Shown here piece by piece: positions 1 through 64,000 of a DNA stretch of 64,000 bases (position 1 is its first letter; every line of letters begins with the position of its first letter). The DNA is taken from contig JADLHU010000051.1 of NCBI GenBank assembly GCA_020848655.1, forward strand, positions 1 to 64,000, read 5' to 3'. This DNA is from Novosphingobium sp. Its GTDB lineage: Bacteria; Pseudomonadota; Alphaproteobacteria; Sphingomonadales; Sphingomonadaceae. The notes below the pieces were generated by a model, which made no database searches, was not told the origin of the DNA, and saw only the letters and a list, made by a program, of their open reading frames with translations. Position numbers and translations under genes: made by a program.

Positions 1-534
1 ACCGCGTCGATCAGCATCATCTGCGGCGGCACCAGCGCCTGCATCGAGCCGATCCCCGCCAATATCTATACCCACAAGACGCTGTCGGGCAGCTTCGTGG
101 TCAAGAATCCCTATCTGGAAAAGCTGTTCCAGGCGAAAAGCAAGGATTCGACCAATGTCTGGAACTCGATCCTCGAACACGGCGGCTCGGTCCAGCACCT
201 CGATTTCCTCTCGCCAGAGGAAAAGGCCGTCTACAAGACCAGCTTCGAGATCGACCAGCGCTGGCTGCTGGAATTCGCCGCCGATCGCACGCCCTATATC
301 GATCAGGCGCAGTCGCTGAACCTCTACATCCCCGCCGATGTCGACAAGTGGGACCTGATGATGCTGCACTTCCAGGCGTGGGAAAAGGGCATCAAGTCGC
401 TCTATTACCTGCGTTCGAAGAGCGTGCAGCGCGCGGGCTTCGCCGGCGGCGTGGAAGTGGACAACACCGCCACCGCCCCGGTGATCGAACTGGCCGCCCA
501 GACCGACTACGAGGAATGCCTCGCCTGTCAGTAA
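1..534 (+). CDS. nrdA: Ribonucleoside-diphosphate reductase alpha subunit, C-terminal part (5' truncated by window)
   Basis: Open frame from base 1; sequence ...ICGGTSACIEPIPANIYTHKTLSGSFVVKNPYLEKLF... and C-terminal redox cysteines ECLACQ; nrdB follows downstream. Confidence 0.93.
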   Translation, partial: TASISIICGGTSACIEPIPANIYTHKTLSGSFVVKNPYLEKLFQAKSKDSTNVWNSILEHGGSVQHLDFLSPEEKAVYKTSFEIDQRWLLEFAADRTPYIDQAQSLNLYIPADVDKWDLMMLHFQAWEKGIKSLYYLRSKSVQRAGFAGGVEVDNTATAPVIELAAQTDYEECLACQ

Positions 535-698
535 GCGCCTGCCCGTAAGCGCTTGTCCGTGCGGCGCGCTGGCGCGTCGCGCGATCAGGCCTGAAACCAG
601 ACTTCTGGAGTGTGATATGCCGGTCGGCAGGCAAAGCCCGGGGATGCCGCCCGCTTCGCGGGGGCACCTTGGCGCATGGTGCGCGCATGCGCGAAACG

Positions 699-718
699 CC
701 CCTTCCGCAAGGGAAGGG
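699..718. repeat. Short inverted repeat/hairpin CCCCTTCC-GCAA-GGGAAGGG downstream of nrdA
   Basis: Complementary arms read directly; possible terminator or intergenic palindrome, no T tract. Confidence 0.4.
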
Positions 719-763
719 ACGTCGCGGTGCGGCCTGCGCTTTGCTGTGCGGCCAGCCGGGCGG

Positions 764-1153
764 TCAGGTGCCGCTTTCGATGCCGAAGTCGTTGTCGCCT
801 CGCTCGCGCAGGCGCACATGGTTGCTTTCGATGCCAAGCACGAGGTCGAGCGGGATGTAGCTGTGTTCGCCGTGCCCGTCGCGCGTCAGCTTGATCTGGC
901 CGCCTTCGACATGATCGACCGTGCCGATCACGCTGCCGGTGTGGTCCACCACCGGCATATGCTCGCGGATGCTCTGCGCCACGCTGCCGTCCGCGCCGCT
1001 GCCCGATGGCTGGCGGTTCGCGCCTTGCGCATCGAATTGCTGCTGCTGGCCGGGAACGGCGCCGTTGCGCGGGGCCGCGTCGTCGCGAAGCGGGCTTTGC
1101 TCGGCCAGTCCCTGTCGGGGCTGGTTCTGAAGCGGCGTGCTGCGATTGGTCAT
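764..1153 (-). CDS. DUF2171-domain protein
   Basis: MTNRSTPLQNQ...IREHMPVVDHTGSVIGTVDHVEGGQIKLTRDG...YIPLDLV; purine-rich RBS (GAAGGAGAA) before ATG at 1153. Confidence 0.8.
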   Translation of the reverse strand: MTNRSTPLQNQPRQGLAEQSPLRDDAAPRNGAVPGQQQQFDAQGANRQPSGSGADGSVAQSIREHMPVVDHTGSVIGTVDHVEGGQIKLTRDGHGEHSYIPLDLVLGIESNHVRLRERGDNDFGIESGT

Positions 1154-1522
1154 GGGGATTCTCCTTCTCGCGTTGGATGCCTTGGGGGATGCCTTGGGGC
1201 GATCCCGGGCCGCACCGCGGGGGGAACGGGCGACCCGGTAGCAAGCCAACCCGCCCGGCCGGCGTTGCGTTCCGGCGCCGCGCACGGCCTGCCGCAGCCC
1301 CGGTGCGCTCCACGCCGGGCCGTATCGGTGGCGCGGCCACCGGGTCCGCGCCGGGGATTACGCGCCGCCCGATATGGCGAGCCGCCCGCGCGCACCCTAT
1401 CTTCGGGGCTGCGGCCTCTATTCCGCCGGTTGTCCGGCGTGACCCGCCACGAATTCCGTCCGCGCCGCCACGGCGCGGCGTTTCGCCCGTTCCGCACGAT
1501 CCAGATGTGAAAGGCCCGCCCG

Positions 1523-2584
1523 ATGCCCCTTCTCGAAGCCCGCAAGACCTACAAGCCCTTCGAATATCCCTGGGCCTATGATTTCTGGAAGCGCCAGCAG
1601 CAGATCCACTGGATGCCCGAGGAAGTTCCCCTGGGCGAGGATTGCCGCGACTGGGCGCAGAAGATCAGCGAGCATGAGCGCAACCTGCTGACGCAGATCT
1701 TCCGCTTCTTCACCCAGGCCGATGTCGAGGTGCAGGATTGCTACCACGAAAAGTACAGCCGGGTGTTCAAGCCCACCGAGATCAAGATGATGCTGGCGGC
1801 GTTTTCCAACATGGAAACGGTGCACATCGCGGCCTATTCGCACTTGCTGGACACCATCGGCATGCCGGAAAGCGAATATGGCATGTTCCTGGAATACCAG
1901 GAGCTGAAGGACAAGCACGATTACCTGCACACCTTCGGCGTCGAGAACGACGAGGACATCGCCCGCACGCTGGCCATGTTCGGCGGCTTCACCGAAGGCC
2001 TGCAACTGTTCGCCAGCTTCGCCATGCTGATGAACTTCCCGCGCTTCAACAAGATGAAGGGCATGGGGCAGATCGTCAGTTGGTCGGTGCGCGATGAAAG
2101 CCTGCACTGCGAAGGCATCACCAAGCTGTTCCACACGTTCGTCAAGGAACGCGGCTGCCTGACCAAGGCCGTCAAGGAAGACATCATCGACTGCTGCCAG
2201 AAGACCGTGCGGCTGGAAGACGCCTTCATCGACCTGGCGTTCGAGATGGGCCCGGTGCCGGGGATGAGCGCGAAGGAAATCAAGCGCTACATCCGCTATA
2301 TCGCCGACTGGCGGCTGGGCCAGTTGGGCCTGCCCGAAGTCTACATGATCGAGGAACACCCGCTGCCCTGGCTGACCCCGCTGCTGAACGGCGTGGAGCA
2401 CGCGAACTTCTTCGAAACCCGCGCCACCGAATATTCGAAGGGCGCGACCCGGGGCAACTGGCAGGAAGTGTGGACCAACTTCGACCAGCGCCGCAAGGCC
2501 AAGGCCAACGACGGCGCCGACGACTTCAGCCTGGAAGGCGATGGCCCCGACATGTTCAAGGCCGCCGGGATCGCGGCGGAATAA
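1523..2584 (+). CDS. nrdB: Ribonucleoside-diphosphate reductase beta subunit
   Basis: Typical R2 sequence with iron ligand motifs (NMETVHIAAY, WSVRDESLHCEG). Confidence 0.96.
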   Translation: MPLLEARKTYKPFEYPWAYDFWKRQQQIHWMPEEVPLGEDCRDWAQKISEHERNLLTQIFRFFTQADVEVQDCYHEKYSRVFKPTEIKMMLAAFSNMETVHIAAYSHLLDTIGMPESEYGMFLEYQELKDKHDYLHTFGVENDEDIARTLAMFGGFTEGLQLFASFAMLMNFPRFNKMKGMGQIVSWSVRDESLHCEGITKLFHTFVKERGCLTKAVKEDIIDCCQKTVRLEDAFIDLAFEMGPVPGMSAKEIKRYIRYIADWRLGQLGLPEVYMIEEHPLPWLTPLLNGVEHANFFETRATEYSKGATRGNWQEVWTNFDQRRKAKANDGADDFSLEGDGPDMFKAAGIAAE

Positions 2585-2596
2585 GTCCTGTTCCCG

Positions 2597-2629
2597 CCCC
2601 GTCGCCCTGCCTGCGCAGGGGCGACGGGG
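2597..2629. terminator. Strong hairpin after nrdB, shared with convergent gene
   Basis: CCCCGTCGCCCTGCCTGCGCAGGGGCGACGGGG near-perfect inverted repeat between convergent stops. Confidence 0.6.
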
Positions 2630-2662
2630 ATGGGGTTTCAAACGCCGGGCGGCCCGCCCCGC

Positions 2663-3814
2663 CTACAGCGACTTGGCGTAGATGTTGTATTCGCGATTGA
2701 CCTTTGATCCGATCGCGTTGGCGATGGCCACCATTCCCTGGTTGTCTTCCAGGATCCAGCCGATCTCCGCTTCCTTGAAGCCATATTTGGCAACGCCGGT
2801 GCGGCGGATATATTCGATCATCATGAAGGCCAGTTGGCTGGCCAGCCGCGAGCTTTGCAGCCGCTTGACCACGCCCATCAGCGGCACGCGCACGCGCGGC
2901 GACCACGGATGGCGCAGCCAGCGCAGCACCTTGATGAAATTGAACGGAAACAGCTTTCCGCCGAACGGCTTGATGATGCGGTTGAGATCGGGGAAGGTCA
3001 GCATGAAGGCCACCGGTTCGCCATCCACTTCGGCGATGCGCAGCAGTTCGGGCTTGACCAGCGGGCGCATCTTCTTGGCGATATAGCGCACTTCGCGATC
3101 GGTGATCGGCACGAAGCCCCAGTTGCTCGACCAGGCATCGTTGAGGATGCTGAAAATGAGGTCGGCTTCTTCCTCCACGCGCGTCACGTCGGCCTCGCGG
3201 ATGCGGATGCGCGGGTTCTTCTCGCCCGATTCGACGATGCGGTTGATCAGCGGCGGCAGCCCCTTGTCCACCGTCAGGTCATACGTCTGCAACCGCTTGA
3301 CCACGTCATAGCCGCGCTGCTCGATCCACGGCTGGTAGCGCGGCGAATGGTGGCCCATCATGATCACCGGATCGTGATCGAAGCCTTTGACCAGCAGGCC
3401 CGGCTCGTCCCAGATCGACATGCTCAGCGGGGCGAGAACGCGAGTCATGCCCTTGGCGCGCAGCCAGTCTTCGGCGGCGGCGATCAGCGCGGCGGCGGAT
3501 TCCTCGTCGGCGGCTTCCAGCATGCCCCAGTTGCCGGTGCCCGGCCCCATGCCCTGTTCGGGCGGCAGCGTGTGCTGGAGGAAATCGATATGCGCCGAAA
3601 TCCGCCCGGTCACCTCGCTGCCGCGCCGGGCCAGGAACAGCTCGACTTCGGCATGGTCGTAGAACGGGTTCTTCTTGCGGTTCAGCAGTTCCGCCACATC
3701 GGCGCGCAGCGGCGGCACCCAGTGCGGATCGCTGGCGTTCAGCCGATAGGCAACATCGATGAACGCATTGCGTTCACGCCGGCTGGTCACGGGCATGACC
3801 GTCACAGTGCTCAT
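2663..3814 (-). CDS. GNAT-like N-acetyltransferase family protein
   Basis: Long ORF; MSTVTVMPVTSRRERNAFIDVAYRLNASDPHWVPPLRADVAELLNRKKNPFYDHAEVELFLARR pattern of this family. Confidence 0.75.
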   Translation of the reverse strand: MSTVTVMPVTSRRERNAFIDVAYRLNASDPHWVPPLRADVAELLNRKKNPFYDHAEVELFLARRGSEVTGRISAHIDFLQHTLPPEQGMGPGTGNWGMLEAADEESAAALIAAAEDWLRAKGMTRVLAPLSMSIWDEPGLLVKGFDHDPVIMMGHHSPRYQPWIEQRGYDVVKRLQTYDLTVDKGLPPLINRIVESGEKNPRIRIREADVTRVEEEADLIFSILNDAWSSNWGFVPITDREVRYIAKKMRPLVKPELLRIAEVDGEPVAFMLTFPDLNRIIKPFGGKLFPFNFIKVLRWLRHPWSPRVRVPLMGVVKRLQSSRLASQLAFMMIEYIRRTGVAKYGFKEAEIGWILEDNQGMVAIANAIGSKVNREYNIYAKSL

Positions 3815-3896
3815 TCAGGCAGTCCCCCCGCAGGGCCGGCCGGTGCGTGGCGCCCGGCCGGTGGATATGTGGATACAGTGTCTTGCCGCGCCGCGA

Positions 3897-4703
3897 TCAC
3901 GCGCCGCCGCTGGCCTCTTCGCCCGGCGCAGTGCCCGCCGCGCGGCGGCGCGGATGGCCGCTGGCGATGCCGCCGGACAGATCCTTGACCCAGGGATAGG
4001 TCACCGCGACGTCCTCGGTATAGCCCAGGTTGAACACGGTGGGGCTGCGCGTCGGGCGGTCCGTCTTTTCGTAGAACGTGCCAAGGATGCGGTCCCAGGC
4101 ATAGTTGGTGATGCCGAAGTTGCCGTCCTCGTCGAAATAGTGATGCTCGTTGTGGCGCTGCTTCATGAACTGCACCCACTTCCACTTCGGCTTGAACGAA
4201 AGGTGCTGGATGCAGTGCATGAACTCGTAATAGCAGGTGGTGAGGATGCCGGTGGCGAAAGCCGCCAGCGCCCCGCCGGTGCCACCGATCATCCAGCCGA
4301 TGGGAAGCGTCGCCACGGCGATGGTCGGCAGCGTGGTGTGCAGCGCGCCGAACAGCACCTCAAGATGGTTCGGGTCCTGGTGGTGATCGTAATGGATGCG
4401 CTTCCACGTGGGCGACAGCCACTTGATCTTGTACATCCACTGCCCGTGCAGCACGTACTGGTGCAACAGGTGCCAGACCAGCGGATAGACCAGCAGCGCC
4501 GCGCCGATCGCCGCCAGCGTCTGCCACAAGCTGGCGGGGAACCACACGAAGCCGATCGCGCAGGCGGCGGCCACGGCCAGATAGGCCACGATCGTGTAGT
4601 GCTGGAAATAGGCGGCCACCAGTTCGCCCAGCGTCATCCGGTCAAGATAGTGGGATCGCTTCCAGAAAGGGAGCTGGCTTTGATCGACGGTTGTCTGTGA
4701 CAC
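3897..4703 (-). CDS. Sterol desaturase / fatty acid hydroxylase superfamily protein
   Basis: His-box motifs HQYVLHG, HYDHHQ, HNEHHYF; GTG start at 4703 preferred, ORF extends to 4769. Confidence 0.82.
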   Translation of the reverse strand: MSQTTVDQSQLPFWKRSHYLDRMTLGELVAAYFQHYTIVAYLAVAAACAIGFVWFPASLWQTLAAIGAALLVYPLVWHLLHQYVLHGQWMYKIKWLSPTWKRIHYDHHQDPNHLEVLFGALHTTLPTIAVATLPIGWMIGGTGGALAAFATGILTTCYYEFMHCIQHLSFKPKWKWVQFMKQRHNEHHYFDEDGNFGITNYAWDRILGTFYEKTDRPTRSPTVFNLGYTEDVAVTYPWVKDLSGGIASGHPRRRAAGTAPGEEASGGA

Positions 4704-4823
4704 GATACTCGGTTCCTGCGGTGGGCTGGCGCCCTGGCGTGAGCGGGGCCATACCAGACTTGGGGTCACGCGGCCATAAGCGCAAGTTTGCGGCGGTATT
4801 GCGGCGGCGTGTGGGCCGCTGTG

Positions 4824-5921
4824 CTATTCCTCTGTGCGGATCAGCACCGTTTCTCCCAGCAGCGCGAACAGCACGAACGGCGCCCAGGCGGCGACGAGCG
4901 GCGGATAGCCGCCGAAGTTGCCCATCGCCAGCGCGGCGTTGTCGACCACGAAATAGGCGAAGCCCAGCGACATGCCGATGATCGCGCGGATCAGCAATTG
5001 CCCCGATCGCGCCAGCCCGAAGGCCGCCACCGCGCCCAGCAGCGGCATCAGCATGGCCGAGAACGGGCCGGACAGCTTGTGCCACCAGGCCCCTTCCAGC
5101 TCGCTGGTGCGCCGCCCGGCGGCGCGCAGTTCCTGGATCGAATAGGCCAGCTCGACGATATTCTGCGCATCGGGATCGACCGAACTGATCGCGATCTGCG
5201 CAGGGTCGATCTCCTTGCCGACGACCATGGCGGGCAGCTTTTGCGTCTGCGTGGTCTTTACGTCGAAGCTGACCGGGGCGTCCAGCCGCCAGCCCGGATT
5301 GGCCCAGGTGGCGCGCGGGCTACGGACCAGTTGCACGATCATGCCGCCGGCATCGCGGCCATACCAGGTGACGCCGTCCATGGTCATGGCCTTGCCGCGC
5401 CCCGAAATGGCGGTGGCCGCCAGGATGTTCGGCCCGTCGCGCAAGTAGACGTTGTTGCGCACGCCCGAATTCCTGGGCACCGGGCCATAATCGGCCGCCT
5501 GCCAGGCGTTCAGCGTCCCCGTGGCGCGCGTGACGATGCGTTCGTTGAAGGCCAGGCTGCACAGCGAAAGCACCATCGCGGCCAGGATCAGCGGCGCCAG
5601 CACCTGGTGCGCGGAAAGCCCGGCGGCCTTCATCGCGATGACTTCGCTGTTCTGGTTGAGCGTGGCCAGCGTGATGATCGTGGCCAGCAGGACGGAATAG
5701 GGCAGGAACCGCGCGACCAGTTGCGGCGCGCGCATGCTGACATAAGTCCACAACTGCGCCTGCCCGTTGCCGGGATAGCCCAGGATCTTGCCGCTTTCGC
5801 CCAAGAGGTCCAGCGTCTGGAGCACCAGCACCAGCATGACCAGCACCGCCAGCACCCGCATCACGAACAGCCGCGCCAGATAGGCGGTCAGCGTTCGCGA
5901 AGGGAAGAATTCGAGTTGCAT
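4824..5921 (-). CDS. lptG: LPS export ABC transporter permease LptG
   Basis: MQLEFFPSRTLTAYLARLFVMRVLAVLVMLVLVLQTLDLL...; adjacent to LptF. Confidence 0.9.
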   Translation of the reverse strand: MQLEFFPSRTLTAYLARLFVMRVLAVLVMLVLVLQTLDLLGESGKILGYPGNGQAQLWTYVSMRAPQLVARFLPYSVLLATIITLATLNQNSEVIAMKAAGLSAHQVLAPLILAAMVLSLCSLAFNERIVTRATGTLNAWQAADYGPVPRNSGVRNNVYLRDGPNILAATAISGRGKAMTMDGVTWYGRDAGGMIVQLVRSPRATWANPGWRLDAPVSFDVKTTQTQKLPAMVVGKEIDPAQIAISSVDPDAQNIVELAYSIQELRAAGRRTSELEGAWWHKLSGPFSAMLMPLLGAVAAFGLARSGQLLIRAIIGMSLGFAYFVVDNAALAMGNFGGYPPLVAAWAPFVLFALLGETVLIRTEE

Positions 5922-5965
5922 CGGATGGGGGCGTCCTTCTTGGCGGCGGGCTTTCGGGCGTCAGG

Positions 5966-7171
5966 TCAGGCCGGAAGCTGGGGGCGGCCCTTCTTCAACA
6001 GGGCGCGCAATCGCTTGCCGAAACTTTCGGCGAACCGTTCCAGCCAGCCGATCGGCTGCCCGCCCGGGACATAGGCGATGCGCCAGTACATCCACACGAT
6101 CAGCAGCGAAAACAGCGCGAACGGTCCCCACAGCGCCAGCACCGGATCGACCCGGCCCAGCGACGCGACATCCTGCCCGTATTCGTTGACCTTGTGATAG
6201 GCCACCACCATGATGATCGATACGAACAGTCCGAGTGCGGATGTCGATCGCTTGGGCGGCACGGCCAGCGCCACGGCCAGCAGCGGCAACAGCAGCATCA
6301 TCACCACTTCGACCATGCGATAGTTGAAACTGGCCTGGCTGCCGGCGCGCACGTCTTCGGGCAAGCCCTTGTTCCAGCCGATCTTGAGCAGTTCGGGCAG
6401 GATATATTCGCGATCCTTGTCGCCGCGGGCGCGGAATTTCTCGATCGCGGGCAGGTCTATCGGCAGGTCATGGCGCGAGAAGCTGAGCACGCGGGGCGTG
6501 TCGCCGGGCATGTCCTGCACGATCTGCCCGTCGACCAGCCGCAGGATGATCGTGTCGGGCTGGTTGCGCAGCGCCAGGAAGCGCCCCTCGCGCGCCGAGA
6601 TCGACAGGACTTCGCCCTTGTCGCTGGCAACGCGCGCGAAAATGCCGATCAACTGGCGGCCTTCGTCCTGGCTGCGATCGATGCGCAGCGCCATGCGATC
6701 CTTGAGCGTGGTGAATTCGCCCACCTTGATCGACGCGCCCAGCGCGCCCGAGCGCAGTTCGAACTGGAGCTGTTCGTAATAATAGCGCGCCAGCGGCTGG
6801 AGATAGCCGACGATGGCGAAGTTCACGCAGGCCAGCACGATGGTCATCATGTAGGGCACGCGCAGCAGCCGGGTATAGCTCAGCCCCAGCGCGCGCATCA
6901 CGTCAAGCTCGCTCGAAGTGGCCAGCTTGCGGAAGGCCAGCAGGATGCCCAGCATCAAGCCCAGCGGGATGGCCAGGCTGGCATATTCGGGCAGCAGGTT
7001 GGCCAGCATCTTGAACACGACGCTGACCGGGCCGCCCTCGGTCGCCACGAAATCGAACAGGCGCAGCATCTTGTCGAGCACGAGCAGCGAGGCGGCGATC
7101 ACGAAGACGGCCAGCATCGGCATCAGCACCAGCCGGAAGATATAACGGTCAACGGCGGTGAGGAGTTTCAC
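5966..7171 (-). CDS. lptF: LPS export ABC transporter permease LptF
   Basis: VKLLTAVDRYIFRLVLMPMLAVFVIAASLLVLDKMLRLFDFV; GTG start at 7171 preferred, ORF extends to 7219. Confidence 0.9.
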   Translation of the reverse strand: MKLLTAVDRYIFRLVLMPMLAVFVIAASLLVLDKMLRLFDFVATEGGPVSVVFKMLANLLPEYASLAIPLGLMLGILLAFRKLATSSELDVMRALGLSYTRLLRVPYMMTIVLACVNFAIVGYLQPLARYYYEQLQFELRSGALGASIKVGEFTTLKDRMALRIDRSQDEGRQLIGIFARVASDKGEVLSISAREGRFLALRNQPDTIILRLVDGQIVQDMPGDTPRVLSFSRHDLPIDLPAIEKFRARGDKDREYILPELLKIGWNKGLPEDVRAGSQASFNYRMVEVVMMLLLPLLAVALAVPPKRSTSALGLFVSIIMVVAYHKVNEYGQDVASLGRVDPVLALWGPFALFSLLIVWMYWRIAYVPGGQPIGWLERFAESFGKRLRALLKKGRPQLPA

Positions 7172-7317
7172 GGGTTCTGGCCATCCGGTCTTTGCGTCGG
7201 ACCCCTGCCGTCCCAGCAAGGGAGGGAAGGGCGTTCAGGAAGTCCCGTCAACCCGGACACGCATCCGCGCCGTCCGTCAAGGCCCGGGCGGTGCAAGCAT
7301 GCCGCGCGCCGGACGGT

Positions 7318-7737
7318 TCAGGCCTTTTCCAGCGTGCATTGCAGCGGGTGCTGGTTCTGGCGGGCGAAGTCCATCACCTGATTCACCTTGGTTTCGGCGA
7401 TTTCATACGGGAAGATGCCGCAGATGCCGACGCCCTTCTGGTGGACGTGCAGCATCACGCGCGTGGCTTGTTCCAGATCCATGTTGAAGAAGCGCTTGAG
7501 GACCATCACCACGAATTCCATCGGGGTGTAATCGTCGTTCAGAAGCAGAACCTTGAACTGGCTTGGTTTTTTGGGCTTGGCGCGAGTCTTGGTGGCGATG
7601 CCGATCTGGTCCTGGCGGCCGTCGTCATCGCCCGGGCCGCCGGGGCCGGGGGTATCGTCGTCGCCGGAACGGACCGTATCGCCGAAGGGCAGGGCGCCCG
7701 AAATCCGGGAATCGCAAGGGGCAGAGGGTAAGCGCAT
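7318..7737 (-). CDS. clpS: ATP-dependent Clp protease adapter ClpS
   Basis: [57 protein letters not shown]; disordered N-terminus. Confidence 0.95.
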
Positions 7738-7927
7738 CGCGGGAGAATATCGCAAGCGAGGGGCAATCGACAAGTCATCGCTTGCGGCAGGGGCCGCGAA
7801 ACGGGACGCAAACGGGCCAGGCGGCACTGCCACCCGGCCCGATGTACTGTGCGAATGGGCCGATCCGCCCGTCCCGGGCCGCCGCAAGGCGGCGCCATCG
7901 GGCCGGGCCGTCGCGGCCGGATTCGGG

Positions 7928-8923
7928 TCAGGCGACCGAGCGAACCTTCTCGACCGCAAGGCTGACGCGGCCCGAGATCGGCGCGAACACTTCGTTGCCC
8001 AGCTTGAGCATGGCTTCGCTGGTCTTCGAGCTGTAGGCGACGGCGGTGTCGAAGTTGCGGCGGAACAGGTCGCTCTGCAGCTTGAAGAAATCGGCCGGCG
8101 ACTTGATGGCGGCGAGTTCCTTGATGTCGGCGGTCGCGGTTTCGAAAGCCGAACGGCTTTCGGCAGCGATGTTGGTGCCGAGGTCCTGCAGGCCGGCGGC
8201 CAGGATCTTGCCCGATTCGACCACGGCTTCGACGTTGCCCTTGGTGAAGTCGTTGTAGCCGGCGAACGCGGCCGAACCCTTTTCAATGGCGGCCTTGGCC
8301 TTGGTCTGCACTTCGGTGAAGGCGCCCTTGACGGTGTCTGTGAAAGCGGAGGTCACGTCGGTCATCGTATGGTCCTTGATCTGCGAAAACAGGGGAATGG
8401 AAACAGCAGGCTGGGCGGGCTTGGGTGCCGCCTTCGTATGGGAAACGGAAGGCGCAGCGGCGGGGGCCTTGCGCACGACAGGGCGCTTCGCGGTCACCGC
8501 GGGGGCCACCGGCTTGGCAATGGCGCGCTTGGCCTCGGGCTTGGGCGCCTTTGCGGCGCGAATGGATTTGCGCGGCTTGGCGACGGCGGCCTTCCTGGTG
8601 GCCCGCTTCGGGGCGGCAGGGGCCTTCGCCACCGGGGTGGGAGCCGCAACAGCGGGCGCGGCCGGCGCTGCCGTGATCGCATTGGCCTTGGTCGGAGCGG
8701 CGGTCAGAGCGGCCTCGGTCGGGCGAGGCTTGCGGCCGCGCTTCGCCTTGGGCGGGAAAGCGATGGCTTCCACGGGGGCGGCTTGCGCTTTCGCAGGTGC
8801 GGCATCGACCGCGGGGGCGGCATCGACGGGCGCGACGCTGTCCTTGGCCAGAAGCGCTTCCGACGCGGCGGCGTAAGCCTTTTCGGCTACGGCATCAGCC
8901 TTGCTGGGTTCCGACTTGGCCAT
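7928..8923 (-). CDS. Phasin family protein with long Ala/Lys/Pro-rich N-terminal region
   Basis: C-terminal phasin domain ([28 protein letters not shown]...[19 protein letters not shown]); upstream of phaC on same strand. Confidence 0.85.
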
Positions 8924-9089
8924 CTGTGTTTCCCTTGGGGCTCCTGCAATTCTGGCGAGTGCACATGACACCCTTATTGCAGTGCACAATGAGGCTGGGC
9001 CTGAGTCGAGTCAAGAGGTTTTTGTGCAGTGCAGCATAATCTTCGCAGATGCCGCACAAGTGCTTGAGAATGCAGGCGGATCGGGCCGT

Positions 9090-10997
9090 TCAGCGCGTGC
9101 GCACGTAGCGTCCCGGAGCGTCCTCGATCACGGTGTCGCCGCGTCCGCCCGGCTTGCGCCGCCCCTTGGGCTTGACCTGCGAGGGGTCTTGCGCACGCAG
9201 CCATTCCATCCAGTGCGGCCACCAGCTACCCGGATGCTCGGTGGCGCCCGCCACGAAATCGGCCAGGCTGTCGCAGGTCTTGTGATTGGTCCAATACTGG
9301 TACTTGCCGGCGGCGGGCGGATTGACGACGCCGGCGATATGGCCTGATCCCGCCAGCATGTAAGTCCACGGCCCCTTCAGATAGCGCGTCAGCTTCCACA
9401 CGCTTTCGGGCGGAGAGATGTGATCCTCGCGCCCGGCCTGGATGAAGCACGGCGTCTCGATCCGCGACAGGTCGATCGGCGTGCCATCGCCGTGCAGCGA
9501 ATCGGGCAGCACCAGCCGGTTGTCGCGATAGAGGTCGCGCAGGTAAGCGATATGCCACTTCGCCGGCAGGTTGGTGACGTCGCTGTTCCAGTGTAGCAGG
9601 TCGAACGCGGTGTAGTCCTGCCCCAGCAGGTAGTTGTTGACCACGTAGTTCCAGATCAGGTCGTTGCCGCGCAGCAGGTTGAAGGTGAGCGCCATGTAGC
9701 GCCCGTCGAGATAGCCGTTCGGCGAAAGCTTGCCGATGGTGTCGATCTGCTGGTCGTCGATGAACAGCTTCAGGTCGCCGGCATCTTCGAAATCGACCTG
9801 CGCGGTGAAGAAGGTGGCGCTTTTCACCTTGTCGGCTTCGCCCCGGCGCGCCAGCACGGCCAGTGTCGCGGCCAGGGTCGTGCCGCCCACGCAATAGCCG
9901 ATGGTATGGACGGACGGCACGTTCAGCCGCTCGCGCACAAGGTCGATCGCTTCCATCTGGGCGCGGATGTAATCGTCCCACACCACGTCGCGCATCGTCT
10001 CGTCGGCCGATTTCCAGGAAACCATGAACACCGTCAGGCCCTGTTCCACGGCCCAGCGCACGAAGCTTTTCTTCGGGTTGAGATCGAGGATGTAGAAGCG
10101 GTTGATCCACGGCGGGAAGATCACGATCGGCGTGGCCAGCACCGTTTCGGTGGCCGGCGAATACTGGATCAACTGGAACAGTGGCGTTTCGTGGACGACC
10201 TTGCCCGGCGTCACCGCGATATTCTCTCCCAGGCGGAAGGCTTCGGGATCGGTGTGGGTCAACTGCCCGCGCCTGAGGTCGGCCAGCAAGTGCTCCAGCC
10301 CCTTGACCAGGCTTTCGCCCCTGGTTTCGCGGGCGCGATCCAGGGCCAGCGGATTGGTCAGCGGGAAATTGGCCGGGCTAAGCGTGTCGATCACCGCGCG
10401 CGTCAGGAAGCGGAACTGCTCCTTGCGGGGCGCGTCCAGCCCTTCCACCCGATCGGCCATGGCCAGGATCTGTTCGGCCAGCATCAGGTAGGTCTGATGG
10501 ACCACCGCGAAGAACGGCTGCTCGTGCCAGCGCGGATCGGCGAAGCGCGGATCGCGGCGCGGCAGTTCGGGCCTGGCCTTCGCTTCGGGGGCATCGGAAG
10601 CCTGCGCGCCGATGCCGTACTGGCCCAGCACGGATTCCCACAGCGCCACGCCGTCCGTCCACAACTGCTGCTGCGTTTCGGGGTTGGCCAGCGGCATCTG
10701 GCGATACCAGCCTTCCACTGTTTCCAGCCATTTGCCCGCGTCGGCATAATACGGCGGGCTGGCGATGCGGCCGGCCTGTTCGGCCTGGAAATCGAGCAGC
10801 ATGGTTTGCAAGCGCTTGCCCACCTCAAGCCAGTGCGCGGCTTCGGAGGGATCGGGCAGTTCGCCGCCGGCGCCCGGCACGACCTGCCCCAGAAGCTGGG
10901 TAACGGCCTCTGCCTGCGAGCGCAGGAGCGTGTTCAGAAGATCGGGCGCCTGCGGCAGATCGGGGGTGCTGCCACCGGATTGGGACTTGTCCTTCAT
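9090..10997 (-). CDS. phaC: Class I poly(R)-hydroxyalkanoic acid synthase
   Basis: Lipase-like box GYCVGGT, PPWINRFYILDL, GSGHIAGVVNPP motifs. Confidence 0.94.
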   Translation of the reverse strand: MKDKSQSGGSTPDLPQAPDLLNTLLRSQAEAVTQLLGQVVPGAGGELPDPSEAAHWLEVGKRLQTMLLDFQAEQAGRIASPPYYADAGKWLETVEGWYRQMPLANPETQQQLWTDGVALWESVLGQYGIGAQASDAPEAKARPELPRRDPRFADPRWHEQPFFAVVHQTYLMLAEQILAMADRVEGLDAPRKEQFRFLTRAVIDTLSPANFPLTNPLALDRARETRGESLVKGLEHLLADLRRGQLTHTDPEAFRLGENIAVTPGKVVHETPLFQLIQYSPATETVLATPIVIFPPWINRFYILDLNPKKSFVRWAVEQGLTVFMVSWKSADETMRDVVWDDYIRAQMEAIDLVRERLNVPSVHTIGYCVGGTTLAATLAVLARRGEADKVKSATFFTAQVDFEDAGDLKLFIDDQQIDTIGKLSPNGYLDGRYMALTFNLLRGNDLIWNYVVNNYLLGQDYTAFDLLHWNSDVTNLPAKWHIAYLRDLYRDNRLVLPDSLHGDGTPIDLSRIETPCFIQAGREDHISPPESVWKLTRYLKGPWTYMLAGSGHIAGVVNPPAAGKYQYWTNHKTCDSLADFVAGATEHPGSWWPHWMEWLRAQDPSQVKPKGRRKPGGRGDTVIEDAPGRYVRTR

Positions 10998-11197
10998 GCC
11001 ACAGCACTCCTTCGCCCAGGGCTTTCGATGTGCCCCACGCGATGCTTCGCGCGGTGCTTTCCCGCCGGCGACGGGTATCGGCAGCCTCATGCCCCTGACC
11101 CTAGATAACCGCACAACCGCCATTTGCCAGAGCCAGTTTAACGGCCTACATGGCCGATGCGGCAATTTCGCCGCATCAGATTGGATTGTAAGAGGTC

Positions 11198-12397
11198 ATG
11201 GAAGACGAGTTCTACCGCATGAAGCGACTGCCACCCTATGTCATCGCCGAAGTGAATGACATGCGGGCCGCAGCACGTGCCGCGGGGCGGGACATCATCG
11301 ACCTTGGCATGGGCAATCCCGATCTGCCGCCGCCCCAGCATGTGATCGACAAGCTGTGCGAAGTGGCGCAGAAGCCCGGCGCGCATGGCTATTCCGCGTC
11401 GAAGGGCATCCCCGGCGTGCGCAAGGCGCAGGCCAATTACTATGCCCGCCGTTTCGGCGTGGAGCTTGATCCCAACAGCGAAGTGGTGATGACGCTGGGC
11501 TCGAAGGAAGGCCTTGCCAGCCTTGCCACCGCGATCACCGCGCCGGGCGACGTGGTGCTGGCCCCCAACCCCAGCTACCCGATCCACACCTTCGGCTTCA
11601 TCATCGCGGGCGCCACGATCCGTTCGGTGCCGACAACCCCGGACGAGGAATACTGGCGCGCGCTGGACCGGGCCATGGCCTTTACCGTGCCGCGCCCTTC
11701 GGTGCTGATCGTCAACTACCCGTCCAACCCCACCGCCGAAATCGTGGACCTCGCCTTCTATGAGCGGCTTGTCGCCTGGGCGAAGGAGAACAAGGTCTGG
11801 GTGCTGTCCGATCTTGCCTATTCGGAACTGTATTACGACGGCAACCCGACGCCTTCGATCCTCCAGGTGCCGGGTGCGAAGGATGTCGCGGTGGAATTCA
11901 CTTCGATGTCCAAGACGTTCTCGATGGCGGGATGGCGCGTCGGTTTCGCGGTGGGCAATCCCAAGCTGATCGCGGCGCTGACCCGCGTAAAAAGCTATCT
12001 GGACTATGGCGCGTTCACGCCGATCCAGGCGGCGACCTGCGCCGCGCTCAACGGCCCGCAGGACATCGTCGAGAAGAACCGCGAGCTCTACCAGAAGCGC
12101 CGCGACGTGCTGGTTGAATCGTTCGGCCGCGCCGGGTGGGAAATCCCGTCGCCGCGCGCCTCGATGTTCGCCTGGGCGCCGCTGCCGCCGGCGCTCAAGG
12201 AAATGGGCTCGCTCGAATTTTCGAAGCAGCTCCTGACCCACGCCGAAGTCGCGGTTGCGCCGGGCGTCGGCTATGGCGAGGACGGAGAAGGCTTCGTGCG
12301 AATCGCCATGGTCGAGAACGAACAGCGGCTTCGCCAGGCAGCGCGCAACATCAAGCGCTATCTGTCCAGCATGGGCGTCAACAGCTCCGCCGCCTGA
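11198..12397 (+). CDS. Aminotransferase class I/II (AlaC / LL-diaminopimelate aminotransferase-like)
   Basis: PLP lysine motif SMSKTFSMAGWRVGF; IIDLGMGNPDLPPP N-terminus. Confidence 0.9.
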   Translation: MEDEFYRMKRLPPYVIAEVNDMRAAARAAGRDIIDLGMGNPDLPPPQHVIDKLCEVAQKPGAHGYSASKGIPGVRKAQANYYARRFGVELDPNSEVVMTLGSKEGLASLATAITAPGDVVLAPNPSYPIHTFGFIIAGATIRSVPTTPDEEYWRALDRAMAFTVPRPSVLIVNYPSNPTAEIVDLAFYERLVAWAKENKVWVLSDLAYSELYYDGNPTPSILQVPGAKDVAVEFTSMSKTFSMAGWRVGFAVGNPKLIAALTRVKSYLDYGAFTPIQAATCAALNGPQDIVEKNRELYQKRRDVLVESFGRAGWEIPSPRASMFAWAPLPPALKEMGSLEFSKQLLTHAEVAVAPGVGYGEDGEGFVRIAMVENEQRLRQAARNIKRYLSSMGVNSSAA

Positions 12398-12424
12398 TCG
12401 TCGGTAACGGACAGAAGGTTTCGG

Positions 12425-12461
12425 GACAGGCCCCGGCGACATTGCATCGTCGGGGCCTGTC
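12425..12461 (+). terminator. Hairpin downstream of aminotransferase gene
   Basis: GACAGGCCCCGGCGAC-ATTGCAT-CGTCGGGGCCTGTC inverted repeat, no clear T tract. Confidence 0.5.
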
Positions 12462-12541
12462 TGCCTTGGGCAGCGCGCGATTCGCGCTTGGCGGCCATGG
12501 CGGCGCGGCGCAAGATGGGCCGCCGCCGCAAGAGGATCGCC

Positions 12542-13354
12542 ATGAAGCAGGGATACGCCAGCAACGATCGCGTCAGCCTGACGCTGGGGGACCAGGGCGT
12601 CGCCCATGTCCGCCTGACGCGCGCCGATCAGCGCAACGCGCTGGACGCGGCGATGGTCGCCGCCCTGCTCGATGCGGGCGGCGCGCTGTTCGACCAGCCG
12701 GGCCTGCGCTGTGTGGTGCTTTCGGGCGAGGGCAGCAGCTTTTGCGCCGGGCTTGATCGTGCCACGATCGAGGGCGCGCTGGCGGATCAGGGGCTGAACC
12801 TGGCCGAACGCAGCCATGGCAACGCCAACCGCTTTCAGCAACTGGCGCTGCAATGGCGCAAGCTGCCGGTGCCGGTCATCGCGGCGGTGCAGGGCGGCTG
12901 CATCGGTGGGGGCCTGCAGATCGCGGGCGGCGCGGACATCCGCATCGTCGCGCCCGATGCGCGGCTGGCGGTGATGGAAATGCGCTGGGGGCTGGTGCCC
13001 GACATGGGCGGCTTCGCGTTGTGGCGCGGGCTGGTGAGCGAGGACGTGCTGCGCGCGCTGACCTATACCAACCGCGAATTTTCGGGCGAGGAAGCCCTCG
13101 CGCTCGGCTTCGCGACCGAGCTTGCCGCCGATCCGCTGGCGCGGGCCTTGGCGCTGGCGGACGAGATCGCCACGCGCAGTCCCACCGCGATCCGTGCCGC
13201 CAAGGCGCTGTTCGCGCGCGCCTGGGACGCGCCGCTGGGGGAAATCCTGCAAGAGGAAAGCTATGCCCAGCAGCGCCTGCTGGGTTCAAGGAACCAGGTG
13301 GAGGCCGTGCGCAGCCAGATGGAGCGCAGCCCGCCGCTGTTCACCGATCCCTGA
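12542..13354 (+). CDS. Enoyl-CoA hydratase/isomerase (crotonase) family protein
   Basis: VRLTRADQRNALDAAM, GGCIGGGLQIAGGADIRI crotonase motifs. Confidence 0.9.
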   Translation: MKQGYASNDRVSLTLGDQGVAHVRLTRADQRNALDAAMVAALLDAGGALFDQPGLRCVVLSGEGSSFCAGLDRATIEGALADQGLNLAERSHGNANRFQQLALQWRKLPVPVIAAVQGGCIGGGLQIAGGADIRIVAPDARLAVMEMRWGLVPDMGGFALWRGLVSEDVLRALTYTNREFSGEEALALGFATELAADPLARALALADEIATRSPTAIRAAKALFARAWDAPLGEILQEESYAQQRLLGSRNQVEAVRSQMERSPPLFTDP

Positions 13355-13381
13355 TCGGGACTGGCAACCCTGCGGCCCGGT

Positions 13382-14536
13382 TCAGTCTCCGGGCAGCGCA
13401 GGCGTGGCAATGTTGATGCGGTTGCGGCCTTCTTCCTTGGCGCGATAGAGCGCCTCGTCGGCGGCGGCGAGCGCGGTGCGCGGATCGGGATAGGCGAAGA
13501 CATCGGCCACCCCGCCGGAAAAGGTGATCTGGCCAAAGGGCTGGTCGTTCTTGCGGTTGACCAGCTTGCGCGCGCCCATCTTTTCCCGCGCGTCGTCCAG
13601 CTTGAGCTTGGCTTCGGCCGGCGTCAGCCCGCGGAACAGCATGACGAACTCCTCGCCGCCGTGGCGCGCGACATGGCAGTTCTCGTTGGTGATGCGCGCC
13701 AGCGTTTCGCCGATGGTACGGATCACGCGATCCCCGGCATCGTGGCCGTGGGTATCGTTGACGCGCTTGAAGTGGTCGATATCGCAGAACGCCACGCTCA
13801 GCGGCTCGATCGCGGCCTGGGCCTCGCGGTGGTGGGCTTCGAGCAGCGCTTCGAATGCGCGGCGATTGGGCAGGCCGGTCAGGTGATCGACATCGGCATC
13901 GCGCCGGGCCTTGGCCAGGCTGAGGCGCAGCGACTTGGCCTCTTCCTCGCTCTTGCGCATGTCGTGTTCGACCTTGCGCGTGCGTTCGGCCATGGCGCGG
14001 GCGATCTGGGCCAGGTTGGCGACGATCTGGCCGGCTTCCTGTTCCTGCTCCAGTTCCTCGACATGGCGTTCGATCTGCGTGGAATAGTCGCTGGTTGCGG
14101 TGCGCGCCGTCTTCGAGGTGTGGGCGAAGGCATCGAGGTTTTCCTCAAGCTTCGTCATCAACCGCTCGATCGCTTCCTCGCCGCTGTCCTTTTCCTGATG
14201 GCAGGTCACTTCGTCCAGCCATTCCTGGGTGATCGGCTGACCCAGGTTGATCCGCGTCGCGATCTGCCGGGCAAGGCGCGGATTGGCGCCGGAAAAGGCG
14301 CTGTGCGCGGCAAGCAGGTTGTCCGCCGTCACCGCCAGATCGTGATCCAGCAGGAACATCGATACCGATTCCAGCAACTGGCTGCGCGCCTGCCTGAGCA
14401 GGTTGGGCGCGGCTTTTGCCGGCTGTGCGGCCGGGGCTGCCTCTGCCGCGGGCGCCTGGGAGCGGGAGCCGCGCAGCCCCAGCCAGCCAAGCAGCGAGCC
14501 GGAAGCGGATTCGGAAGAGTTCGCGTGTGTATGCAT
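13382..14536 (-). CDS. GGDEF-domain diguanylate cyclase (soluble)
   Basis: LPNRRAFEALLEAHHREAQ..., active-site GGEEF; no TM segments evident. Confidence 0.92.
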   Translation of the reverse strand: MHTHANSSESASGSLLGWLGLRGSRSQAPAAEAAPAAQPAKAAPNLLRQARSQLLESVSMFLLDHDLAVTADNLLAAHSAFSGANPRLARQIATRINLGQPITQEWLDEVTCHQEKDSGEEAIERLMTKLEENLDAFAHTSKTARTATSDYSTQIERHVEELEQEQEAGQIVANLAQIARAMAERTRKVEHDMRKSEEEAKSLRLSLAKARRDADVDHLTGLPNRRAFEALLEAHHREAQAAIEPLSVAFCDIDHFKRVNDTHGHDAGDRVIRTIGETLARITNENCHVARHGGEEFVMLFRGLTPAEAKLKLDDAREKMGARKLVNRKNDQPFGQITFSGGVADVFAYPDPRTALAAADEALYRAKEEGRNRINIATPALPGD

Positions 14537-14660
14537 GAATCGATGAACGGCGGTGCGCGGGGAATTTTTAGGCCATCCTAACCATGCGAATCGCCTGTTT
14601 TGGCCTCATCCTGCCAAATCCGGGCAGTCATTGATCGAAAGCAAGCTTTGGCGGCTGAAT

Positions 14661-14677
14661 AATCGGTATTCCCGATT
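14661..14677. promoter_or_regulatory. Inverted repeat AATCGG-TATTC-CCGATT upstream of ahpC; candidate operator
   Basis: Perfect 6-bp arms; 90 bp upstream of ahpC ATG. Confidence 0.4.
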
Positions 14678-14766
14678 ACTCCTTCGATGAATCGTCATTG
14701 GCGTCATGCGCCATCAGCCCTTAGCTGGGCATCGTCATTCGCACCTCAACTCCAGGAGAGAATCGC

Positions 14767-15333
14767 ATGGGAATCGTCGGAAGCCAGCTCAAGCCGTTCA
14801 ACGCCACCGCCTTCCATCAGGGCAAGTTCGTCGAGAACATCACCGAGGACACCGTGAAGGGCAAGTGGGGCGTGTTCTTCTTCTACCCCGCCGACTTCAC
14901 GTTCGTCTGCCCGACCGAACTGGAAGACTTGGCCAACATCTATCCCGAGCTGCAGGGCCTGGGCGTGGAAGTCTATTCGGTGTCGACCGACACGCACTTC
15001 AGCCACAAGGCCTGGCACGACACCTCGCCGGCGATCGGCAAGATCAACTACTTCATGCTGGGTGACCAGAACCACGTGCTGAGCAACAACTTCGGCGTCC
15101 TGCGCGAAGGCGTCGGCCTGGCCGACCGTGCGACGTTCGTCACCGATCCCGATGGCGTGATCCAGCTCGTCGAGATCACCCCCGAAGGCGTGGGTCGCAA
15201 CGCGGCCGAGCTGCTGCGCAAGATCAAGGCGGCCAAGTACTGGCGCGAGCATCCCGGGCAGGTCTGCCCCGCGAAGTGGGAAGAAGGCGCCGAAACGCTG
15301 GCGCCCTCGATCGACCTCGTCGGCAAGATCTGA
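14767..15333 (+). CDS. ahpC: Alkyl hydroperoxide reductase peroxiredoxin subunit
   Basis: FFYPADFTFVCPTELEDLA peroxidatic Cys motif; HPGQVCPAKW resolving Cys; AGGAGAG RBS. Confidence 0.96.
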   Translation: MGIVGSQLKPFNATAFHQGKFVENITEDTVKGKWGVFFFYPADFTFVCPTELEDLANIYPELQGLGVEVYSVSTDTHFSHKAWHDTSPAIGKINYFMLGDQNHVLSNNFGVLREGVGLADRATFVTDPDGVIQLVEITPEGVGRNAAELLRKIKAAKYWREHPGQVCPAKWEEGAETLAPSIDLVGKI

Positions 15334-15478
15334 TCTCCTACCGGGGCGCGGGGCTTGCCTCGCGCCCACCCGGCTGGGCGATCCGTCGCCCGGCCATCCT
15401 TTCCCCCTGACAATCCGCCTTCCCCCTCCGCTCGCGTGATTCGCGGCGCAGGCGACCTGTTGCCTGAAGGAAACCGAC

Positions 15479-17041
15479 ATGCCCGTTCTCGATCAAGCCA
15501 CCACTGCCCAGCTCAAGGCCTATCTCGGCAACCTGCGCCGGCCGATCGAACTGGTCGCCAGCCTGGACGATAGCGCCAAGTCGGCCGAACTGCGCAACAT
15601 GGTCGAGGAAATCGCCGCGCAGTCCGATCAGGTTTCGGCGCGGTTCGACGGGGACGATGCGCGCCGTCCGTCGTTCGCCATCCGCGCCGATGGCGGGAAG
15701 GCCGAGGCCGTGTTCGCCGGCCTGCCGATGGGGCACGAATTCACCTCGCTGATCCTGGCGCTGCTGCATGTGGGCGGGCACCCGCCCAAGGAGGATGCAG
15801 ACATCCTCGCCTCGGTGCGCGCGCTGGACGGCGATTTTCATTTCGAGACGTTCTTCTCGCTCTCGTGCCAGAACTGCCCCGATGTGGTGCAGGCGCTCAA
15901 CATCATGGCCGCGCTCAACCCCAACGTGCACCACGTTGCCATCGATGGCGCATTGTTCCAGGACGAGGTCGAGCGGCGCAAGGTCATGGCCGTGCCGATG
16001 GTATTCCTGAACGGCGAGCCGTTCGGCCAGGGGCGCATGGACCTTGCCCAGATCATGGCCAAGCTCGATACCGGCGCGGTCGCCCGCGCGGCGGAAAAGA
16101 TCGCCGCGAAAGAGCCGTTCGACGTGCTCGTCGTCGGCGGCGGCCCGGCGGGGGCAGCGGCGGCGATCTATGCCGCGCGCAAGGGCATCCGCACGGGCGT
16201 GGTGGCCGAGCGTTTCGGCGGCCAGGTGCTCGACACCATGGCCATCGAGAATTTCATCTCGGTGCCGCACACCGAAGGGCCGAAACTGGCCGCGCATCTG
16301 GAACAACACGTCAAGGACTATGACGTGGACATCATGAACCTTCAGGACGCGGTGGAACTGCTGCCGGCGAGCGAGGGGGGGCTGCACGAAATCCGGCTGG
16401 CCTCCGGCGCGAGCCTGAAGGCGAAGACCGTGATCCTTTCCACCGGCGCGCGCTGGCGGCAGATGGGCGTGCCCGGCGAGGATGAATACCGCAACAAGGG
16501 CGTCGCCTATTGCCCGCACTGCGATGGTCCGCTGTTCAAGGGCAAGCGCACGGCGGTGATCGGCGGCGGCAACAGCGGCGTCGAGGCGGCGATCGACCTG
16601 GCCGGTATTACCGCGCACGTCACGCTGATCGAATTCGACAGCCAGTTGCGCGCCGATGCCGTGCTCCAGACCAAGTTGCGCAGCCTGCCCAACGTGACCA
16701 TCGTTACGTCGGCGCTGACCACCGAAGTCCTGGGCGACGGCGAGAAGGTGACGGGCCTGCGCTATCGCGACCGCACCACCGAGGACGAGCATCTGGTCGA
16801 GCTGGAAGGCATCTTCGTCCAGATCGGCCTGGTGCCCAACAGCGAGTGGCTGGACGGTGCGGTGGCGCGCAGCAATCGCGGCGAGATCGAGATCGATGCG
16901 CGCGGGGCGACCAGCGTACCCGGCGTGTTTGCCGCGGGCGACGTGACCACGGTGCCCTACAAGCAGATCGTCATCGCGATGGGCGAAGGCTCGAAGGCGG
17001 CGCTGTCCGCGTTCGATTATCTGATCCGCTCGGGCGTCTGA
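15479..17041 (+). CDS. ahpF: Alkyl hydroperoxide reductase subunit F
   Basis: N-terminal thioredoxin-like region with CQNC, FAD motif [24 protein letters not shown] redox site. Confidence 0.96.
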
Positions 17042-17046
17042 CCGGG

Positions 17047-17078
17047 ATTGGCCCTGCCCTTGCGGGGGCGGGGCCAAT
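17047..17078. terminator. Bidirectional terminator-like hairpin between ahpF and convergent TonB receptor
   Basis: ATTGGCCCTGCCC-TTGCG-GGGGCGGGGCCAAT inverted repeat. Confidence 0.6.
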
Positions 17079-17135
17079 CGGCTGGGACACGCGCGTTGTC
17101 GCCTTCCCCGCCTGCGCAGGGGAGGCGAGCTGTGC

Positions 17136-19301
17136 CTAGAAGCTGACTCGTGCCGTCAGGCGCAAGTCGCGGCCCGAAATCGGGGCGTAGTCCTTCAGGA
17201 AGGACGCGTGCCGCCGTGCGTTCACATCGAACAGGTTGTTCGCCGAAAGCGCGAAGCTGAGCGGGCGGTCCTGCCCCCAGGGCCGGATATTCGCTTCGAG
17301 GTTGACCATGGTGTAGCCCTTGGTCGTGGTTTCGAATTCGGCGACGCGGTTCTGCGTGGTCACGTGCTCGACTTCCCCGCGCACGTCGAACGTGGGGGTT
17401 TCCAGCCCAAGGCCGCCCAGCACGCGCAGCGGCGGGATGCGCGGCGCGGGCCCGACCCCCTTGATCGTGGCGTGGACATAGTCGGCCAGCCCATCGGCCA
17501 CCACCTTGCTCTCGCCAAAGCGCGCCAGGGTCAGCGTGCCTTGCACTTCGAACCCGTAATAGCGCGCATCGGCCTGGCTGAAGGCATAGACGGGCAGGCC
17601 GTCCTCGCTATCGCCGGTCAGGTCTTCGTAGATGAAGTTGGAAAACCAGTTGTGATAGGCCGAGGCTTCGAAGCTGTAGTCACGGCCGCTGCCGCGCAGG
17701 ATCGCTTCCACGCCCTTGGACTTTTCGGTGCGGAATTCGGGATTGCCCAGTTCGTAGGCGGCGGTGCCGGCATGCGCGCCATTGGCGAAGAGTTCCTCGG
17801 CCGCCGGCGCGCGCGCGGTGCGCGACAGGGTCAGGCCCAGGCGCCAGTCGGGCGCGATGGCATAGGACGCGCCAAGCGAGCCGGACACCACGTCGAAATC
17901 GCGGCTGCCCCTGAAGAACTGCGGCTGATCGGGTCCGGGCAGGGCGGATAGCGCGCTGTGTTCATAGCGCGCGCCGGCTTCCACCTTGAACGCGCCGTAA
18001 TCAAGCTGTTGCAACGTGAACAGACCGATCTGCGCGGTGCGGTTCTTGGGCAGGAACGCCTCGTCGCCCACCACGTTGAAATCGCGGGTGAAGAACTGCG
18101 CGCCGGTAACCCCGCGCCAGGCGCCGTGGCGGGCCTGGGTCAGTTCGAGGCGGCCTTCCAGCCCCTTGTTGGAGAACGCGGTGCCGATCGCGCCGTCTTC
18201 CTCCAGTTCGAAGTGGCGATAGTTGGCATAGCCCATGCGCAGCGCCACCTTGTCGAGAAGGCCAGAGGTCTGCACTTCGGCACGAAGGTCGAAGCGGTTC
18301 TGCACCAGGCTGAGGCGCGGGGCTTCCTGTTCCTGCCCCGGTTGCGTGGCGAAGCGCAGCGGCACGCCATAAAGGCTGTCGTAATGGCCATAGGACACGC
18401 CGATATTGCCGCTGTCGCCGATGTAGGCCAGCCCCGCGCCGGCGGTCCAGGTCTTGCTGGCGGTGTTGGGCAGCCGCCCTTTGACGGCGGCGTTGGCGGC
18501 AAAGTCCACCTCGCTGTCGGGATCGGCGGGCAAAAGGCTGGATGCGATGGCCTGCGCGCGCAGCGCCGGGGTCAGCGCATGGCCGCCGATGCGGATGTCG
18601 TCGGTCTTGGTATAGCTGCCGTCGGCATGGGCGACCCAGCCGCCGCCCAGCGGCGCATCGACCGCGCCCGCCGCAGAGCGTTCCTTCGCCGCGCTGGCAT
18701 AACCGCCCTGCGCATCGACGTGGATCGCCTCGTCCGGTACGGAAACGGGAATGCGCCGGTCGATGACGTTGACCACGCCGCCGATGGCGGACGAGCCATA
18801 GAGCAGCGATTGCGGCCCGCGCAGCACTTCGATGCGCTGCGCCAGCAGCGGGTTGATCGCGGCGGCATGGTCGGCCGATGTGTTCGACACGTCGATCGAG
18901 CCGAGGCCATCGGTCAGCAGCCGCACGCGCTCGCCCTGCATGCCGCGCAGCACCGGGCGCGATGCCGTGGGGCCGAACGAAGTGGCCGAAACCCCGGGCG
19001 TGCGCGCCAGCGTCTCGCCGATAGAGGGGCGCAGCGACTGGGCCAGGTCCGCGCCTTGCACCACCGCGACGCTTGACAGCATGTCGCCGCGTTGGGTGGG
19101 CAGCACGCCGGTTACGATGATCTCGCGGCTGGTCTGCTGGTGATAGCCCTTGCCATCGGCAGGCGCGGGGGCCTGATCGCCGGATGCCTGGTCGCCGGCG
19201 GGCGCACTATTGGCGGCCGGCGGTGCGGTGTCTTCGGCCTGGGCCGCAACCGGCAGGGACAGGGCGGCCGCAGCCAGCCCCGCGCGCATTGCAATTCGCA
19301 T
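17136..19301 (-). CDS. TonB-dependent receptor, ZnuD-like (putative zinc receptor)
   Basis: Signal peptide, plug (IEVLRGPQSLLYGSSAIGGVVNVIDRRIP), C-terminal beta barrel ending RLTARVSF with RRHASFLKDYAPISGRDLRL; start at MRIAMRAGL. Confidence 0.85.
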   Translation of the reverse strand: MRIAMRAGLAAAALSLPVAAQAEDTAPPAANSAPAGDQASGDQAPAPADGKGYHQQTSREIIVTGVLPTQRGDMLSSVAVVQGADLAQSLRPSIGETLARTPGVSATSFGPTASRPVLRGMQGERVRLLTDGLGSIDVSNTSADHAAAINPLLAQRIEVLRGPQSLLYGSSAIGGVVNVIDRRIPVSVPDEAIHVDAQGGYASAAKERSAAGAVDAPLGGGWVAHADGSYTKTDDIRIGGHALTPALRAQAIASSLLPADPDSEVDFAANAAVKGRLPNTASKTWTAGAGLAYIGDSGNIGVSYGHYDSLYGVPLRFATQPGQEQEAPRLSLVQNRFDLRAEVQTSGLLDKVALRMGYANYRHFELEEDGAIGTAFSNKGLEGRLELTQARHGAWRGVTGAQFFTRDFNVVGDEAFLPKNRTAQIGLFTLQQLDYGAFKVEAGARYEHSALSALPGPDQPQFFRGSRDFDVVSGSLGASYAIAPDWRLGLTLSRTARAPAAEELFANGAHAGTAAYELGNPEFRTEKSKGVEAILRGSGRDYSFEASAYHNWFSNFIYEDLTGDSEDGLPVYAFSQADARYYGFEVQGTLTLARFGESKVVADGLADYVHATIKGVGPAPRIPPLRVLGGLGLETPTFDVRGEVEHVTTQNRVAEFETTTKGYTMVNLEANIRPWGQDRPLSFALSANNLFDVNARRHASFLKDYAPISGRDLRLTARVSF

Positions 19302-19386
19302 TTTCACCTCTGGGTCAGATAACGGGATCGGATCGGACGGGGGGCCGGCCCCCGCGCTTGCCATGCTGCATAGCGGCACGAATCGG

Positions 19387-19403
19387 ATGTGACAATATTA
19401 CAT
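19387..19403. promoter_or_regulatory. Candidate Zur/Fur-family operator upstream of ZnuD-like receptor
   Basis: ATGTGACAATATTACAT: 17-bp interrupted palindrome, AT-rich in GC-rich context, 86 bp upstream of start codon. Confidence 0.5.
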
Positions 19404-19482
19404 ATCATTCATTTGCCGCAATCCGGCCCCCGGCCCCCGCACCGGCTTGGATGCGGCGGGCGGCGCTGGTAAGGTTGGCCCC

Positions 19483-19686
19483 ATGGCCGAGATCATCAAC
19501 CTGCGAATGGCGCGCAAGGCGCGGGCACGCGCCGAGGCCGGGCGCAAGGCCGAGGCCAATCGCCGCAAGCACGGCGAAACCGCCGCCGAACGCCAGCGGC
19601 GCGAGATGGCAGGGGCCCGGCTGGCGCGTGAGGTCGACGGCGCCCGCCGCGAACCGGCGCCCGATCGGACGGATGGCACGGACTGA
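19483..19686 (+). CDS. DUF4169 family small basic protein
   Basis: MAEIINLRMARKARARAEAGRKAEANRRKHGETAAERQRRE. Confidence 0.8.
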   Translation: MAEIINLRMARKARARAEAGRKAEANRRKHGETAAERQRREMAGARLAREVDGARREPAPDRTDGTD

Positions 19687-19781
19687 TCGTCTGCCACCTG
19701 CGTAGATAACCGGACTCGCGTTCCGCGCGCGATCTGGCACTATCGCCCGATAAAGGGGGACAAACCCCGCAGGGAGGCGAG

Positions 19782-20582
19782 ATGACGAAGGTCCTGTTGC
19801 TCGTGCACGACGATCCCGGTCAGGAAGCACGAATCCAGGTGGCGGTGGCGCTGGCGCGGGCCTTGCCCGATGCGCGCCTGCATTGCCTCGACGTGTCCCC
19901 CTATCCCACGGTCTACGATCCGGGCTGGAGCCTTGCCCCGCCCATGGTGATCGATGAAACCGAGGCGGAGGCCGCCAACAGCGCCCGCGTGCGCGAACGG
20001 ATCGCCGGCGAAGGCATCGACTGGCGTTGGCACAAGCAGCGCGGCGATTTCGGCGATTGCCTGATGGCGGCGGCGCAAGTGGTCAACATCATCGTGCTCA
20101 ACCGCCGCTTCGATGGATCGCGGCGGCCCGATATGATCGGCCTCGTCTCGCGCGTGCTGACGCACAGCCCGGCGCTGGTCATCGCGGTCGATCCCGAACG
20201 TCGCACGTTCGATCTGGCCAGGCCCGCGATCGTGGCATGGGACGGATCGCCCAAAGTGCTCGGCGCGCTGGAACGGGCGTTGCCGATGCTGACGCTCGCC
20301 ACGCGCGTCGTGCTGTTCCAGGCCGGGTCTCTGCCAAAAGCCGCGCTGCCGGCGGACGCGGGCCTGCGCAAGCTGGCCGAACACGGCATTGCCGCCGAAG
20401 TGGAGATCGACGCCGACGCCAAGGACCCGGTGCTGGCGATCATCGCGGCGGCGAAGCGGCTGGGCGCGGGCTATTGCGTGATGGGCGGCTTCAGCCACAG
20501 CCGCCTGCGCGAGGCGCTGCTGGGCGGGGTCAGCCGCGACTTGCTGACATGCGCGTCTCTGCCGCTGGTCATGGCGCATTGA
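19782..20582 (+). CDS. Universal stress protein (UspA) family
   Basis: MTKVLLLVHDDPGQEARIQVAVALARALPDARLHCLDV...; C-terminal VMGGFSHSRLREALLGGVSRDLL nucleotide-binding motif. Confidence 0.85.
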   Translation: MTKVLLLVHDDPGQEARIQVAVALARALPDARLHCLDVSPYPTVYDPGWSLAPPMVIDETEAEAANSARVRERIAGEGIDWRWHKQRGDFGDCLMAAAQVVNIIVLNRRFDGSRRPDMIGLVSRVLTHSPALVIAVDPERRTFDLARPAIVAWDGSPKVLGALERALPMLTLATRVVLFQAGSLPKAALPADAGLRKLAEHGIAAEVEIDADAKDPVLAIIAAAKRLGAGYCVMGGFSHSRLREALLGGVSRDLLTCASLPLVMAH

Positions 20583-20724
20583 AGTGATTTCGAGCCCGAT
20601 GGAATCATCTGGCGACTCGGAAATCACGGGAAACCAGGAATCGGGAATGCAGCCCTTGATGCAATCGAGGGCGGACGCGCTCCAGGGCAGGGCGTCGATC
20701 CGGCGTGGGCCGGGCCAGCCCCGC

Positions 20725-21963
20725 TCAGATGTGGATTTCGGCCAGCGCGCCGCGCATGCAGTGGTTTGACATCATCGCCGCGCCATAGCCGCCGGCATTC
20801 AGGAACGCGATGTGATCGCCTTCGCGCAGTGGCGGCATGGGGTGGTCCTCGGCCCACAGGTCGATCGCTTCGTTGATGTTGCCGGCGATCGTCATGCGCT
20901 GCCAGCGTGCCGTGTCATGTTCGCGCAACAGGCAGGCGGCCGGTTCGCAGGGCAGGCCGTAATGCACCGGCTCGGGGTGGAGGTTGAAGCCGCCCGCCAC
21001 GCTGGCGAACGTGGTGTCGCGCTTGCGCTCCACATCGGTCACTTCCAGCACCAGCAGGCCGGCATCCTTGACCAGATAGTCGCCCGGTTCGACCGCGATG
21101 GCCACGCCGCGCCCGGCGAACTGGCGGGCCAGGATGGCGGACCATTGGGCCAGGTCCAGCGCTGGATCGCCGGCGCGGTGCGGCAGGCCCAGCCCGCCGC
21201 CGATGTTGACGGTGGCGATGTCCGGGATCGCCTCGGCGGCATCGTCGAGGAACGCCAGCGCCGCCGCGACCGCCTGTTCCCAGCGATCGAGTTGCGGCGC
21301 GAGATAGCCGCAGCCGACATGGAAGTGCAGCGTCGTTAGGCGCAGGTCGAAGCGGCGCGCCATGGCCAGCGCTTCGGCCCACTGTTCGCGATAGATGCCG
21401 AACTTGGTGGTCTTCGCACCGGCATAGGTCAGCTTGTCGCTGTCGGCATAGCCGATGCCCGTGGCGGGGTTGACGCGCAGGCCGATGTCGCGGCCCGGCG
21501 CGCGTTCGCCGATGCGGCGGACCATGCCGATCGTGTCGCAATTGATGTGGAGGCCCGGCACCGCGAGCAGGCGATCGAGATCGCGGCTGGAAACGCCGGT
21601 GCCGGTAAAGCTGATGTCGGTGCCGGCAAAGCCGCAGGCCAGCGCCAGGTCCACTTCGTCGGGCGAACAGACATCGGCGCCGCAGCGCCCGCTGGCCGCC
21701 AGCCGTTGCAGCAGCGGCGCGTAGCGGTTGGCCTTGATCGCGTAATAGGCGCGCGTTGCGCAGCCGCTGGCCGCCAGCGCCGCCAGCACGCGGCTCAGAT
21801 TGGCCTCAACCCGATCGAGCGAATAGATATAAAGCGGCGCACCGGCCGCTTCGGCCAGTTCCAGCACGTCGCGCCCGGCAAAGCGCAGGCGCCCGTCGCG
21901 ATAGCCCAGATCGTCGCGCTGCCACCACGGCGGCGTTGCCAGGACGGGCGCGGTGTGCGTCAT
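20725..21963 (-). CDS. PLP-dependent decarboxylase, fold type III (LysA/ODC-like)
   Basis: YYAIKANRYAPLLQRL PLP lysine region, HFHVGCG, NIGGGLGLPHRAG, AGNINEAIDLWAED motifs; ATGA overlap with upstream SET gene. Confidence 0.85.
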   Translation of the reverse strand: MTHTAPVLATPPWWQRDDLGYRDGRLRFAGRDVLELAEAAGAPLYIYSLDRVEANLSRVLAALAASGCATRAYYAIKANRYAPLLQRLAASGRCGADVCSPDEVDLALACGFAGTDISFTGTGVSSRDLDRLLAVPGLHINCDTIGMVRRIGERAPGRDIGLRVNPATGIGYADSDKLTYAGAKTTKFGIYREQWAEALAMARRFDLRLTTLHFHVGCGYLAPQLDRWEQAVAAALAFLDDAAEAIPDIATVNIGGGLGLPHRAGDPALDLAQWSAILARQFAGRGVAIAVEPGDYLVKDAGLLVLEVTDVERKRDTTFASVAGGFNLHPEPVHYGLPCEPAACLLREHDTARWQRMTIAGNINEAIDLWAEDHPMPPLREGDHIAFLNAGGYGAAMMSNHCMRGALAEIHI

Positions 21964-22424
21964 TCGGGCCAATGGGGGGCAAGGTGGCGCAGGCCTTCGG
22001 GGTTTGGCAATTCGTGGCGACCGGTGATCCAGCGGCGGCAGGCAGATGCGCCGCAGCGGCAGGCGAACTGGCGAAACAGCACGTCCTCGGTTGCCGCATA
22101 GTCGATGGTCAGCCAGCCGCCGGCCGGAATATCGGCCAGCGCGATAAGTTCGAAGCGGGCCATGTCGAGTCGGCAGTTGGGCGCGCAACTGTGCGACAGG
22201 AAGCCGATGAAGCGCGTGCCGGAAATGTGCCGTCCGGGCGAAACCTGCAACGTGTGCTGGCGCAGTTCGCCATCGATGGTGCCGGTGAAGCGATCGAGCA
22301 CCGCGCCGGCCGTGGCCGCGCGTTCGGTCACCACGCCCAGCCCGCGCGCTTCGCAGCAGGCGATGGCCAGCGTGTCGTTCGTTGCGCCATCCGCCGCAAG
22401 GGCGCGTGGCCCGTTTAGATACAT
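21960..22424 (-). CDS. SET domain protein (putative lysine methyltransferase) with post-SET Cys cluster
   Basis: CEARGLGVV, RFIGFLSHSCAPNCRLD, GGWLTIDYAATED, CRCGASACRRW canonical SET/post-SET motifs. Confidence 0.88.
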   Translation of the reverse strand: MYLNGPRALAADGATNDTLAIACCEARGLGVVTERAATAGAVLDRFTGTIDGELRQHTLQVSPGRHISGTRFIGFLSHSCAPNCRLDMARFELIALADIPAGGWLTIDYAATEDVLFRQFACRCGASACRRWITGRHELPNPEGLRHLAPHWPE

Positions 22425-22473
22425 CTGCGCGATTCCCCCCGAAATCCGCGACCCGGATCGGGCCGCTGGCGCA

Positions 22474-22911
22474 TCACTCTATGGAGAAAGTCTTAGAAAA
22501 TCGTAGTCGGTTACGGCCTTCTTCGCGCGCGTAGGATACACGATCCATCAGCTTGCGGATCAGGAGCACGCCAAGCCCGCCGATCGCCCGGTCCTCCAGC
22601 GCCAGCGTGGTGTCCGGGTCTTCTCGTGCGAGCGGATCGAACGCGCCGCCGCTGTCGGCCACTTCACCCTCGATGCGGCCTTCGCCGATGATCAGTCGCA
22701 GGTCCACCGTGGGCGTCACGCCGCTTTCGGCCCCACCATGATCGATCGCGTTGCTGATCGCCTCGTCACAGGCGATCATCATGCTTTGCGCGACGGCGGC
22801 GGGAACCGGCGCCGCATCCAGAAACCGCTCGACCTCGTCGAGCAGCGCGGCAAGGCCGGGTCGGCCACTGGCGAGAGTGCGCTCGAAACTCTTGGCGAAA
22901 CTGCTGGCCAT
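22474..22911 (-). CDS. RsbW/SpoIIAB-like anti-sigma factor serine kinase (HATPase)
   Basis: N box ACDEAISNAIDHGG, G1 DSGGAFDP, G2 IGGLGVLLIRKLMD. Confidence 0.88.
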   Translation of the reverse strand: MASSFAKSFERTLASGRPGLAALLDEVERFLDAAPVPAAVAQSMMIACDEAISNAIDHGGAESGVTPTVDLRLIIGEGRIEGEVADSGGAFDPLAREDPDTTLALEDRAIGGLGVLLIRKLMDRVSYAREEGRNRLRFSKTFSIE

Positions 22912-23046
22912 GGCCCTCGTCCCTATCTCGCGGACAGTTGCAATCCCGCAGAAAGCCAGCTTAATCAAGCAGGCGATTATCTCAACGCCGTCCTTGCCGG
23001 GCAGACCCGCATGGCGGGACGGGCGCAGCGCGGAACAACGGGGCCT

Positions 23047-23379
23047 ATGCACATCGAGGAAAACCACACGCCGGGCGCACTGGTGATCGCCGTCAGCGGC
23101 CGGATCGACAGCACCACCGCTGGCGATCTTGAAGCCGTGCTGCCCGCGCGCGTGCAGGCCGAGGACGCCACCGTGCTCGACCTAGCGGACGTCAGCTATG
23201 TCAGTTCGGCCGGGCTGCGCGTGCTACTGAAAGGCGCCAAGACGGCCAAGGCCACGGGCCATCGCCTGACCCTGGCCGGGCTGGCGCCTTCGGTGCAGGA
23301 AGTGTTCGACATCAGCGGCTTCAGCGGCATCTTCCACATCGTGCCCGACGTGGCGTCCGCCTTGGCTGCGCCGGGCTGA
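23047..23379 (+). CDS. STAS-domain anti-sigma factor antagonist (RsbV/SpoIIAA-like)
   Basis: LVIAVSGRIDSTTAGDLEAVL...VLDLADVSYVSSAGLRVLL with phosphoacceptor Ser context. Confidence 0.9.
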   Translation: MHIEENHTPGALVIAVSGRIDSTTAGDLEAVLPARVQAEDATVLDLADVSYVSSAGLRVLLKGAKTAKATGHRLTLAGLAPSVQEVFDISGFSGIFHIVPDVASALAAPG

Positions 23380-23380
23380 T

Positions 23381-24628
23381 TCAGGCCGGCCCGATTGCCG
23401 CGAAGACGCCCGCCGGCGCGATGAGCACGGCGAAACTTTCGATCAGTTCGTGCGGGCTGGCGCCAGCGTGCTGGCCCGCGTGGATCGCGGCGGCGGCTTC
23501 GGTCGCCGGGTCTGCCAGCGCGAGCAGGCGCGGCGCCGTGGCCGCATCGGCGCGAGTCCAGGCCAACGTGCGCTCTTCCACCAAGGCGAAGGCGCGGCGC
23601 GCGATGGCCAGACATTCGGCGGCAGGGCATTCGGCCGGGTCCGCCGTCATCAGCGTGGCTTCCAGATAGCGCTTGGCGGCCAGCGCGTTGGCCAGCGCCT
23701 GCGCGGGCGTTTCGCCCGTGCAGCGGCCCAGCACCACGGCGGCGCGATGGGCATCGCTGGCCAGCGCGATGAAGCAGCCGGGCGCGGCATCGCCCAGCAG
23801 GCGCGTCGCGATCCGGCGCCCGCCAAGGTCCCGTTCGCACGGTCCGAAGCGATCCTGTCGCCAGCCGTCGAGCGCGCCTTGCGGGCTGCGCGCCTGATCG
23901 CGGCGTAGCGCCAGGCGGCGGTCGCGCAGTTCGGCGGCGCGGGCGCTGGCGTCCATCAGGCGCACGGCGGAGGCCAGGTCGCGGGCTTCGCGGATCGCCA
24001 GGTCGCCGCCATCGGGCACGGGGCCGGCGCCGTCGATCGCGGCCAGCGCCCGCGCGTTGGCATCCAGTTCGCGCACGATGCGGCGCGCCACCAGCCAGGC
24101 CAGCAGCGCCGCGATCAGGCCGCCCGCCAGCGCGATCAGCAGCACGATCCGCTTGATCCGCTCGATCCGCGCGAACAGAGGTTCGGCATCGATCGCGGCA
24201 AGGACATAGGCGCCCGGCCCCGCCGGGGCGAGCGCTACCACCTGGCGCGCGCCGGGGGCGGCCTGCGCCATCGGCAGCGCGATCGGCCGGTCCGGGGCCC
24301 TGGCGGGCACGGCGGCCAGCGCCCGGCGCGCCGGAACGAGCGCCAGCGGGGGCGTGTTCGCGCGGACAAGGTACAGCCCGTCAAGCCCGGCGATGCGCGC
24401 GGCGGCGGCGGCAAGGCCCTTGCGGCGCACCGGATCGGCCAGCAGCCGTTCGGCATTGCCGGGCCAGGCCAGGAATTCGGCGGTGGTGACGGCGGCGGAC
24501 AGCGCCTGGGTATCGAGCGCGCGGGCCATTTCGGCGCGCTCCTGGAAATAGAGCAGCGCGCCGTTGACCACGGCCAGCATCAGGAACAGCGGCGCGGTGA
24601 GCAGGATGATCGTCGTGCGGATGGTCAT
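23381..24628 (-). CDS. Membrane HAMP protein with degenerate SpoIIE/PP2C-like C-terminus
   Basis: Two TM segments, HAMP-like LVARRIVRELDANARALAAI; C-terminal FIALASDAHRAAVVLGRCTGETPAQALANAL resembles FVVGDVSGKGVPAALFMAM with the metal Asp replaced. Confidence 0.65.
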   Translation of the reverse strand: MTIRTTIILLTAPLFLMLAVVNGALLYFQERAEMARALDTQALSAAVTTAEFLAWPGNAERLLADPVRRKGLAAAAARIAGLDGLYLVRANTPPLALVPARRALAAVPARAPDRPIALPMAQAAPGARQVVALAPAGPGAYVLAAIDAEPLFARIERIKRIVLLIALAGGLIAALLAWLVARRIVRELDANARALAAIDGAGPVPDGGDLAIREARDLASAVRLMDASARAAELRDRRLALRRDQARSPQGALDGWRQDRFGPCERDLGGRRIATRLLGDAAPGCFIALASDAHRAAVVLGRCTGETPAQALANALAAKRYLEATLMTADPAECPAAECLAIARRAFALVEERTLAWTRADAATAPRLLALADPATEAAAAIHAGQHAGASPHELIESFAVLIAPAGVFAAIGPA

Positions 24629-25023
24629 GCCCGGCCCTCGCGCTCCAGCGCGGCCAGCCCGACGATGAAATCGGGGCATTCGCGCGCGATGGTGAACAAG
24701 TGCGGCTTGGCCAGGCACAGCGCGGTGAAGCCCTGCGGCCCGGCGTGGTGATCGGCGCGCACCGGCAGGCCGAACAGCACAGAGGGCGCATCGAACACGG
24801 GCACAGCCGGACCAAGCGGGGTCAGAGCATCGCCCTCGCAGCCGACAAAGAGGAACTCGGCGACACTGCCCGCCGCGAGCAGCACCGCACCAGGATCGAA
24901 CCGGCGCTGGCGAGCATGGCGGGCGATGAGCAGCAGCTCGCTTTCATCGAGCAGATGGAACGGCCGCACCGCGCGCAGGACGGTGGCGGTATCCGCGATC
25001 CGGGCGGTGTCCATCCCGTTCAT
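24625..25023 (-). CDS. Cyclic nucleotide-binding-like domain protein (small)
   Basis: VLRAVRPFHLLDESELLLIARHARQRRFDPGAVLLAAGSVAEFLFVGCEG: cNMP-domain N-half pattern; 4-bp overlaps with both neighbours. Confidence 0.68.
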   Translation of the reverse strand: MNGMDTARIADTATVLRAVRPFHLLDESELLLIARHARQRRFDPGAVLLAAGSVAEFLFVGCEGDALTPLGPAVPVFDAPSVLFGLPVRADHHAGPQGFTALCLAKPHLFTIARECPDFIVGLAALEREGRA

Positions 25024-26306
25024 GGCCGGTCCGCCGGTGGCAGGGTGAAGCGGCGATCGCCGAAAGCGGCCTCGACGTGCGCGGTGGCGGGCAGGGGGGC
25101 GGGGTGTCCGGCGACGAGGGCCACCGGCGTGCCGTTGACCCGCACCTCTGCGCTGGTCGCGCCGACGCATTCGAGCGTTCCCGCGGCGTGGTCGCGGATC
25201 AGGCAGGCGCCGTGATCCAGATCGGCCAGATCGCGCCAGCGGGCCGCCAGCGCCGGGTCGCGCGCGATCGTGCGCCCCAGTTCGGCCATCGCCAGCATGG
25301 CCAGGCCCACGGCGGGATCGCGCGCGTCCCCGGCCAGCCAGGCGACGCTGCGCACGGCGTCGTGGGCCAGCAGCGCGAAAGGCGCGGCATCGGCGGCCAG
25401 CGCCTGGCCCAGCAGCGCCGCGTCGGCCGCGCGCTCGTGCCGCTCGGCGGTGTCGCGGCGTTGGGCGGCGCGCGCGGTCATCCGCGCGGCGATGGCGGCC
25501 AGAGCATCGCGCAGCCGCGCCACTTCGCGCGGGCCGCGAATGCGCGCCGGCTCGGCGAAATCGCCCGCCGCGATGCGCAGGGCTTCCTGCTTCAGCCGCG
25601 TGATCGGCCCGCCGATCAGCCGCACCAGCGCCAGCGCCACGACCAGGCAGGCGAGCACCGATCCGATGCCGATCATCGCGCTGGCGAACAGCGCGTTCTG
25701 CGTGGCGACGCGGATCACCGAGATGTTCACATCGGCCCCGGCGGTGCCCGCGATGCGGCCATCGGGCGCATAGAGCGGCGCGGCGGCGGTTTTCAGCAAG
25801 CCCCATTTTTCCTGGTATTCGATCGGCGAGACATAGACCCCGCCGGTCTTCTGGCTGTGCCGCAGCCCAGCCATGGTCTCGGCCGGCAGCGCATCGGCAT
25901 AGCCGACGTTCGAGTGATCATCGCCGAACGAGCTGTCGAGGATATATTCGATGTCCTGCGGCCCGCCCAGGATTTGGCTGTACAGGTAGGTCAGCCCCAG
26001 CTTCTGCCGGATCTGCTGCATCGGCACGACATTGCGGCGATAGGCCTCGCCCTGTTCCAGCACCAGCGGATCGCCGCCGGCGTGCCAGGCGCGGACCAGC
26101 GCGGCGTGATCGGCCGGATCGACCAGCGCGCCGGCGAGCGCGCTCGTCGTCACCAGCTTGCGATCGAACCCGTCGACGATCGTGCCCGAAAGCCAGGTGT
26201 AGACCATGGTGGCGAGCAGCATCGCCGCCGCGATGACGGCGGGCAGGAACGTGCGCAGCAGCAGCGACTGGATGGGCAGGCCGTTACGCCGCATAAGGCC
26301 GCTCAT
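25020..26306 (-). CDS. Membrane sensor with Cache-like periplasmic domain, HAMP, and divergent PP2C-like C-terminus
   Basis: TM-periplasmic-TM; LVRLIGGPITRLKQEALRIAAGDF HAMP; C-terminal FALLAHDAVRSVAWLAGDARDPAVGLAMLAMAEL resembles SpoIIE core. Confidence 0.68.
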   Translation of the reverse strand: MSGLMRRNGLPIQSLLLRTFLPAVIAAAMLLATMVYTWLSGTIVDGFDRKLVTTSALAGALVDPADHAALVRAWHAGGDPLVLEQGEAYRRNVVPMQQIRQKLGLTYLYSQILGGPQDIEYILDSSFGDDHSNVGYADALPAETMAGLRHSQKTGGVYVSPIEYQEKWGLLKTAAAPLYAPDGRIAGTAGADVNISVIRVATQNALFASAMIGIGSVLACLVVALALVRLIGGPITRLKQEALRIAAGDFAEPARIRGPREVARLRDALAAIAARMTARAAQRRDTAERHERAADAALLGQALAADAAPFALLAHDAVRSVAWLAGDARDPAVGLAMLAMAELGRTIARDPALAARWRDLADLDHGACLIRDHAAGTLECVGATSAEVRVNGTPVALVAGHPAPLPATAHVEAAFGDRRFTLPPADRP

Positions 26307-28755
26307 CCTGCGATTTCAGCATGACCAGCGCGAGGTCGGCATGGCGCGCGGCGATTTCGTCCACATCGCGATAGCGCACCCAGGCCGGCCCTTCCGCAGT
26401 GTCGAGCCGCAGGGCCGCTTCATCGCCGGCCTGCGCCACCGCGCGCACCGCCAGCGCCGCCAGCGCATCGAGCGAGGCCCCGCCCAGTTCGCGCGAACGG
26501 GCCAGCGCATCGATCACCGCCAGCAAGGCGGGACCATGCCCGGGCGCGATGCCCAGCAGGCGGCGCAGATCGGCGCGCAGCATCGGCGCGATGCCGGGGC
26601 GCAGCGCCTGGCGCGCGATCCGCGCGAAGGCCGGCGCGGCCAGGCGGGCATGAAGCGCGTGCGCGGCGGCCAGCGCTTCGACCGGGCGGCCCGCCCGCAG
26701 CGCATCCTCCAGCAGCGGGGCGAGGTCGGGCGCGGCGGCGCCGCTGCCGTCGCCGGCCGGCGCGGCTTGCGCGTGCAGCAGCGGGCGCAGCAACTGGAAC
26801 GTGGCGTAATCGACCCCCGTCTCGATCGCCTCGATGGCGTTGCCGCGCACTTTCGGATTGGCCGAATGGAGCGAGACGACGAGCAGGTCGAAGGTTGGCA
26901 GCAGGCCGGCCAGCGCCAGCATTTCCAGCGCGAAGTCGATCGCCGCGCCCACGCGCTCGCGACTGGCGCGGGCCAGCAGGGCCACGGCGCGGTCGTTCAC
27001 GCAGGCGTCCTTGCCGCCATGCTCCAGCGCCGCCGCGCCGGCCAGCAGCGCCCGCGCTTCGCGCAGTTCCAGATGGACCAGCCCTTCGATCTGCGACAGC
27101 AACTGGCCATAGGACAGTTCGGCCAGCGCGCGGGCCGCCACGGCGCGCGCGCGGAACGGCATGCGCCGATCCTGCAAGGCGCTGACCAGGCGGGGGATCG
27201 CCGTCTCGCCGGTTTCGACCAGGCTGGCGGCGATGGCGCGCCGGTCGCGCGGGGCCAGCGTATCGGCGGCGGCAAGAAGCTGGGGGATCGTTTCGGTATC
27301 GCCGATGCGGCCCAGCATGGCCACCGCATCGAGCCGTCCCGCCTGCGGCAGGCCGCCAAGCCCGGCGATCAGGCCGGGAACGAGGTGGAGATCGTCGGGG
27401 CCGGGGCCGGCTGCCGGGGCATCGGCGCGCGCGGCGCGGTGGCGGTCGGCGAAGTTCATCCAGCCGCGCCGCATGTTGCGCGCCATCGCGGTGGGATAAA
27501 GCTGGCGCAGGAACACCACGATCGCGATCAGCGCCGCGCCCACGATCAGCCCGATACCCGACAGTTCGCGCATGTCCATGCGGCTGGCGAACAGCAGCAG
27601 GAAGCCGCCCGCCAGCAGGCTGGCCAGCGGTTCGCACATCCCTTCCACCACGGTGCGCAACGGGCGCTTCACATCGGATGGCACGGCGTTGAACAACAGG
27701 TTCTGGTTGTTGTATTCGATCGAGGTAAGCACGCCGTGATAGGCGAAGAACGCCGCCAGCGCCGCGCCGGTGCCGCCGTGCAGGAAGAAATAGCCGAAGG
27801 CCGCAAAATAGCTGAGCGGCAGGATGAAGGCGACGTTGCGCACGCCGAAGCGCGTGACCAGCCGGTTGAACACGAACAGGCAGACGATCAGGTTGAAGAT
27901 GTTCGACGCCGCATAGAGCTGGCCGAACAGCGCCGCCAGTTCGGCTTCGCTGCGGCCTTGTTCCAGCACGGTGGAATACTGGAATTCCGCCAGGTTGGTC
28001 AGCAGCAGGGTGACGAACAGCGTGGCCGCCAGCACCAGCGTGTAAGGCGAAAAGCGCAACGCCCGCGCCACCGCCGCCAGTTGCCCGAACGCGCCCTTGC
28101 CCGCGCCGGCATCGTCCACCGCATCGACTTCGCTTTCCGCGATCTGCGGCCAGCGCGCCTGGAGCATGCGCGATACCGGCACCGTGGCGATGGCGATGCC
28201 GGCCCAGATCAGCATGAAATAGGGCATCGGGATCACGCCGGCGCCCAGGCTGACGATCATCGCGCCCGCCGCCGTGCCCAGCGAACAGAACGCGGCGAAC
28301 AGCGGGAACAGGCGCTTGGCGTCCTGGATGTCGAAATAGCTGTCGGTGAAGTTCCAGAACAAGGTGTAGAGTGCGATGTACCAGACGGCGAGGTAGAGCT
28401 TCAGCCCGTAATAGACCGCCGCGTGCCATTCGGGCGCGATCTCGCCGTTGAGCAGCGCCCACAGCGCCGCGCCGCCCGCGATCAGCAGGGCCAGCGTCAC
28501 ATCGACCATGTGACCGATCGAATGGCGCACCAGCAGATACGAAAACACGCCCGTGTAGAGCAGCATGACCGGCGGGATCAGCAGGAAGATCACCGGCAGC
28601 TTGTCGGCGCCGACATTGCTGAGGAAGGCCGCGTCGCCCGCGCTGAAGCCCACGCCCATGCCCATCTGGAGCATGAAGCCGAATAGCCCGAACTGGAGCA
28701 GTTTCGGCATTTCGCCGCGCTCCAGCCGGAACAGCCGGTTCAGCAGTTCGCTCAA
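26284..28755 (-). CDS. ATP/ADP translocase (TLC/Npt)-like membrane protein fused to HEAT repeats
   Basis: About 12 hydrophobic segments in the N-terminal half (DAAFLSNVGADKLPVIFLLIPPVMLLYTGVFSYLL... LYTLFWNFTDSYFDIQDAKRLFPLFAAFCSLG), then Ala-rich helical repeats. Confidence 0.82.
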   Translation of the reverse strand: MSELLNRLFRLERGEMPKLLQFGLFGFMLQMGMGVGFSAGDAAFLSNVGADKLPVIFLLIPPVMLLYTGVFSYLLVRHSIGHMVDVTLALLIAGGAALWALLNGEIAPEWHAAVYYGLKLYLAVWYIALYTLFWNFTDSYFDIQDAKRLFPLFAAFCSLGTAAGAMIVSLGAGVIPMPYFMLIWAGIAIATVPVSRMLQARWPQIAESEVDAVDDAGAGKGAFGQLAAVARALRFSPYTLVLAATLFVTLLLTNLAEFQYSTVLEQGRSEAELAALFGQLYAASNIFNLIVCLFVFNRLVTRFGVRNVAFILPLSYFAAFGYFFLHGGTGAALAAFFAYHGVLTSIEYNNQNLLFNAVPSDVKRPLRTVVEGMCEPLASLLAGGFLLLFASRMDMRELSGIGLIVGAALIAIVVFLRQLYPTAMARNMRRGWMNFADRHRAARADAPAAGPGPDDLHLVPGLIAGLGGLPQAGRLDAVAMLGRIGDTETIPQLLAAADTLAPRDRRAIAASLVETGETAIPRLVSALQDRRMPFRARAVAARALAELSYGQLLSQIEGLVHLELREARALLAGAAALEHGGKDACVNDRAVALLARASRERVGAAIDFALEMLALAGLLPTFDLLVVSLHSANPKVRGNAIEAIETGVDYATFQLLRPLLHAQAAPAGDGSGAAAPDLAPLLEDALRAGRPVEALAAAHALHARLAAPAFARIARQALRPGIAPMLRADLRRLLGIAPGHGPALLAVIDALARSRELGGASLDALAALAVRAVAQAGDEAALRLDTAEGPAWVRYRDVDEIAARHADLALVMLKSQDERPYAA

Positions 28756-28835
28756 TTGGTCCCCCGCCGACGTGCCCGGCCAAAATCATCACATGGTTTC
28801 GGGCATCTTAATCACTCGTTGTCACTAAATCCTTT

Positions 28836-30608
28836 ATGCAGCGCATGCTTTCGAGCGGGGCGATGACGGGGACAGTTCAAGCGATGACGGCAGGCGGGGA
28901 AACGGGGCACGGTGCTGGCGGAGCGGCGGGCCGAGGCGCGCGCCGGGGTGCTGGCCCAGGTGCGGGCGAGGCCACGGATGGGGCCGAGCGTGCATCGGGT
29001 CGGCGCGGATTGGGGCTGAAGCCGCAGTTGCTGGCGCTGCTGTTCATGCTCAATCTCGTGGCGGCGGCGGCCTATTCCAGCGTCATCTACAACACCAACC
29101 GCACCGAATTCATGGCCGGGGTCGATGCCCGCCTGCTGGCCGCGACCCATGCCGCGCAGGAAATCATCCCCGATCGCTATCACGAGGCGATCACCGGCCC
29201 GCAATCGATCCCCAAGGCCGAATTCGATGCGCTGCAGGCGCGCCTGTCGCGCTTCGCCAACCGGTCGGGCTTCGTCTACGTCTATACCTACATGAAGCTG
29301 GGCAACCAGATCCGCACCGTCGCCACCAGCGCGACCGACCAGGAAATCGCGGCCGGCCGGCAGACCCCTTTCTTCGCGCTTTACGATACCGCGCCGCGCA
29401 AGCTGTTCGAAAGTTTCGCCGACGGGCGCACCCGGTTCGATGAATACAACGATTCGTTCGGGCGCTTCCGGTCGATCTACCGGCCGGTGCGCATGGCCGA
29501 TGGCCGCGTCTATGTGGTCGGCGCGGACGTGGACCTGGCCCATCTGGCCAAGCGCCAGGCCGAAGTGCTGACCAAGGCGATCCTTATCGGCGTGGGCATG
29601 TTCACGCTGTCGATGGCGCTGGGCTGGCTGCTGGTGGCGCGGATCGTCGATCCGCTGGTGCGGCTGACGTCGTTCACGAAGAACATGGAACGGCGCAGCT
29701 TCCAGCCCGACGTGTCCGAGATGGCGGCGATGCGCAAGATCAGCGGATCGCGCGGCGACGAAGTGGGCCGTCTGGCCGAGGCGATGGCCGCGATGATCGC
29801 GCGCCTGCAACGCTATCTGGTGGAAGTGGAAGCCGCCACCGCCGCGCGCGAACGCGTGGAAGGCGAACTGTCCGCCGCGCGCGACATCCAGATCGGCATG
29901 TTGCCGCGCAAGTTCCCGCCCTTTCCCGAACGCACCGATCTGGATGTGTTCGCCATGCTCGAATCGGCCAAGCAGGTCGGCGGCGATCTGTACGACTACT
30001 TCATGATCGACGAGAACCGGCTGTTCTTCGTGGTCGGCGACGTTTCGGGCAAGGGCGTGCCAGCGGCGCTGTTCATGGCGATGACCGCGATCCGCTTCAA
30101 GGCGCACGCTTTTTCCGCCGCGTCCACCGGCGAGATCATGGAACTGGTCAACACCTCGCTCTCGCGCGAGAATCCGGCCGAGATGTTCGTCACCGCCTTC
30201 GCCGCGATCCTCGATCTGCGCGATGGCACGGTGGAATACACCGATGGCGGCCACGAAGCCCCGTTCCTGATCCGCGCCGATGGCCGCGTCGATCGGCTGG
30301 CCAAGCACCAGGGCATGGCGCTGGGCGTGTTCGAGGACGTGCCCTACAAGACCGATCGCTTCACGCTGGCGCCGGGCGATGCGATCGTCCTGTTCACCGA
30401 TGGCGTTTCGGAAGCCACCGACAAGGACGATCAGTTGTTCTCGGTCGAGCGGATCGGCGATGCGCTGGCGCAGGCGCGCGCCAGTTCCTCGGCCCGGCTG
30501 ATCGCCGACGGACTGGCCGAAAGCGTGCGCGGCTTCGTCGGCACCGTGCCGCAGTCGGATGACATCGCGATTCTGGTGGTGTGCTACGAGCCGGCGCCCG
30601 CGGGTTAG
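28836..30608 (+). CDS. SpoIIE/RsbU-type PP2C serine phosphatase with periplasmic sensor and HAMP
   Basis: GGDLYDYFMIDENRLFFVVGDVSGKGVPAALFMAM, YTDGGHEAPFLI, LFTDGVSEATD; start codon uncertain. Confidence 0.92.
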   Translation: MQRMLSSGAMTGTVQAMTAGGETGHGAGGAAGRGARRGAGPGAGEATDGAERASGRRGLGLKPQLLALLFMLNLVAAAAYSSVIYNTNRTEFMAGVDARLLAATHAAQEIIPDRYHEAITGPQSIPKAEFDALQARLSRFANRSGFVYVYTYMKLGNQIRTVATSATDQEIAAGRQTPFFALYDTAPRKLFESFADGRTRFDEYNDSFGRFRSIYRPVRMADGRVYVVGADVDLAHLAKRQAEVLTKAILIGVGMFTLSMALGWLLVARIVDPLVRLTSFTKNMERRSFQPDVSEMAAMRKISGSRGDEVGRLAEAMAAMIARLQRYLVEVEAATAARERVEGELSAARDIQIGMLPRKFPPFPERTDLDVFAMLESAKQVGGDLYDYFMIDENRLFFVVGDVSGKGVPAALFMAMTAIRFKAHAFSAASTGEIMELVNTSLSRENPAEMFVTAFAAILDLRDGTVEYTDGGHEAPFLIRADGRVDRLAKHQGMALGVFEDVPYKTDRFTLAPGDAIVLFTDGVSEATDKDDQLFSVERIGDALAQARASSSARLIADGLAESVRGFVGTVPQSDDIAILVVCYEPAPAG

Positions 30609-30654
30609 TCTGATGGAATGAACGGTGATGGCCCCGCGTGAGGCCGTCACCCCG

Positions 30655-31446
30655 TCACCCCGGCAGCACGAAGGCCGCGCGGTCCACGCCGTGCATCTTG
30701 CGCAAGTACAACCGCATGTCGGCGATCGCCTTGTGCAGCGCCGCATCGCAGGTTGGCGGGGCGGCAACGGCGGCCATGCTCATCGCGCAGGTTTCCAGGT
30801 CCCAGGGCATGAAATCGAACCCGGTTTCGGCCTCCAGCATCCAGATCACCGGATAGGGGCGGCCGAACATCACGCCCTTCAGTTCCTCGCGCCCGACCAG
30901 ATAGAGGCTGGCCTCGGCGCGGTTCGGCGCGACCAGCAGCACTTCCGCCAGATCGAGCGACAGCACCAGCGTGGCCGGGCGGGCGAACTTGGACAGGCGA
31001 AAGCCAAGGTCGATGTCCGGCCCGATGAAGTCCACATGCGGCGCGCTGTCTTCCGAGGACAGTTCGGGGATATCGAGTTCGATGTTGCTTTCGGCGAAAT
31101 CGGCCAGCCAGGCGGCGCCTTTCAACCGCAGCGGCAGCGCTTCGAGGCGGGACTGTTCGTAGCGGCGCATGGTGCGCAGCAGCGCGATCAGGATCGTCGT
31201 CACTTCGCTGGCGGATGACGGCTCGACCACGAAGATCACTTCGTCGCCCATGACTTTCCACACTTCCACCGCCGGGGTCTCGTCCTCGTCGAGGAATTCG
31301 AAGCCAAGCTGGCCGGCCAGCATCAGCGGGAAGTGCGTGAAGAAGGTGCGGAAGGTGTCCAGCCAGCCCGCGCTGCCCCGGCCGGTGTGGCTGGCCTTGA
31401 ACAGCGTGGAGCCGACCATGTCGACCGAAAGGAAAAGCCGCAGCAT
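30655..31446 (-). CDS. Class III adenylate/guanylate cyclase-like protein
   Basis: LFLSVDMVGSTLFK and VWKVMGDEVIFVV cyclase homology motifs; GPDIDLGFRLSKFA in place of usual VNxAARL. Confidence 0.65.
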   Translation of the reverse strand: MLRLFLSVDMVGSTLFKASHTGRGSAGWLDTFRTFFTHFPLMLAGQLGFEFLDEDETPAVEVWKVMGDEVIFVVEPSSASEVTTILIALLRTMRRYEQSRLEALPLRLKGAAWLADFAESNIELDIPELSSEDSAPHVDFIGPDIDLGFRLSKFARPATLVLSLDLAEVLLVAPNRAEASLYLVGREELKGVMFGRPYPVIWMLEAETGFDFMPWDLETCAMSMAAVAAPPTCDAALHKAIADMRLYLRKMHGVDRAAFVLPG

Positions 31447-31459
31447 CGCGGGGCCGCGC

Positions 31460-32176
31460 TCAGAAGCTCGCCAGCAGCGATGCGACCACGGCGCCGCGCC
31501 CTGCCCGCCCGGCCTCGTCGGCGGCGCCATAGTCGCTGTCGATGTAGGACAAGGATGCGGTGATGGGGCCGTGCGACCAAGACAGGCCCGCCTCCCAGTC
31601 CCACTTCTTGAAGGCCGGATTGCTCTCGCGCCCGCCGCGCAGCCGCAGCGTCAGCGGGGTGGCGGGCAGCGCCACGTCCACTTTCGCGCCAAGGTAGAGG
31701 TTCTCGTAGCCGTAGTTGTCCTGATCGGGAATGTACGAGACTTGCGCTTCGAAGGCGGCGGGGCCGATCGTCCGGCCCAGCGTGCCGGCCAGTTCGATGT
31801 AGTTCACGCCGTGCCCGCCCGGATAGACATAGCCCAGCACCTTGGCGCTGTAATCCAGCCCGCCAGCCGATCCGGCATAGCCGCCGTACAAGTCCAGTTC
31901 CATGTGCGAACCGCCGGTGTTGGACACGTTCGATGCCCAGGTGCCCACGAAGAAGCCGCTGGCGGTGGTCACGTCGATGCCGCCCTGGACCGCCGGATCG
32001 CGGCCCGACAGGCTGATGCCGCGAAAGCGATAATCGGAAACCACGCCGATATTGGCGGAAATCTCGATGGCATCGGGCGCGTCGGTGGGGGCGCCTTGCG
32101 CGCGCGCGGCAGTGGCCCCGCCCATTGCCGGAACCAGCGCAAGCGCCGCCACAGTGATCCTGCCGAATAGTGTCAC
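31460..32176 (-). CDS. TorF family putative porin (Gcw_chp-type outer membrane protein)
   Basis: ISANIGVVSDYRFRGISLSGRDPAVQGGIDVTTASGFFVGTWASNVS. Confidence 0.85.
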   Translation of the reverse strand: MTLFGRITVAALALVPAMGGATAARAQGAPTDAPDAIEISANIGVVSDYRFRGISLSGRDPAVQGGIDVTTASGFFVGTWASNVSNTGGSHMELDLYGGYAGSAGGLDYSAKVLGYVYPGGHGVNYIELAGTLGRTIGPAAFEAQVSYIPDQDNYGYENLYLGAKVDVALPATPLTLRLRGGRESNPAFKKWDWEAGLSWSHGPITASLSYIDSDYGAADEAGRAGRGAVVASLLASF

Positions 32177-32264
32177 GCCCCGATTTCCCCCTGCGGCACT
32201 GGTGCCGGAAAAGGGGATACGCGCGACCCGTAAATATTCCTGAAACGCGCGCCGCGCCGCGCGA

Positions 32265-33443
32265 TCAGATCGCCTGCCCGGCCGCCCAGCCGCTGGCCCA
32301 GGCCCACTGGAAGTTGTAGCCGCCCAGCCAGCCGGTCACGTCCACCGCCTCGCCGATGGCGTAAAGGCCGGGCACGCGCCGCGCGGCCATGGTCTGCGAG
32401 GACAGGTCCGCCACCGAAATGCCGCCCGCCGTCACTTCCGCCTTGGCGAAGCCTTCGGTGCCGTTGGGCGCGAAGCGCCACCCGGCAAGGCGCGCTTCGG
32501 CGGCGCGCAGCGCCTTGTCGGGCAGGTTGCCCAGTTCCCCGTCCAGCGCCAGCCGTTCGCGCAGCGCATCGGCCAGGCGCTCGGGCAGAGCCGCGCCCAG
32601 CGCGCGGCGCAGCGCCAGGCGCGGGCGTTCGCGCTTGGCCTCCAGCAGCCAGCCGGGCGCGGCATCGGGCAGGAAATCCACCGCGATTTCGGTGCGGTGC
32701 TGCCAGTAGGAGGATATCTGCAGCATCGCCGGGCCGGACAGCCCGCGATGCGTGAACAGCGCCGCCTCGCGGAAGCGGATCTTGCCCCAGCGCACCTCGA
32801 CATCGGCGGACACCCCCGACAGCGCATGGAACAGTGCGTCGTCCGTGCCCAGCGTCAAGGGCACCAGCGCCGGGCGCGGCTGGACGATGGACAGCCCGAA
32901 GCGCCGCGCCGCATCATAGGCAAAGCCGGTCGCGCCCAGCTTGGGGATCGATGGTCCGCCCGTGGCAAGGACCAGCGCCGGGGCGGCGAAGTCGCGCCCG
33001 TCCACGCGGATGCGAAAGCGGCCATCGGCGTGGGCCACGTCCGTCACCGGCTGGCCCAGCAGCAGCGTGACCCCGGCGCGCACGCATTCATCGGCCAGCA
33101 TGTCGACGATCTGCCGGGCCGAACCATCGCAGAACAGTTGCCCCAGCGTCTTTTCGTGCCAGGCGATGCCATGGCTTTCCACCAGCGCCAGGAAATCCTG
33201 CGGCGTGTAGCGCCCCAGCGCCGACTTGGCGAAATGCGGGTTGGACGACAGGTAGCGATCGGCGGCGGTGTTGACGTTGGTGAAGTTGCAGCGTCCGCCG
33301 CCCGAAATCAGGATCTTCTTGCCCGGCGCATCGGCGTGATCGATCAGCAGCACGCGCTTGCCGCGCGCGCCCGCTGTCATCGCGCACATCATCCCCGCCG
33401 CGCCCGCGCCCAGCACGATAGCGTCGAACGGCGTGTCGCTCAC
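32265..33443 (-). CDS. NAD(P)/FAD-dependent oxidoreductase (HI0933/BaiN family)
   Basis: AIVLGAGAAGMMCAMTAGARGKRVLLIDHADAPGKKILISGGGRCNFTN. Confidence 0.9.
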   Translation of the reverse strand: MSDTPFDAIVLGAGAAGMMCAMTAGARGKRVLLIDHADAPGKKILISGGGRCNFTNVNTAADRYLSSNPHFAKSALGRYTPQDFLALVESHGIAWHEKTLGQLFCDGSARQIVDMLADECVRAGVTLLLGQPVTDVAHADGRFRIRVDGRDFAAPALVLATGGPSIPKLGATGFAYDAARRFGLSIVQPRPALVPLTLGTDDALFHALSGVSADVEVRWGKIRFREAALFTHRGLSGPAMLQISSYWQHRTEIAVDFLPDAAPGWLLEAKRERPRLALRRALGAALPERLADALRERLALDGELGNLPDKALRAAEARLAGWRFAPNGTEGFAKAEVTAGGISVADLSSQTMAARRVPGLYAIGEAVDVTGWLGGYNFQWAWASGWAAGQAI

Positions 33444-35074
33444 TGCGCCACGATGCTGCGTGCGACGGCTTCGGCCACCTTGATGCCGTCGATCGCGGCC
33501 GAAAGGATGCCGCCGGCATAGCCCGCGCCTTCGCCCGCCGGGAACAGGCGTTCGACGTTGAGGCTTTGCAGATCCGCCCCGCGCGTGACGCGCACGGGCG
33601 AGGACGTGCGCGTTTCCACGCCGGTCATCACCACGTCGGGATGGTCATAGCGCGCGATCTGGCGGCCGAACACGGGCAGCGCCTCGCGCATGGCCTCCAC
33701 CGCATAGCCGGGCAGGCATCGGGAAAGGTCGGTCATCGTCACGCCCGGCTTGTACGAAGGCGTCACTTCGCCAAGCGCGGTGGACGCCCGCCCGGCCAGG
33801 AAATCGCCCACCGTCTGCCCCGGCGCGGCATAGGTGCCGCCGCCCGCCTCGAACGCCAGCGATTCCCAGTGGCGCTGGAATTCGATGCCCGCCAGCGGCC
33901 CGCCCGGATAGTCGCGCGCCGGATCGATGGCCACGACCAGCCCTGAGTTGGCGTTGAATTCGGCCCGCGAATACTGGCTCATGCCGTTGGTGACGACGCG
34001 GCCCACTTCCGAAGTCGCCGCCACCACGCGCCCGCCGGGGCACATGCAGAAGCTGTAGACGGTGCGCCCGTTGGCACAGTGGTGCGTCAGCGCATAGGCC
34101 GCCGCGCCCAGATCGGGGTGGCCGGCGCAGGCGCCATAGCGCGCGCGATCCACCCAGCTTTGCGGATGTTCGATGCGCACGCCGATGGAAAAGGGCTTGG
34201 CCTCGATATGCACGCCGCGCCGGTGCAGCATCTCGAACGTCGGCCGCGCGCTGTGGCCCACCGCCATGATGACGTGATCGGCCTCAAGGAAGCTGCCATC
34301 GTGCAGGTGCAGCCCGCGCAGCCGCTGGCGGCCGTCGGGCAGCGGGGTAAGCTCCAGATCGTCGACACGCGTCTGCCAGCGATATTCGCCGCCCAGATCC
34401 TCGATCGTGCGGCGGATGCTTTCGACCATGGTGACCAGGCGGAACGTGCCGATATGCGGGTGCGCCTGCCACAGGATGTCGTCGGGCGCGCCGGCTTTCA
34501 CGAATTCTTCCAGCACCTTGCGGCCCAGGAAGCGCGGGTCTTTCACCCGGCAGTAGAGCTTGCCGTCGGAAAAGGTGCCCGCGCCGCCTTCGCCGAACTG
34601 GACGTTGGAATCGGGGTTCAGCTCGCCCCGGCGCCACAGGCCCCAGGTGTCCTTGGTGCGTTCGCGCACGATCTTGCCGCGATCGAGGATGATCGGGCGC
34701 AGTCCCATCTGCGCCAGGACCAGCCCGGCCATCAGCCCGCATGGCCCGGCGCCGATCACCACCGGGCGCAGCGCTTGCTGGCGTTCGGGCCAACCGGCGG
34801 GCGCCTGCGCGACGAAGCGATAGGTCATGTCGGGCGTGGGCTTCACGTCCTTGTCGCCGGCCAGGCGCGCCAGCACTTCGGCCTCGTCCGCCAGGTCGAC
34901 GTCGACGGTGTAGACCAGCACGATCGCGGTGCGCTTGCGCGCATCGTTGCCCCGGCGAAACACGGTGAAGCCGCGCAGCGATTCCGCGGGCACGCCCAGG
35001 CGCGCGGCGATCGCTTGCGCCAGCGCTTCGGCCGGATGATCGAGCGGCAGGGACAGGCCGGACAGTCGCAGCAT
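33440..35074 (-). CDS. FAD-dependent dehydrogenase-like flavoprotein
   Basis: PVVIGAGPCGLMAGLVLAQMGLRPIILDRG; VQFGEGGAGTFSDGKLYCRVKD; 4-bp overlap with downstream flavoprotein gene. Confidence 0.87.
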   Translation of the reverse strand: MLRLSGLSLPLDHPAEALAQAIAARLGVPAESLRGFTVFRRGNDARKRTAIVLVYTVDVDLADEAEVLARLAGDKDVKPTPDMTYRFVAQAPAGWPERQQALRPVVIGAGPCGLMAGLVLAQMGLRPIILDRGKIVRERTKDTWGLWRRGELNPDSNVQFGEGGAGTFSDGKLYCRVKDPRFLGRKVLEEFVKAGAPDDILWQAHPHIGTFRLVTMVESIRRTIEDLGGEYRWQTRVDDLELTPLPDGRQRLRGLHLHDGSFLEADHVIMAVGHSARPTFEMLHRRGVHIEAKPFSIGVRIEHPQSWVDRARYGACAGHPDLGAAAYALTHHCANGRTVYSFCMCPGGRVVAATSEVGRVVTNGMSQYSRAEFNANSGLVVAIDPARDYPGGPLAGIEFQRHWESLAFEAGGGTYAAPGQTVGDFLAGRASTALGEVTPSYKPGVTMTDLSRCLPGYAVEAMREALPVFGRQIARYDHPDVVMTGVETRTSSPVRVTRGADLQSLNVERLFPAGEGAGYAGGILSAAIDGIKVAEAVARSIVAQ

Positions 35075-35076
35075 CG

Positions 35077-35256
35077 TCAGCGCAGCTTGGCGATGCTCAG
35101 GTTGTCGGCCTTGGCGCGGTCCTTCACCGATTCCTCGCTGCGCGTCAGCGCCTTGGCGATGGCTTTCAGCGCCATCCCCTTTTTCGCCAGCGTGTGCAGC
35201 TTCTGGATTTCCGCTGCCGTCCACGGCTGGCGGTGTCGTTCAAATCGTTCTGCCAT
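35077..35256 (-). CDS. Small Myb/SANT-like HTH protein (59 aa)
   Basis: MAERFERHRQPWTAAEIQKLHTLAKKGMALKAIAKALTRSEESVKDRAKADNLSIAKLR*, translated by hand; below ORF-track length cutoff. Confidence 0.65.
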   Translation of the reverse strand: MAERFERHRQPWTAAEIQKLHTLAKKGMALKAIAKALTRSEESVKDRAKADNLSIAKLR

Positions 35257-35335
35257 GGTGGCCCTTTAGGCGTTGCATCACCGAGATCGAAGCGCTTTTC
35301 GCCGTTCGTGTCGAGCGAAGGTTCAGGGCGCCGTT

Positions 35336-35803
35336 CTACCCGTTGCGCCGCAACCGGACGAGCGCTTCGTCCAGCGCGGAGAGAAAGCGCGATCGGTCTG
35401 CCTTGCTGAACGGGGGCGGGCCGCCGATCTGGGTGCCGATCGAATCGCCGCCCGCGCGCAGATCGGCCATGATCGCGCGGGTGGCGATGGCCGCGCCGAT
35501 CGAACTGTGGCTGAAGACCTTGCCGTTGGGCGCGATCACCACGCCGCCGGCCTTCAGGCAGCGGTCGGCCAGCAGGATGTCGGCGGTCACGCACACGGTG
35601 CCGGGCGCGGTGCGCTCGGCGATCCAGTCGTCCGCCGCGTCGAAGCCGTCGCTTACCACCACGCGGTCGATCAGGTCGTGCCGGGGCACGCGGATCGGGC
35701 TGTTGCTGACCACGGTGACCGGCACCGCGAGGCGGAAGGCGACCTTGTAGATCTCTTCCTTCACCGGGCAGGCATCGGCATCGACGAGAATGCGGATCGT
35801 CAT
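35336..35803 (-). CDS. YaiI/YqxD family protein (DUF188)
   Basis: [25 protein letters not shown]...[10 protein letters not shown]...[17 protein letters not shown]. Confidence 0.93.
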
Positions 35804-35846
35804 GGCGGGCCAGTCAGCGTGCGGTCGGTCAGCGGGGTCAGTCAGC

Positions 35847-35856
35847 GGGGGGGGGG
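35847..35856. repeat. Homopolymeric G10 tract
   Basis: Ten consecutive G, 3 nt beyond the helicase stop and 44 bp upstream of the DUF188 start. Confidence 0.9.
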
Positions 35857-35859
35857 CGG

Positions 35860-37626
35860 TCAGCGCGGGCGTTCGTCGCGTCCGCGCCAGTTGCCCTTCT
35901 TGCCGGGGCCGCCGTTGCGGGGCGGGCCGCCGGGACCACCGGGACCGCCGGGGCCACGCGGGCCCTGGCCGCGATGCGGGCGCGGCGGCGGGCCGCCGGC
36001 ATTGTCGCGGCGGTTGCTGCGCGCGGCATCGCGCGGGGTGCCTTCGAAGGCGGTGATTTCCACCCCGTCGTCCTCGCTGGCGGCGGTGCGTATCGCCGCT
36101 TCGAGGAAGCGCGCGGCGATGGCCTGCGGCACTTCGAACAGCGTTTCGTTGGCGGCGATGCGGATCGCGCCGATCTCGTTGCGGCTGACGTGGCCACGGC
36201 GGCACAGCAGCGGCAGGATCCAGCGCGGATCGGCGTTCTGACGGTTGCCCACGTTGAGCCGGAACCAGGCGCTGCCATCGAAGCCTTCGCGCGGCTGGCG
36301 CTGCGGTGGGCCGGCATCGGCGGCCAGCAGGTCTTCGGGTTCGGGCAGCGCGGCGCGGTGCATGCGCACCAGCGCGGCGGCGATGTCTTCGGCGCTGCGC
36401 TCGGCCAGCACGCGGGCGGCCAGCGCGCGATCTTCCTCGGTGGTTTCCACCGGGGCGAGCAACTGGGCCAGCATGCGCTCGCTGTCGGCGGCGCGGATTT
36501 CGGCGGCGGAGGGCGGCGAAACCCATTCGGCGGCGATGCGCGCGCCGCGCAGCATCATTTCCACGCGGCGGCGGCGCGGATAGGGCACCAGCAGGATCGC
36601 CGTGCCCTTCTTGCCGGCGCGCCCGGTGCGGCCCGAGCGGTGCTGGAGCGTTTCGGCATCGCGCGGGATTTCCACGTGGACCACCAGCGACAGGCCGGGC
36701 AGGTCGATGCCGCGCGCCGCCACGTCGGTGGCGACGCAGACGCGGGCACGGCGATCGCGCAGCGCCTGCAGCGCGTGGTTGCGCTCGCTCTGGCTATGCT
36801 CGCCCGACAGCGCGACGACCGCGAAACCGCGTTCGGTCAGGCTGGCGTGGAGGTGGCGCACATTGTCGCGCGTGGCGCAGAACAGGATCGCGGTTTCCGC
36901 TTCGTGGAAGCGCAGCAGGTTGACCACCGCGTTCTCGATATCGGCGGGGGCGACGGCGACGGCCTGATAGGCGATGTCGCCATGGCCGCGATCCTCGCCC
37001 ACGGTGGAAATGCGCAGCGCATCGCGCTGGTAACGCTTGGCCAGCGCGACGATGGGCTTGGGCATCGTCGCCGAAAACAGCATCGTGCGCCGCTGCGCCG
37101 GCGTGGCGTCGAGCAGTTCCTCGAGGTCTTCGCGAAAGCCCATGTCGAGCATTTCGTCGGCTTCGTCGAGCACGGCCACGCTCAGCCCCTGGAGGTTGAG
37201 CGCGCCGCGTTCCAGGTGATCGCGCAGGCGGCCCGGCGTGCCCACCACGATATGCGCGCCTTGCGACAGCATGCGCCGTTCGGCCGAAGGGTTCATGCCG
37301 CCCACGCAAGTGGCGACGCGCGCGCCGGTCGGGCCATAGAGCCATTCCAGTTCGCGGCTGACCTGAAGCGCCAGTTCGCGCGTCGGCGCGATGATCAGCG
37401 CGGCGGGCGAGCGGACGGGCTGGGCGCGGCCATCCTGGTCAAGCAGTTGCGGGGCCATGGCCAGCCCGAAGGCCACGGTCTTGCCCGATCCGGTCTGCGC
37501 GGAAACGACCAGGTCGCGTCCTTCGGCTTCGGGTTCCAGAACGGCGGCCTGGACGGGTGTGGGCGCGGCATAGCCACGTTCGGCAAGCGCTTCACCAAGA
37601 AGCGCGGGAAGTTTGGTAAAGGCCAT
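35860..37626 (-). CDS. DEAD-box RNA helicase
   Basis: [44 protein letters not shown]; Gly/Pro/Arg-rich C-tail. Confidence 0.93.
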
Positions 37627-37863
37627 TATCTTCTGTGTCTGCGCGGAGGCCGCGCGTGGCGCGTGCCGCTGGCGGGAAAAGCCCGGAAGTGGCAGCCACT
37701 ACGCCCGGATCGCCGAAAGTTCAACAACGCTGTTGCGCGCGCGTTCGCGGCGGCCGGCGCGAACCGTCTAACGGGTGACGCGAAACCGTCTTCATCCTGC
37801 CGCAAGACCGCAATATTGAGGCTCTAGCGCAGCCCCCGAAGACAATTCCAGGGGGCACACGCC

Positions 37864-40248
37864 ATGATTTCGATTCCGGGTTCGGCCAAGGCCGGGGGCA
37901 ATTCCAAGGCGCGGTTGATCCGCCGGCTGCTGCTGTGCGGCGCGGCTGCGGCCATGCCCGCCGCCCCGGCGCTGTCGGCCGAAGTCGCCGCCGCCGAAGA
38001 AGCCGCCGCCGCCGAAGACGACCAGCTTCAGTCGAGCCGCGAAATCGTCGTCCAGGGCGACATCGGTTATCGCAACCGCAGCGAGGAAGCCGAACCGACG
38101 CTGGTCTATGGCGAGGAATACTTCCAGCGCTTCGAGCCGCTGACCGCCGGCGATGCGCTGAAGCGCGTGCCTTCGGTCACGTTCCTGTCGGACGTGATCG
38201 AAAGCGATGGCGCGCGGCTGCGCGGCCTCGATCCGGGCTATACCCAGATCCTCATCAACGGCGAAAAGGTGCCGGGTTCGAACGCCGACCGCTCGTTCTT
38301 CCTCGATCGCATCCCGGCCGAACTGGTCAAGCAGGTGGAGATCATCCGCTCGTCCTCGGCGCGGCGCACCGCCGATGCGGTGGCGGGGACGCTGAACATC
38401 GTGCTGCGCGATGCCTATACGCTCGATGGCGGCTATGTGCGGGCCGGCGGGCTGCACTTCGACGATGGTAAGATCAAGCCCACTGGCGGGTTGTTCTATG
38501 GCGGCCAGATGGGGCCGGGCCGCATCCTGCTGGGCGCCAACGTGCAGGGCCGCTACAATCCGAAGCGCAAGACCAGCCTGCGCTACAAGGATTCGCCCGA
38601 GAACAACGCGCAATACGCAACGGACGATTTCGATAATCGCGAAGACCAGCGCGATACGCGCAACGGCACCGACTATGCGTTCAACGGCTCATACGGGATC
38701 GACGGCGAGACGACCGACTTCGAGCTTTCCGGCAACTTCGTGCGCACCGATCGCACCGAGGACGAGCGGTCTTTCGAATATGACGATCCCACCGCCGTCA
38801 CGGGTTCGGTCGGCGCCGGGGGCAACCTCGAAAGCGACAACGCCAACGTCAACACGATCCGGCAGGACACCTTCTCGGTCTCGTCGAAGCTGGCGCACGA
38901 ATGGTCGCTGGGCAAGACCACGCTGCGCGGCGGCTTCGCGCAGTTCAGCGACAGGCAGGACGAGACCGAGTACGAGATCGACTTCGGCGAGGACGAACCC
39001 GAATTCGAAGGCGCCTATACGCGCACCCGGCTGAAGGACCGCGAGTTCTCGCTGTCGCTCGACCATGCGCTGCCGCTGGCCGATAGCGTCAACCTGGTGT
39101 TCGGCGGCCTGTTGCAGAAGAAGAACCGCCGCCTTTCGATCCTTGAGGCGGAACAGGAAGCCGTGCTGCCCGCATCGACCCATGCCGGCTGGAACCAGTT
39201 CACCGCCGACCCGACCACCTTCGCGGTGGCGTTCGAGGAACTGGAACCGACGGCCGGCGGCGTCATCCGCATCCGCGAGGACCGCAAAGACCTGTTCGCG
39301 CTGGTCGAGAGCAAGGGCGAGAGCGCGCTCAAGTGGGAAGCGGGCGTGCGCTGGGAAAACACCGATGTCACGATCAACGACGCCACGGTCGATGCCGACG
39401 TGGCGCGCACCAAGGTCAAATATGATTTCCTGCTGCCTTCGGCGTCGGTGAAGTGGGATAGCGGCGCGGGCCGCATCACCGCTTCGGTGGCGCGCACGCT
39501 GCGCCGTCCGCGCTTCGACTATATCTCGCCCGCGCTGCTGGAAGGTGAGTTGGGCGACAACGACCTGCTCGGCAACCCGCAGCTCAAGCCCGAAACCGCC
39601 TGGGGCGGCGACCTGGGGTACGAGCACCACATCGGCCGCACCGGCGTGGTCGGCGTCAACCTGTTCTACCGCAAGGTCAAGAACATGGTCGAACTGTACA
39701 ACACCGGCGAGGAAGGCGACGAGGGCGAGGGGACGTTCGTCTACCAGCCGCGCAACGTCGATAGCGGCAAGGTCTGGGGGATCGAGTTCGACCTTTCGGC
39801 CAGCCTGTCGTTCGTCGGCCTGCCCGACACCGGCATCTTCGGCAACCTGTCGCTGATCGACAGCGAAGTCGCCGACGAATTCGGCAAGCGCCGCTTCAAC
39901 GGCCAGTCGAAATATGTCTACAACTTCGGCTTCATCCAGAACCTGCGCGATCTGGGCGCGGCCTTCGGCGCGACCTATCGCAAGCAGGGCCGCGCCTTCG
40001 ATCGCACCGTGGGCGAGGAAGTGGTGACCACCTATGGCGCCGATCTGGAGATCTTCGTCGAAAAGCGCATCGGCGACAGCTTTACGATCCGCGCCGTGGG
40101 GTCCAACCTGCTGGATGGCAAGAAGCGCGAAAGGTTCAACAAGTTCAACACGATAGAAGAACAGACCGATCGAGAGTTCGACGAGTACGAACTGGAAAGC
40201 GAACGGGCGGGACCGGTGTTCCAGGTCGTCGCGCGGTATGCGTTCTGA
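37864..40248 (+). CDS. TonB-dependent receptor linked to phytase
   Basis: Plug VPSVTFLSDVIESDGARLRGLDPGYTQILINGEKVPG; C-terminal GPVFQVVARYAF. Confidence 0.9.
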   Translation: MISIPGSAKAGGNSKARLIRRLLLCGAAAAMPAAPALSAEVAAAEEAAAAEDDQLQSSREIVVQGDIGYRNRSEEAEPTLVYGEEYFQRFEPLTAGDALKRVPSVTFLSDVIESDGARLRGLDPGYTQILINGEKVPGSNADRSFFLDRIPAELVKQVEIIRSSSARRTADAVAGTLNIVLRDAYTLDGGYVRAGGLHFDDGKIKPTGGLFYGGQMGPGRILLGANVQGRYNPKRKTSLRYKDSPENNAQYATDDFDNREDQRDTRNGTDYAFNGSYGIDGETTDFELSGNFVRTDRTEDERSFEYDDPTAVTGSVGAGGNLESDNANVNTIRQDTFSVSSKLAHEWSLGKTTLRGGFAQFSDRQDETEYEIDFGEDEPEFEGAYTRTRLKDREFSLSLDHALPLADSVNLVFGGLLQKKNRRLSILEAEQEAVLPASTHAGWNQFTADPTTFAVAFEELEPTAGGVIRIREDRKDLFALVESKGESALKWEAGVRWENTDVTINDATVDADVARTKVKYDFLLPSASVKWDSGAGRITASVARTLRRPRFDYISPALLEGELGDNDLLGNPQLKPETAWGGDLGYEHHIGRTGVVGVNLFYRKVKNMVELYNTGEEGDEGEGTFVYQPRNVDSGKVWGIEFDLSASLSFVGLPDTGIFGNLSLIDSEVADEFGKRRFNGQSKYVYNFGFIQNLRDLGAAFGATYRKQGRAFDRTVGEEVVTTYGADLEIFVEKRIGDSFTIRAVGSNLLDGKKRERFNKFNTIEEQTDREFDEYELESERAGPVFQVVARYAF

Positions 40249-41321
40249 TGCGCCGGCCCGCCACGCTGGTCGCCATCGCGCTGCTGAACTGCGCTTGCGC
40301 CGCCATCCCGGCGCTGGCGCAGGCCGCCCCTGTCGCGGCCCCCGTCACCGCCCCCGTCACGGCCATCGTCACCGCGCGGGGCGAGACGGTGCCGGTGGGC
40401 ACGGCCGCCGCCGATGCGGCCGATGATCCGGCGATCTGGCGCAATTCACGCGATCCGGCCGCCAGCCTGATCGTCGCCACCGACAAGAAGGCCGGGCTCT
40501 ACGTCTATGGCCTGGACGGCAAGGCGCGCCATTTCGTGCCCGCCGGACGGCTCAACAACGTTGACCTGGTCGATCTGGGCCGGCGCGGCGTGATCGTCGT
40601 CGCCAGCGATCGCAACGACGAGGGCCGCGCGGTGCTGCGGCTGTTCCGGCTCGATACGCGCAGCGGGCACCTGGCCGCGCTGGGCGAGGCGCCGGGCGGC
40701 GCGGGCGAGGCCTATGGCGTGTGCCTGCTGCGCCAGCGCGATGCGCTTTATGCGTTCTCGGTGCTGAAGGCCGGCGATATTCATCAGGTCCGGCTGGACG
40801 TGGCCGCCGACACCGCATCGGGCACGATCGTGCGCAGCCTGAAACTGGCCACCCAGACCGAAGGCTGCGTCGCCGATGCGCGCACCGCCACGCTCTATGT
40901 GGGCGAGGAGGATCGCGGCATCTGGGCATTCGACGCCGGCCCGCAAGGCCCGGTCGCGGGCCGGCTCGTCGCACCGGTCGATGGCGCGCATCTCGTCGCC
41001 GATGTCGAAGGGCTGGCGCTGGCGCCCAAGGGGCGGCGCGGTGGCTGGCTGATCGCTTCCAGCCAGGGCGACAACGCCTATGCGCTCTATGCGCTGCCCG
41101 ACATGCGCCCCGCCGGCCGCTTTCGCGTGGGCGCCGGATCGCTGGGCGCGACCGAGGAAACCGATGGCATCGACCTGGCGCTCGGCAGCTTCGGCAAGCA
41201 CTATCGCGGCGGGTTGCTGGTGGTGCAGGACGGCGACAACGCACCGGCCGCGCAGAACTTCAAGCTGATCGCCTGGCGCGACGTGCTGATGGCGCTGAAG
41301 GCGGCGGCGGGCCGCCGGTAG
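40248..41321 (+). CDS. Beta-propeller (3-)phytase
   Basis: AADDPAIWRNSRDPAASLIVATDKKAGLYVYGLDGK, NNVDL, EGCVADARTATLYVGEEDRGIWAF, ETDGIDLA; TGATG overlap with TonB receptor. Confidence 0.9.
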   Translation: MRRPATLVAIALLNCACAAIPALAQAAPVAAPVTAPVTAIVTARGETVPVGTAAADAADDPAIWRNSRDPAASLIVATDKKAGLYVYGLDGKARHFVPAGRLNNVDLVDLGRRGVIVVASDRNDEGRAVLRLFRLDTRSGHLAALGEAPGGAGEAYGVCLLRQRDALYAFSVLKAGDIHQVRLDVAADTASGTIVRSLKLATQTEGCVADARTATLYVGEEDRGIWAFDAGPQGPVAGRLVAPVDGAHLVADVEGLALAPKGRRGGWLIASSQGDNAYALYALPDMRPAGRFRVGAGSLGATEETDGIDLALGSFGKHYRGGLLVVQDGDNAPAAQNFKLIAWRDVLMALKAAAGRR

Positions 41322-41328
41322 CCGCCGG

Positions 41329-42333
41329 TCAGAACTGCACGTCCACCGTCAGAGTATCGGTATAGGTGCCGGCGGGCGGCGTGCTCTGCCCCGGGGTGAT
41401 CTGGGCGCGATAGGTATAGGTCTGGCCGGTGCTGCCGGTATAGGTGCCGGCGTTGGTGGTGGCCTGGCTGCTGCTGCGCCGCTCTGCCCCGACGCTGCCC
41501 CAGCGCGTGCCCGAACCGGCCGGGAAGAAGATGTCGTAGGCGATGGTGCCCGACCCGCCGTTCAGCCGCCGCGTACCGCCCGATGCGTGCAGGCCATCAT
41601 CGATGCCCACGGTATAGGCGGCGTCCTTGGAACAGCGGATGGTGATGGCCTGGGTGACGGGATCGAAGCTGTCGGTCAGCGGGGCGCTGCCGAAATCGAG
41701 CGCGGGGGCGGCGATCGCGCAATCGTTGGTGACGATCATCGTCACGTCGATCGTGCTGACGGTGGAGCCGGTATCGCGCACCAGGCAAAGCCCGACCGCG
41801 CCGACCGAGCAGATGTTCCAGGTCCACGCGATCGTCAGCGTGCTGGTATAGGTGCCGGCGGCGACTTGCGTGCCGGGAACCGTGCGCATGTACAGCGGGA
41901 GCGAGCCGCCCGGCCCGGAAAACAGGTTGAGCAGGCCAAGCAGCGTGGTGCTGGACCAGGTGCCCTGGGTGCCGATCGGATAGGTCGTGGCGCAACTGGA
42001 ATCGCGGCAGATCGTGAACGGGATATGATCGCCCGACACCGCGTTGAACAGGCGCGGCTGCGTGCCGTTGCTGTTGGTGCCGCTCTGGATCGTGGCGGTG
42101 ACGGTGTTGGTGGTGATCAGCGTCAGCACGCCGCTGCCCGAACAGGTAAAGCCCGTGCCGGTGATCGCGCCTTGCGCGGTGGTCGCGGCGGTGAACGAGC
42201 CGGTCGTGCCCAGGTTGGCGCTGCCCGGCGTGGCGGCGCAATCGGCGCTGGCCGGGGCGGCGAACAGCACCAGGCCCAGCACGCCGAAGAGCAGCGCCAG
42301 AAGGCGGCGGGGCAGGGGAAGCGTCATTCGCAT
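41329..42333 (-). CDS. Two-domain spore coat U (SCPU) protein, CsuE-like putative tip adhesin
   Basis: Signal peptide, two SCPU-like halves, C-term GTYTDTLTVDVQF; last gene of usher operon. Confidence 0.8.
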   Translation of the reverse strand: MRMTLPLPRRLLALLFGVLGLVLFAAPASADCAATPGSANLGTTGSFTAATTAQGAITGTGFTCSGSGVLTLITTNTVTATIQSGTNSNGTQPRLFNAVSGDHIPFTICRDSSCATTYPIGTQGTWSSTTLLGLLNLFSGPGGSLPLYMRTVPGTQVAAGTYTSTLTIAWTWNICSVGAVGLCLVRDTGSTVSTIDVTMIVTNDCAIAAPALDFGSAPLTDSFDPVTQAITIRCSKDAAYTVGIDDGLHASGGTRRLNGGSGTIAYDIFFPAGSGTRWGSVGAERRSSSQATTNAGTYTGSTGQTYTYRAQITPGQSTPPAGTYTDTLTVDVQF

Positions 42334-44711
42334 GTCAGGGGTCCTGTCCGGCCGTCCTCGACCGTGGCGGGCAGCCGGGCGGCGCAAGTCGAGCCATCGG
42401 CCAGCGTGGCGGTGACCCGGCCGGCCTGGGCGAAATCCTCGACATAGGCTTCGCCGTCCCAGCCGACGCGCGCGGCCTTGCCATTGTCGGTGACGAGCGG
42501 TGTGCCGGCCTTCAGCGGGCGGCCTTCGCGGTCCTGCAGGGTGACGATCGCGGCGGTGGCCTTGCGCACCGGAAAGTGCACGAAGCGCCCGCCGCCCAGC
42601 GTGACGGCGGCATAGAGTTCGACCACCGGGGTGGTCACTTCGGCCGGCAGGTCCAGCGGGTCGATGGCGAACTTCGCGCCTTGATAGGCGGGAACCGAGG
42701 GCACCAGCAGGAAGCCGCTGCGCCCGGTCATGCCGACGCGCTGGTTTTCGTGGAACACCGGGATGCCGCCGACGCCATCGGTGCTGACCAGCACGAAGGC
42801 ATCGCTGATGCGGTTCGATGCGAAGGCCTTGCCGCCCATCAAGACCAGCGATCCGCTGACATCGGCCCACTGGGTGTGCCCGCCGCGCCCGCCATAGGCG
42901 CCGGCCTGGAACTGCGCGAACGGCGTGCGCCAGTCCAGTTCGGCGGTGTATTGATCGCCGAAACGCGCGCTGTGCGCCAGGTTGGCGCGCCAGCCCAGCC
43001 CGCCGTCCGATGGCACGGCGCGCGCATAGCCCAGGCTTTGCCGCCAGCTTCCCAGCGCATCGCGTTCCAGCCCGCCAACCACGGTGCCATCGCGGCCCAG
43101 CGAAACGACCAGTTGCAGCAGCGCCGTCGTGCGCTCGCGCTCCAGTTCGCGGTTGACCGACAGCAGCATGGTGCCGCTGCGCCAGAGCGGCTTGGCATAG
43201 GTCAGGTTGATCAGGCGGAAATCGTCCGCGCCGCGATCGGTGGCGATAAAGCTGCTGCCCAGCGTGCCAAGATCGTCGGGCAGGACCAGGTTGGCGTTGA
43301 TCTGCGTTTCCGCGCGCGCCAGGCGCGCGCCGGCAAAGCCATAGGTGCCGAGGTCGGTATAGCCGCGTTCGCGCCGGATATGGCGTGCCGAAAGGTTGAA
43401 GCGGCGGCTGCTGTATTGATAGCCGACTTCGATCTGCGCATCGGTTTCGCCCGCGTGGCGGCTTACCGCGCCCGAAAGATCGATCACGCCAAGGTTGCCG
43501 ATGCGGATCGCCGCGCCGCCGCCGGCCAGCGCCAGCGAGCGGCTGGCCTGCGCCTGGGCTTCCACGGTCAGCCAGTCGGTCAGCCCGTGCCGCAAGGCGG
43601 CGCTGGCCGCCAGCGCGCCATAGGCAAAGTTGCGCCGCCCGTAATCGCGCCGCAACGCGCCGGCCGCGAACGCGAAGTCGCTTAGCCCCGGGCGCAGCAG
43701 CGTGCTGGCGACATAGAATGGGGTGGACGTGGTCACGCGCCGCCCTTGCGCATCGGTGGTGACGACCACCGCCTCGCCCGCGCCCGTCACATAGGGCACG
43801 TCGCCCAGCGTGAACGGGCCGGGATCGACATCGCCGCTGGCGGTGTGGTTGCCGTTGACGAACAGGTCCACCGAACTGGGCACCGCCGCGCTGCCCTTGA
43901 AGCTGGGTAGGGGATAGGTGACGATATCGGGGCGGACCGAGAAATCGCGCGATAGCTGCACCCCGCCCAGCCGGGCCGATCCCGCCCAGGGCAGCGTGCG
44001 GGTGATCAGGTCGCCGGCTTCGTACGTCAGCGCGCGTTCATCGTCGACCATGGCCCAGCGCGTGTCGAAGCGCGTGAAGCGCGCCTTCCCGCCGCCCGAC
44101 AGCGGCTGGTTGTAGACGCCGGTGCTGCGCAGCACGCCGAAATCGCCGAACACGCGCGCATCGTTCCACAAGGCGGCGCGGGCCCGGCCGCCATCATCGC
44201 GCGAGACGTAGAGATCATAGTTGAGCACGGCGCCGAAGCTGCTTTGCGGCACCTGCCGTTCGCGCGTGGGATCGCGGAACAGCGCCTGCATCGGCAGCCA
44301 GTCGCTCGGCACGGTGAGCATGAGCTGCTGCGTGTCCTGGCGATAGGTGGCCGAAACGCCGGGCAGCGCGGCCACGTCGATCCGCCCCGAGATGCCGGGC
44401 GCCAGCGCGATATTGACCCCGCGCAGATCGGCGGCGTCCACCAGAAAGCGCGGGCCGTCCTGTTCCACGCCGACGACGGTGCCGGTCGGCGCTTCGTTGA
44501 TGACCAGTTCCAGCCGCAGCCGCATCGCCGGCAATGCGCGGGCGTGGCGCGGCGGCGGGGGCAGGCTGCCCAGCCCTTCGCTCGGCACTTCGGTCGCGCC
44601 CGATGTGGTGTCGTCCGCCGCGGCCATTGCCGGTGCGGCCAGCGCGGTCGAGGTCAGCACGATTGCGACCCGCCAGGCGCTGCGCAGGTGGGGAAGGGTG
44701 CGCGCGGGCAC
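42324..44711 (-). CDS. Fimbrial outer-membrane usher (archaic/sigma type, CsuD-like)
   Basis: LVINEAPTGTVVG, GDVPYVTGAGEAVVVTTDAQGRRVTTSTPFYV, ARFTRFDTRWAMVDDERALTYEAGDLITRTLPW. Confidence 0.92.
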   Translation of the reverse strand: MPARTLPHLRSAWRVAIVLTSTALAAPAMAAADDTTSGATEVPSEGLGSLPPPPRHARALPAMRLRLELVINEAPTGTVVGVEQDGPRFLVDAADLRGVNIALAPGISGRIDVAALPGVSATYRQDTQQLMLTVPSDWLPMQALFRDPTRERQVPQSSFGAVLNYDLYVSRDDGGRARAALWNDARVFGDFGVLRSTGVYNQPLSGGGKARFTRFDTRWAMVDDERALTYEAGDLITRTLPWAGSARLGGVQLSRDFSVRPDIVTYPLPSFKGSAAVPSSVDLFVNGNHTASGDVDPGPFTLGDVPYVTGAGEAVVVTTDAQGRRVTTSTPFYVASTLLRPGLSDFAFAAGALRRDYGRRNFAYGALAASAALRHGLTDWLTVEAQAQASRSLALAGGGAAIRIGNLGVIDLSGAVSRHAGETDAQIEVGYQYSSRRFNLSARHIRRERGYTDLGTYGFAGARLARAETQINANLVLPDDLGTLGSSFIATDRGADDFRLINLTYAKPLWRSGTMLLSVNRELERERTTALLQLVVSLGRDGTVVGGLERDALGSWRQSLGYARAVPSDGGLGWRANLAHSARFGDQYTAELDWRTPFAQFQAGAYGGRGGHTQWADVSGSLVLMGGKAFASNRISDAFVLVSTDGVGGIPVFHENQRVGMTGRSGFLLVPSVPAYQGAKFAIDPLDLPAEVTTPVVELYAAVTLGGGRFVHFPVRKATAAIVTLQDREGRPLKAGTPLVTDNGKAARVGWDGEAYVEDFAQAGRVTATLADGSTCAARLPATVEDGRTGPLTCE

Positions 44712-44717
44712 GGCCGC

Positions 44718-45512
44718 TCACTGCTCGGCGCAGCCGGGCACGGCGATCGCCTGGCCTTGCGGTCCCTGGCGGACCAGCGGTTCGCGCCCGGTCGCGCCTG
44801 CGGGCAGCTTGCGCACGATGGTGGCGCCGGGCAGCGCATAGCCCAGCAGGCCATTGGCCACCGGGATCGTCCGCGCGCCTGTCTCGAAGCGGACGTTGAG
44901 CAGGCGGACATGGGTTTGCCCGGCGTTGGTCAGCCGCAGTTCGCCGCCGCCGTCCGCCGATCGCGCCAGCGTGCAGCGCAGGCCCGCGCCATCGGTCGCA
45001 TCCCGGGCGGGCGGCGCGGCGTTCGCGCCATAGACGAACAGCGGGATCGAATAGCGCATCTGGAAGCGGATGCCGCTGCCGGCGCCGGACTTGCCCGCCG
45101 TCCCGCCATCCGGGGCATCGGCGGGCACTTCGTCGATGATGACGCGATAGGCTGTCTCCCCGCCGTCGCGCCGGTCCCTGGGGGGGGCGGTGAGACGGAC
45201 CATCTGGCGCGCGCCGGCGGGGATCTCGACAATGGGTGGGCTGGCTTCGACCGCGCGCTGGTCGGCGAAGCGATCGTCGCCGGCGGGCTGCGTCCAGCGA
45301 TAGATGCGGATCTGCAGCACCGCCGGCTGGGAACCGCGGTTTTCCAGCCACAGCGCGGCGGCGCGGCGATCCGGCTCGACCACCGGATCGACCGGCCAGA
45401 TCAGCAGCGGCGTGGCCGCCTGCGCGGGCAGCGCGGTGGCCAGATGCAGTGCCAGCGCGGCTGCGGCGGCCAGTGCGGGGCGCAGGGCGCGGGATGAGCG
45501 GGCGGCCATCAC
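44718..45512 (-). CDS. Fimbrial periplasmic chaperone (CsuC-like)
   Basis: PLLIWPVDPVVEPDRRAAALWLENRGSQPAVLQIRIYRW...PPIVEIPAGARQMVRL. Confidence 0.9.
   Translation of the reverse strand: MMAARSSRALRPALAAAAALALHLATALPAQAATPLLIWPVDPVVEPDRRAAALWLENRGSQPAVLQIRIYRWTQPAGDDRFADQRAVEASPPIVEIPAGARQMVRLTAPPRDRRDGGETAYRVIIDEVPADAPDGGTAGKSGAGSGIRFQMRYSIPLFVYGANAAPPARDATDGAGLRCTLARSADGGGELRLTNAGQTHVRLLNVRFETGARTIPVANGLLGYALPGATIVRKLPAGATGREPLVRQGPQGQAIAVPGCAEQ
45180..45187. repeat. G8/C8 homopolymer inside pilus chaperone gene
   Basis: Coding-strand ACC GCC CCC CCC AGG (T-A-P-P-R). Confidence 0.85.
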
Positions 45513-45513
45513 C

Positions 45514-46068
45514 TCACCACGCCAGCGTCACGACGACGGTATCGGAATAGACCGCCGGCCGCGCGTTTCCGGGCAGCGTCAGCCGCGCATAGACGGGCAG
45601 GGCCACCGATGATGGGGTGCTGAAGGCCAGCGGCACGGCTTGCCCGGTCAGCAGTTCCTGGCTGAATGCGGCGTCGCTATAGAGCCGGTAGGCGATGCGT
45701 TCCGGCCCGCCCTGCGCCTGAAGGTTGCGGCCCCCGGCGGCGTGCAGGCCGCCGTCAAGCGTCATCGCCAGCGCCACCGACGGCGTGCAGGCCAGCGTGA
45801 AGCCGGCGCTGCGCACCATCGTCGCGGTGACCTGGCCGGTGGCCAGCGCGGAATGGGTGCCGAAATCGAGCGTGCCGATCTGGCCGACGCTGGCCCCGGC
45901 GGCGGGCGTGGCGCCGTTGACTTCGCATCCCGGCACGATCGCGGCCGAAACCTGGAAGCTGGCCGTGGTCTGGGCCGTGGCGGCCGCCGGGGCGAACAGC
46001 CCGAGGGCGAGGCATGCGGCCGCCGTCCGGCGCATCAGGCCGGCCCGGTTCTGCGCGCGCGCGGTCAT
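45514..46068 (-). CDS. Spore coat U domain pilin-like protein
   Basis: Signal peptide; FQVSAAIVPGCEVNGATPAAGASVGQIGTLDFGTHSAL; C-term PAVYSDTVVVTLAW. Confidence 0.88.
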   Translation of the reverse strand: MTARAQNRAGLMRRTAAACLALGLFAPAAATAQTTASFQVSAAIVPGCEVNGATPAAGASVGQIGTLDFGTHSALATGQVTATMVRSAGFTLACTPSVALAMTLDGGLHAAGGRNLQAQGGPERIAYRLYSDAAFSQELLTGQAVPLAFSTPSSVALPVYARLTLPGNARPAVYSDTVVVTLAW

Positions 46069-46071
46069 GGC

Positions 46072-46599
46072 TCAGAAGTCCAGCGTGACCGCGATCGTGT
46101 CGGTATAGGTTCCCGGCACCAGCCCGGAATTGCCCAGCGCGCGGCCGTAGATCGGCACTTGCTGGATCGCGCCGTTGGCAAGGATCGAGATCGTCGCGCC
46201 GTTGGCGAGCACGTTCTGCAGCGCGGCGTCGCGGTAGATGTCATAGGGCACATAGTTCGCGCCCGAAGCCAGCGCGCGGCCCGAACCGGCCACGGCGCTG
46301 TCATGCTGGCCGCTGGTGATGGTCAGCGTGGCGTCGGAACCGGGCGCGCAGCGCACTTCGATCGCGCTGCCCGCGCCCGATTGCACTTGCGCCGTGGCGG
46401 AGCTGAAGAACGTGGATTGCGAACCGAAATCCAGCGAACCGAAATCGGTGCCGTTGGTCGCGGGGCTGCCGTTGACTTCGCAGGCGGCAAGCAAAGTTAT
46501 ACTGGAGTCTATTGTTCCGGTGACGCTTTGCGCAAAAGCTGGCGCGGATACCAGTAACGACACGAGCAATGCAGCCGGTGCTGCCGTTGAGCATTTCAT
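46072..46599 (-). CDS. Spore coat U domain pilin-like protein (CsuA/B-like, first gene of operon)
   Basis: MKCSTAAPAALLVSLLVSAPAFAQ signal; AACEVNGSPATNGTDFGSLDFGSQ; C-term GTYTDTIAVTLDF. Confidence 0.88.
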   Translation of the reverse strand: MKCSTAAPAALLVSLLVSAPAFAQSVTGTIDSSITLLAACEVNGSPATNGTDFGSLDFGSQSTFFSSATAQVQSGAGSAIEVRCAPGSDATLTITSGQHDSAVAGSGRALASGANYVPYDIYRDAALQNVLANGATISILANGAIQQVPIYGRALGNSGLVPGTYTDTIAVTLDF

Positions 46600-47020
46600 G
46601 ATAGTGTCTCCCCAAGTTCTCGCGCGCAAATTATGTTTGCACCGCTGCCTTGTTAACGGGAGAGTCGCACGACACCGTGAAGAATGTATTTATAAATGCG
46701 CGGATCACCAAACATATCGGTCTTGCCGTGGTGGCCGGGATACAGTTCTGTCCGGTGTGGCCGTAACCGGCCCGGCGGCCGGCCTGTGCGCGCTCACCCG
46801 TTTCGGGCCGTGCCGATGGCCGTGAAAGCGGCAGCGCGCGCGAATCGCAAAGGGCGCGTGACCCGGCCGGGGAGGGCACTTTTTCGGCGCCAAGGCCCAA
46901 AAGTGCAGTTTTCCGCACCATTCTTGCCGGTTTCTGGCGCAAAACGCTGCGCAGATAGCTGGACCGGCAGCCGTGTAGCGGCTAGTCGGCAGGTCCTCTC
47001 AATCAAAGAAGAGTTGCACG

Positions 47021-47296
47021 ATGAACAATGCTGACCTGGCCGACGTCCTCGCTTCTGGCCACGACCTGTCCAAGGCCGATGCCCGCAAGCTCGTAGACGG
47101 CGTTTTCGCCGCGATTGCCGATGCAGCCGCCAAGGGTGAGGAAATCTCGCTCAACGGCTTCGGCAAGTTCAAGGTGAAGGACACCCCGGCCCGCGAAGGC
47201 CGCAACCCCTCCACCGGTGCGACGATCCAGATCGCTGCGGCCAAGAAGCTGACCTTCACGCCTGCCAAGGCGGTGAAGGACAAGCTGAACGGCTAA
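47021..47296 (+). CDS. HU family DNA-binding protein
   Basis: MNNADLADVLASGHDLSKADARKLVDGVFAAIADAAAKGEEISLNGFGKFKVKDTPAREGRNPSTG. Confidence 0.97.
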   Translation: MNNADLADVLASGHDLSKADARKLVDGVFAAIADAAAKGEEISLNGFGKFKVKDTPAREGRNPSTGATIQIAAAKKLTFTPAKAVKDKLNG

Positions 47297-47491
47297 TGCC
47301 TCGGCCGGCGCTCCGCCACGCGCGGGGCGCCGGCATCCACCGGCATCGGGGCTTGACCCTGAACCGGCCGGGTGAACCCGGACCATGGCGCTGGCCCACG
47401 CGGGCTGGCGCTGTTGTGCGTGGCATTCGCGGCAGGCGGACCTGGCGTCGCGTGCTTCCCCGTGGCAGGCCGCGCGTTCGGGCGTGGCGGC

Positions 47492-48895
47492 TCAATCCGT
47501 AATCGTCTTGTGATCTTCATCGGCGCGCGCGGGGCGCGGCACGCGCACGCGTGCGATCAGTCCGCCGCCGGGCGCATTGCGCAGCGCAAGATCGCCGCCA
47601 AAGCGCCGCAGCAGGCGATGCGCGGTCGGAATGCCCAGCCCGAAGCCCTTCGTATCGCGCGCCCGCGCCGCGTCCAGCCGGAAGAACGGGGCCAGCACAT
47701 CCTCGAAATGATCGGGCGGGATGCCGGGGCCGTGGTCGCGGATCTCGATGTGCACGTCGCCGTCCGCCGCGTCGATCGACACGTCCGCCTGGCGGCCGAA
47801 GCGCACCGCATTTTCCACCAGCGCACGCAGCGCCAGCAGCAGCGGCTCGGCGTAAGTCTCGATCGTCTTGGCGCCCGAGCCGACCAGCCGCGCGGCATCG
47901 CCGAACGGCGCGATGACCCCCGCGATCGCGGCGAAAAGATCGACCGGCTCCGGCTCTGCCGCCAGGTGCTGCGCGCGCAGGAACTGCTGGAGCGAGGCCA
48001 GCATGTCTTCCATCTCGTCGGTGCTGGCGTGGATCAGCGCGGCGATTTCGGCATCGCCCACCAGATCGGCGGCGATCTTCTGGCGCGCCAGCGGGGTGCG
48101 CAGATCGTGGCTGATCGCCTCGAACGAGCGGGCCTGGTCTTCCAGCAGCCCGGCGATGCGATCCTGCATCTCGTTCATCGACCGCGCTAGGTTGCGCAAG
48201 TCGTCCGGCCCGCCTTCGCGGATCGGCACGCGCCGGCCCTGGCCGATGGCTTCGGCCGCTTCGGACAGGCGGCGCAGCGGCCGCGTGAGAAAGCGCAGCG
48301 CGATCAGGCCGAAGCCCAGGCAGATCACGGCCGTCGCCAGCGTCATCAGCGTGGCGTTCAGCGCCACCGGCCACATCGAGGAAATGTCCTTCGAGCGGAA
48401 ATTCAGCCAGTTGCCATCGGCCAGCCGGATCGAGCCGACCAGATCGCGCGGTCCGCCCGGACCCGGCGCGATGGCCAGGTGCAGCGGACGATTGCCCAGC
48501 GTCGGTTCCCAGGTGACGATGCGCCGCGCGATCCGTTCCAGCGCCTCGTCCTGCTGCGGCCGGGCCACCAGCGGCACGGCGGTGACGGTGGCGCCCAGGT
48601 GGCGCGTGGTCATCAGCGGCGAGGTAAGCTGGCCGCCCAGCGCCTGCACGCGCTCGCTCACCACCAGCAGTTCGGCCACGCGGCGGGCGTGGTCTTCCCA
48701 CACCGTCTGGCGGTCTATCGCCTGATAGAACAACAGGCTGCCCGCCAACTGGACCGCGCCCAGCGCCAGCAGCAGCAGTGCCGCATAGGCGGCAAGGCGG
48801 GGCGAGTGCCGCCGGCTTGACAGGGTTCGTTCTCCCGGCCCGCGCGGTCCGTCATGGCGGCGCGGGCAATCGTTGCTTTGCCAGACCGCTCTCAC
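47492..48895 (-). CDS. Orphan sensor histidine kinase (HAMP, HisKA, HATPase)
   Basis: SFEAISHDLRTPLARQKIAADL; RALVENAVRFG; DHGPGIPP; GFGLGIPTAHRLLRRFGG; start uncertain; no adjacent response regulator. Confidence 0.9.
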   Translation of the reverse strand: MRAVWQSNDCPRRHDGPRGPGERTLSSRRHSPRLAAYAALLLLALGAVQLAGSLLFYQAIDRQTVWEDHARRVAELLVVSERVQALGGQLTSPLMTTRHLGATVTAVPLVARPQQDEALERIARRIVTWEPTLGNRPLHLAIAPGPGGPRDLVGSIRLADGNWLNFRSKDISSMWPVALNATLMTLATAVICLGFGLIALRFLTRPLRRLSEAAEAIGQGRRVPIREGGPDDLRNLARSMNEMQDRIAGLLEDQARSFEAISHDLRTPLARQKIAADLVGDAEIAALIHASTDEMEDMLASLQQFLRAQHLAAEPEPVDLFAAIAGVIAPFGDAARLVGSGAKTIETYAEPLLLALRALVENAVRFGRQADVSIDAADGDVHIEIRDHGPGIPPDHFEDVLAPFFRLDAARARDTKGFGLGIPTAHRLLRRFGGDLALRNAPGGGLIARVRVPRPARADEDHKTITD

Positions 48896-49029
48896 CCCCG
48901 CGCGCCGGCGTCAATCGCGCATGGTCGCCAGCAATGATTTGAAACACGGCGGCTGCTCTCGACAGCGCGTGCCGGCTTTGCTGTCCACCGTCCGTCCTCA
49001 GGCGCGCAATTCCGGCGATCGAGCGACCG

Positions 49030-50406
49030 TCAGAAATCGAGTTCGAAGCGCGATCCGATCACGTCCAGCGCATAATCGCGGCGGCCATCGGCCAGCGGCG
49101 TCGCGCCGCGATAGGCCAGCCGCGCGTAGTTCAGGTTGAAGCGCAGGTACTGGATCGGCGTCCAGATCAGCCCGGCGATATAGCCGTTCTGCCGCCCGCC
49201 GCGAATGTCGCCGCTGTCCAGCGACAGCGTGTCATAGCGCAGGTTCACCTGCACCGCGCCAATGCCGCCCTTGCCCAGCGGGCGGGCCGGCTTGGCCGCG
49301 CTGAAGATGCCCCGGTCATAGGGCCGGCTATCGCCCCGCGTCAGGAAATAGCCGAGTTCGGCATAGCCGCCCCAGAACCGCGCGGCCCGCGCGCCGATGC
49401 GGCGGGCGCGCAAGGCGTGCGCTTCGGCCGCCACGTGCCACGGCCCGCGCACGCCGGCCAGTTCCACGCCCCACGATGTTTCCTCGCTGACGGAAAGCGC
49501 GCCCGTGCCGATCAGGCGGCTGTTGCTGGAATGGACGAAGGGCCGCTGGCGATAGCGCACCGGAGCATCGGCGGTGCGACCCAGCCGGCGCCAGTGCCCC
49601 GATCCGGCGATGTGCAGCCGCGCCTTGCCCAGCCGGGGCGCATAGACCAGCCGCCCGTCGACGCTGAAGCTGTTGTTCTCGTCGCCGCCCTGCGGCCCGT
49701 CGCTGCTGTTGGCCAGCGCGTTGACATCGTCGGTGAAGATGCCGGCCTGCGCCAGCAGCGGCCCGTGTTCAAGCTGCGCCGAGAAACCCAGCCGCCGTTC
49801 GAAGCCGAAGGCATCGGTAAAGGCCGCGCGCTCCATCACGCTGCCGCCGGTATCGCCGATCAGTTCGTCGAGCGACTGGAAGGCATTGTGATTGCCCAGC
49901 GTCAGCAGCAGCGGCCCGCGGCGATAGGTCACGAAGGTATCGACCAGATCGACCGCGTTGTCCGACAGTTCAAGCTCCAGCTTGTAGCCGAAGCCGCTGC
50001 CAAGATCGCCTTCGCCGCCCAGCCGGATGCGGCGGAACTCGCTGGAAAAGCCCAATCCCTCGTCGGCCAGCCCATCGGGGTGCGACACCACGTTGGCATC
50101 GGCCTGGATGCGGCCCTTGACCTTGAACGACCGGTCGCCCTCCACCACGCGCGGCGAGCCTTTCCACTCCACGCGGTAGGGCGCGGCGGGCGGGGCCGGG
50201 GCGGCGAGTGGCGGCGCATTCGCCACGGGGGGCGGATCGCCCGGCCCGACGCGCCGTTCCAGCGCCTCGACCAGGCCTTTCAGCCGGGCGATCTCGGCGC
50301 GCAGTTCGGTGGCTTCCTCCTCGCTGATGGGGCGCGCCATGGCCGGTTCGGCGCAGGCCGTCATGCAGGCCAGAACCCCGGCCATCGCCGCACGCCGCAT
50401 CGCCAT
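49030..50406 (-). CDS. Outer membrane porin (phosphate-selective porin O/P-like)
   Basis: Coiled N-terminus EEEATELRAEIARLKGLVEALERRV then beta-barrel VEWKGSPRVVEGDRSFKVKGRIQADANVV...; ends SRFELDF; start uncertain (ORF extends upstream). Confidence 0.85.
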   Translation of the reverse strand: MAMRRAAMAGVLACMTACAEPAMARPISEEEATELRAEIARLKGLVEALERRVGPGDPPPVANAPPLAAPAPPAAPYRVEWKGSPRVVEGDRSFKVKGRIQADANVVSHPDGLADEGLGFSSEFRRIRLGGEGDLGSGFGYKLELELSDNAVDLVDTFVTYRRGPLLLTLGNHNAFQSLDELIGDTGGSVMERAAFTDAFGFERRLGFSAQLEHGPLLAQAGIFTDDVNALANSSDGPQGGDENNSFSVDGRLVYAPRLGKARLHIAGSGHWRRLGRTADAPVRYRQRPFVHSSNSRLIGTGALSVSEETSWGVELAGVRGPWHVAAEAHALRARRIGARAARFWGGYAELGYFLTRGDSRPYDRGIFSAAKPARPLGKGGIGAVQVNLRYDTLSLDSGDIRGGRQNGYIAGLIWTPIQYLRFNLNYARLAYRGATPLADGRRDYALDVIGSRFELDF

Positions 50407-50482
50407 TTCCCGAACCCCTGACTTCATCGCTGCCGTCATCATCTTCTTCACCCTGACCGGAGCGGCGCGCCTATTGCAGTGG

Positions 50483-50501
50483 CATGACGGATTTGTGACG
50501 A
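50483..50501 (-). promoter_or_regulatory. Pho-box-like direct repeat upstream of porin
   Basis: Minus strand TCGTCACAAATCCGTCATG; two GTCA half sites 11 bp apart. Confidence 0.4.
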
Positions 50502-50524
50502 AACCCTTCGCCAAAGCGCCCGCG

Positions 50525-50576
50525 CCACACTTTGTTACAGACGGGAGCCGGACGGGAAACGCAAGGCTGATAGGTC
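50525..50576 (+). promoter_or_regulatory. Shared promoter element copy 1 (CCACACTTTGTTACAG...CGGGAAAC)
   Basis: Aligned without gaps with copies at 51121 and 54005. Confidence 0.55.
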
Positions 50577-50621
50577 GCAGGCCATACCGAACCAACCGAT
50601 TTCCAGACCGGGAGCGCTTGA

Positions 50622-51077
50622 ATGAAGACCATCGCCATCATCGCCGGGCTTGTCGCTTGCGCCGCGCCGGCCAGTGCCGAAGTCGTCCACCAGACCTCGG
50701 TGACGCACAATGGCCGCGCCGTCGCGATCCGCTACGAGCCGGACGTGAAGACGCAGTACCGCCAATCGGGCATCGGCCCGCGCGCCACGCCGATCTGCCT
50801 GTGGAGCAGCAAGATCGCGGTGCAGCGCAACGCCACCGGCGCCGATGGCCAGCCGATCGCCGCGCTGACCCGCAAGGTGGAAACCCGGCGCGGCGCCAGC
50901 GGCTCGCAAGTCGGCCATTGCTCGATCCTCACCGCGCGCGGCCAGATCCGTTCGGCCGCCAGCGCCGAGACGCTGCGCGCCGCGATCGCCGAAGTGGCCA
51001 GTAACGACGCCGCCACGCTACGCGCCGAACTGGCCAGCCTGGCCACGCTGGGCACGGGCGAGGCCCACGCGCGCTGA
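50622..51077 (+). CDS. Uncharacterised secreted protein (150 aa class)
   Basis: Signal peptide MKTIAIIAGLVACAAPASAE; codon usage and coding frame consistent. Confidence 0.8.
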   Translation: MKTIAIIAGLVACAAPASAEVVHQTSVTHNGRAVAIRYEPDVKTQYRQSGIGPRATPICLWSSKIAVQRNATGADGQPIAALTRKVETRRGASGSQVGHCSILTARGQIRSAASAETLRAAIAEVASNDAATLRAELASLATLGTGEAHAR

Positions 51078-51120
51078 GGCCCAGTCTGCGCTGACCCGTC
51101 TGCACTGGTCCCGGGGCGCG

Positions 51121-51172
51121 CAACACTTCGTCACAGGGGCGAGCGGATCGGGAAACACAGCGCGGGCATGAT
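51121..51172 (+). promoter_or_regulatory. Shared promoter element copy 2 (CAACACTTCGTCACAG...CGGGAAAC)
   Basis: Aligned without gaps with copies at 50525 and 54005. Confidence 0.55.
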
Positions 51173-51214
51173 GTGCGCCAGACGCCATCCCCAGGCTCCA
51201 GCCATCGAGGAACC

Positions 51215-51850
51215 GTGTTGAGACGGCCCCGCCTGCTGCCGTCGCTTGCCACCGCGATCACCCTCTTCGCCGCAGCCCCGCCCGCGCTGGCCGCCGATCC
51301 GCTGCCGCACCGGCTGGCCGCGCTGACGCCGGCGGACTTCGCGACGCAGGTGACGATCGTTAACGATCCGCTGACCGGCGCGGTGGTGCTGTCCACGCAG
51401 GCCGGCTATGCGCGCAGCCGCGCGATCGGCGGGGCGCGGGCCAATGACGTGCACTTGCGCGCCGTGGTCGATCGCGCCAGCGGCCGGGTCACCTGGCAGG
51501 TCTGGCACGATCTGGTCTATGTCGGCGGGCGCAAGGACATCAGCGCCGTCCACTACCGGTCGGGCGGGGCGGAGCGGCTGGCACGGCCGCTGTCGATCGA
51601 ACACTGGCTCGACCGCTGCCCGCCGACCGATGCCGTGGGCTTCTGCAACCAGGCCACGCGGATCGGCTTCGAACTGCCCGAACAGGCGGTGCGCGAAATC
51701 GCCGCCGCGTGGCGGGCGGGCGCGCGAACGGCCTGGCCGGTGCGCCTGCGCGATACGGCAGGCGGCGGCGAAGTGATCGGCGGCATCGCTCCGGCCGAAG
51801 CGGCCGGGCTGATGCAGGCGCTGGCCGACTGGCGCGGCCGATCGAGCTAG
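51215..51850 (+). CDS. Uncharacterised secreted protein
   Basis: GTG/TTG start near 51215-51218 followed by signal peptide LRRPRLLPSLATAITLFAAAPPALAAD; ORF extends to GTG at 51173. Confidence 0.72.
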   Translation: MLRRPRLLPSLATAITLFAAAPPALAADPLPHRLAALTPADFATQVTIVNDPLTGAVVLSTQAGYARSRAIGGARANDVHLRAVVDRASGRVTWQVWHDLVYVGGRKDISAVHYRSGGAERLARPLSIEHWLDRCPPTDAVGFCNQATRIGFELPEQAVREIAAAWRAGARTAWPVRLRDTAGGGEVIGGIAPAEAAGLMQALADWRGRSS

Positions 51851-51965
51851 CGATGCCTCCCGGCGGGCAGCCCGCCCCGGCCCACCCGGCATTGCACCTG
51901 CGCCCGCCGCGTCCTATCTGCCACTCGCAAAAGAGAATTTCCCCAAACCAGATGCCCCGATCCAG

Positions 51966-52679
51966 ATGACAGCCCCCAACATCGTACTGCTGGAAGATGA
52001 TGCGCCGCTGCGCAACCTGACCACGCGCGCGCTGCGTGAGCATGGCTTCAACGTGCGCGCGGTCGGCACCGGGGCGGAAATGTGGGTGGTTCTTGAAAAC
52101 GAGACGCCCGACCTGATCGTGCTCGACATCATGCTGCCCGGCACCAGCGGCATCGACCTGCTGCGCACGCTGCGCCAGACCAGCAATACGCCGGTGATCT
52201 TCGTCAGCGCGCGCGGCAGCGAGGAAGATCGCGTGGTCGGGCTGGAACTGGGCGCGGACGATTACCTGTCCAAGCCGTTCAGCACGCGCGAACTGATCGC
52301 GCGGATCGGCGCGGTGCTGCGCCGCCACGGCAGCCAGCCGGCCGGCGAAACGCAAGGCACGCGCAACGAACTGCAGTTCCAGGGCTGGACGCTGTCCACC
52401 GCGCGGCGCGAACTGCGCTCTCCGGGCGGGGCCATCGTCGATCTGACCGGCGCGGAATTCGATCTGCTCAACGTGTTCCTGGGCCAGCCGCAGCGCGTGA
52501 TCGGGCGCGAACGGCTGATCGAGCTGTCGCGCACCCGCCTGGCCGACAGTTCCGACCGCAGCGTCGACGTGCTGGTCAGCCGGCTGCGCCGCAAGCTGTC
52601 CACCGACGATGGCGGCGCCCCGATCAAGACCGTGCGCGGCGTCGGCTACATGTTCGCGGCAGAGGTCAGCCGCCTTTGA
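51966..52679 (+). CDS. OmpR/PhoB-family response regulator
   Basis: IVLLEDDAPLRNL, LIVLDIMLPGTSG, KPFSTRELIARI receiver; C-terminal winged helix DVLVSRLRRKLSTDDGGAPIKTVRGVGYMF. Confidence 0.95.
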   Translation: MTAPNIVLLEDDAPLRNLTTRALREHGFNVRAVGTGAEMWVVLENETPDLIVLDIMLPGTSGIDLLRTLRQTSNTPVIFVSARGSEEDRVVGLELGADDYLSKPFSTRELIARIGAVLRRHGSQPAGETQGTRNELQFQGWTLSTARRELRSPGGAIVDLTGAEFDLLNVFLGQPQRVIGRERLIELSRTRLADSSDRSVDVLVSRLRRKLSTDDGGAPIKTVRGVGYMFAAEVSRL

Positions 52680-53986
52680 AATGGCTGTCGCGCGTCGGGC
52701 TGGGCGGGCGGCTGCTGGCGATCATGGTCATCGTCATCGCCATCGATTTCCTGGCCAATACCGTGCTGTTCGACCGCGCCAGCGATTTCGCCCTGCGCAA
52801 CGACGATGCCGAGCGCATGGCCGAGCATCTGGTCATTTCCTACCGCGTGATCGAACGCACGCCTTCGCAGGAGCGCAACGCGGTCGCCCATGAACTGAGC
52901 ACCGATCGCTTCGCTTCCACCTGGTCGCGCACGCGGCCGCGCGATGTCGGCACGCTGGACCTGGCGACGCTGCGCCGCCAGGTGCTGGCCTTCGAACCCG
53001 AACTGGCGACGGCCAACCTCCATCTCCAGCTTGCCGGGCTGTCCAGCGGCGGCAACATCGCCGGGTCGATGACGCTGCCCGACAAGTCGGTCATCACCTT
53101 CCGCACGTATGGCCGCGTCGCCTGGACGCTCAATCTGGGCCGGCTGATCGGGCTGATGCTGCCGTCGGCGGTGCTGATCGTGCTGGCCTGGCTGATGTTC
53201 CGCGCCACGCTCAGCCCGTTGCGCATGCTGGTTCGCGCCACGTCCGAAGTGGGGGCGACGAGCGCGCGGCCGCTGGAGGAAAAGGGCCAGGCCGAAGTGC
53301 GCCACCTGATCCGCGCCTTCAACGCCATGCAGGAACGCATCCACCAGTTGCTGGCCAGCGGATCGCAGACCCTGCTGGCGATCGGGCATGACTTGCGCAC
53401 GCCGCTGGCCCGCCTGCAACTGCGCATCGACGATGCCTCGATCGAGCCCCGGCTCCATGCCGAGATCACGCAGGACATCAACGAGATGCGCGATCTGCTC
53501 CAGTCCTTGCAGACGTTCGTGGAAGCGGGCGAGGATGCCCCGCCCGGCCAGCGCATCGACATCGCCGCCATGGCGCAGACGATGGCCGACAACGCGCGCG
53601 ACCGGGGCGGGCAGGCCAGCTATCGCGGGCCGCAGCATCTGGAAGCCACCGCGCGCCCGGTATCGCTGCGCCGGGCGCTGTCCAACCTGGTCGAAAACGC
53701 GCTGGCCTATGGCGGCAACGCCCGCATCGACGTGCGCCGCGACGGGGCCGCGGTGGAAATCGCGGTGGAAGACGACGGGCCGGGCATCCCTGAAGACCGC
53801 ATGGGCGATGTGCTGCGCCCGTTCATCCGGCTGGACGGCGCGCGCGCGCGCAACACCGCCGGCATGGGGCTGGGCCTGCCGATCGTGGAACGCGCGGTCC
53901 AGGCCGAAGGCGGCACGCTGACCCTGGCCAACCGACCGCAAGGCGGGCTGCGCGTGACGATCCGCCTTCCCCACGCGCTGGCCTGA
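52676..53986 (+). CDS. Sensor histidine kinase (EnvZ-like), cognate of upstream regulator
   Basis: LLAIGHDLRTPLARLQLRI; NLVENALAYGG; DDGPGIPEDRMGDV; GMGLGLPIVER; 4-bp overlap with regulator. Confidence 0.94.
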   Translation: MKWLSRVGLGGRLLAIMVIVIAIDFLANTVLFDRASDFALRNDDAERMAEHLVISYRVIERTPSQERNAVAHELSTDRFASTWSRTRPRDVGTLDLATLRRQVLAFEPELATANLHLQLAGLSSGGNIAGSMTLPDKSVITFRTYGRVAWTLNLGRLIGLMLPSAVLIVLAWLMFRATLSPLRMLVRATSEVGATSARPLEEKGQAEVRHLIRAFNAMQERIHQLLASGSQTLLAIGHDLRTPLARLQLRIDDASIEPRLHAEITQDINEMRDLLQSLQTFVEAGEDAPPGQRIDIAAMAQTMADNARDRGGQASYRGPQHLEATARPVSLRRALSNLVENALAYGGNARIDVRRDGAAVEIAVEDDGPGIPEDRMGDVLRPFIRLDGARARNTAGMGLGLPIVERAVQAEGGTLTLANRPQGGLRVTIRLPHALA

Positions 53987-54004
53987 TCGCGCATTGCCGC
54001 AGCG

Positions 54005-54056
54005 CAACAATTTCTTACAGCCCGGTCGAACACAGGAAAAAGGCATCGCCTAGATT
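54005..54056 (+). promoter_or_regulatory. Shared promoter element copy 3 (CAACAATTTCTTACAG...CAGGAAAA, TAGATT -10-like)
   Basis: Aligned without gaps with copies at 50525 and 51121. Confidence 0.5.
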
Positions 54057-54115
54057 GGCTGCATCCCGCGACACCTGCGTCGCGGTGGTCCATGCAACCA
54101 CGAAAGGCGAGAACC

Positions 54116-54811
54116 GTGAACGAGCTTATCGGACGTGTTTTCAGTTTCGAAAAAACCATCTTCCCCAACAGCGGCGAACTGTTCGCCAAGCTGTCCTCGC
54201 AGGGCCAGTCCCCCAAGGCGCTGATGATTTCCTGCGCCGATTCGCGCATCGTGCCCGAACAGATCCTCCAGGCCGAGCCGGGCGACCTGTTCGTCTGCCG
54301 CACCGCCGGCAACATCGTGCCCCCCTTCGCGACGATGAACGGCGGGGTTTCCTCCACCGTCGAATATGCGGTGATGGCGCTGGGCGTGCGCGACATCATC
54401 GTCTGCGGCCATTCGGACTGCGGTGCGATGAAGGCGCTCAGCGATCCCTCGATGCTCGATGGCATGCCCAACGTCGCCGCCTGGCTGCGCCACGGCTCCG
54501 CCGCCGCGCACATCGTCGATAGCTGCCGCCCCGACCTGGAAGGCACCGATCGCGTCCGCGCGCTGAGCCTGGAAAACGTCATCGCGCAGCTCAACCACCT
54601 GCGCACCCATCCTTCGGTCGCCGGCGCGATCGCACAGGGCGAAATGGCGCTGCACGGCTGGTTCGTCGATATCAACGCCGGGCAAGTGCTGGGCCTGGAC
54701 GGCGAAACCGGCCAGTTCGTGCCGCTGCGCGAAGACCAACCGCTGCCCGTGGCGCTGCCCGCGCAGCGCCGCATCTGGGTGCAGCACGATGCGCTGGAGG
54801 CCGCCGAATGA
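54116..54811 (+). CDS. Beta-class carbonic anhydrase
   Basis: ALMISCADSRIVPEQI, RTAGNIVPP, IIVCGHSDCGAMKAL; GTG start. Confidence 0.95.
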   Translation: MNELIGRVFSFEKTIFPNSGELFAKLSSQGQSPKALMISCADSRIVPEQILQAEPGDLFVCRTAGNIVPPFATMNGGVSSTVEYAVMALGVRDIIVCGHSDCGAMKALSDPSMLDGMPNVAAWLRHGSAAAHIVDSCRPDLEGTDRVRALSLENVIAQLNHLRTHPSVAGAIAQGEMALHGWFVDINAGQVLGLDGETGQFVPLREDQPLPVALPAQRRIWVQHDALEAAE

Positions 54812-56331
54812 GCACCGCCCCCGCGCGAAGCGGCCCTTTCGCGCACTTCGCCAGCGATTTCACCGCGTCGATCGTCGTGTTCCTGGTGGCGATGCCGCTG
54901 TGCATGGGCATCGCCATCGCATCGGGCGTGCCCCCGGAAATGGGGTTGGTGACGGGGATCATCGGCGGGCTTGTCGTCGGTGTGTTCGCCGGTTCGCCCT
55001 TGCAGGTCAGTGGCCCGGCCGCCGGGCTGGCCGTGATCGTGTTCGAATTCGTGCGCGAACACGGCATCCCGGCGCTGGGCGCGGTGCTGGTGCTGGCGGG
55101 CCTGTTGCAGTTCGTGGCAGGCGTGCTCAAGCTTGGCGGCTTGTTCCGCTCGATCTCGCCGGCCGTGGTCCACGGCATGCTGGCGGGCATCGGCGCGCTG
55201 ATCGTGATCGGCCAGTTCCACACGCTGTTCGATGCCAAGCCGCTGTCCAGCGGGATCGAGAACCTGGCGGCGATGCCCGGTCGCGTGCTGGGGCTTGCCC
55301 CCTTCGACATGCGATCGACCGAGATCGCGGTGCTGATCGGCCTCTTGACCATCGGCGTGATGCTGGGCTGGGAAAAGCTGCGCCCGGCTTCGCTCAAGCT
55401 CATCCCCGGCGCGCTGCTGGGCGTGGGCGCGGCAACGCTGGCGGCCTTCGTGCTGGGCCTTGATGTGGCGCGCGTGACGGTGCCCGAATCGATCGCCGCG
55501 GCCTTCACGCTGCCGGCGGAAGGCTTCTTCGCTCCGCTGGCCAAACCGGCCATTCTGGTGGCCGCCGTGGCCATCGCCTTCATCGCCAGCGCCGAAACGC
55601 TGCTGTCCGCCGCTGCGGTGGACCGCATGCACGATGGCGTGCGCACCGATTACAACAAGGAACTGCGCGCGCAGGGCATCGGCAACTTCCTGTGCGGCGC
55701 GGCCGGCGGCCTGCCGATGACCGGCGTGATCGTGCGCAGTTCGGCCAACGTCCAGGCCGGGGCAAAGACGCGGCTGTCCACCATCCTCCACGGCGGGTGG
55801 ATCCTGGGCTTCGTGGCGCTGCTGCCGTGGCTGCTTCGGGAAATCCCCATGGCGGCGCTGGGCGGCGTGCTGGTCGTCACCGGCTGGCGGCTGGTCAGCC
55901 TCGATCATGTGCGCCACCAGTTCAAGGTTCACGGCCTGCTGCCGGCGGCGATCTGGGCGGTGACCTTCGTGCTCGTCGTCGCCACCGACCTGCTGACCGG
56001 CGTGCTGGTGGGGCTGGCGCTGTCGCTGCTCGAACTGCTGCCGTTCCGCCGCAACCTGAAGCTGGGCCTGGCCGAGCGCCAGGACGGCGAGACCACGCAT
56101 GTCACCTTGCAGGGATCGGCCACCTTCATCAGCCTGACCCGGCTCAACGCGGTGCTCGAAGCCCTGCCGCTGACCCGCGCCGTGCGGCTCAACCTCGATG
56201 CCCTGCACGGCATGGACCATACCACCGCGCAGACGCTGGGCGAATGGCTGGCGCGGCGGCGCAAGCTGGGCACCCCGGTGGAGGTAAGCGGCCCGGATCA
56301 TCTGATCCGCCCGCTTGGCCTCGCGCACTGA
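54808..56331 (+). CDS. SulP family inorganic anion transporter (putative bicarbonate transporter) with STAS-like tail
   Basis: FTASIVVFLVAMPLCMGIAIASGVPPEMGLVTGIIGGLVVG; 4-bp overlap with carbonic anhydrase. Confidence 0.93.
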   Translation: MSTAPARSGPFAHFASDFTASIVVFLVAMPLCMGIAIASGVPPEMGLVTGIIGGLVVGVFAGSPLQVSGPAAGLAVIVFEFVREHGIPALGAVLVLAGLLQFVAGVLKLGGLFRSISPAVVHGMLAGIGALIVIGQFHTLFDAKPLSSGIENLAAMPGRVLGLAPFDMRSTEIAVLIGLLTIGVMLGWEKLRPASLKLIPGALLGVGAATLAAFVLGLDVARVTVPESIAAAFTLPAEGFFAPLAKPAILVAAVAIAFIASAETLLSAAAVDRMHDGVRTDYNKELRAQGIGNFLCGAAGGLPMTGVIVRSSANVQAGAKTRLSTILHGGWILGFVALLPWLLREIPMAALGGVLVVTGWRLVSLDHVRHQFKVHGLLPAAIWAVTFVLVVATDLLTGVLVGLALSLLELLPFRRNLKLGLAERQDGETTHVTLQGSATFISLTRLNAVLEALPLTRAVRLNLDALHGMDHTTAQTLGEWLARRRKLGTPVEVSGPDHLIRPLGLAH

Positions 56332-56348
56332 TCCTGGCGTCCCCCCGG

Positions 56349-56388
56349 CGGCACCGCGCGACGCAAGACTTCGCGCGGTGCCGTTTTT
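56349..56388. terminator. Rho-independent terminator between SulP gene and convergent regA
   Basis: GGCACCGCGCGA-CGCAAGACT-TCGCGCGGTGCC followed by TTTTT. Confidence 0.88.
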
Positions 56389-56404
56389 CCGTGGCGCGCG
56401 CCGG

Positions 56405-56941
56405 CTATCGCAGCGGGCGCTTTTCCAGCTTTCGCGCCAATGTGCGGCGATGCATCCCCAGCCGGCGCGCGGCTTCGGATATGTTGAAATCGCATTCGGC
56501 CAGCGTCGACTGGATATATTCCCACTCGATCGTCTTGATGGAGCTTTTGCGCCCTTCCAGCGGCACCGTGGGATCGCCGCTGTCGCGCGCGAAGGCGTCC
56601 TCTATATCGTCGGTGTTGGCCGGCTTGGCGAGATAGTGCGCCGCGCCCAGCTTGATCGCTTCCACCGCCGTGGCGATCGAGGCGAAGCCGGTCAGCACCA
56701 CGATGCGCGTCGCCGGATCGTGTTCGTGCAGCATCTGCACGCAAGGCAGGCCCGATGCGGTGCCGAGCTTGAGGTCCACCACCGCGAAATCGAAGCGTTC
56801 CAGCCGCAGCAGCGCGGTCAGTTCATCGGGGCTGGCGGCGTGCCACACGCGGTAGCCGCGCCGTTCGAACGATCGCTGCAAGGTGCGCGCCAGCGCCGGA
56901 TCGTCTTCCACCAGGACCAGGCGCGAACCATCCTGCGCCAT
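56405..56941 (-). CDS. regA: RegA/PrrA/ActR-type response regulator
   Basis: RLVLVEDDPALARTLQRSFERRGY receiver; C-terminal Fis-like HTH NISEAARRLGMHRRTLARKLEKR. Confidence 0.93.
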   Translation of the reverse strand: MAQDGSRLVLVEDDPALARTLQRSFERRGYRVWHAASPDELTALLRLERFDFAVVDLKLGTASGLPCVQMLHEHDPATRIVVLTGFASIATAVEAIKLGAAHYLAKPANTDDIEDAFARDSGDPTVPLEGRKSSIKTIEWEYIQSTLAECDFNISEAARRLGMHRRTLARKLEKRPLR

Positions 56942-58233
56942 CACCATCCCGCTCCCGCATGGGCCAGCGCCTTGACCGGAATATGGATGCGCACCAGCGC
57001 GCCGCCGGCGGGCGGGTTGCACACTTCGACCCGGCCGCCCAGCTTGCGCACCACGTTGACCACGAGGAACAGCCCCAGCCCGCCGCCGGCCCGGCCCTTG
57101 GTGGAGGAATAGGGCCGCCCGAAGGCTTCGAGCATCGCCGGCGCGAAGCCGGGACCGCGATCCGCCACATCCAGGATCACTTCGCCACCGGCCAGCCGCG
57201 CCGCCAGTTCGACGAAGGCGGGCGAAACTTCGAGCGCATTGTCGATCACGTTGCCGATCACCTGGCGCAGCGCCGGATCGGACACGATGGCCAGATCATC
57301 ATCGATGGCATCGCGCAAGCGCACCGCGCCGCCGCTGCGATCCGCCCATTCGCTGGCGATGGCCCGGACGAACGCCGTGAGCGTGGTCAGCGAAGGGCTT
57401 TCGCCGCGCGCCTCGCCCGCCGACATCAGGATGCCCGAAACGATCGACTTGCAGCGTTGCAGTTCGCCGTTCATGTCCTCAAGCTCGCTTGCCAGTTCGG
57501 GGTCGGCAAGGATTTCGGGGCGCTTCAGCCAGTCGCCCACCAGCACCGCCATCGTCGCCATCGGCGTGCCCAGTTCGTGCGCCGCGCCGGACGCCAGCAG
57601 CCCCATGCGCACGATGTGGTGTTCTTCCGCCGCCTGCTGGCGCAGCGCGGCCAGCGCCGCATCGCTTTGCCGCCGGTTGCGATCGATGCGGATCACGAAG
57701 AACACCAGCAAGGCCGCGATCAGCACGAAGCAGATCAGGCTGCCCACCAGATAGAGCCGCATCGGATGTCCGGCGTGCGGCTGGGGCAGCAGCAGCGGCT
57801 GGTAGGCGAACGTCAGCGCGCCGACGACCAGCGCGGCCAGCGCGGCGACGATCCAGCTCCAGTTGGTGGGCAGCAGGATCGCGCCGATCACGATCTGGAG
57901 CAGGAACAGGAAGGTGAACGGATTGTTCGATCCGCCGCTGAAATAAAGCTGCCAGGCCAGCGCCATGACATCGAGCATCAGCGCGCCGAGCAGTTCCAGG
58001 TAGGTATAGCCCTCGCGCTCGCGCCCCATGACCATGGTGGCCAGGTTGACCAGCGCCAGCAGCACCGGCACCGCGATCAGTTGCGGCAGCGGCAGCACCA
58101 CGCCCAGATAGGCCGAGGCGAAGCCGATCGTCACCAGTTGGCCGATCACCGCCATCCAGCGCAGTTGCACCAGCAGCGCCATGTTGCGCGCGCTGGCCGG
58201 CGGATAGGACATCGAGGAACGCAGGGCGATCAT
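56941..58233 (-). CDS. regB: RegB/PrrB redox-sensing histidine kinase
   Basis: GGSNNPF membrane motif, H-box GAAHELGTPMATM, cysteine motif LQRCKSIVSGIL; short stop/start overlap with regA. Confidence 0.93.
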   Translation of the reverse strand: MIALRSSMSYPPASARNMALLVQLRWMAVIGQLVTIGFASAYLGVVLPLPQLIAVPVLLALVNLATMVMGREREGYTYLELLGALMLDVMALAWQLYFSGGSNNPFTFLFLLQIVIGAILLPTNWSWIVAALAALVVGALTFAYQPLLLPQPHAGHPMRLYLVGSLICFVLIAALLVFFVIRIDRNRRQSDAALAALRQQAAEEHHIVRMGLLASGAAHELGTPMATMAVLVGDWLKRPEILADPELASELEDMNGELQRCKSIVSGILMSAGEARGESPSLTTLTAFVRAIASEWADRSGGAVRLRDAIDDDLAIVSDPALRQVIGNVIDNALEVSPAFVELAARLAGGEVILDVADRGPGFAPAMLEAFGRPYSSTKGRAGGGLGLFLVVNVVRKLGGRVEVCNPPAGGALVRIHIPVKALAHAGAGW

Positions 58234-58952
58234 GGGCGCCGCCGCCATAGCACGGTTGCCCCGCCCGCCGACAGCACGGCGAGCGCGAACCACGTCAGCG
58301 CATAGGCCAGGTGGCTGTTGGGAAAGGCGATCACCGTCAGCCCCGGCACCGGCCCGCCGGGGCGATGCGGCGTTTCGGCCTGCGCATCGATGAAGAAGCG
58401 GCGTTCCGCGTGGATGGCGTGGTGGCCGGCGATGGCGGCCACATCGCGCGAATACCAGCGCGCTTCGGCGGGGCGATTGGCGCGCAGCGCGGTGCCGCCC
58501 GGTTCATTCAGCCGCAAGAGGCCGACGACCGCGACCGTGCCGGCCGGCAGCGCGGCGCGCACCGCATCGGGCCGCGATCCCAGCGGCACGAAGCCGCGAT
58601 TGACATAGACCGTGCGCCCGTCCGCCATCGCCAGCGGGGCCATGGCCCAATAGCCGCTGCCCAGCGTGGACGTGCCCGTGACCAGCACCGCGCCGCGCGG
58701 ATCGTAGCGCCCGGACAGCGCGATGCGGCGGTATTCCCATGGGCCAAGGCCGCCGCCGGGGATGGCGTCGAGCGGCGCGGGCGCGGCGCGCAGGCCCGCT
58801 TCGACGTGGGCGATCAGCGCCTCCTTCCAGGCCAGCCGCCGCACCTGCCACTGGCCCAGCGCGGCGAACAGCACGGCCAGCACGCCCAGCGCGACAACGG
58901 GGCCGACAATGCGCCTGCCACGCTCGCCCCCGGCCGCGCCGGGCCGGTTCAC
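58230..58952 (-). CDS. SURF1 family protein
   Basis: GQWQVRRLAWKEALI, PWEYRRIALSGRYDP, GYWAMAPLAMADGRTVYVNRGFVP; GTG start overlapping cyoD stop. Confidence 0.9.
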   Translation of the reverse strand: MNRPGAAGGERGRRIVGPVVALGVLAVLFAALGQWQVRRLAWKEALIAHVEAGLRAAPAPLDAIPGGGLGPWEYRRIALSGRYDPRGAVLVTGTSTLGSGYWAMAPLAMADGRTVYVNRGFVPLGSRPDAVRAALPAGTVAVVGLLRLNEPGGTALRANRPAEARWYSRDVAAIAGHHAIHAERRFFIDAQAETPHRPGGPVPGLTVIAFPNSHLAYALTWFALAVLSAGGATVLWRRRP

Positions 58953-59347
58953 GGCATGTCCGCCATCGCGCGCCCGGCCATCTCGGCCGAATGCGGCATC
59001 ATGTTGGCGTTGAGGTGGTACATCACCCACAGCGATCCGGTCAGCACGATGACCACGATCACCACGGTGAACAGCAGCGCCAGCAGGTTCCAGCCGCCTT
59101 CGGCCCTGGCATTCATGTGCAGGAAGAACACCATGTGGACCACGATCTGCACGGCCGCGAAGCCGGACACGACCAGCCCGGTCAGCGTCCTGTCGGCCAG
59201 CGCGCCGCTCATCACCAGCCAGAACGGGATGGCGGTCAGCACCACCGAAAGCACGAAGCCGATCACATAGTCGCGCATCGAACCATGGGCTTCGCCCTCG
59301 GCATGGGCGTGATCGGCATGGTCGGGTTCGTTGTGCACCGCGCTCAT
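58949..59347 (-). CDS. cyoD: Cytochrome o ubiquinol oxidase subunit IV
   Basis: [24 protein letters not shown]...[10 protein letters not shown]. Confidence 0.94.
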
Positions 59348-59970
59348 CGCAGCATCCCCATCAGGTAGACGAAAGTGAAGACGCCGATCCACACGACGTC
59401 GAGGAAGTGCCAGAACAGGCTGAGGCACATCAGCCGGCGGCGATTGGCGGCGATCAGCCCGCGCTGGCCGATCTGCACCAGCAGCACCCCCAGCCAGACC
59501 AGGCCGAAGGTAACGTGCAGCCCGTGCGTGCCGACCAGCGTGAAGAAGGCCGAAAGAAACGCGCTGCGCTGCGGCGTGGCGCCTTCGTGGATCAGGTGGG
59601 CGAATTCGTAGAGTTCGATTCCCAGGAACGCCGCGCCGAACAGGCCGGTGACGATCAGCCAGCCTTGCGTGGCCCGCGCCTGCCCGCGCTGCATCGCCAG
59701 CATGGCGAAGCCATAGGTGATCGACGACAACAGCAGCATCGAGGTGTTGAGCGCGACCAGCGGCAGGTCGAACAGGTCTTTCGGCCCCGGCCCTGCCGCA
59801 TAGTTTCCGCCCAGCACGCCGAACGCGGCGAACAGCATGGCGAAGATCAGGCAGTCGCTCATCAGGTAGATCCAGAAGCCCAGCATGGTGCTGCCGCCTT
59901 CGGGATGGTCGTGCTCGTCCAGATCGTAATAGCGGGCGGTCAGGGCCGCGGCATCGGCGGGCGTGCTCAT
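59344..59970 (-). CDS. cyoC: Cytochrome o ubiquinol oxidase subunit III
   Basis: [45 protein letters not shown]. Confidence 0.95.
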
Positions 59971-61982
59971 GCGGCGGCTCCCTCAAGCGCGGCAAGCTGG
60001 CGCGCGCGGCGCGCTTCGGTTTCGGCCACCACGTCGGCCGGGATGTGGAAATCGCGCGCATAGTTGAACGTGTGCGCGATGGCGGTGATCAGCAGCGCCG
60101 CGAAGCTGGCGATGGCCAGCCACCAGATGTGCCAGATCAGCGCGAAGCCGCAGACCGTGCTGATCCCCGCCAGGATGATCCCCGCGCCGGTGTTGCGCGG
60201 CATGTGGATCGCCCGGAAGCCATCGGCCGGACGCGGTGCGCCGGTGCGCTTCATCTCGGCCCAGGCGTCCAGATCGTGCACCACCGGAGTGAAGGCGAAG
60301 TTGTAGGCCGGCGGGGGCGAACTGGTCGCCCATTCCAATGTGCGGCCGTTCCAGGGATCGCCGCTGTCGTCGCGCAGGCTGTCGCGCCGCAGGATCGACA
60401 CCGCGTATTGCACCAGCATGGCCGCGATGCCGCAGGCGATCAGCACCGCGCCGATCGCGGCGATGACGAACCAGATCTGCAGGCTGGGATCATCGAACAC
60501 GCGCAGCCGGCGCGTCACGCCCATCAGGCCCATGACGTAGAGCGGCGTGAAGGCCAGCCAGAAGCCGATGACCCAGCACCAGAAGCTGACCTTGCCCCAG
60601 AACGGCTCCAGCCGGAAGCCGAAGGCCTTGGGCCACCAGTAGTTGATCGCCGCGAACACGCCGAACACCACGCCGCCGATGATCACGTTGTGGAAATGCG
60701 CGATCAGGAACAACGAGTTGTGCAGCACGAAGTCCGCCGGGGGCACCGCCAGCAGCACCCCGGTCATCCCGCCGATCACGAAGGTCAGCATGAACGCCAC
60801 CGTCCACATCATCGGCAGGTCGAAGCGGATGCGCGCGCGGTACATCGTGAACAGCCAGTTGAACAGCTTGGCCCCGGTGGGGATCGAGATCACCATCGTG
60901 GTGATGCCGAAGAAGCTGTTGACGCTGGCGCCCGATCCCATCGTGAAGAAGTGGTGCAGCCACACCACGTAGGACAGGATGGTGATGACCACCGTGGCAT
61001 AGACCATCGACGAATAGCCGAACAGGCGCTTGCCGCTGAAGGTGGCGGTGACTTCGGAGAACACCCCGAAGATCGGCAGGATCAGGATGTAGACTTCGGG
61101 GTGGCCCCAGATCCAGATCAGGTTCACGTACATCATCGGGCTGCCGCCGAAATCGTTCGTGAAGAAGTTGGTGCCGACGTAGCGATCGAGGCTGAGCAGC
61201 GCCAGCACCGCCGTCAGCACCGGGAAGGACGCGACGATCAGCACGTTGGTGCACAGCGATGTCCAGGTGAACACCGGCATGCGCATCATCGTCATGCCCG
61301 GCGCGCGCATCTTCACGATCGTGGCGATCAGGTTGATGCCCGAAAGCGTCGTGCCCACGCCCGCGATCTGCAAGGCCCAGAGATAGTAACCCACGCCCAC
61401 GCCGGGGCTGTAGGCGATGCCCGAAAGCGGCGGATAGGCCAGCCAGCCGGTCTGCGCGAATTCGCCCACGAACAGCGACGCCATGACCAGCATGGCGCCC
61501 GCCGCCGTCATCCAGAAGCTGAAGTTGTTGAGGAACGGGAACGACACGTCGCGCGCGCCGATCTGCAACGGCACGACGAAGTTCATCAGCCCGGTCACGA
61601 ACGGCATCGCCACGAAGAAGATCATGATCACCCCGTGCGCGGTGAAGATCTGGTCATAGTGGTGGGCGTTGAGATAGCCTTCGTTGCCGTTGAACGCGAT
61701 GGCCTGCTGGATGCGCATCATGATCGCATCGGCAAAGCCGCGCAGGAACATGATCAGCCCCAGCACCATGTACATCACGCCGATCTTCTTGTGATCGACG
61801 CTGGTGAACCATTCGCGCCACAGATAGCCCCACAGCTTGAAATAGGTCAGCGCGCCCACCACCGCCACGCCGCCCAGCACCACCGCCGCGAAGGTGGCGA
61901 CGATGATCGGCTCGTGCAGCGGCAGCGCGTCGAGCGTGAGCCGTCCGAACAGGAACGACCAGGTCTGGTCTGGGGTGGTCAT
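59967..61982 (-). CDS. cyoB: Cytochrome o ubiquinol oxidase subunit I
   Basis: [50 protein letters not shown] heme-copper oxidase motifs. Confidence 0.97.
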
Positions 61983-61996
61983 GGCAGGGTCCGCGT

Positions 61997-63223
61997 TCAG
62001 GAGAGAGGGGTCTTGGGCAATGCGCCGAGCGACAGCGTTTCGCGGGCGGCGGGCGCGATGCGCTGCGCCGGCCAGGAAAGGCCCGCGCCGGTCAGCGGGG
62101 CCAGGCTGGCCGGGGCGCGCACGTCTTTCGATGCCGCGCGGCCGGCGGGATTGTCGCACAGCGCTTTCACGAACACGTCGTCGCTGGCGATACGCCGATT
62201 GGGGCGCTGGCCGGGCAGCGGCGTGGACATCTGCTCGCGCCCGTACTTGTCATAGGCCAGCGCGGCCACGTTCCAGCGCCCGGCCGAACCCGTGCCGCCT
62301 TGCGCGTCGATCGCCATCATCTGGCTCATGCACATCTTGCCCGGCCGCACGCACAAGTTGACCACGGCATCGAACAGGTCGGGCGAAACGGCGGCGAAGT
62401 GGCGCACCGGCTCGTGCTCGCTCGGCCGTTCGAGCGCCAGGTAGGCGGCGCGATCGAGCGTGCCGGCACCGCCGCGCACCCCTGCCGCCCAGGCATCGAA
62501 GCCCTGCGGCGAAACCCCGCGCATGGCAAAGCGCATGCCGGAAAAGCCCGCGCCGCTGTAGTTCGCGGAAAAACCCGTGAACGCGCCTTCGCGGTTCAGC
62601 ACGGCGTGGAGTTTGGTCTCCATGCCCGGCATCGCATAGATCTGCCCGGCCAGCGCCGGCGCATAGAACGAATTCATCACCGAAGAGGCCGTGATGCGAA
62701 AGCGCACCGGACGGTTCGTGGGCAGGACCAGTTCGTTGACGGTGGCGATCTGCTGTTCGGGGTAGATGAACAGCCACTTCCAGTCGAGCGCGACGACTTC
62801 GACGTCCAGCGGCCGGGCCTGCGCGGGAACCGCGCGTCCCTTGTCGATCCGGCCGATCGTGCGGTAGGGATCGAGCAGATGCGTGCCCACCCAGGTCACC
62901 GCGCCCAGCGCGATGATGATCAGCAGCGGGGCCGACCAGATGACCAGTTCCAGCCGCGTCGAATGGCTCCATTCCGGTTCATAGCGCGCGGTCTGGTTGG
63001 CCGCGCGATAGTGCCAGGCAAACCACACCGTCAGCGCCATCACCGGCACGATGATCAGCAGCATCAGCACCGTGGAAATGACGACAAGGTCGGCCTGCTG
63101 GCGCGCCACGTCGCCGGACGGGTTGAGGACCACCCAGTCGCAGCCGCCCAGCAGGGCGGTCAGGGGCAGGATCAGGGCGCTGCGCAGGATGGGCAGCCGC
63201 AACGATGGAAGGATCGCAGGCAT
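61997..63223 (-). CDS. cyoA: Cytochrome o ubiquinol oxidase subunit II
   Basis: Lipobox-like [62 protein letters not shown]. Confidence 0.95.
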
Positions 63224-63260
63224 GGGCCGCGCCTACGAGCGGCGAAGCGGGCATGCGATA

Positions 63261-63273
63261 GGACATTTTGTCC
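63261..63273. promoter_or_regulatory. Inverted repeat GGACA-TTT-TGTCC upstream of cyoA
   Basis: Perfect 5-bp arms adjacent to FNR-type site. Confidence 0.35.
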
Positions 63274-63280
63274 AATCCCC

Positions 63281-63294
63281 TTGATCTGGATCAA
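63281..63294. promoter_or_regulatory. FNR/FixK-type site TTGAT-CTGG-ATCAA between cyoA and divergent MFS gene
   Basis: Exact match to TTGAT-N4-ATCAA, 58 bp upstream of cyoA start and 86 bp upstream of MFS start. Confidence 0.75.
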
Positions 63295-63379
63295 AGACGA
63301 TAGCGCCGCCTTACCGGGCCGCGCATGCCCGGCCGGCGCGATTCGCCTCCGCGCGCCGGCAACGGAGAACCGACGCACC

Positions 63380-64000
63380 ATGACCGCCGCCGCCATCGAC
63401 GTACCGGAAGCCGAAGCAGGGCATGGCCACGTCTCGCCCGGAGACATCGCCATCGGCGTGATCATCGGGCGCACGTCGGAATTCTTCGATTTCTTCGTCT
63501 ATGCCATCGCTTCGGTGCTGGTGTTCCCGCAGTTCTTCTTTCCCTTCGCCGATCCGCTGACGGGCACTTTGTGGTCCTTCGCGATCTTCGCTCTGGCGTT
63601 TGTGGCGCGGCCGGTGGGATCGTTCGCCTTCATGGCCATCGATCGCCAGTATGGCCGGGGCGTGAAGCTGACCAGCGCGCTGTTCCTGCTGGGCGGATCG
63701 ACCGCGGCCATCGCCTTCCTGCCCGGCTATGCCACGCTGGGCAGCAGCGCGATCTGGCTTCTGGCATTGTTCCGCATGGGCCAGGGCTTTGCGCTGGGCG
63801 GCACCTGGGATGGCCTCGCCTCGCTCCTCGCGCTCAACGCACCCGAGGGACGGCGCGGCTGGTATGCGATGATCCCGCAACTGGGCGCGCCGCTGGGCCT
63901 GATCGTGGCCAGCCTGTTGTTCGCGTTCTTCACCGCATCGCTGCCGGCGGCCGATTTCCTGGAATGGGGCTGGCGCTTTCCGTTCTTCGTGGCGTTCGCG
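63380..64000 (+). CDS. MFS transporter, metabolite:H+ symporter-like (3' truncated by window)
   Basis: MTAAAIDVPEAEAGHGHVSPGDIAIGVIIGRTSEFFDFFVYAIASVLVFPQFFFP; open to end of window. Confidence 0.85.
   Translation, partial: MTAAAIDVPEAEAGHGHVSPGDIAIGVIIGRTSEFFDFFVYAIASVLVFPQFFFPFADPLTGTLWSFAIFALAFVARPVGSFAFMAIDRQYGRGVKLTSALFLLGGSTAAIAFLPGYATLGSSAIWLLALFRMGQGFALGGTWDGLASLLALNAPEGRRGWYAMIPQLGAPLGLIVASLLFAFFTASLPAADFLEWGWRFPFFVAFA

What the first reader, a model, noticed from the sequence alone, without database searches (positions are those of the whole stretch)
22474..31446. Composite partner-switching / nucleotide-transporter-like signalling island
Within 9 kb the sequence shows an RsbW-like kinase, a STAS antagonist, a complete Cache/HAMP/SpoIIE phosphatase, an ATP/ADP-translocase (TLC/Npt)-HEAT protein, a small cNMP-binding-like protein, two HAMP membrane proteins with divergent PP2C-like tails, and a class III cyclase-like protein. 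Four are packed as one minus-strand operon (TLC-HEAT > HAMP-1 > cNMP-like > HAMP-2) with 4-23 bp overlaps. RsbU/RsbV/RsbW switches are well known. A switch physically linked to a nucleotide-transporter-fold protein and cyclic-nucleotide-type modules suggests an energy- or nucleotide-sensing circuit. No sigma factor is encoded in the island, so its output is unknown.
Basis: partly seen in the sequence, partly recalled or inferred. Interest (0 to 1): 0.83.

Follow-up and report, generated by a model that had tools for sequence, protein, structure and literature searches.

The report
Signalling island tied to sulfonium synthesis
A ten-gene block kept in the same order across distant soil and water bacteria joins a protein-phosphorylation switch, a nucleotide-transporter-like membrane protein and a cyclase-like enzyme to two enzymes that very probably start the synthesis of the stress-protecting sulfur compound DMSP, which gives the switch its first plausible output.

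Summary
The genes reported at 22474-31446 are real, and the block is one conserved unit. In 24 of 27 alphaproteobacterial loci (Sphingomonadales and Phenylobacterium), ten genes stand in the same order and orientation; two of the other three are cut by contig ends. RsbW is followed by a SET protein (21960-22424) and a 'LysA' (20725-21975). The SET protein is 50% identical to BurB, the methionine S-methyltransferase of DMSP synthesis (family profile E 1.4e-52). The 'LysA' is not a diaminopimelate decarboxylase: it lacks the GPxCE motif and groups with decarboxylases beside real MmtN and in a bur-like cluster, so it is probably the S-methylmethionine decarboxylase. Verrucomicrobia and cyanobacteria carry the same transporter-HEAT/HAMP/cNMP/HAMP operon, several with the decarboxylase. 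One Verrucomicrobium also has STAS, RsbW and the SpoIIE phosphatase. Best reading: a membrane-sensing, partner-switching island that controls sulfonium (SMM, then DMSP-amine/DMSP) production. Nucleotide sensing is weakened: the cNMP protein lacks the cNMP-binding Glu and Arg, and one of two alignable transporter glutamates is lost. The cyclase keeps five of six catalytic residues. No sigma factor is present. Function is inferred, not shown.

The parts
20725..21975 (-). PLP decarboxylase of the SMM-decarboxylase (BurI-like) clade, usually annotated diaminopimelate decarboxylase
   Evidence: Pfam Orn_Arg_deC_N 5.5e-32; below the LysA cut-off; 51% to the decarboxylase of a bur-like cluster, at most about 31% to DapDC; GNINE in place of GPxCE
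21960..22424 (-). SET-domain protein, BurB-type methionine S-methyltransferase
   Evidence: Best PDB match BurB 9l4t, E 8.6e-37, family profile 1.4e-52; 50% identity, contacts R42, H72, H93, Y124, R133 kept
22474..22911 (-). RsbW-like anti-sigma/serine kinase (HATPase)
   Evidence: HATPase_c_2 1.3e-23; N, G1 and G2 box residues invariant
22912..23046 (.). Divergent promoter region STAS/RsbW with a conserved TTGnGA-N15-17-TAnnnT element reading into RsbW-SET-decarboxylase
   Evidence: 17 of 26 loci, shuffles mean 0.04 (pattern chosen after seeing the sequences)
23047..23379 (+). STAS anti-anti-sigma-type protein
   Evidence: STAS 1.7e-18; SSAGLR with both Ser invariant
23381..24628 (-). HAMP-2: membrane sensor with degenerate SpoIIE/PP2C tail (pseudophosphatase)
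   Evidence: hhalign to the phosphatase family over 334 columns, GDVSGKG becomes GRCTGET; weak Foldseek matches to RsbU/RssB
24625..25023 (-). small protein with cNMP-binding fold but without the phosphate-binding cassette residues
   Evidence: family profile matches cNMP domains; alignment
25020..26306 (-). HAMP-1: membrane sensor, N-half homologous to the phosphatase sensor
   Evidence: HAMP 4.4e-6; hhalign 2.2e-18
26284..28755 (-). TLC/NTT-like (MFS-fold) membrane domain fused to HEAT repeats
   Evidence: TLC 22.0 bits, HEAT_2 8.9e-7; weak match to AtNTT1, E 0.0012
28836..30608 (+). membrane sensor-HAMP-SpoIIE phosphatase (start may be 28863)
   Evidence: SpoIIE 9e-49; metal-site Asp conserved
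30655..31446 (-). class III cyclase-fold protein, adenylyl-type residues with the transition-state Asn replaced by Asp
   Evidence: AF2 pLDDT 90.8; Foldseek top hits adenylyl cyclases, E 1e-10; D9, K64, D68, D139, R150 invariant, position 146 invariant as Asp
31460..32176 (-). TorF-family putative porin, frequent but not constant neighbour
   Evidence: TIGR02001 6e-38; 17 of 31 loci

Best explanation
The block is one functional island that controls sulfonium synthesis. Three related membrane sensors (an active SpoIIE phosphatase, a pseudophosphatase and HAMP-1), with the NTT-like HEAT protein and the cNMP-fold protein, read a periplasmic or membrane signal. When active, the phosphatase dephosphorylates STAS; STAS then binds the RsbW-like kinase and releases RsbW's other target. 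That frees production or activity of the SET enzyme (Met to S-methylmethionine) and the decarboxylase (SMM to DMSP-amine), encoded directly behind RsbW; general aminotransferase and aldehyde dehydrogenase steps could complete DMSP. The class III cyclase-like protein is a second partner or second-messenger arm. Shown by computation: gene content, order and cross-phylum linkage, folds, catalytic-residue status and enzyme-family placement. Inferred: the two enzyme activities, that the switch regulates them, the nature of the signal, and the role of the transporter-like protein (export or sensing of the sulfonium product rather than ATP/ADP exchange).
For: Ten-gene order and orientation complete in 24 of 27 loci, plus two further genomes. 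RsbW-SET-decarboxylase form one tight set: short gaps or overlaps in nearly all loci and a natural SET-decarboxylase fusion in L036. SET = BurB family; BurB makes SMM (PMC12542666, PMC7496086). The decarboxylase clade is paired with three unrelated methyltransferases: BurB type (island, and the Eleftheria bur-like cluster with aminotransferase and aldehyde dehydrogenase), MmtN (R. lusitanum, E 3.9e-105 to the MmtN structure 7vvv), and a third class I enzyme in Verrucomicrobia, once fused to it. BurI and SMMDC are DapDC-like (PMC11464771). L078 has STAS-RsbW-[decarboxylase+methyltransferase]-NTT/HEAT-HAMP1-cNMP-HAMP2-phosphatase in one run. Phosphatase, STAS and RsbW keep their catalytic residues. 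Distances of all ten families correlate, r 0.59-0.96.
Against: No phosphotransfer, binding or metabolite data. BurD/BurE equivalents are not in the island. L019 lacks STAS, RsbW, SET and decarboxylase within 5.4 kb downstream, and several verrucomicrobial or cyanobacterial loci have the transporter operon without a visible switch (contigs often end). SET, cyclase and switch are not found near the cyanobacterial operons. BurB contacts Met mainly through main-chain atoms, so conservation of side chains does not prove the substrate. Correlated distances are also expected from shared vertical descent.
Confidence: 0.55

Rival explanations
1. Energy or nucleotide-sensing circuit: the NTT-like protein moves or senses ATP/ADP, the cyclase makes cAMP, the cNMP protein binds it, and the switch sets transcription.
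For: TLC match; cyclase fold with ATP-type K64/D139; cNMP fold; the glutamate aligned with AtNTT1 E385 is invariant. Major et al. 2017 (PMC5381601) proposed cAMP tuning of NTT uptake.
Against: The phosphate-binding Glu and Arg are absent from the cNMP family; the position aligned with AtNTT1 E245 is not acidic (weak alignment); the transition-state Asn of the cyclase is Asp in every member; it does not explain two co-conserved sulfonium enzymes.
Confidence: 0.2
2. The switch releases an unlinked sigma factor (general stress response), and the SET/decarboxylase pair is only one target among many.
For: Complete RsbU/V/W-type set; no sigma factor in the window island or in L078; only one RsbW of this type in the assembly.
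Against: The promoter-like element before RsbW-SET-decarboxylase looks housekeeping and no EcfG-like motif was found in either intergenic region. In Rhodobacter the similar RbaVW switch had no detectable sigma partner (PMC3999984).
Confidence: 0.25
3. The SET protein is a protein-lysine methyltransferase, as public annotation says, and the decarboxylase makes a polyamine; no sulfonium chemistry.
For: RefSeq names in Sphingomonas paeninsulae; distant similarity to histone methyltransferases.
Against: BurB E 1.4e-52 against 8e-13 for the best histone enzyme; the decarboxylase clade sits beside MmtN elsewhere and lacks the DapDC-type Cys motif.
Confidence: 0.12
4. The island belongs to a secondary-metabolite route like malleicyprol/gonyol, of which the sphingomonads keep only the precursor steps.
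For: NRPS genes near the operon in L042, L044 and L077; bur-like PKS cluster in Eleftheria.
Against: No NRPS or PKS is part of the conserved block in 24 alphaproteobacterial loci.
Confidence: 0.1

Closest known systems
RsbU/RsbV/RsbW partner switching (sigma-B type); in Alphaproteobacteria RbaV/RbaW/RbaY of Rhodobacter (PMC3999984)
   Same: SpoIIE phosphatase, STAS with phosphorylatable Ser, HATPase kinase; no sigma gene nearby, as with Rba
   Different: Linked to an NTT-HEAT operon, a class III cyclase-like protein, a pseudophosphatase and sulfonium enzymes; STAS and RsbW genes are divergent
NTT-HEAT and NTT-HEAT-cNBD proteins (Major, Embley and Williams 2017, PMC5381601)
   Same: NTT domain plus HEAT, followed by a separate or fused cNMP-type domain
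   Different: That report gives no HAMP proteins, partner switch, cyclase partner or sulfonium enzymes in the passages read; here the operon context is defined and the cNMP site is degenerate
bur/DMSP methylation pathway: BurB-BurI-BurD-BurE (PMC7496086, PMC12542666) and MmtN clusters (PMC9135737)
   Same: BurB-family SET methyltransferase next to an SMM-type decarboxylase
   Different: No BurD/BurE or NRPS in the block; sits behind an RsbW gene. A 2026 review states that BurB is reported only from B. thailandensis (PMC13360808)
SiaABCD of Pseudomonas aeruginosa (from memory; SiaA model hit below cut-off)
   Same: HAMP-SpoIIE phosphatase, STAS-type protein and a cyclase in one locus
   Different: SiaD is a diguanylate cyclase; here a class III type, and no NTT-HEAT in Sia

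Membership tests
RsbU/V/W partner switching | HATPase kinase with N, G1 and G2 boxes | tested here: met
   Invariant N54, D86/G88, G111-G114
RsbU/V/W partner switching | STAS protein with phosphorylatable Ser | tested here: met
   S53 and S54 in SSAGLR invariant
RsbU/V/W partner switching | SpoIIE/PP2C phosphatase with metal-site Asp | tested here: met
   D375, D393 invariant, D513 and D566/567 nearly so
RsbU/V/W partner switching | cognate sigma factor in the locus | tested here: not met
   None in the window island or upstream in L078
RsbU/V/W partner switching | phosphotransfer RsbW to STAS and reversal by the phosphatase | not testable with these tools
   Needs biochemistry
NTT-HEAT proteins | TLC domain followed by HEAT repeats | tested here: met
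   TLC 22.0 bits (cut-off 21), HEAT_2 29.5 bits
ATP/ADP translocase (functional NTT) | key charged residues (AtNTT1 E245, E385; roles from memory) | tested here: inconclusive
   E385 position kept (E257), E245 position not acidic; alignment weak
ATP/ADP translocase (functional NTT) | nucleotide exchange | not testable with these tools
   Needs uptake assay
Class III nucleotidyl cyclase | cyclase fold | tested here: met
   Foldseek E 8.5e-11 to CyaC, prob 1.0
Class III nucleotidyl cyclase | six catalytic residues (two metal Asp, Lys, Asp, Asn, Arg) | tested here: inconclusive
   Five of six; Asn is Asp146 throughout
cNMP-binding protein | cNMP fold | tested here: met
   Family profile matches cNMP domains
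cNMP-binding protein | phosphate-binding cassette Glu and Arg | tested here: not met
   Not conserved in 31 sequences
BurB methionine S-methyltransferase | BurB-family sequence rather than histone-type SET | tested here: met
   E 1.4e-52 against 8e-13; 50% identity
BurB methionine S-methyltransferase | SAM and active-site residues R42, H72, H93, Y124, R133 | tested here: met
   Identical in the window protein; H138 is Arg, S88 is Ile
BurB methionine S-methyltransferase | SMM formation | not testable with these tools
   Needs enzyme assay
SMM decarboxylase (BurI/SMMDC type) | DapDC-like family and clade with decarboxylases of SMM-forming clusters | tested here: met
   BurI itself was not compared
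Diaminopimelate decarboxylase (LysA) | LysA model cut-off and GPxCE motif | tested here: not met
   209 of 297.9 bits; GNINE instead

The most novel reading that the evidence does not exclude
The island is a closed sulfonium-signalling loop. The BurB-type enzyme and the SMM decarboxylase make a sulfonium amine, the NTT-HEAT protein (not an ATP/ADP translocase) exports or gates it, three related membrane sensors read it back, and a partner switch with a class III cyclase arm sets the response. This would give NTT-HEAT proteins their first function.
Probability: 0.13. Interest if true: 0.92.

Novelty: new variant of a known kind. Interest (0 to 1): 0.72.

Why it matters
It places a BurB-type methionine S-methyltransferase and its decarboxylase in soil and freshwater sphingomonads and Phenylobacterium, whereas the literature found here reports BurB only from Burkholderia. 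It suggests that DMSP-type sulfonium synthesis can be run by a dedicated phospho-switch. It also gives NTT-HEAT proteins, widespread and uncharacterised (also in Chlamydia), a conserved gene context that makes their function testable. Public annotation hides all this under 'hypothetical', 'MFS transporter', 'lysine methyltransferase' and 'diaminopimelate decarboxylase'.

Tried and rejected
Pfam on single window proteins found nothing for the cyclase-like and cNMP-like proteins; family profiles and structure prediction were needed. A PDB sequence search with the cyclase family was not significant (E 0.16 to Rv1900c), so the claim rests on the fold. Full-length Foldseek of HAMP-2 gave no hit below 0.001; the pseudophosphatase claim rests on hhalign plus weak RsbU/RssB matches. 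A class-wide profile survey found the TLC family only in the own genome among 387 genomes, which first looked like rarity; named scans showed the wider but patchy spread. EcfG-type promoters were sought and not found. Direct BurI comparison was not done (see referred steps). The verrucomicrobial methyltransferase is not MmtN-like in sequence. NRPS pieces near L042 look fragmentary and were not interpreted. Exosortase linkage of the decarboxylase (TIGR03099, 145 of 478 bits) was rejected.
Full report
WHAT IS THERE. Searches confirm all eight genes of the finding, with the stated 23, 4 and 4 bp overlaps in the minus-strand operon TLC-HEAT > HAMP-1 > cNMP-like > HAMP-2. STAS (+) ends 1 bp before HAMP-2 ends; STAS and RsbW are divergent from a 135 bp region; the phosphatase and the TLC-HEAT operon are divergent from an 80-107 bp region. 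RsbW is followed after 49 bp by a SET protein, which overlaps a PLP decarboxylase by 16 bp. The window lies in a draft assembly of 199 contigs, about 88% complete. Two handles marked 'same genus' have contigs of the same length as those of Novosphingobium mathurense and N. album, so the genus is probably Novosphingobium.

IT IS ONE CONSERVED UNIT. A scan of named genomes gave 34 loci. In 24 of 27 alphaproteobacterial loci (Novosphingobium, Sphingopyxis, Sphingomonas/Rhizorhabdus, Phenylobacterium) the order CYC, phosphatase, TLC-HEAT, HAMP-1, cNMP, HAMP-2, STAS, RsbW, SET, decarboxylase is complete with identical orientation. L020 and L031 are cut by contig ends. L019 shows no STAS, RsbW, SET or decarboxylase in 5.4 kb downstream. 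Two more genomes, one of them the 850 kb plasmid of Sphingomonas paeninsulae, are complete. Spread is patchy: strong full-length homologues of the TLC-HEAT protein in 5 of 251 genomes of the family, own included; strong cyclase hits in 3 of 251 genomes of the order, all three in the same genus and against 14 listed members of that genus without. Pairwise distances of the ten families correlate at r 0.59-0.96, which fits joint inheritance but does not exclude plain vertical descent.

BEYOND ALPHAPROTEOBACTERIA. The four-gene core TLC-HEAT, HAMP-1, cNMP, HAMP-2 recurs in Verrucomicrobia (L042-L045, L077, L078) and, with a different order in L079, in cyanobacteria (L047, L079). The decarboxylase stands next to the transporter gene, or one or two genes away, in L042, L077, L078 and L079; L043 and L044 lack it nearby. 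In L078 the run is STAS, (glgX-like), STAS, RsbW, decarboxylase fused to a class I methyltransferase, TLC-HEAT, HAMP-1, cNMP, HAMP-2, SpoIIE phosphatase. So the switch, the decarboxylase-methyltransferase pair and the NTT-HEAT operon are linked in two phyla.

THE PARTS. Phosphatase, STAS and RsbW keep their catalytic residues. HAMP-2 aligns with the phosphatase through the first half of the SpoIIE domain, but GDVSGKG reads GRCTGET, so it is a likely pseudophosphatase (weak fold support from RsbU and RssB). HAMP-1 shares the sensor and HAMP half with the phosphatase. The small protein has the cNMP fold, but the cassette Glu and Arg are not conserved. The cyclase-like protein is modelled at pLDDT 90.8 and matches class III adenylyl cyclases; D9, K64, D68, D139 and R150 fall where the two metal Asp, the adenine-specifying Lys and Asp and the Arg are expected (numbering of Rv1625c from memory), while the Asn is Asp146 in all 25 sequences. 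The TLC domain just passes the Pfam cut-off and matches AtNTT1 weakly: the position of E385 is an invariant Glu (E257), that of E245 is not acidic.

THE MISSED OUTPUT. The SET protein's best solved relative is BurB (9l4t): E 8.6e-37 alone, 1.4e-52 as a family, against 8e-13 for histone enzymes; 50% identity with R42, H72, H93, Y124 and R133 kept. BurB turns Met into S-methylmethionine (PMC12542666; PMC7496086). The decarboxylase fails the LysA cut-off, carries GNINE where DapDC has GPxCE, and island members are 51-58% identical to the decarboxylase of an Eleftheria terrae bur-like cluster that also holds a BurB-type SET protein, an aminotransferase and an aldehyde dehydrogenase. In Rhizobium lusitanum the same clade stands next to a protein that matches MmtN (7vvv, E 3.9e-105). 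True DapDC are at most about 31% identical; the tree separates them by a long branch with 94/97 support. BurI and SMMDC are described as DapDC-like (PMC11464771). Three unrelated methyltransferases with one decarboxylase clade, two of the three of families known to make SMM, make SMM decarboxylation the most likely reaction. In B. thailandensis burB and burI were essential, burD and burE replaceable, so absence of the latter here does not exclude DMSP.

MECHANISM. Best reading: membrane sensors control the SpoIIE phosphatase; dephosphorylated STAS sequesters RsbW; RsbW's other target is then free, and sulfonium synthesis from the RsbW-SET-decarboxylase transcription unit follows. The target may be an unlinked sigma factor, the cyclase or one of the enzymes; Rhodobacter RbaVW shows that an alphaproteobacterial switch may have no detectable sigma partner. 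A conserved TTGnGA-N15-17-TAnnnT element precedes RsbW in 17 of 26 loci (shuffles 0.04), found post hoc; no EcfG-like motif was seen. The NTT-HEAT protein may export or sense the sulfonium compound; that is inference only.

NOVELTY. NTT-HEAT(-cNBD) proteins were described in 2017 as uncharacterised (PMC5381601). BurB is called exclusive to B. thailandensis in 2026 (PMC13360808). No paper in the searches joined these with partner switching, but the library is incomplete. The parts are known kinds; the conserved combination and its sulfonium output are new as far as tested.

Noticed in passing
L061:6393-7826, L062:4396-6165, L063:6112-7902, L099:2438-4002: Distant relatives (about 28-32%) of the cyclase-like protein occur as a two-gene unit with a gene of about 180-190 aa (ImmA/IrrE metallopeptidase in L061 and L099), low GC3 in the alphaproteobacterial loci; similar cyclase hits lie on Leptospira and Tistrella plasmids. 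Looks like a mobile two-gene system.
   Followed up: partly
L036:16255-17937: SET and decarboxylase are fused in one 561 aa ORF in Novosphingobium mangrovi.
   Followed up: partly
L078:4214-6205: Decarboxylase fused to a class I methyltransferase in a Verrucomicrobium; the methyltransferase is homologous to those near the decarboxylase in L042 and L077.
   Followed up: yes
L044:16877-21350, L077:13427-19899: Behind HAMP-2, convergent: class III aminotransferase and NRPS modules with an embedded methyltransferase domain.
   Followed up: no
L098:8917-9786: Phage-like plasmid p7 of Rhizobium bangladeshense carries a BurB-like SET gene (48%) next to an S-adenosylmethionine decarboxylase and an asparagine-synthase-like gene.
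   Followed up: no
L101:7971-10201: Rhodovulum sp. P5 plasmid: SMM-type decarboxylase ORF runs into the start of an MmtN-like methyltransferase whose rest is in a second ORF; an aminotransferase lies upstream.
   Followed up: partly
window 57049-57270: A second, weakly matching HATPase frame on the minus strand in the same window.
   Followed up: no
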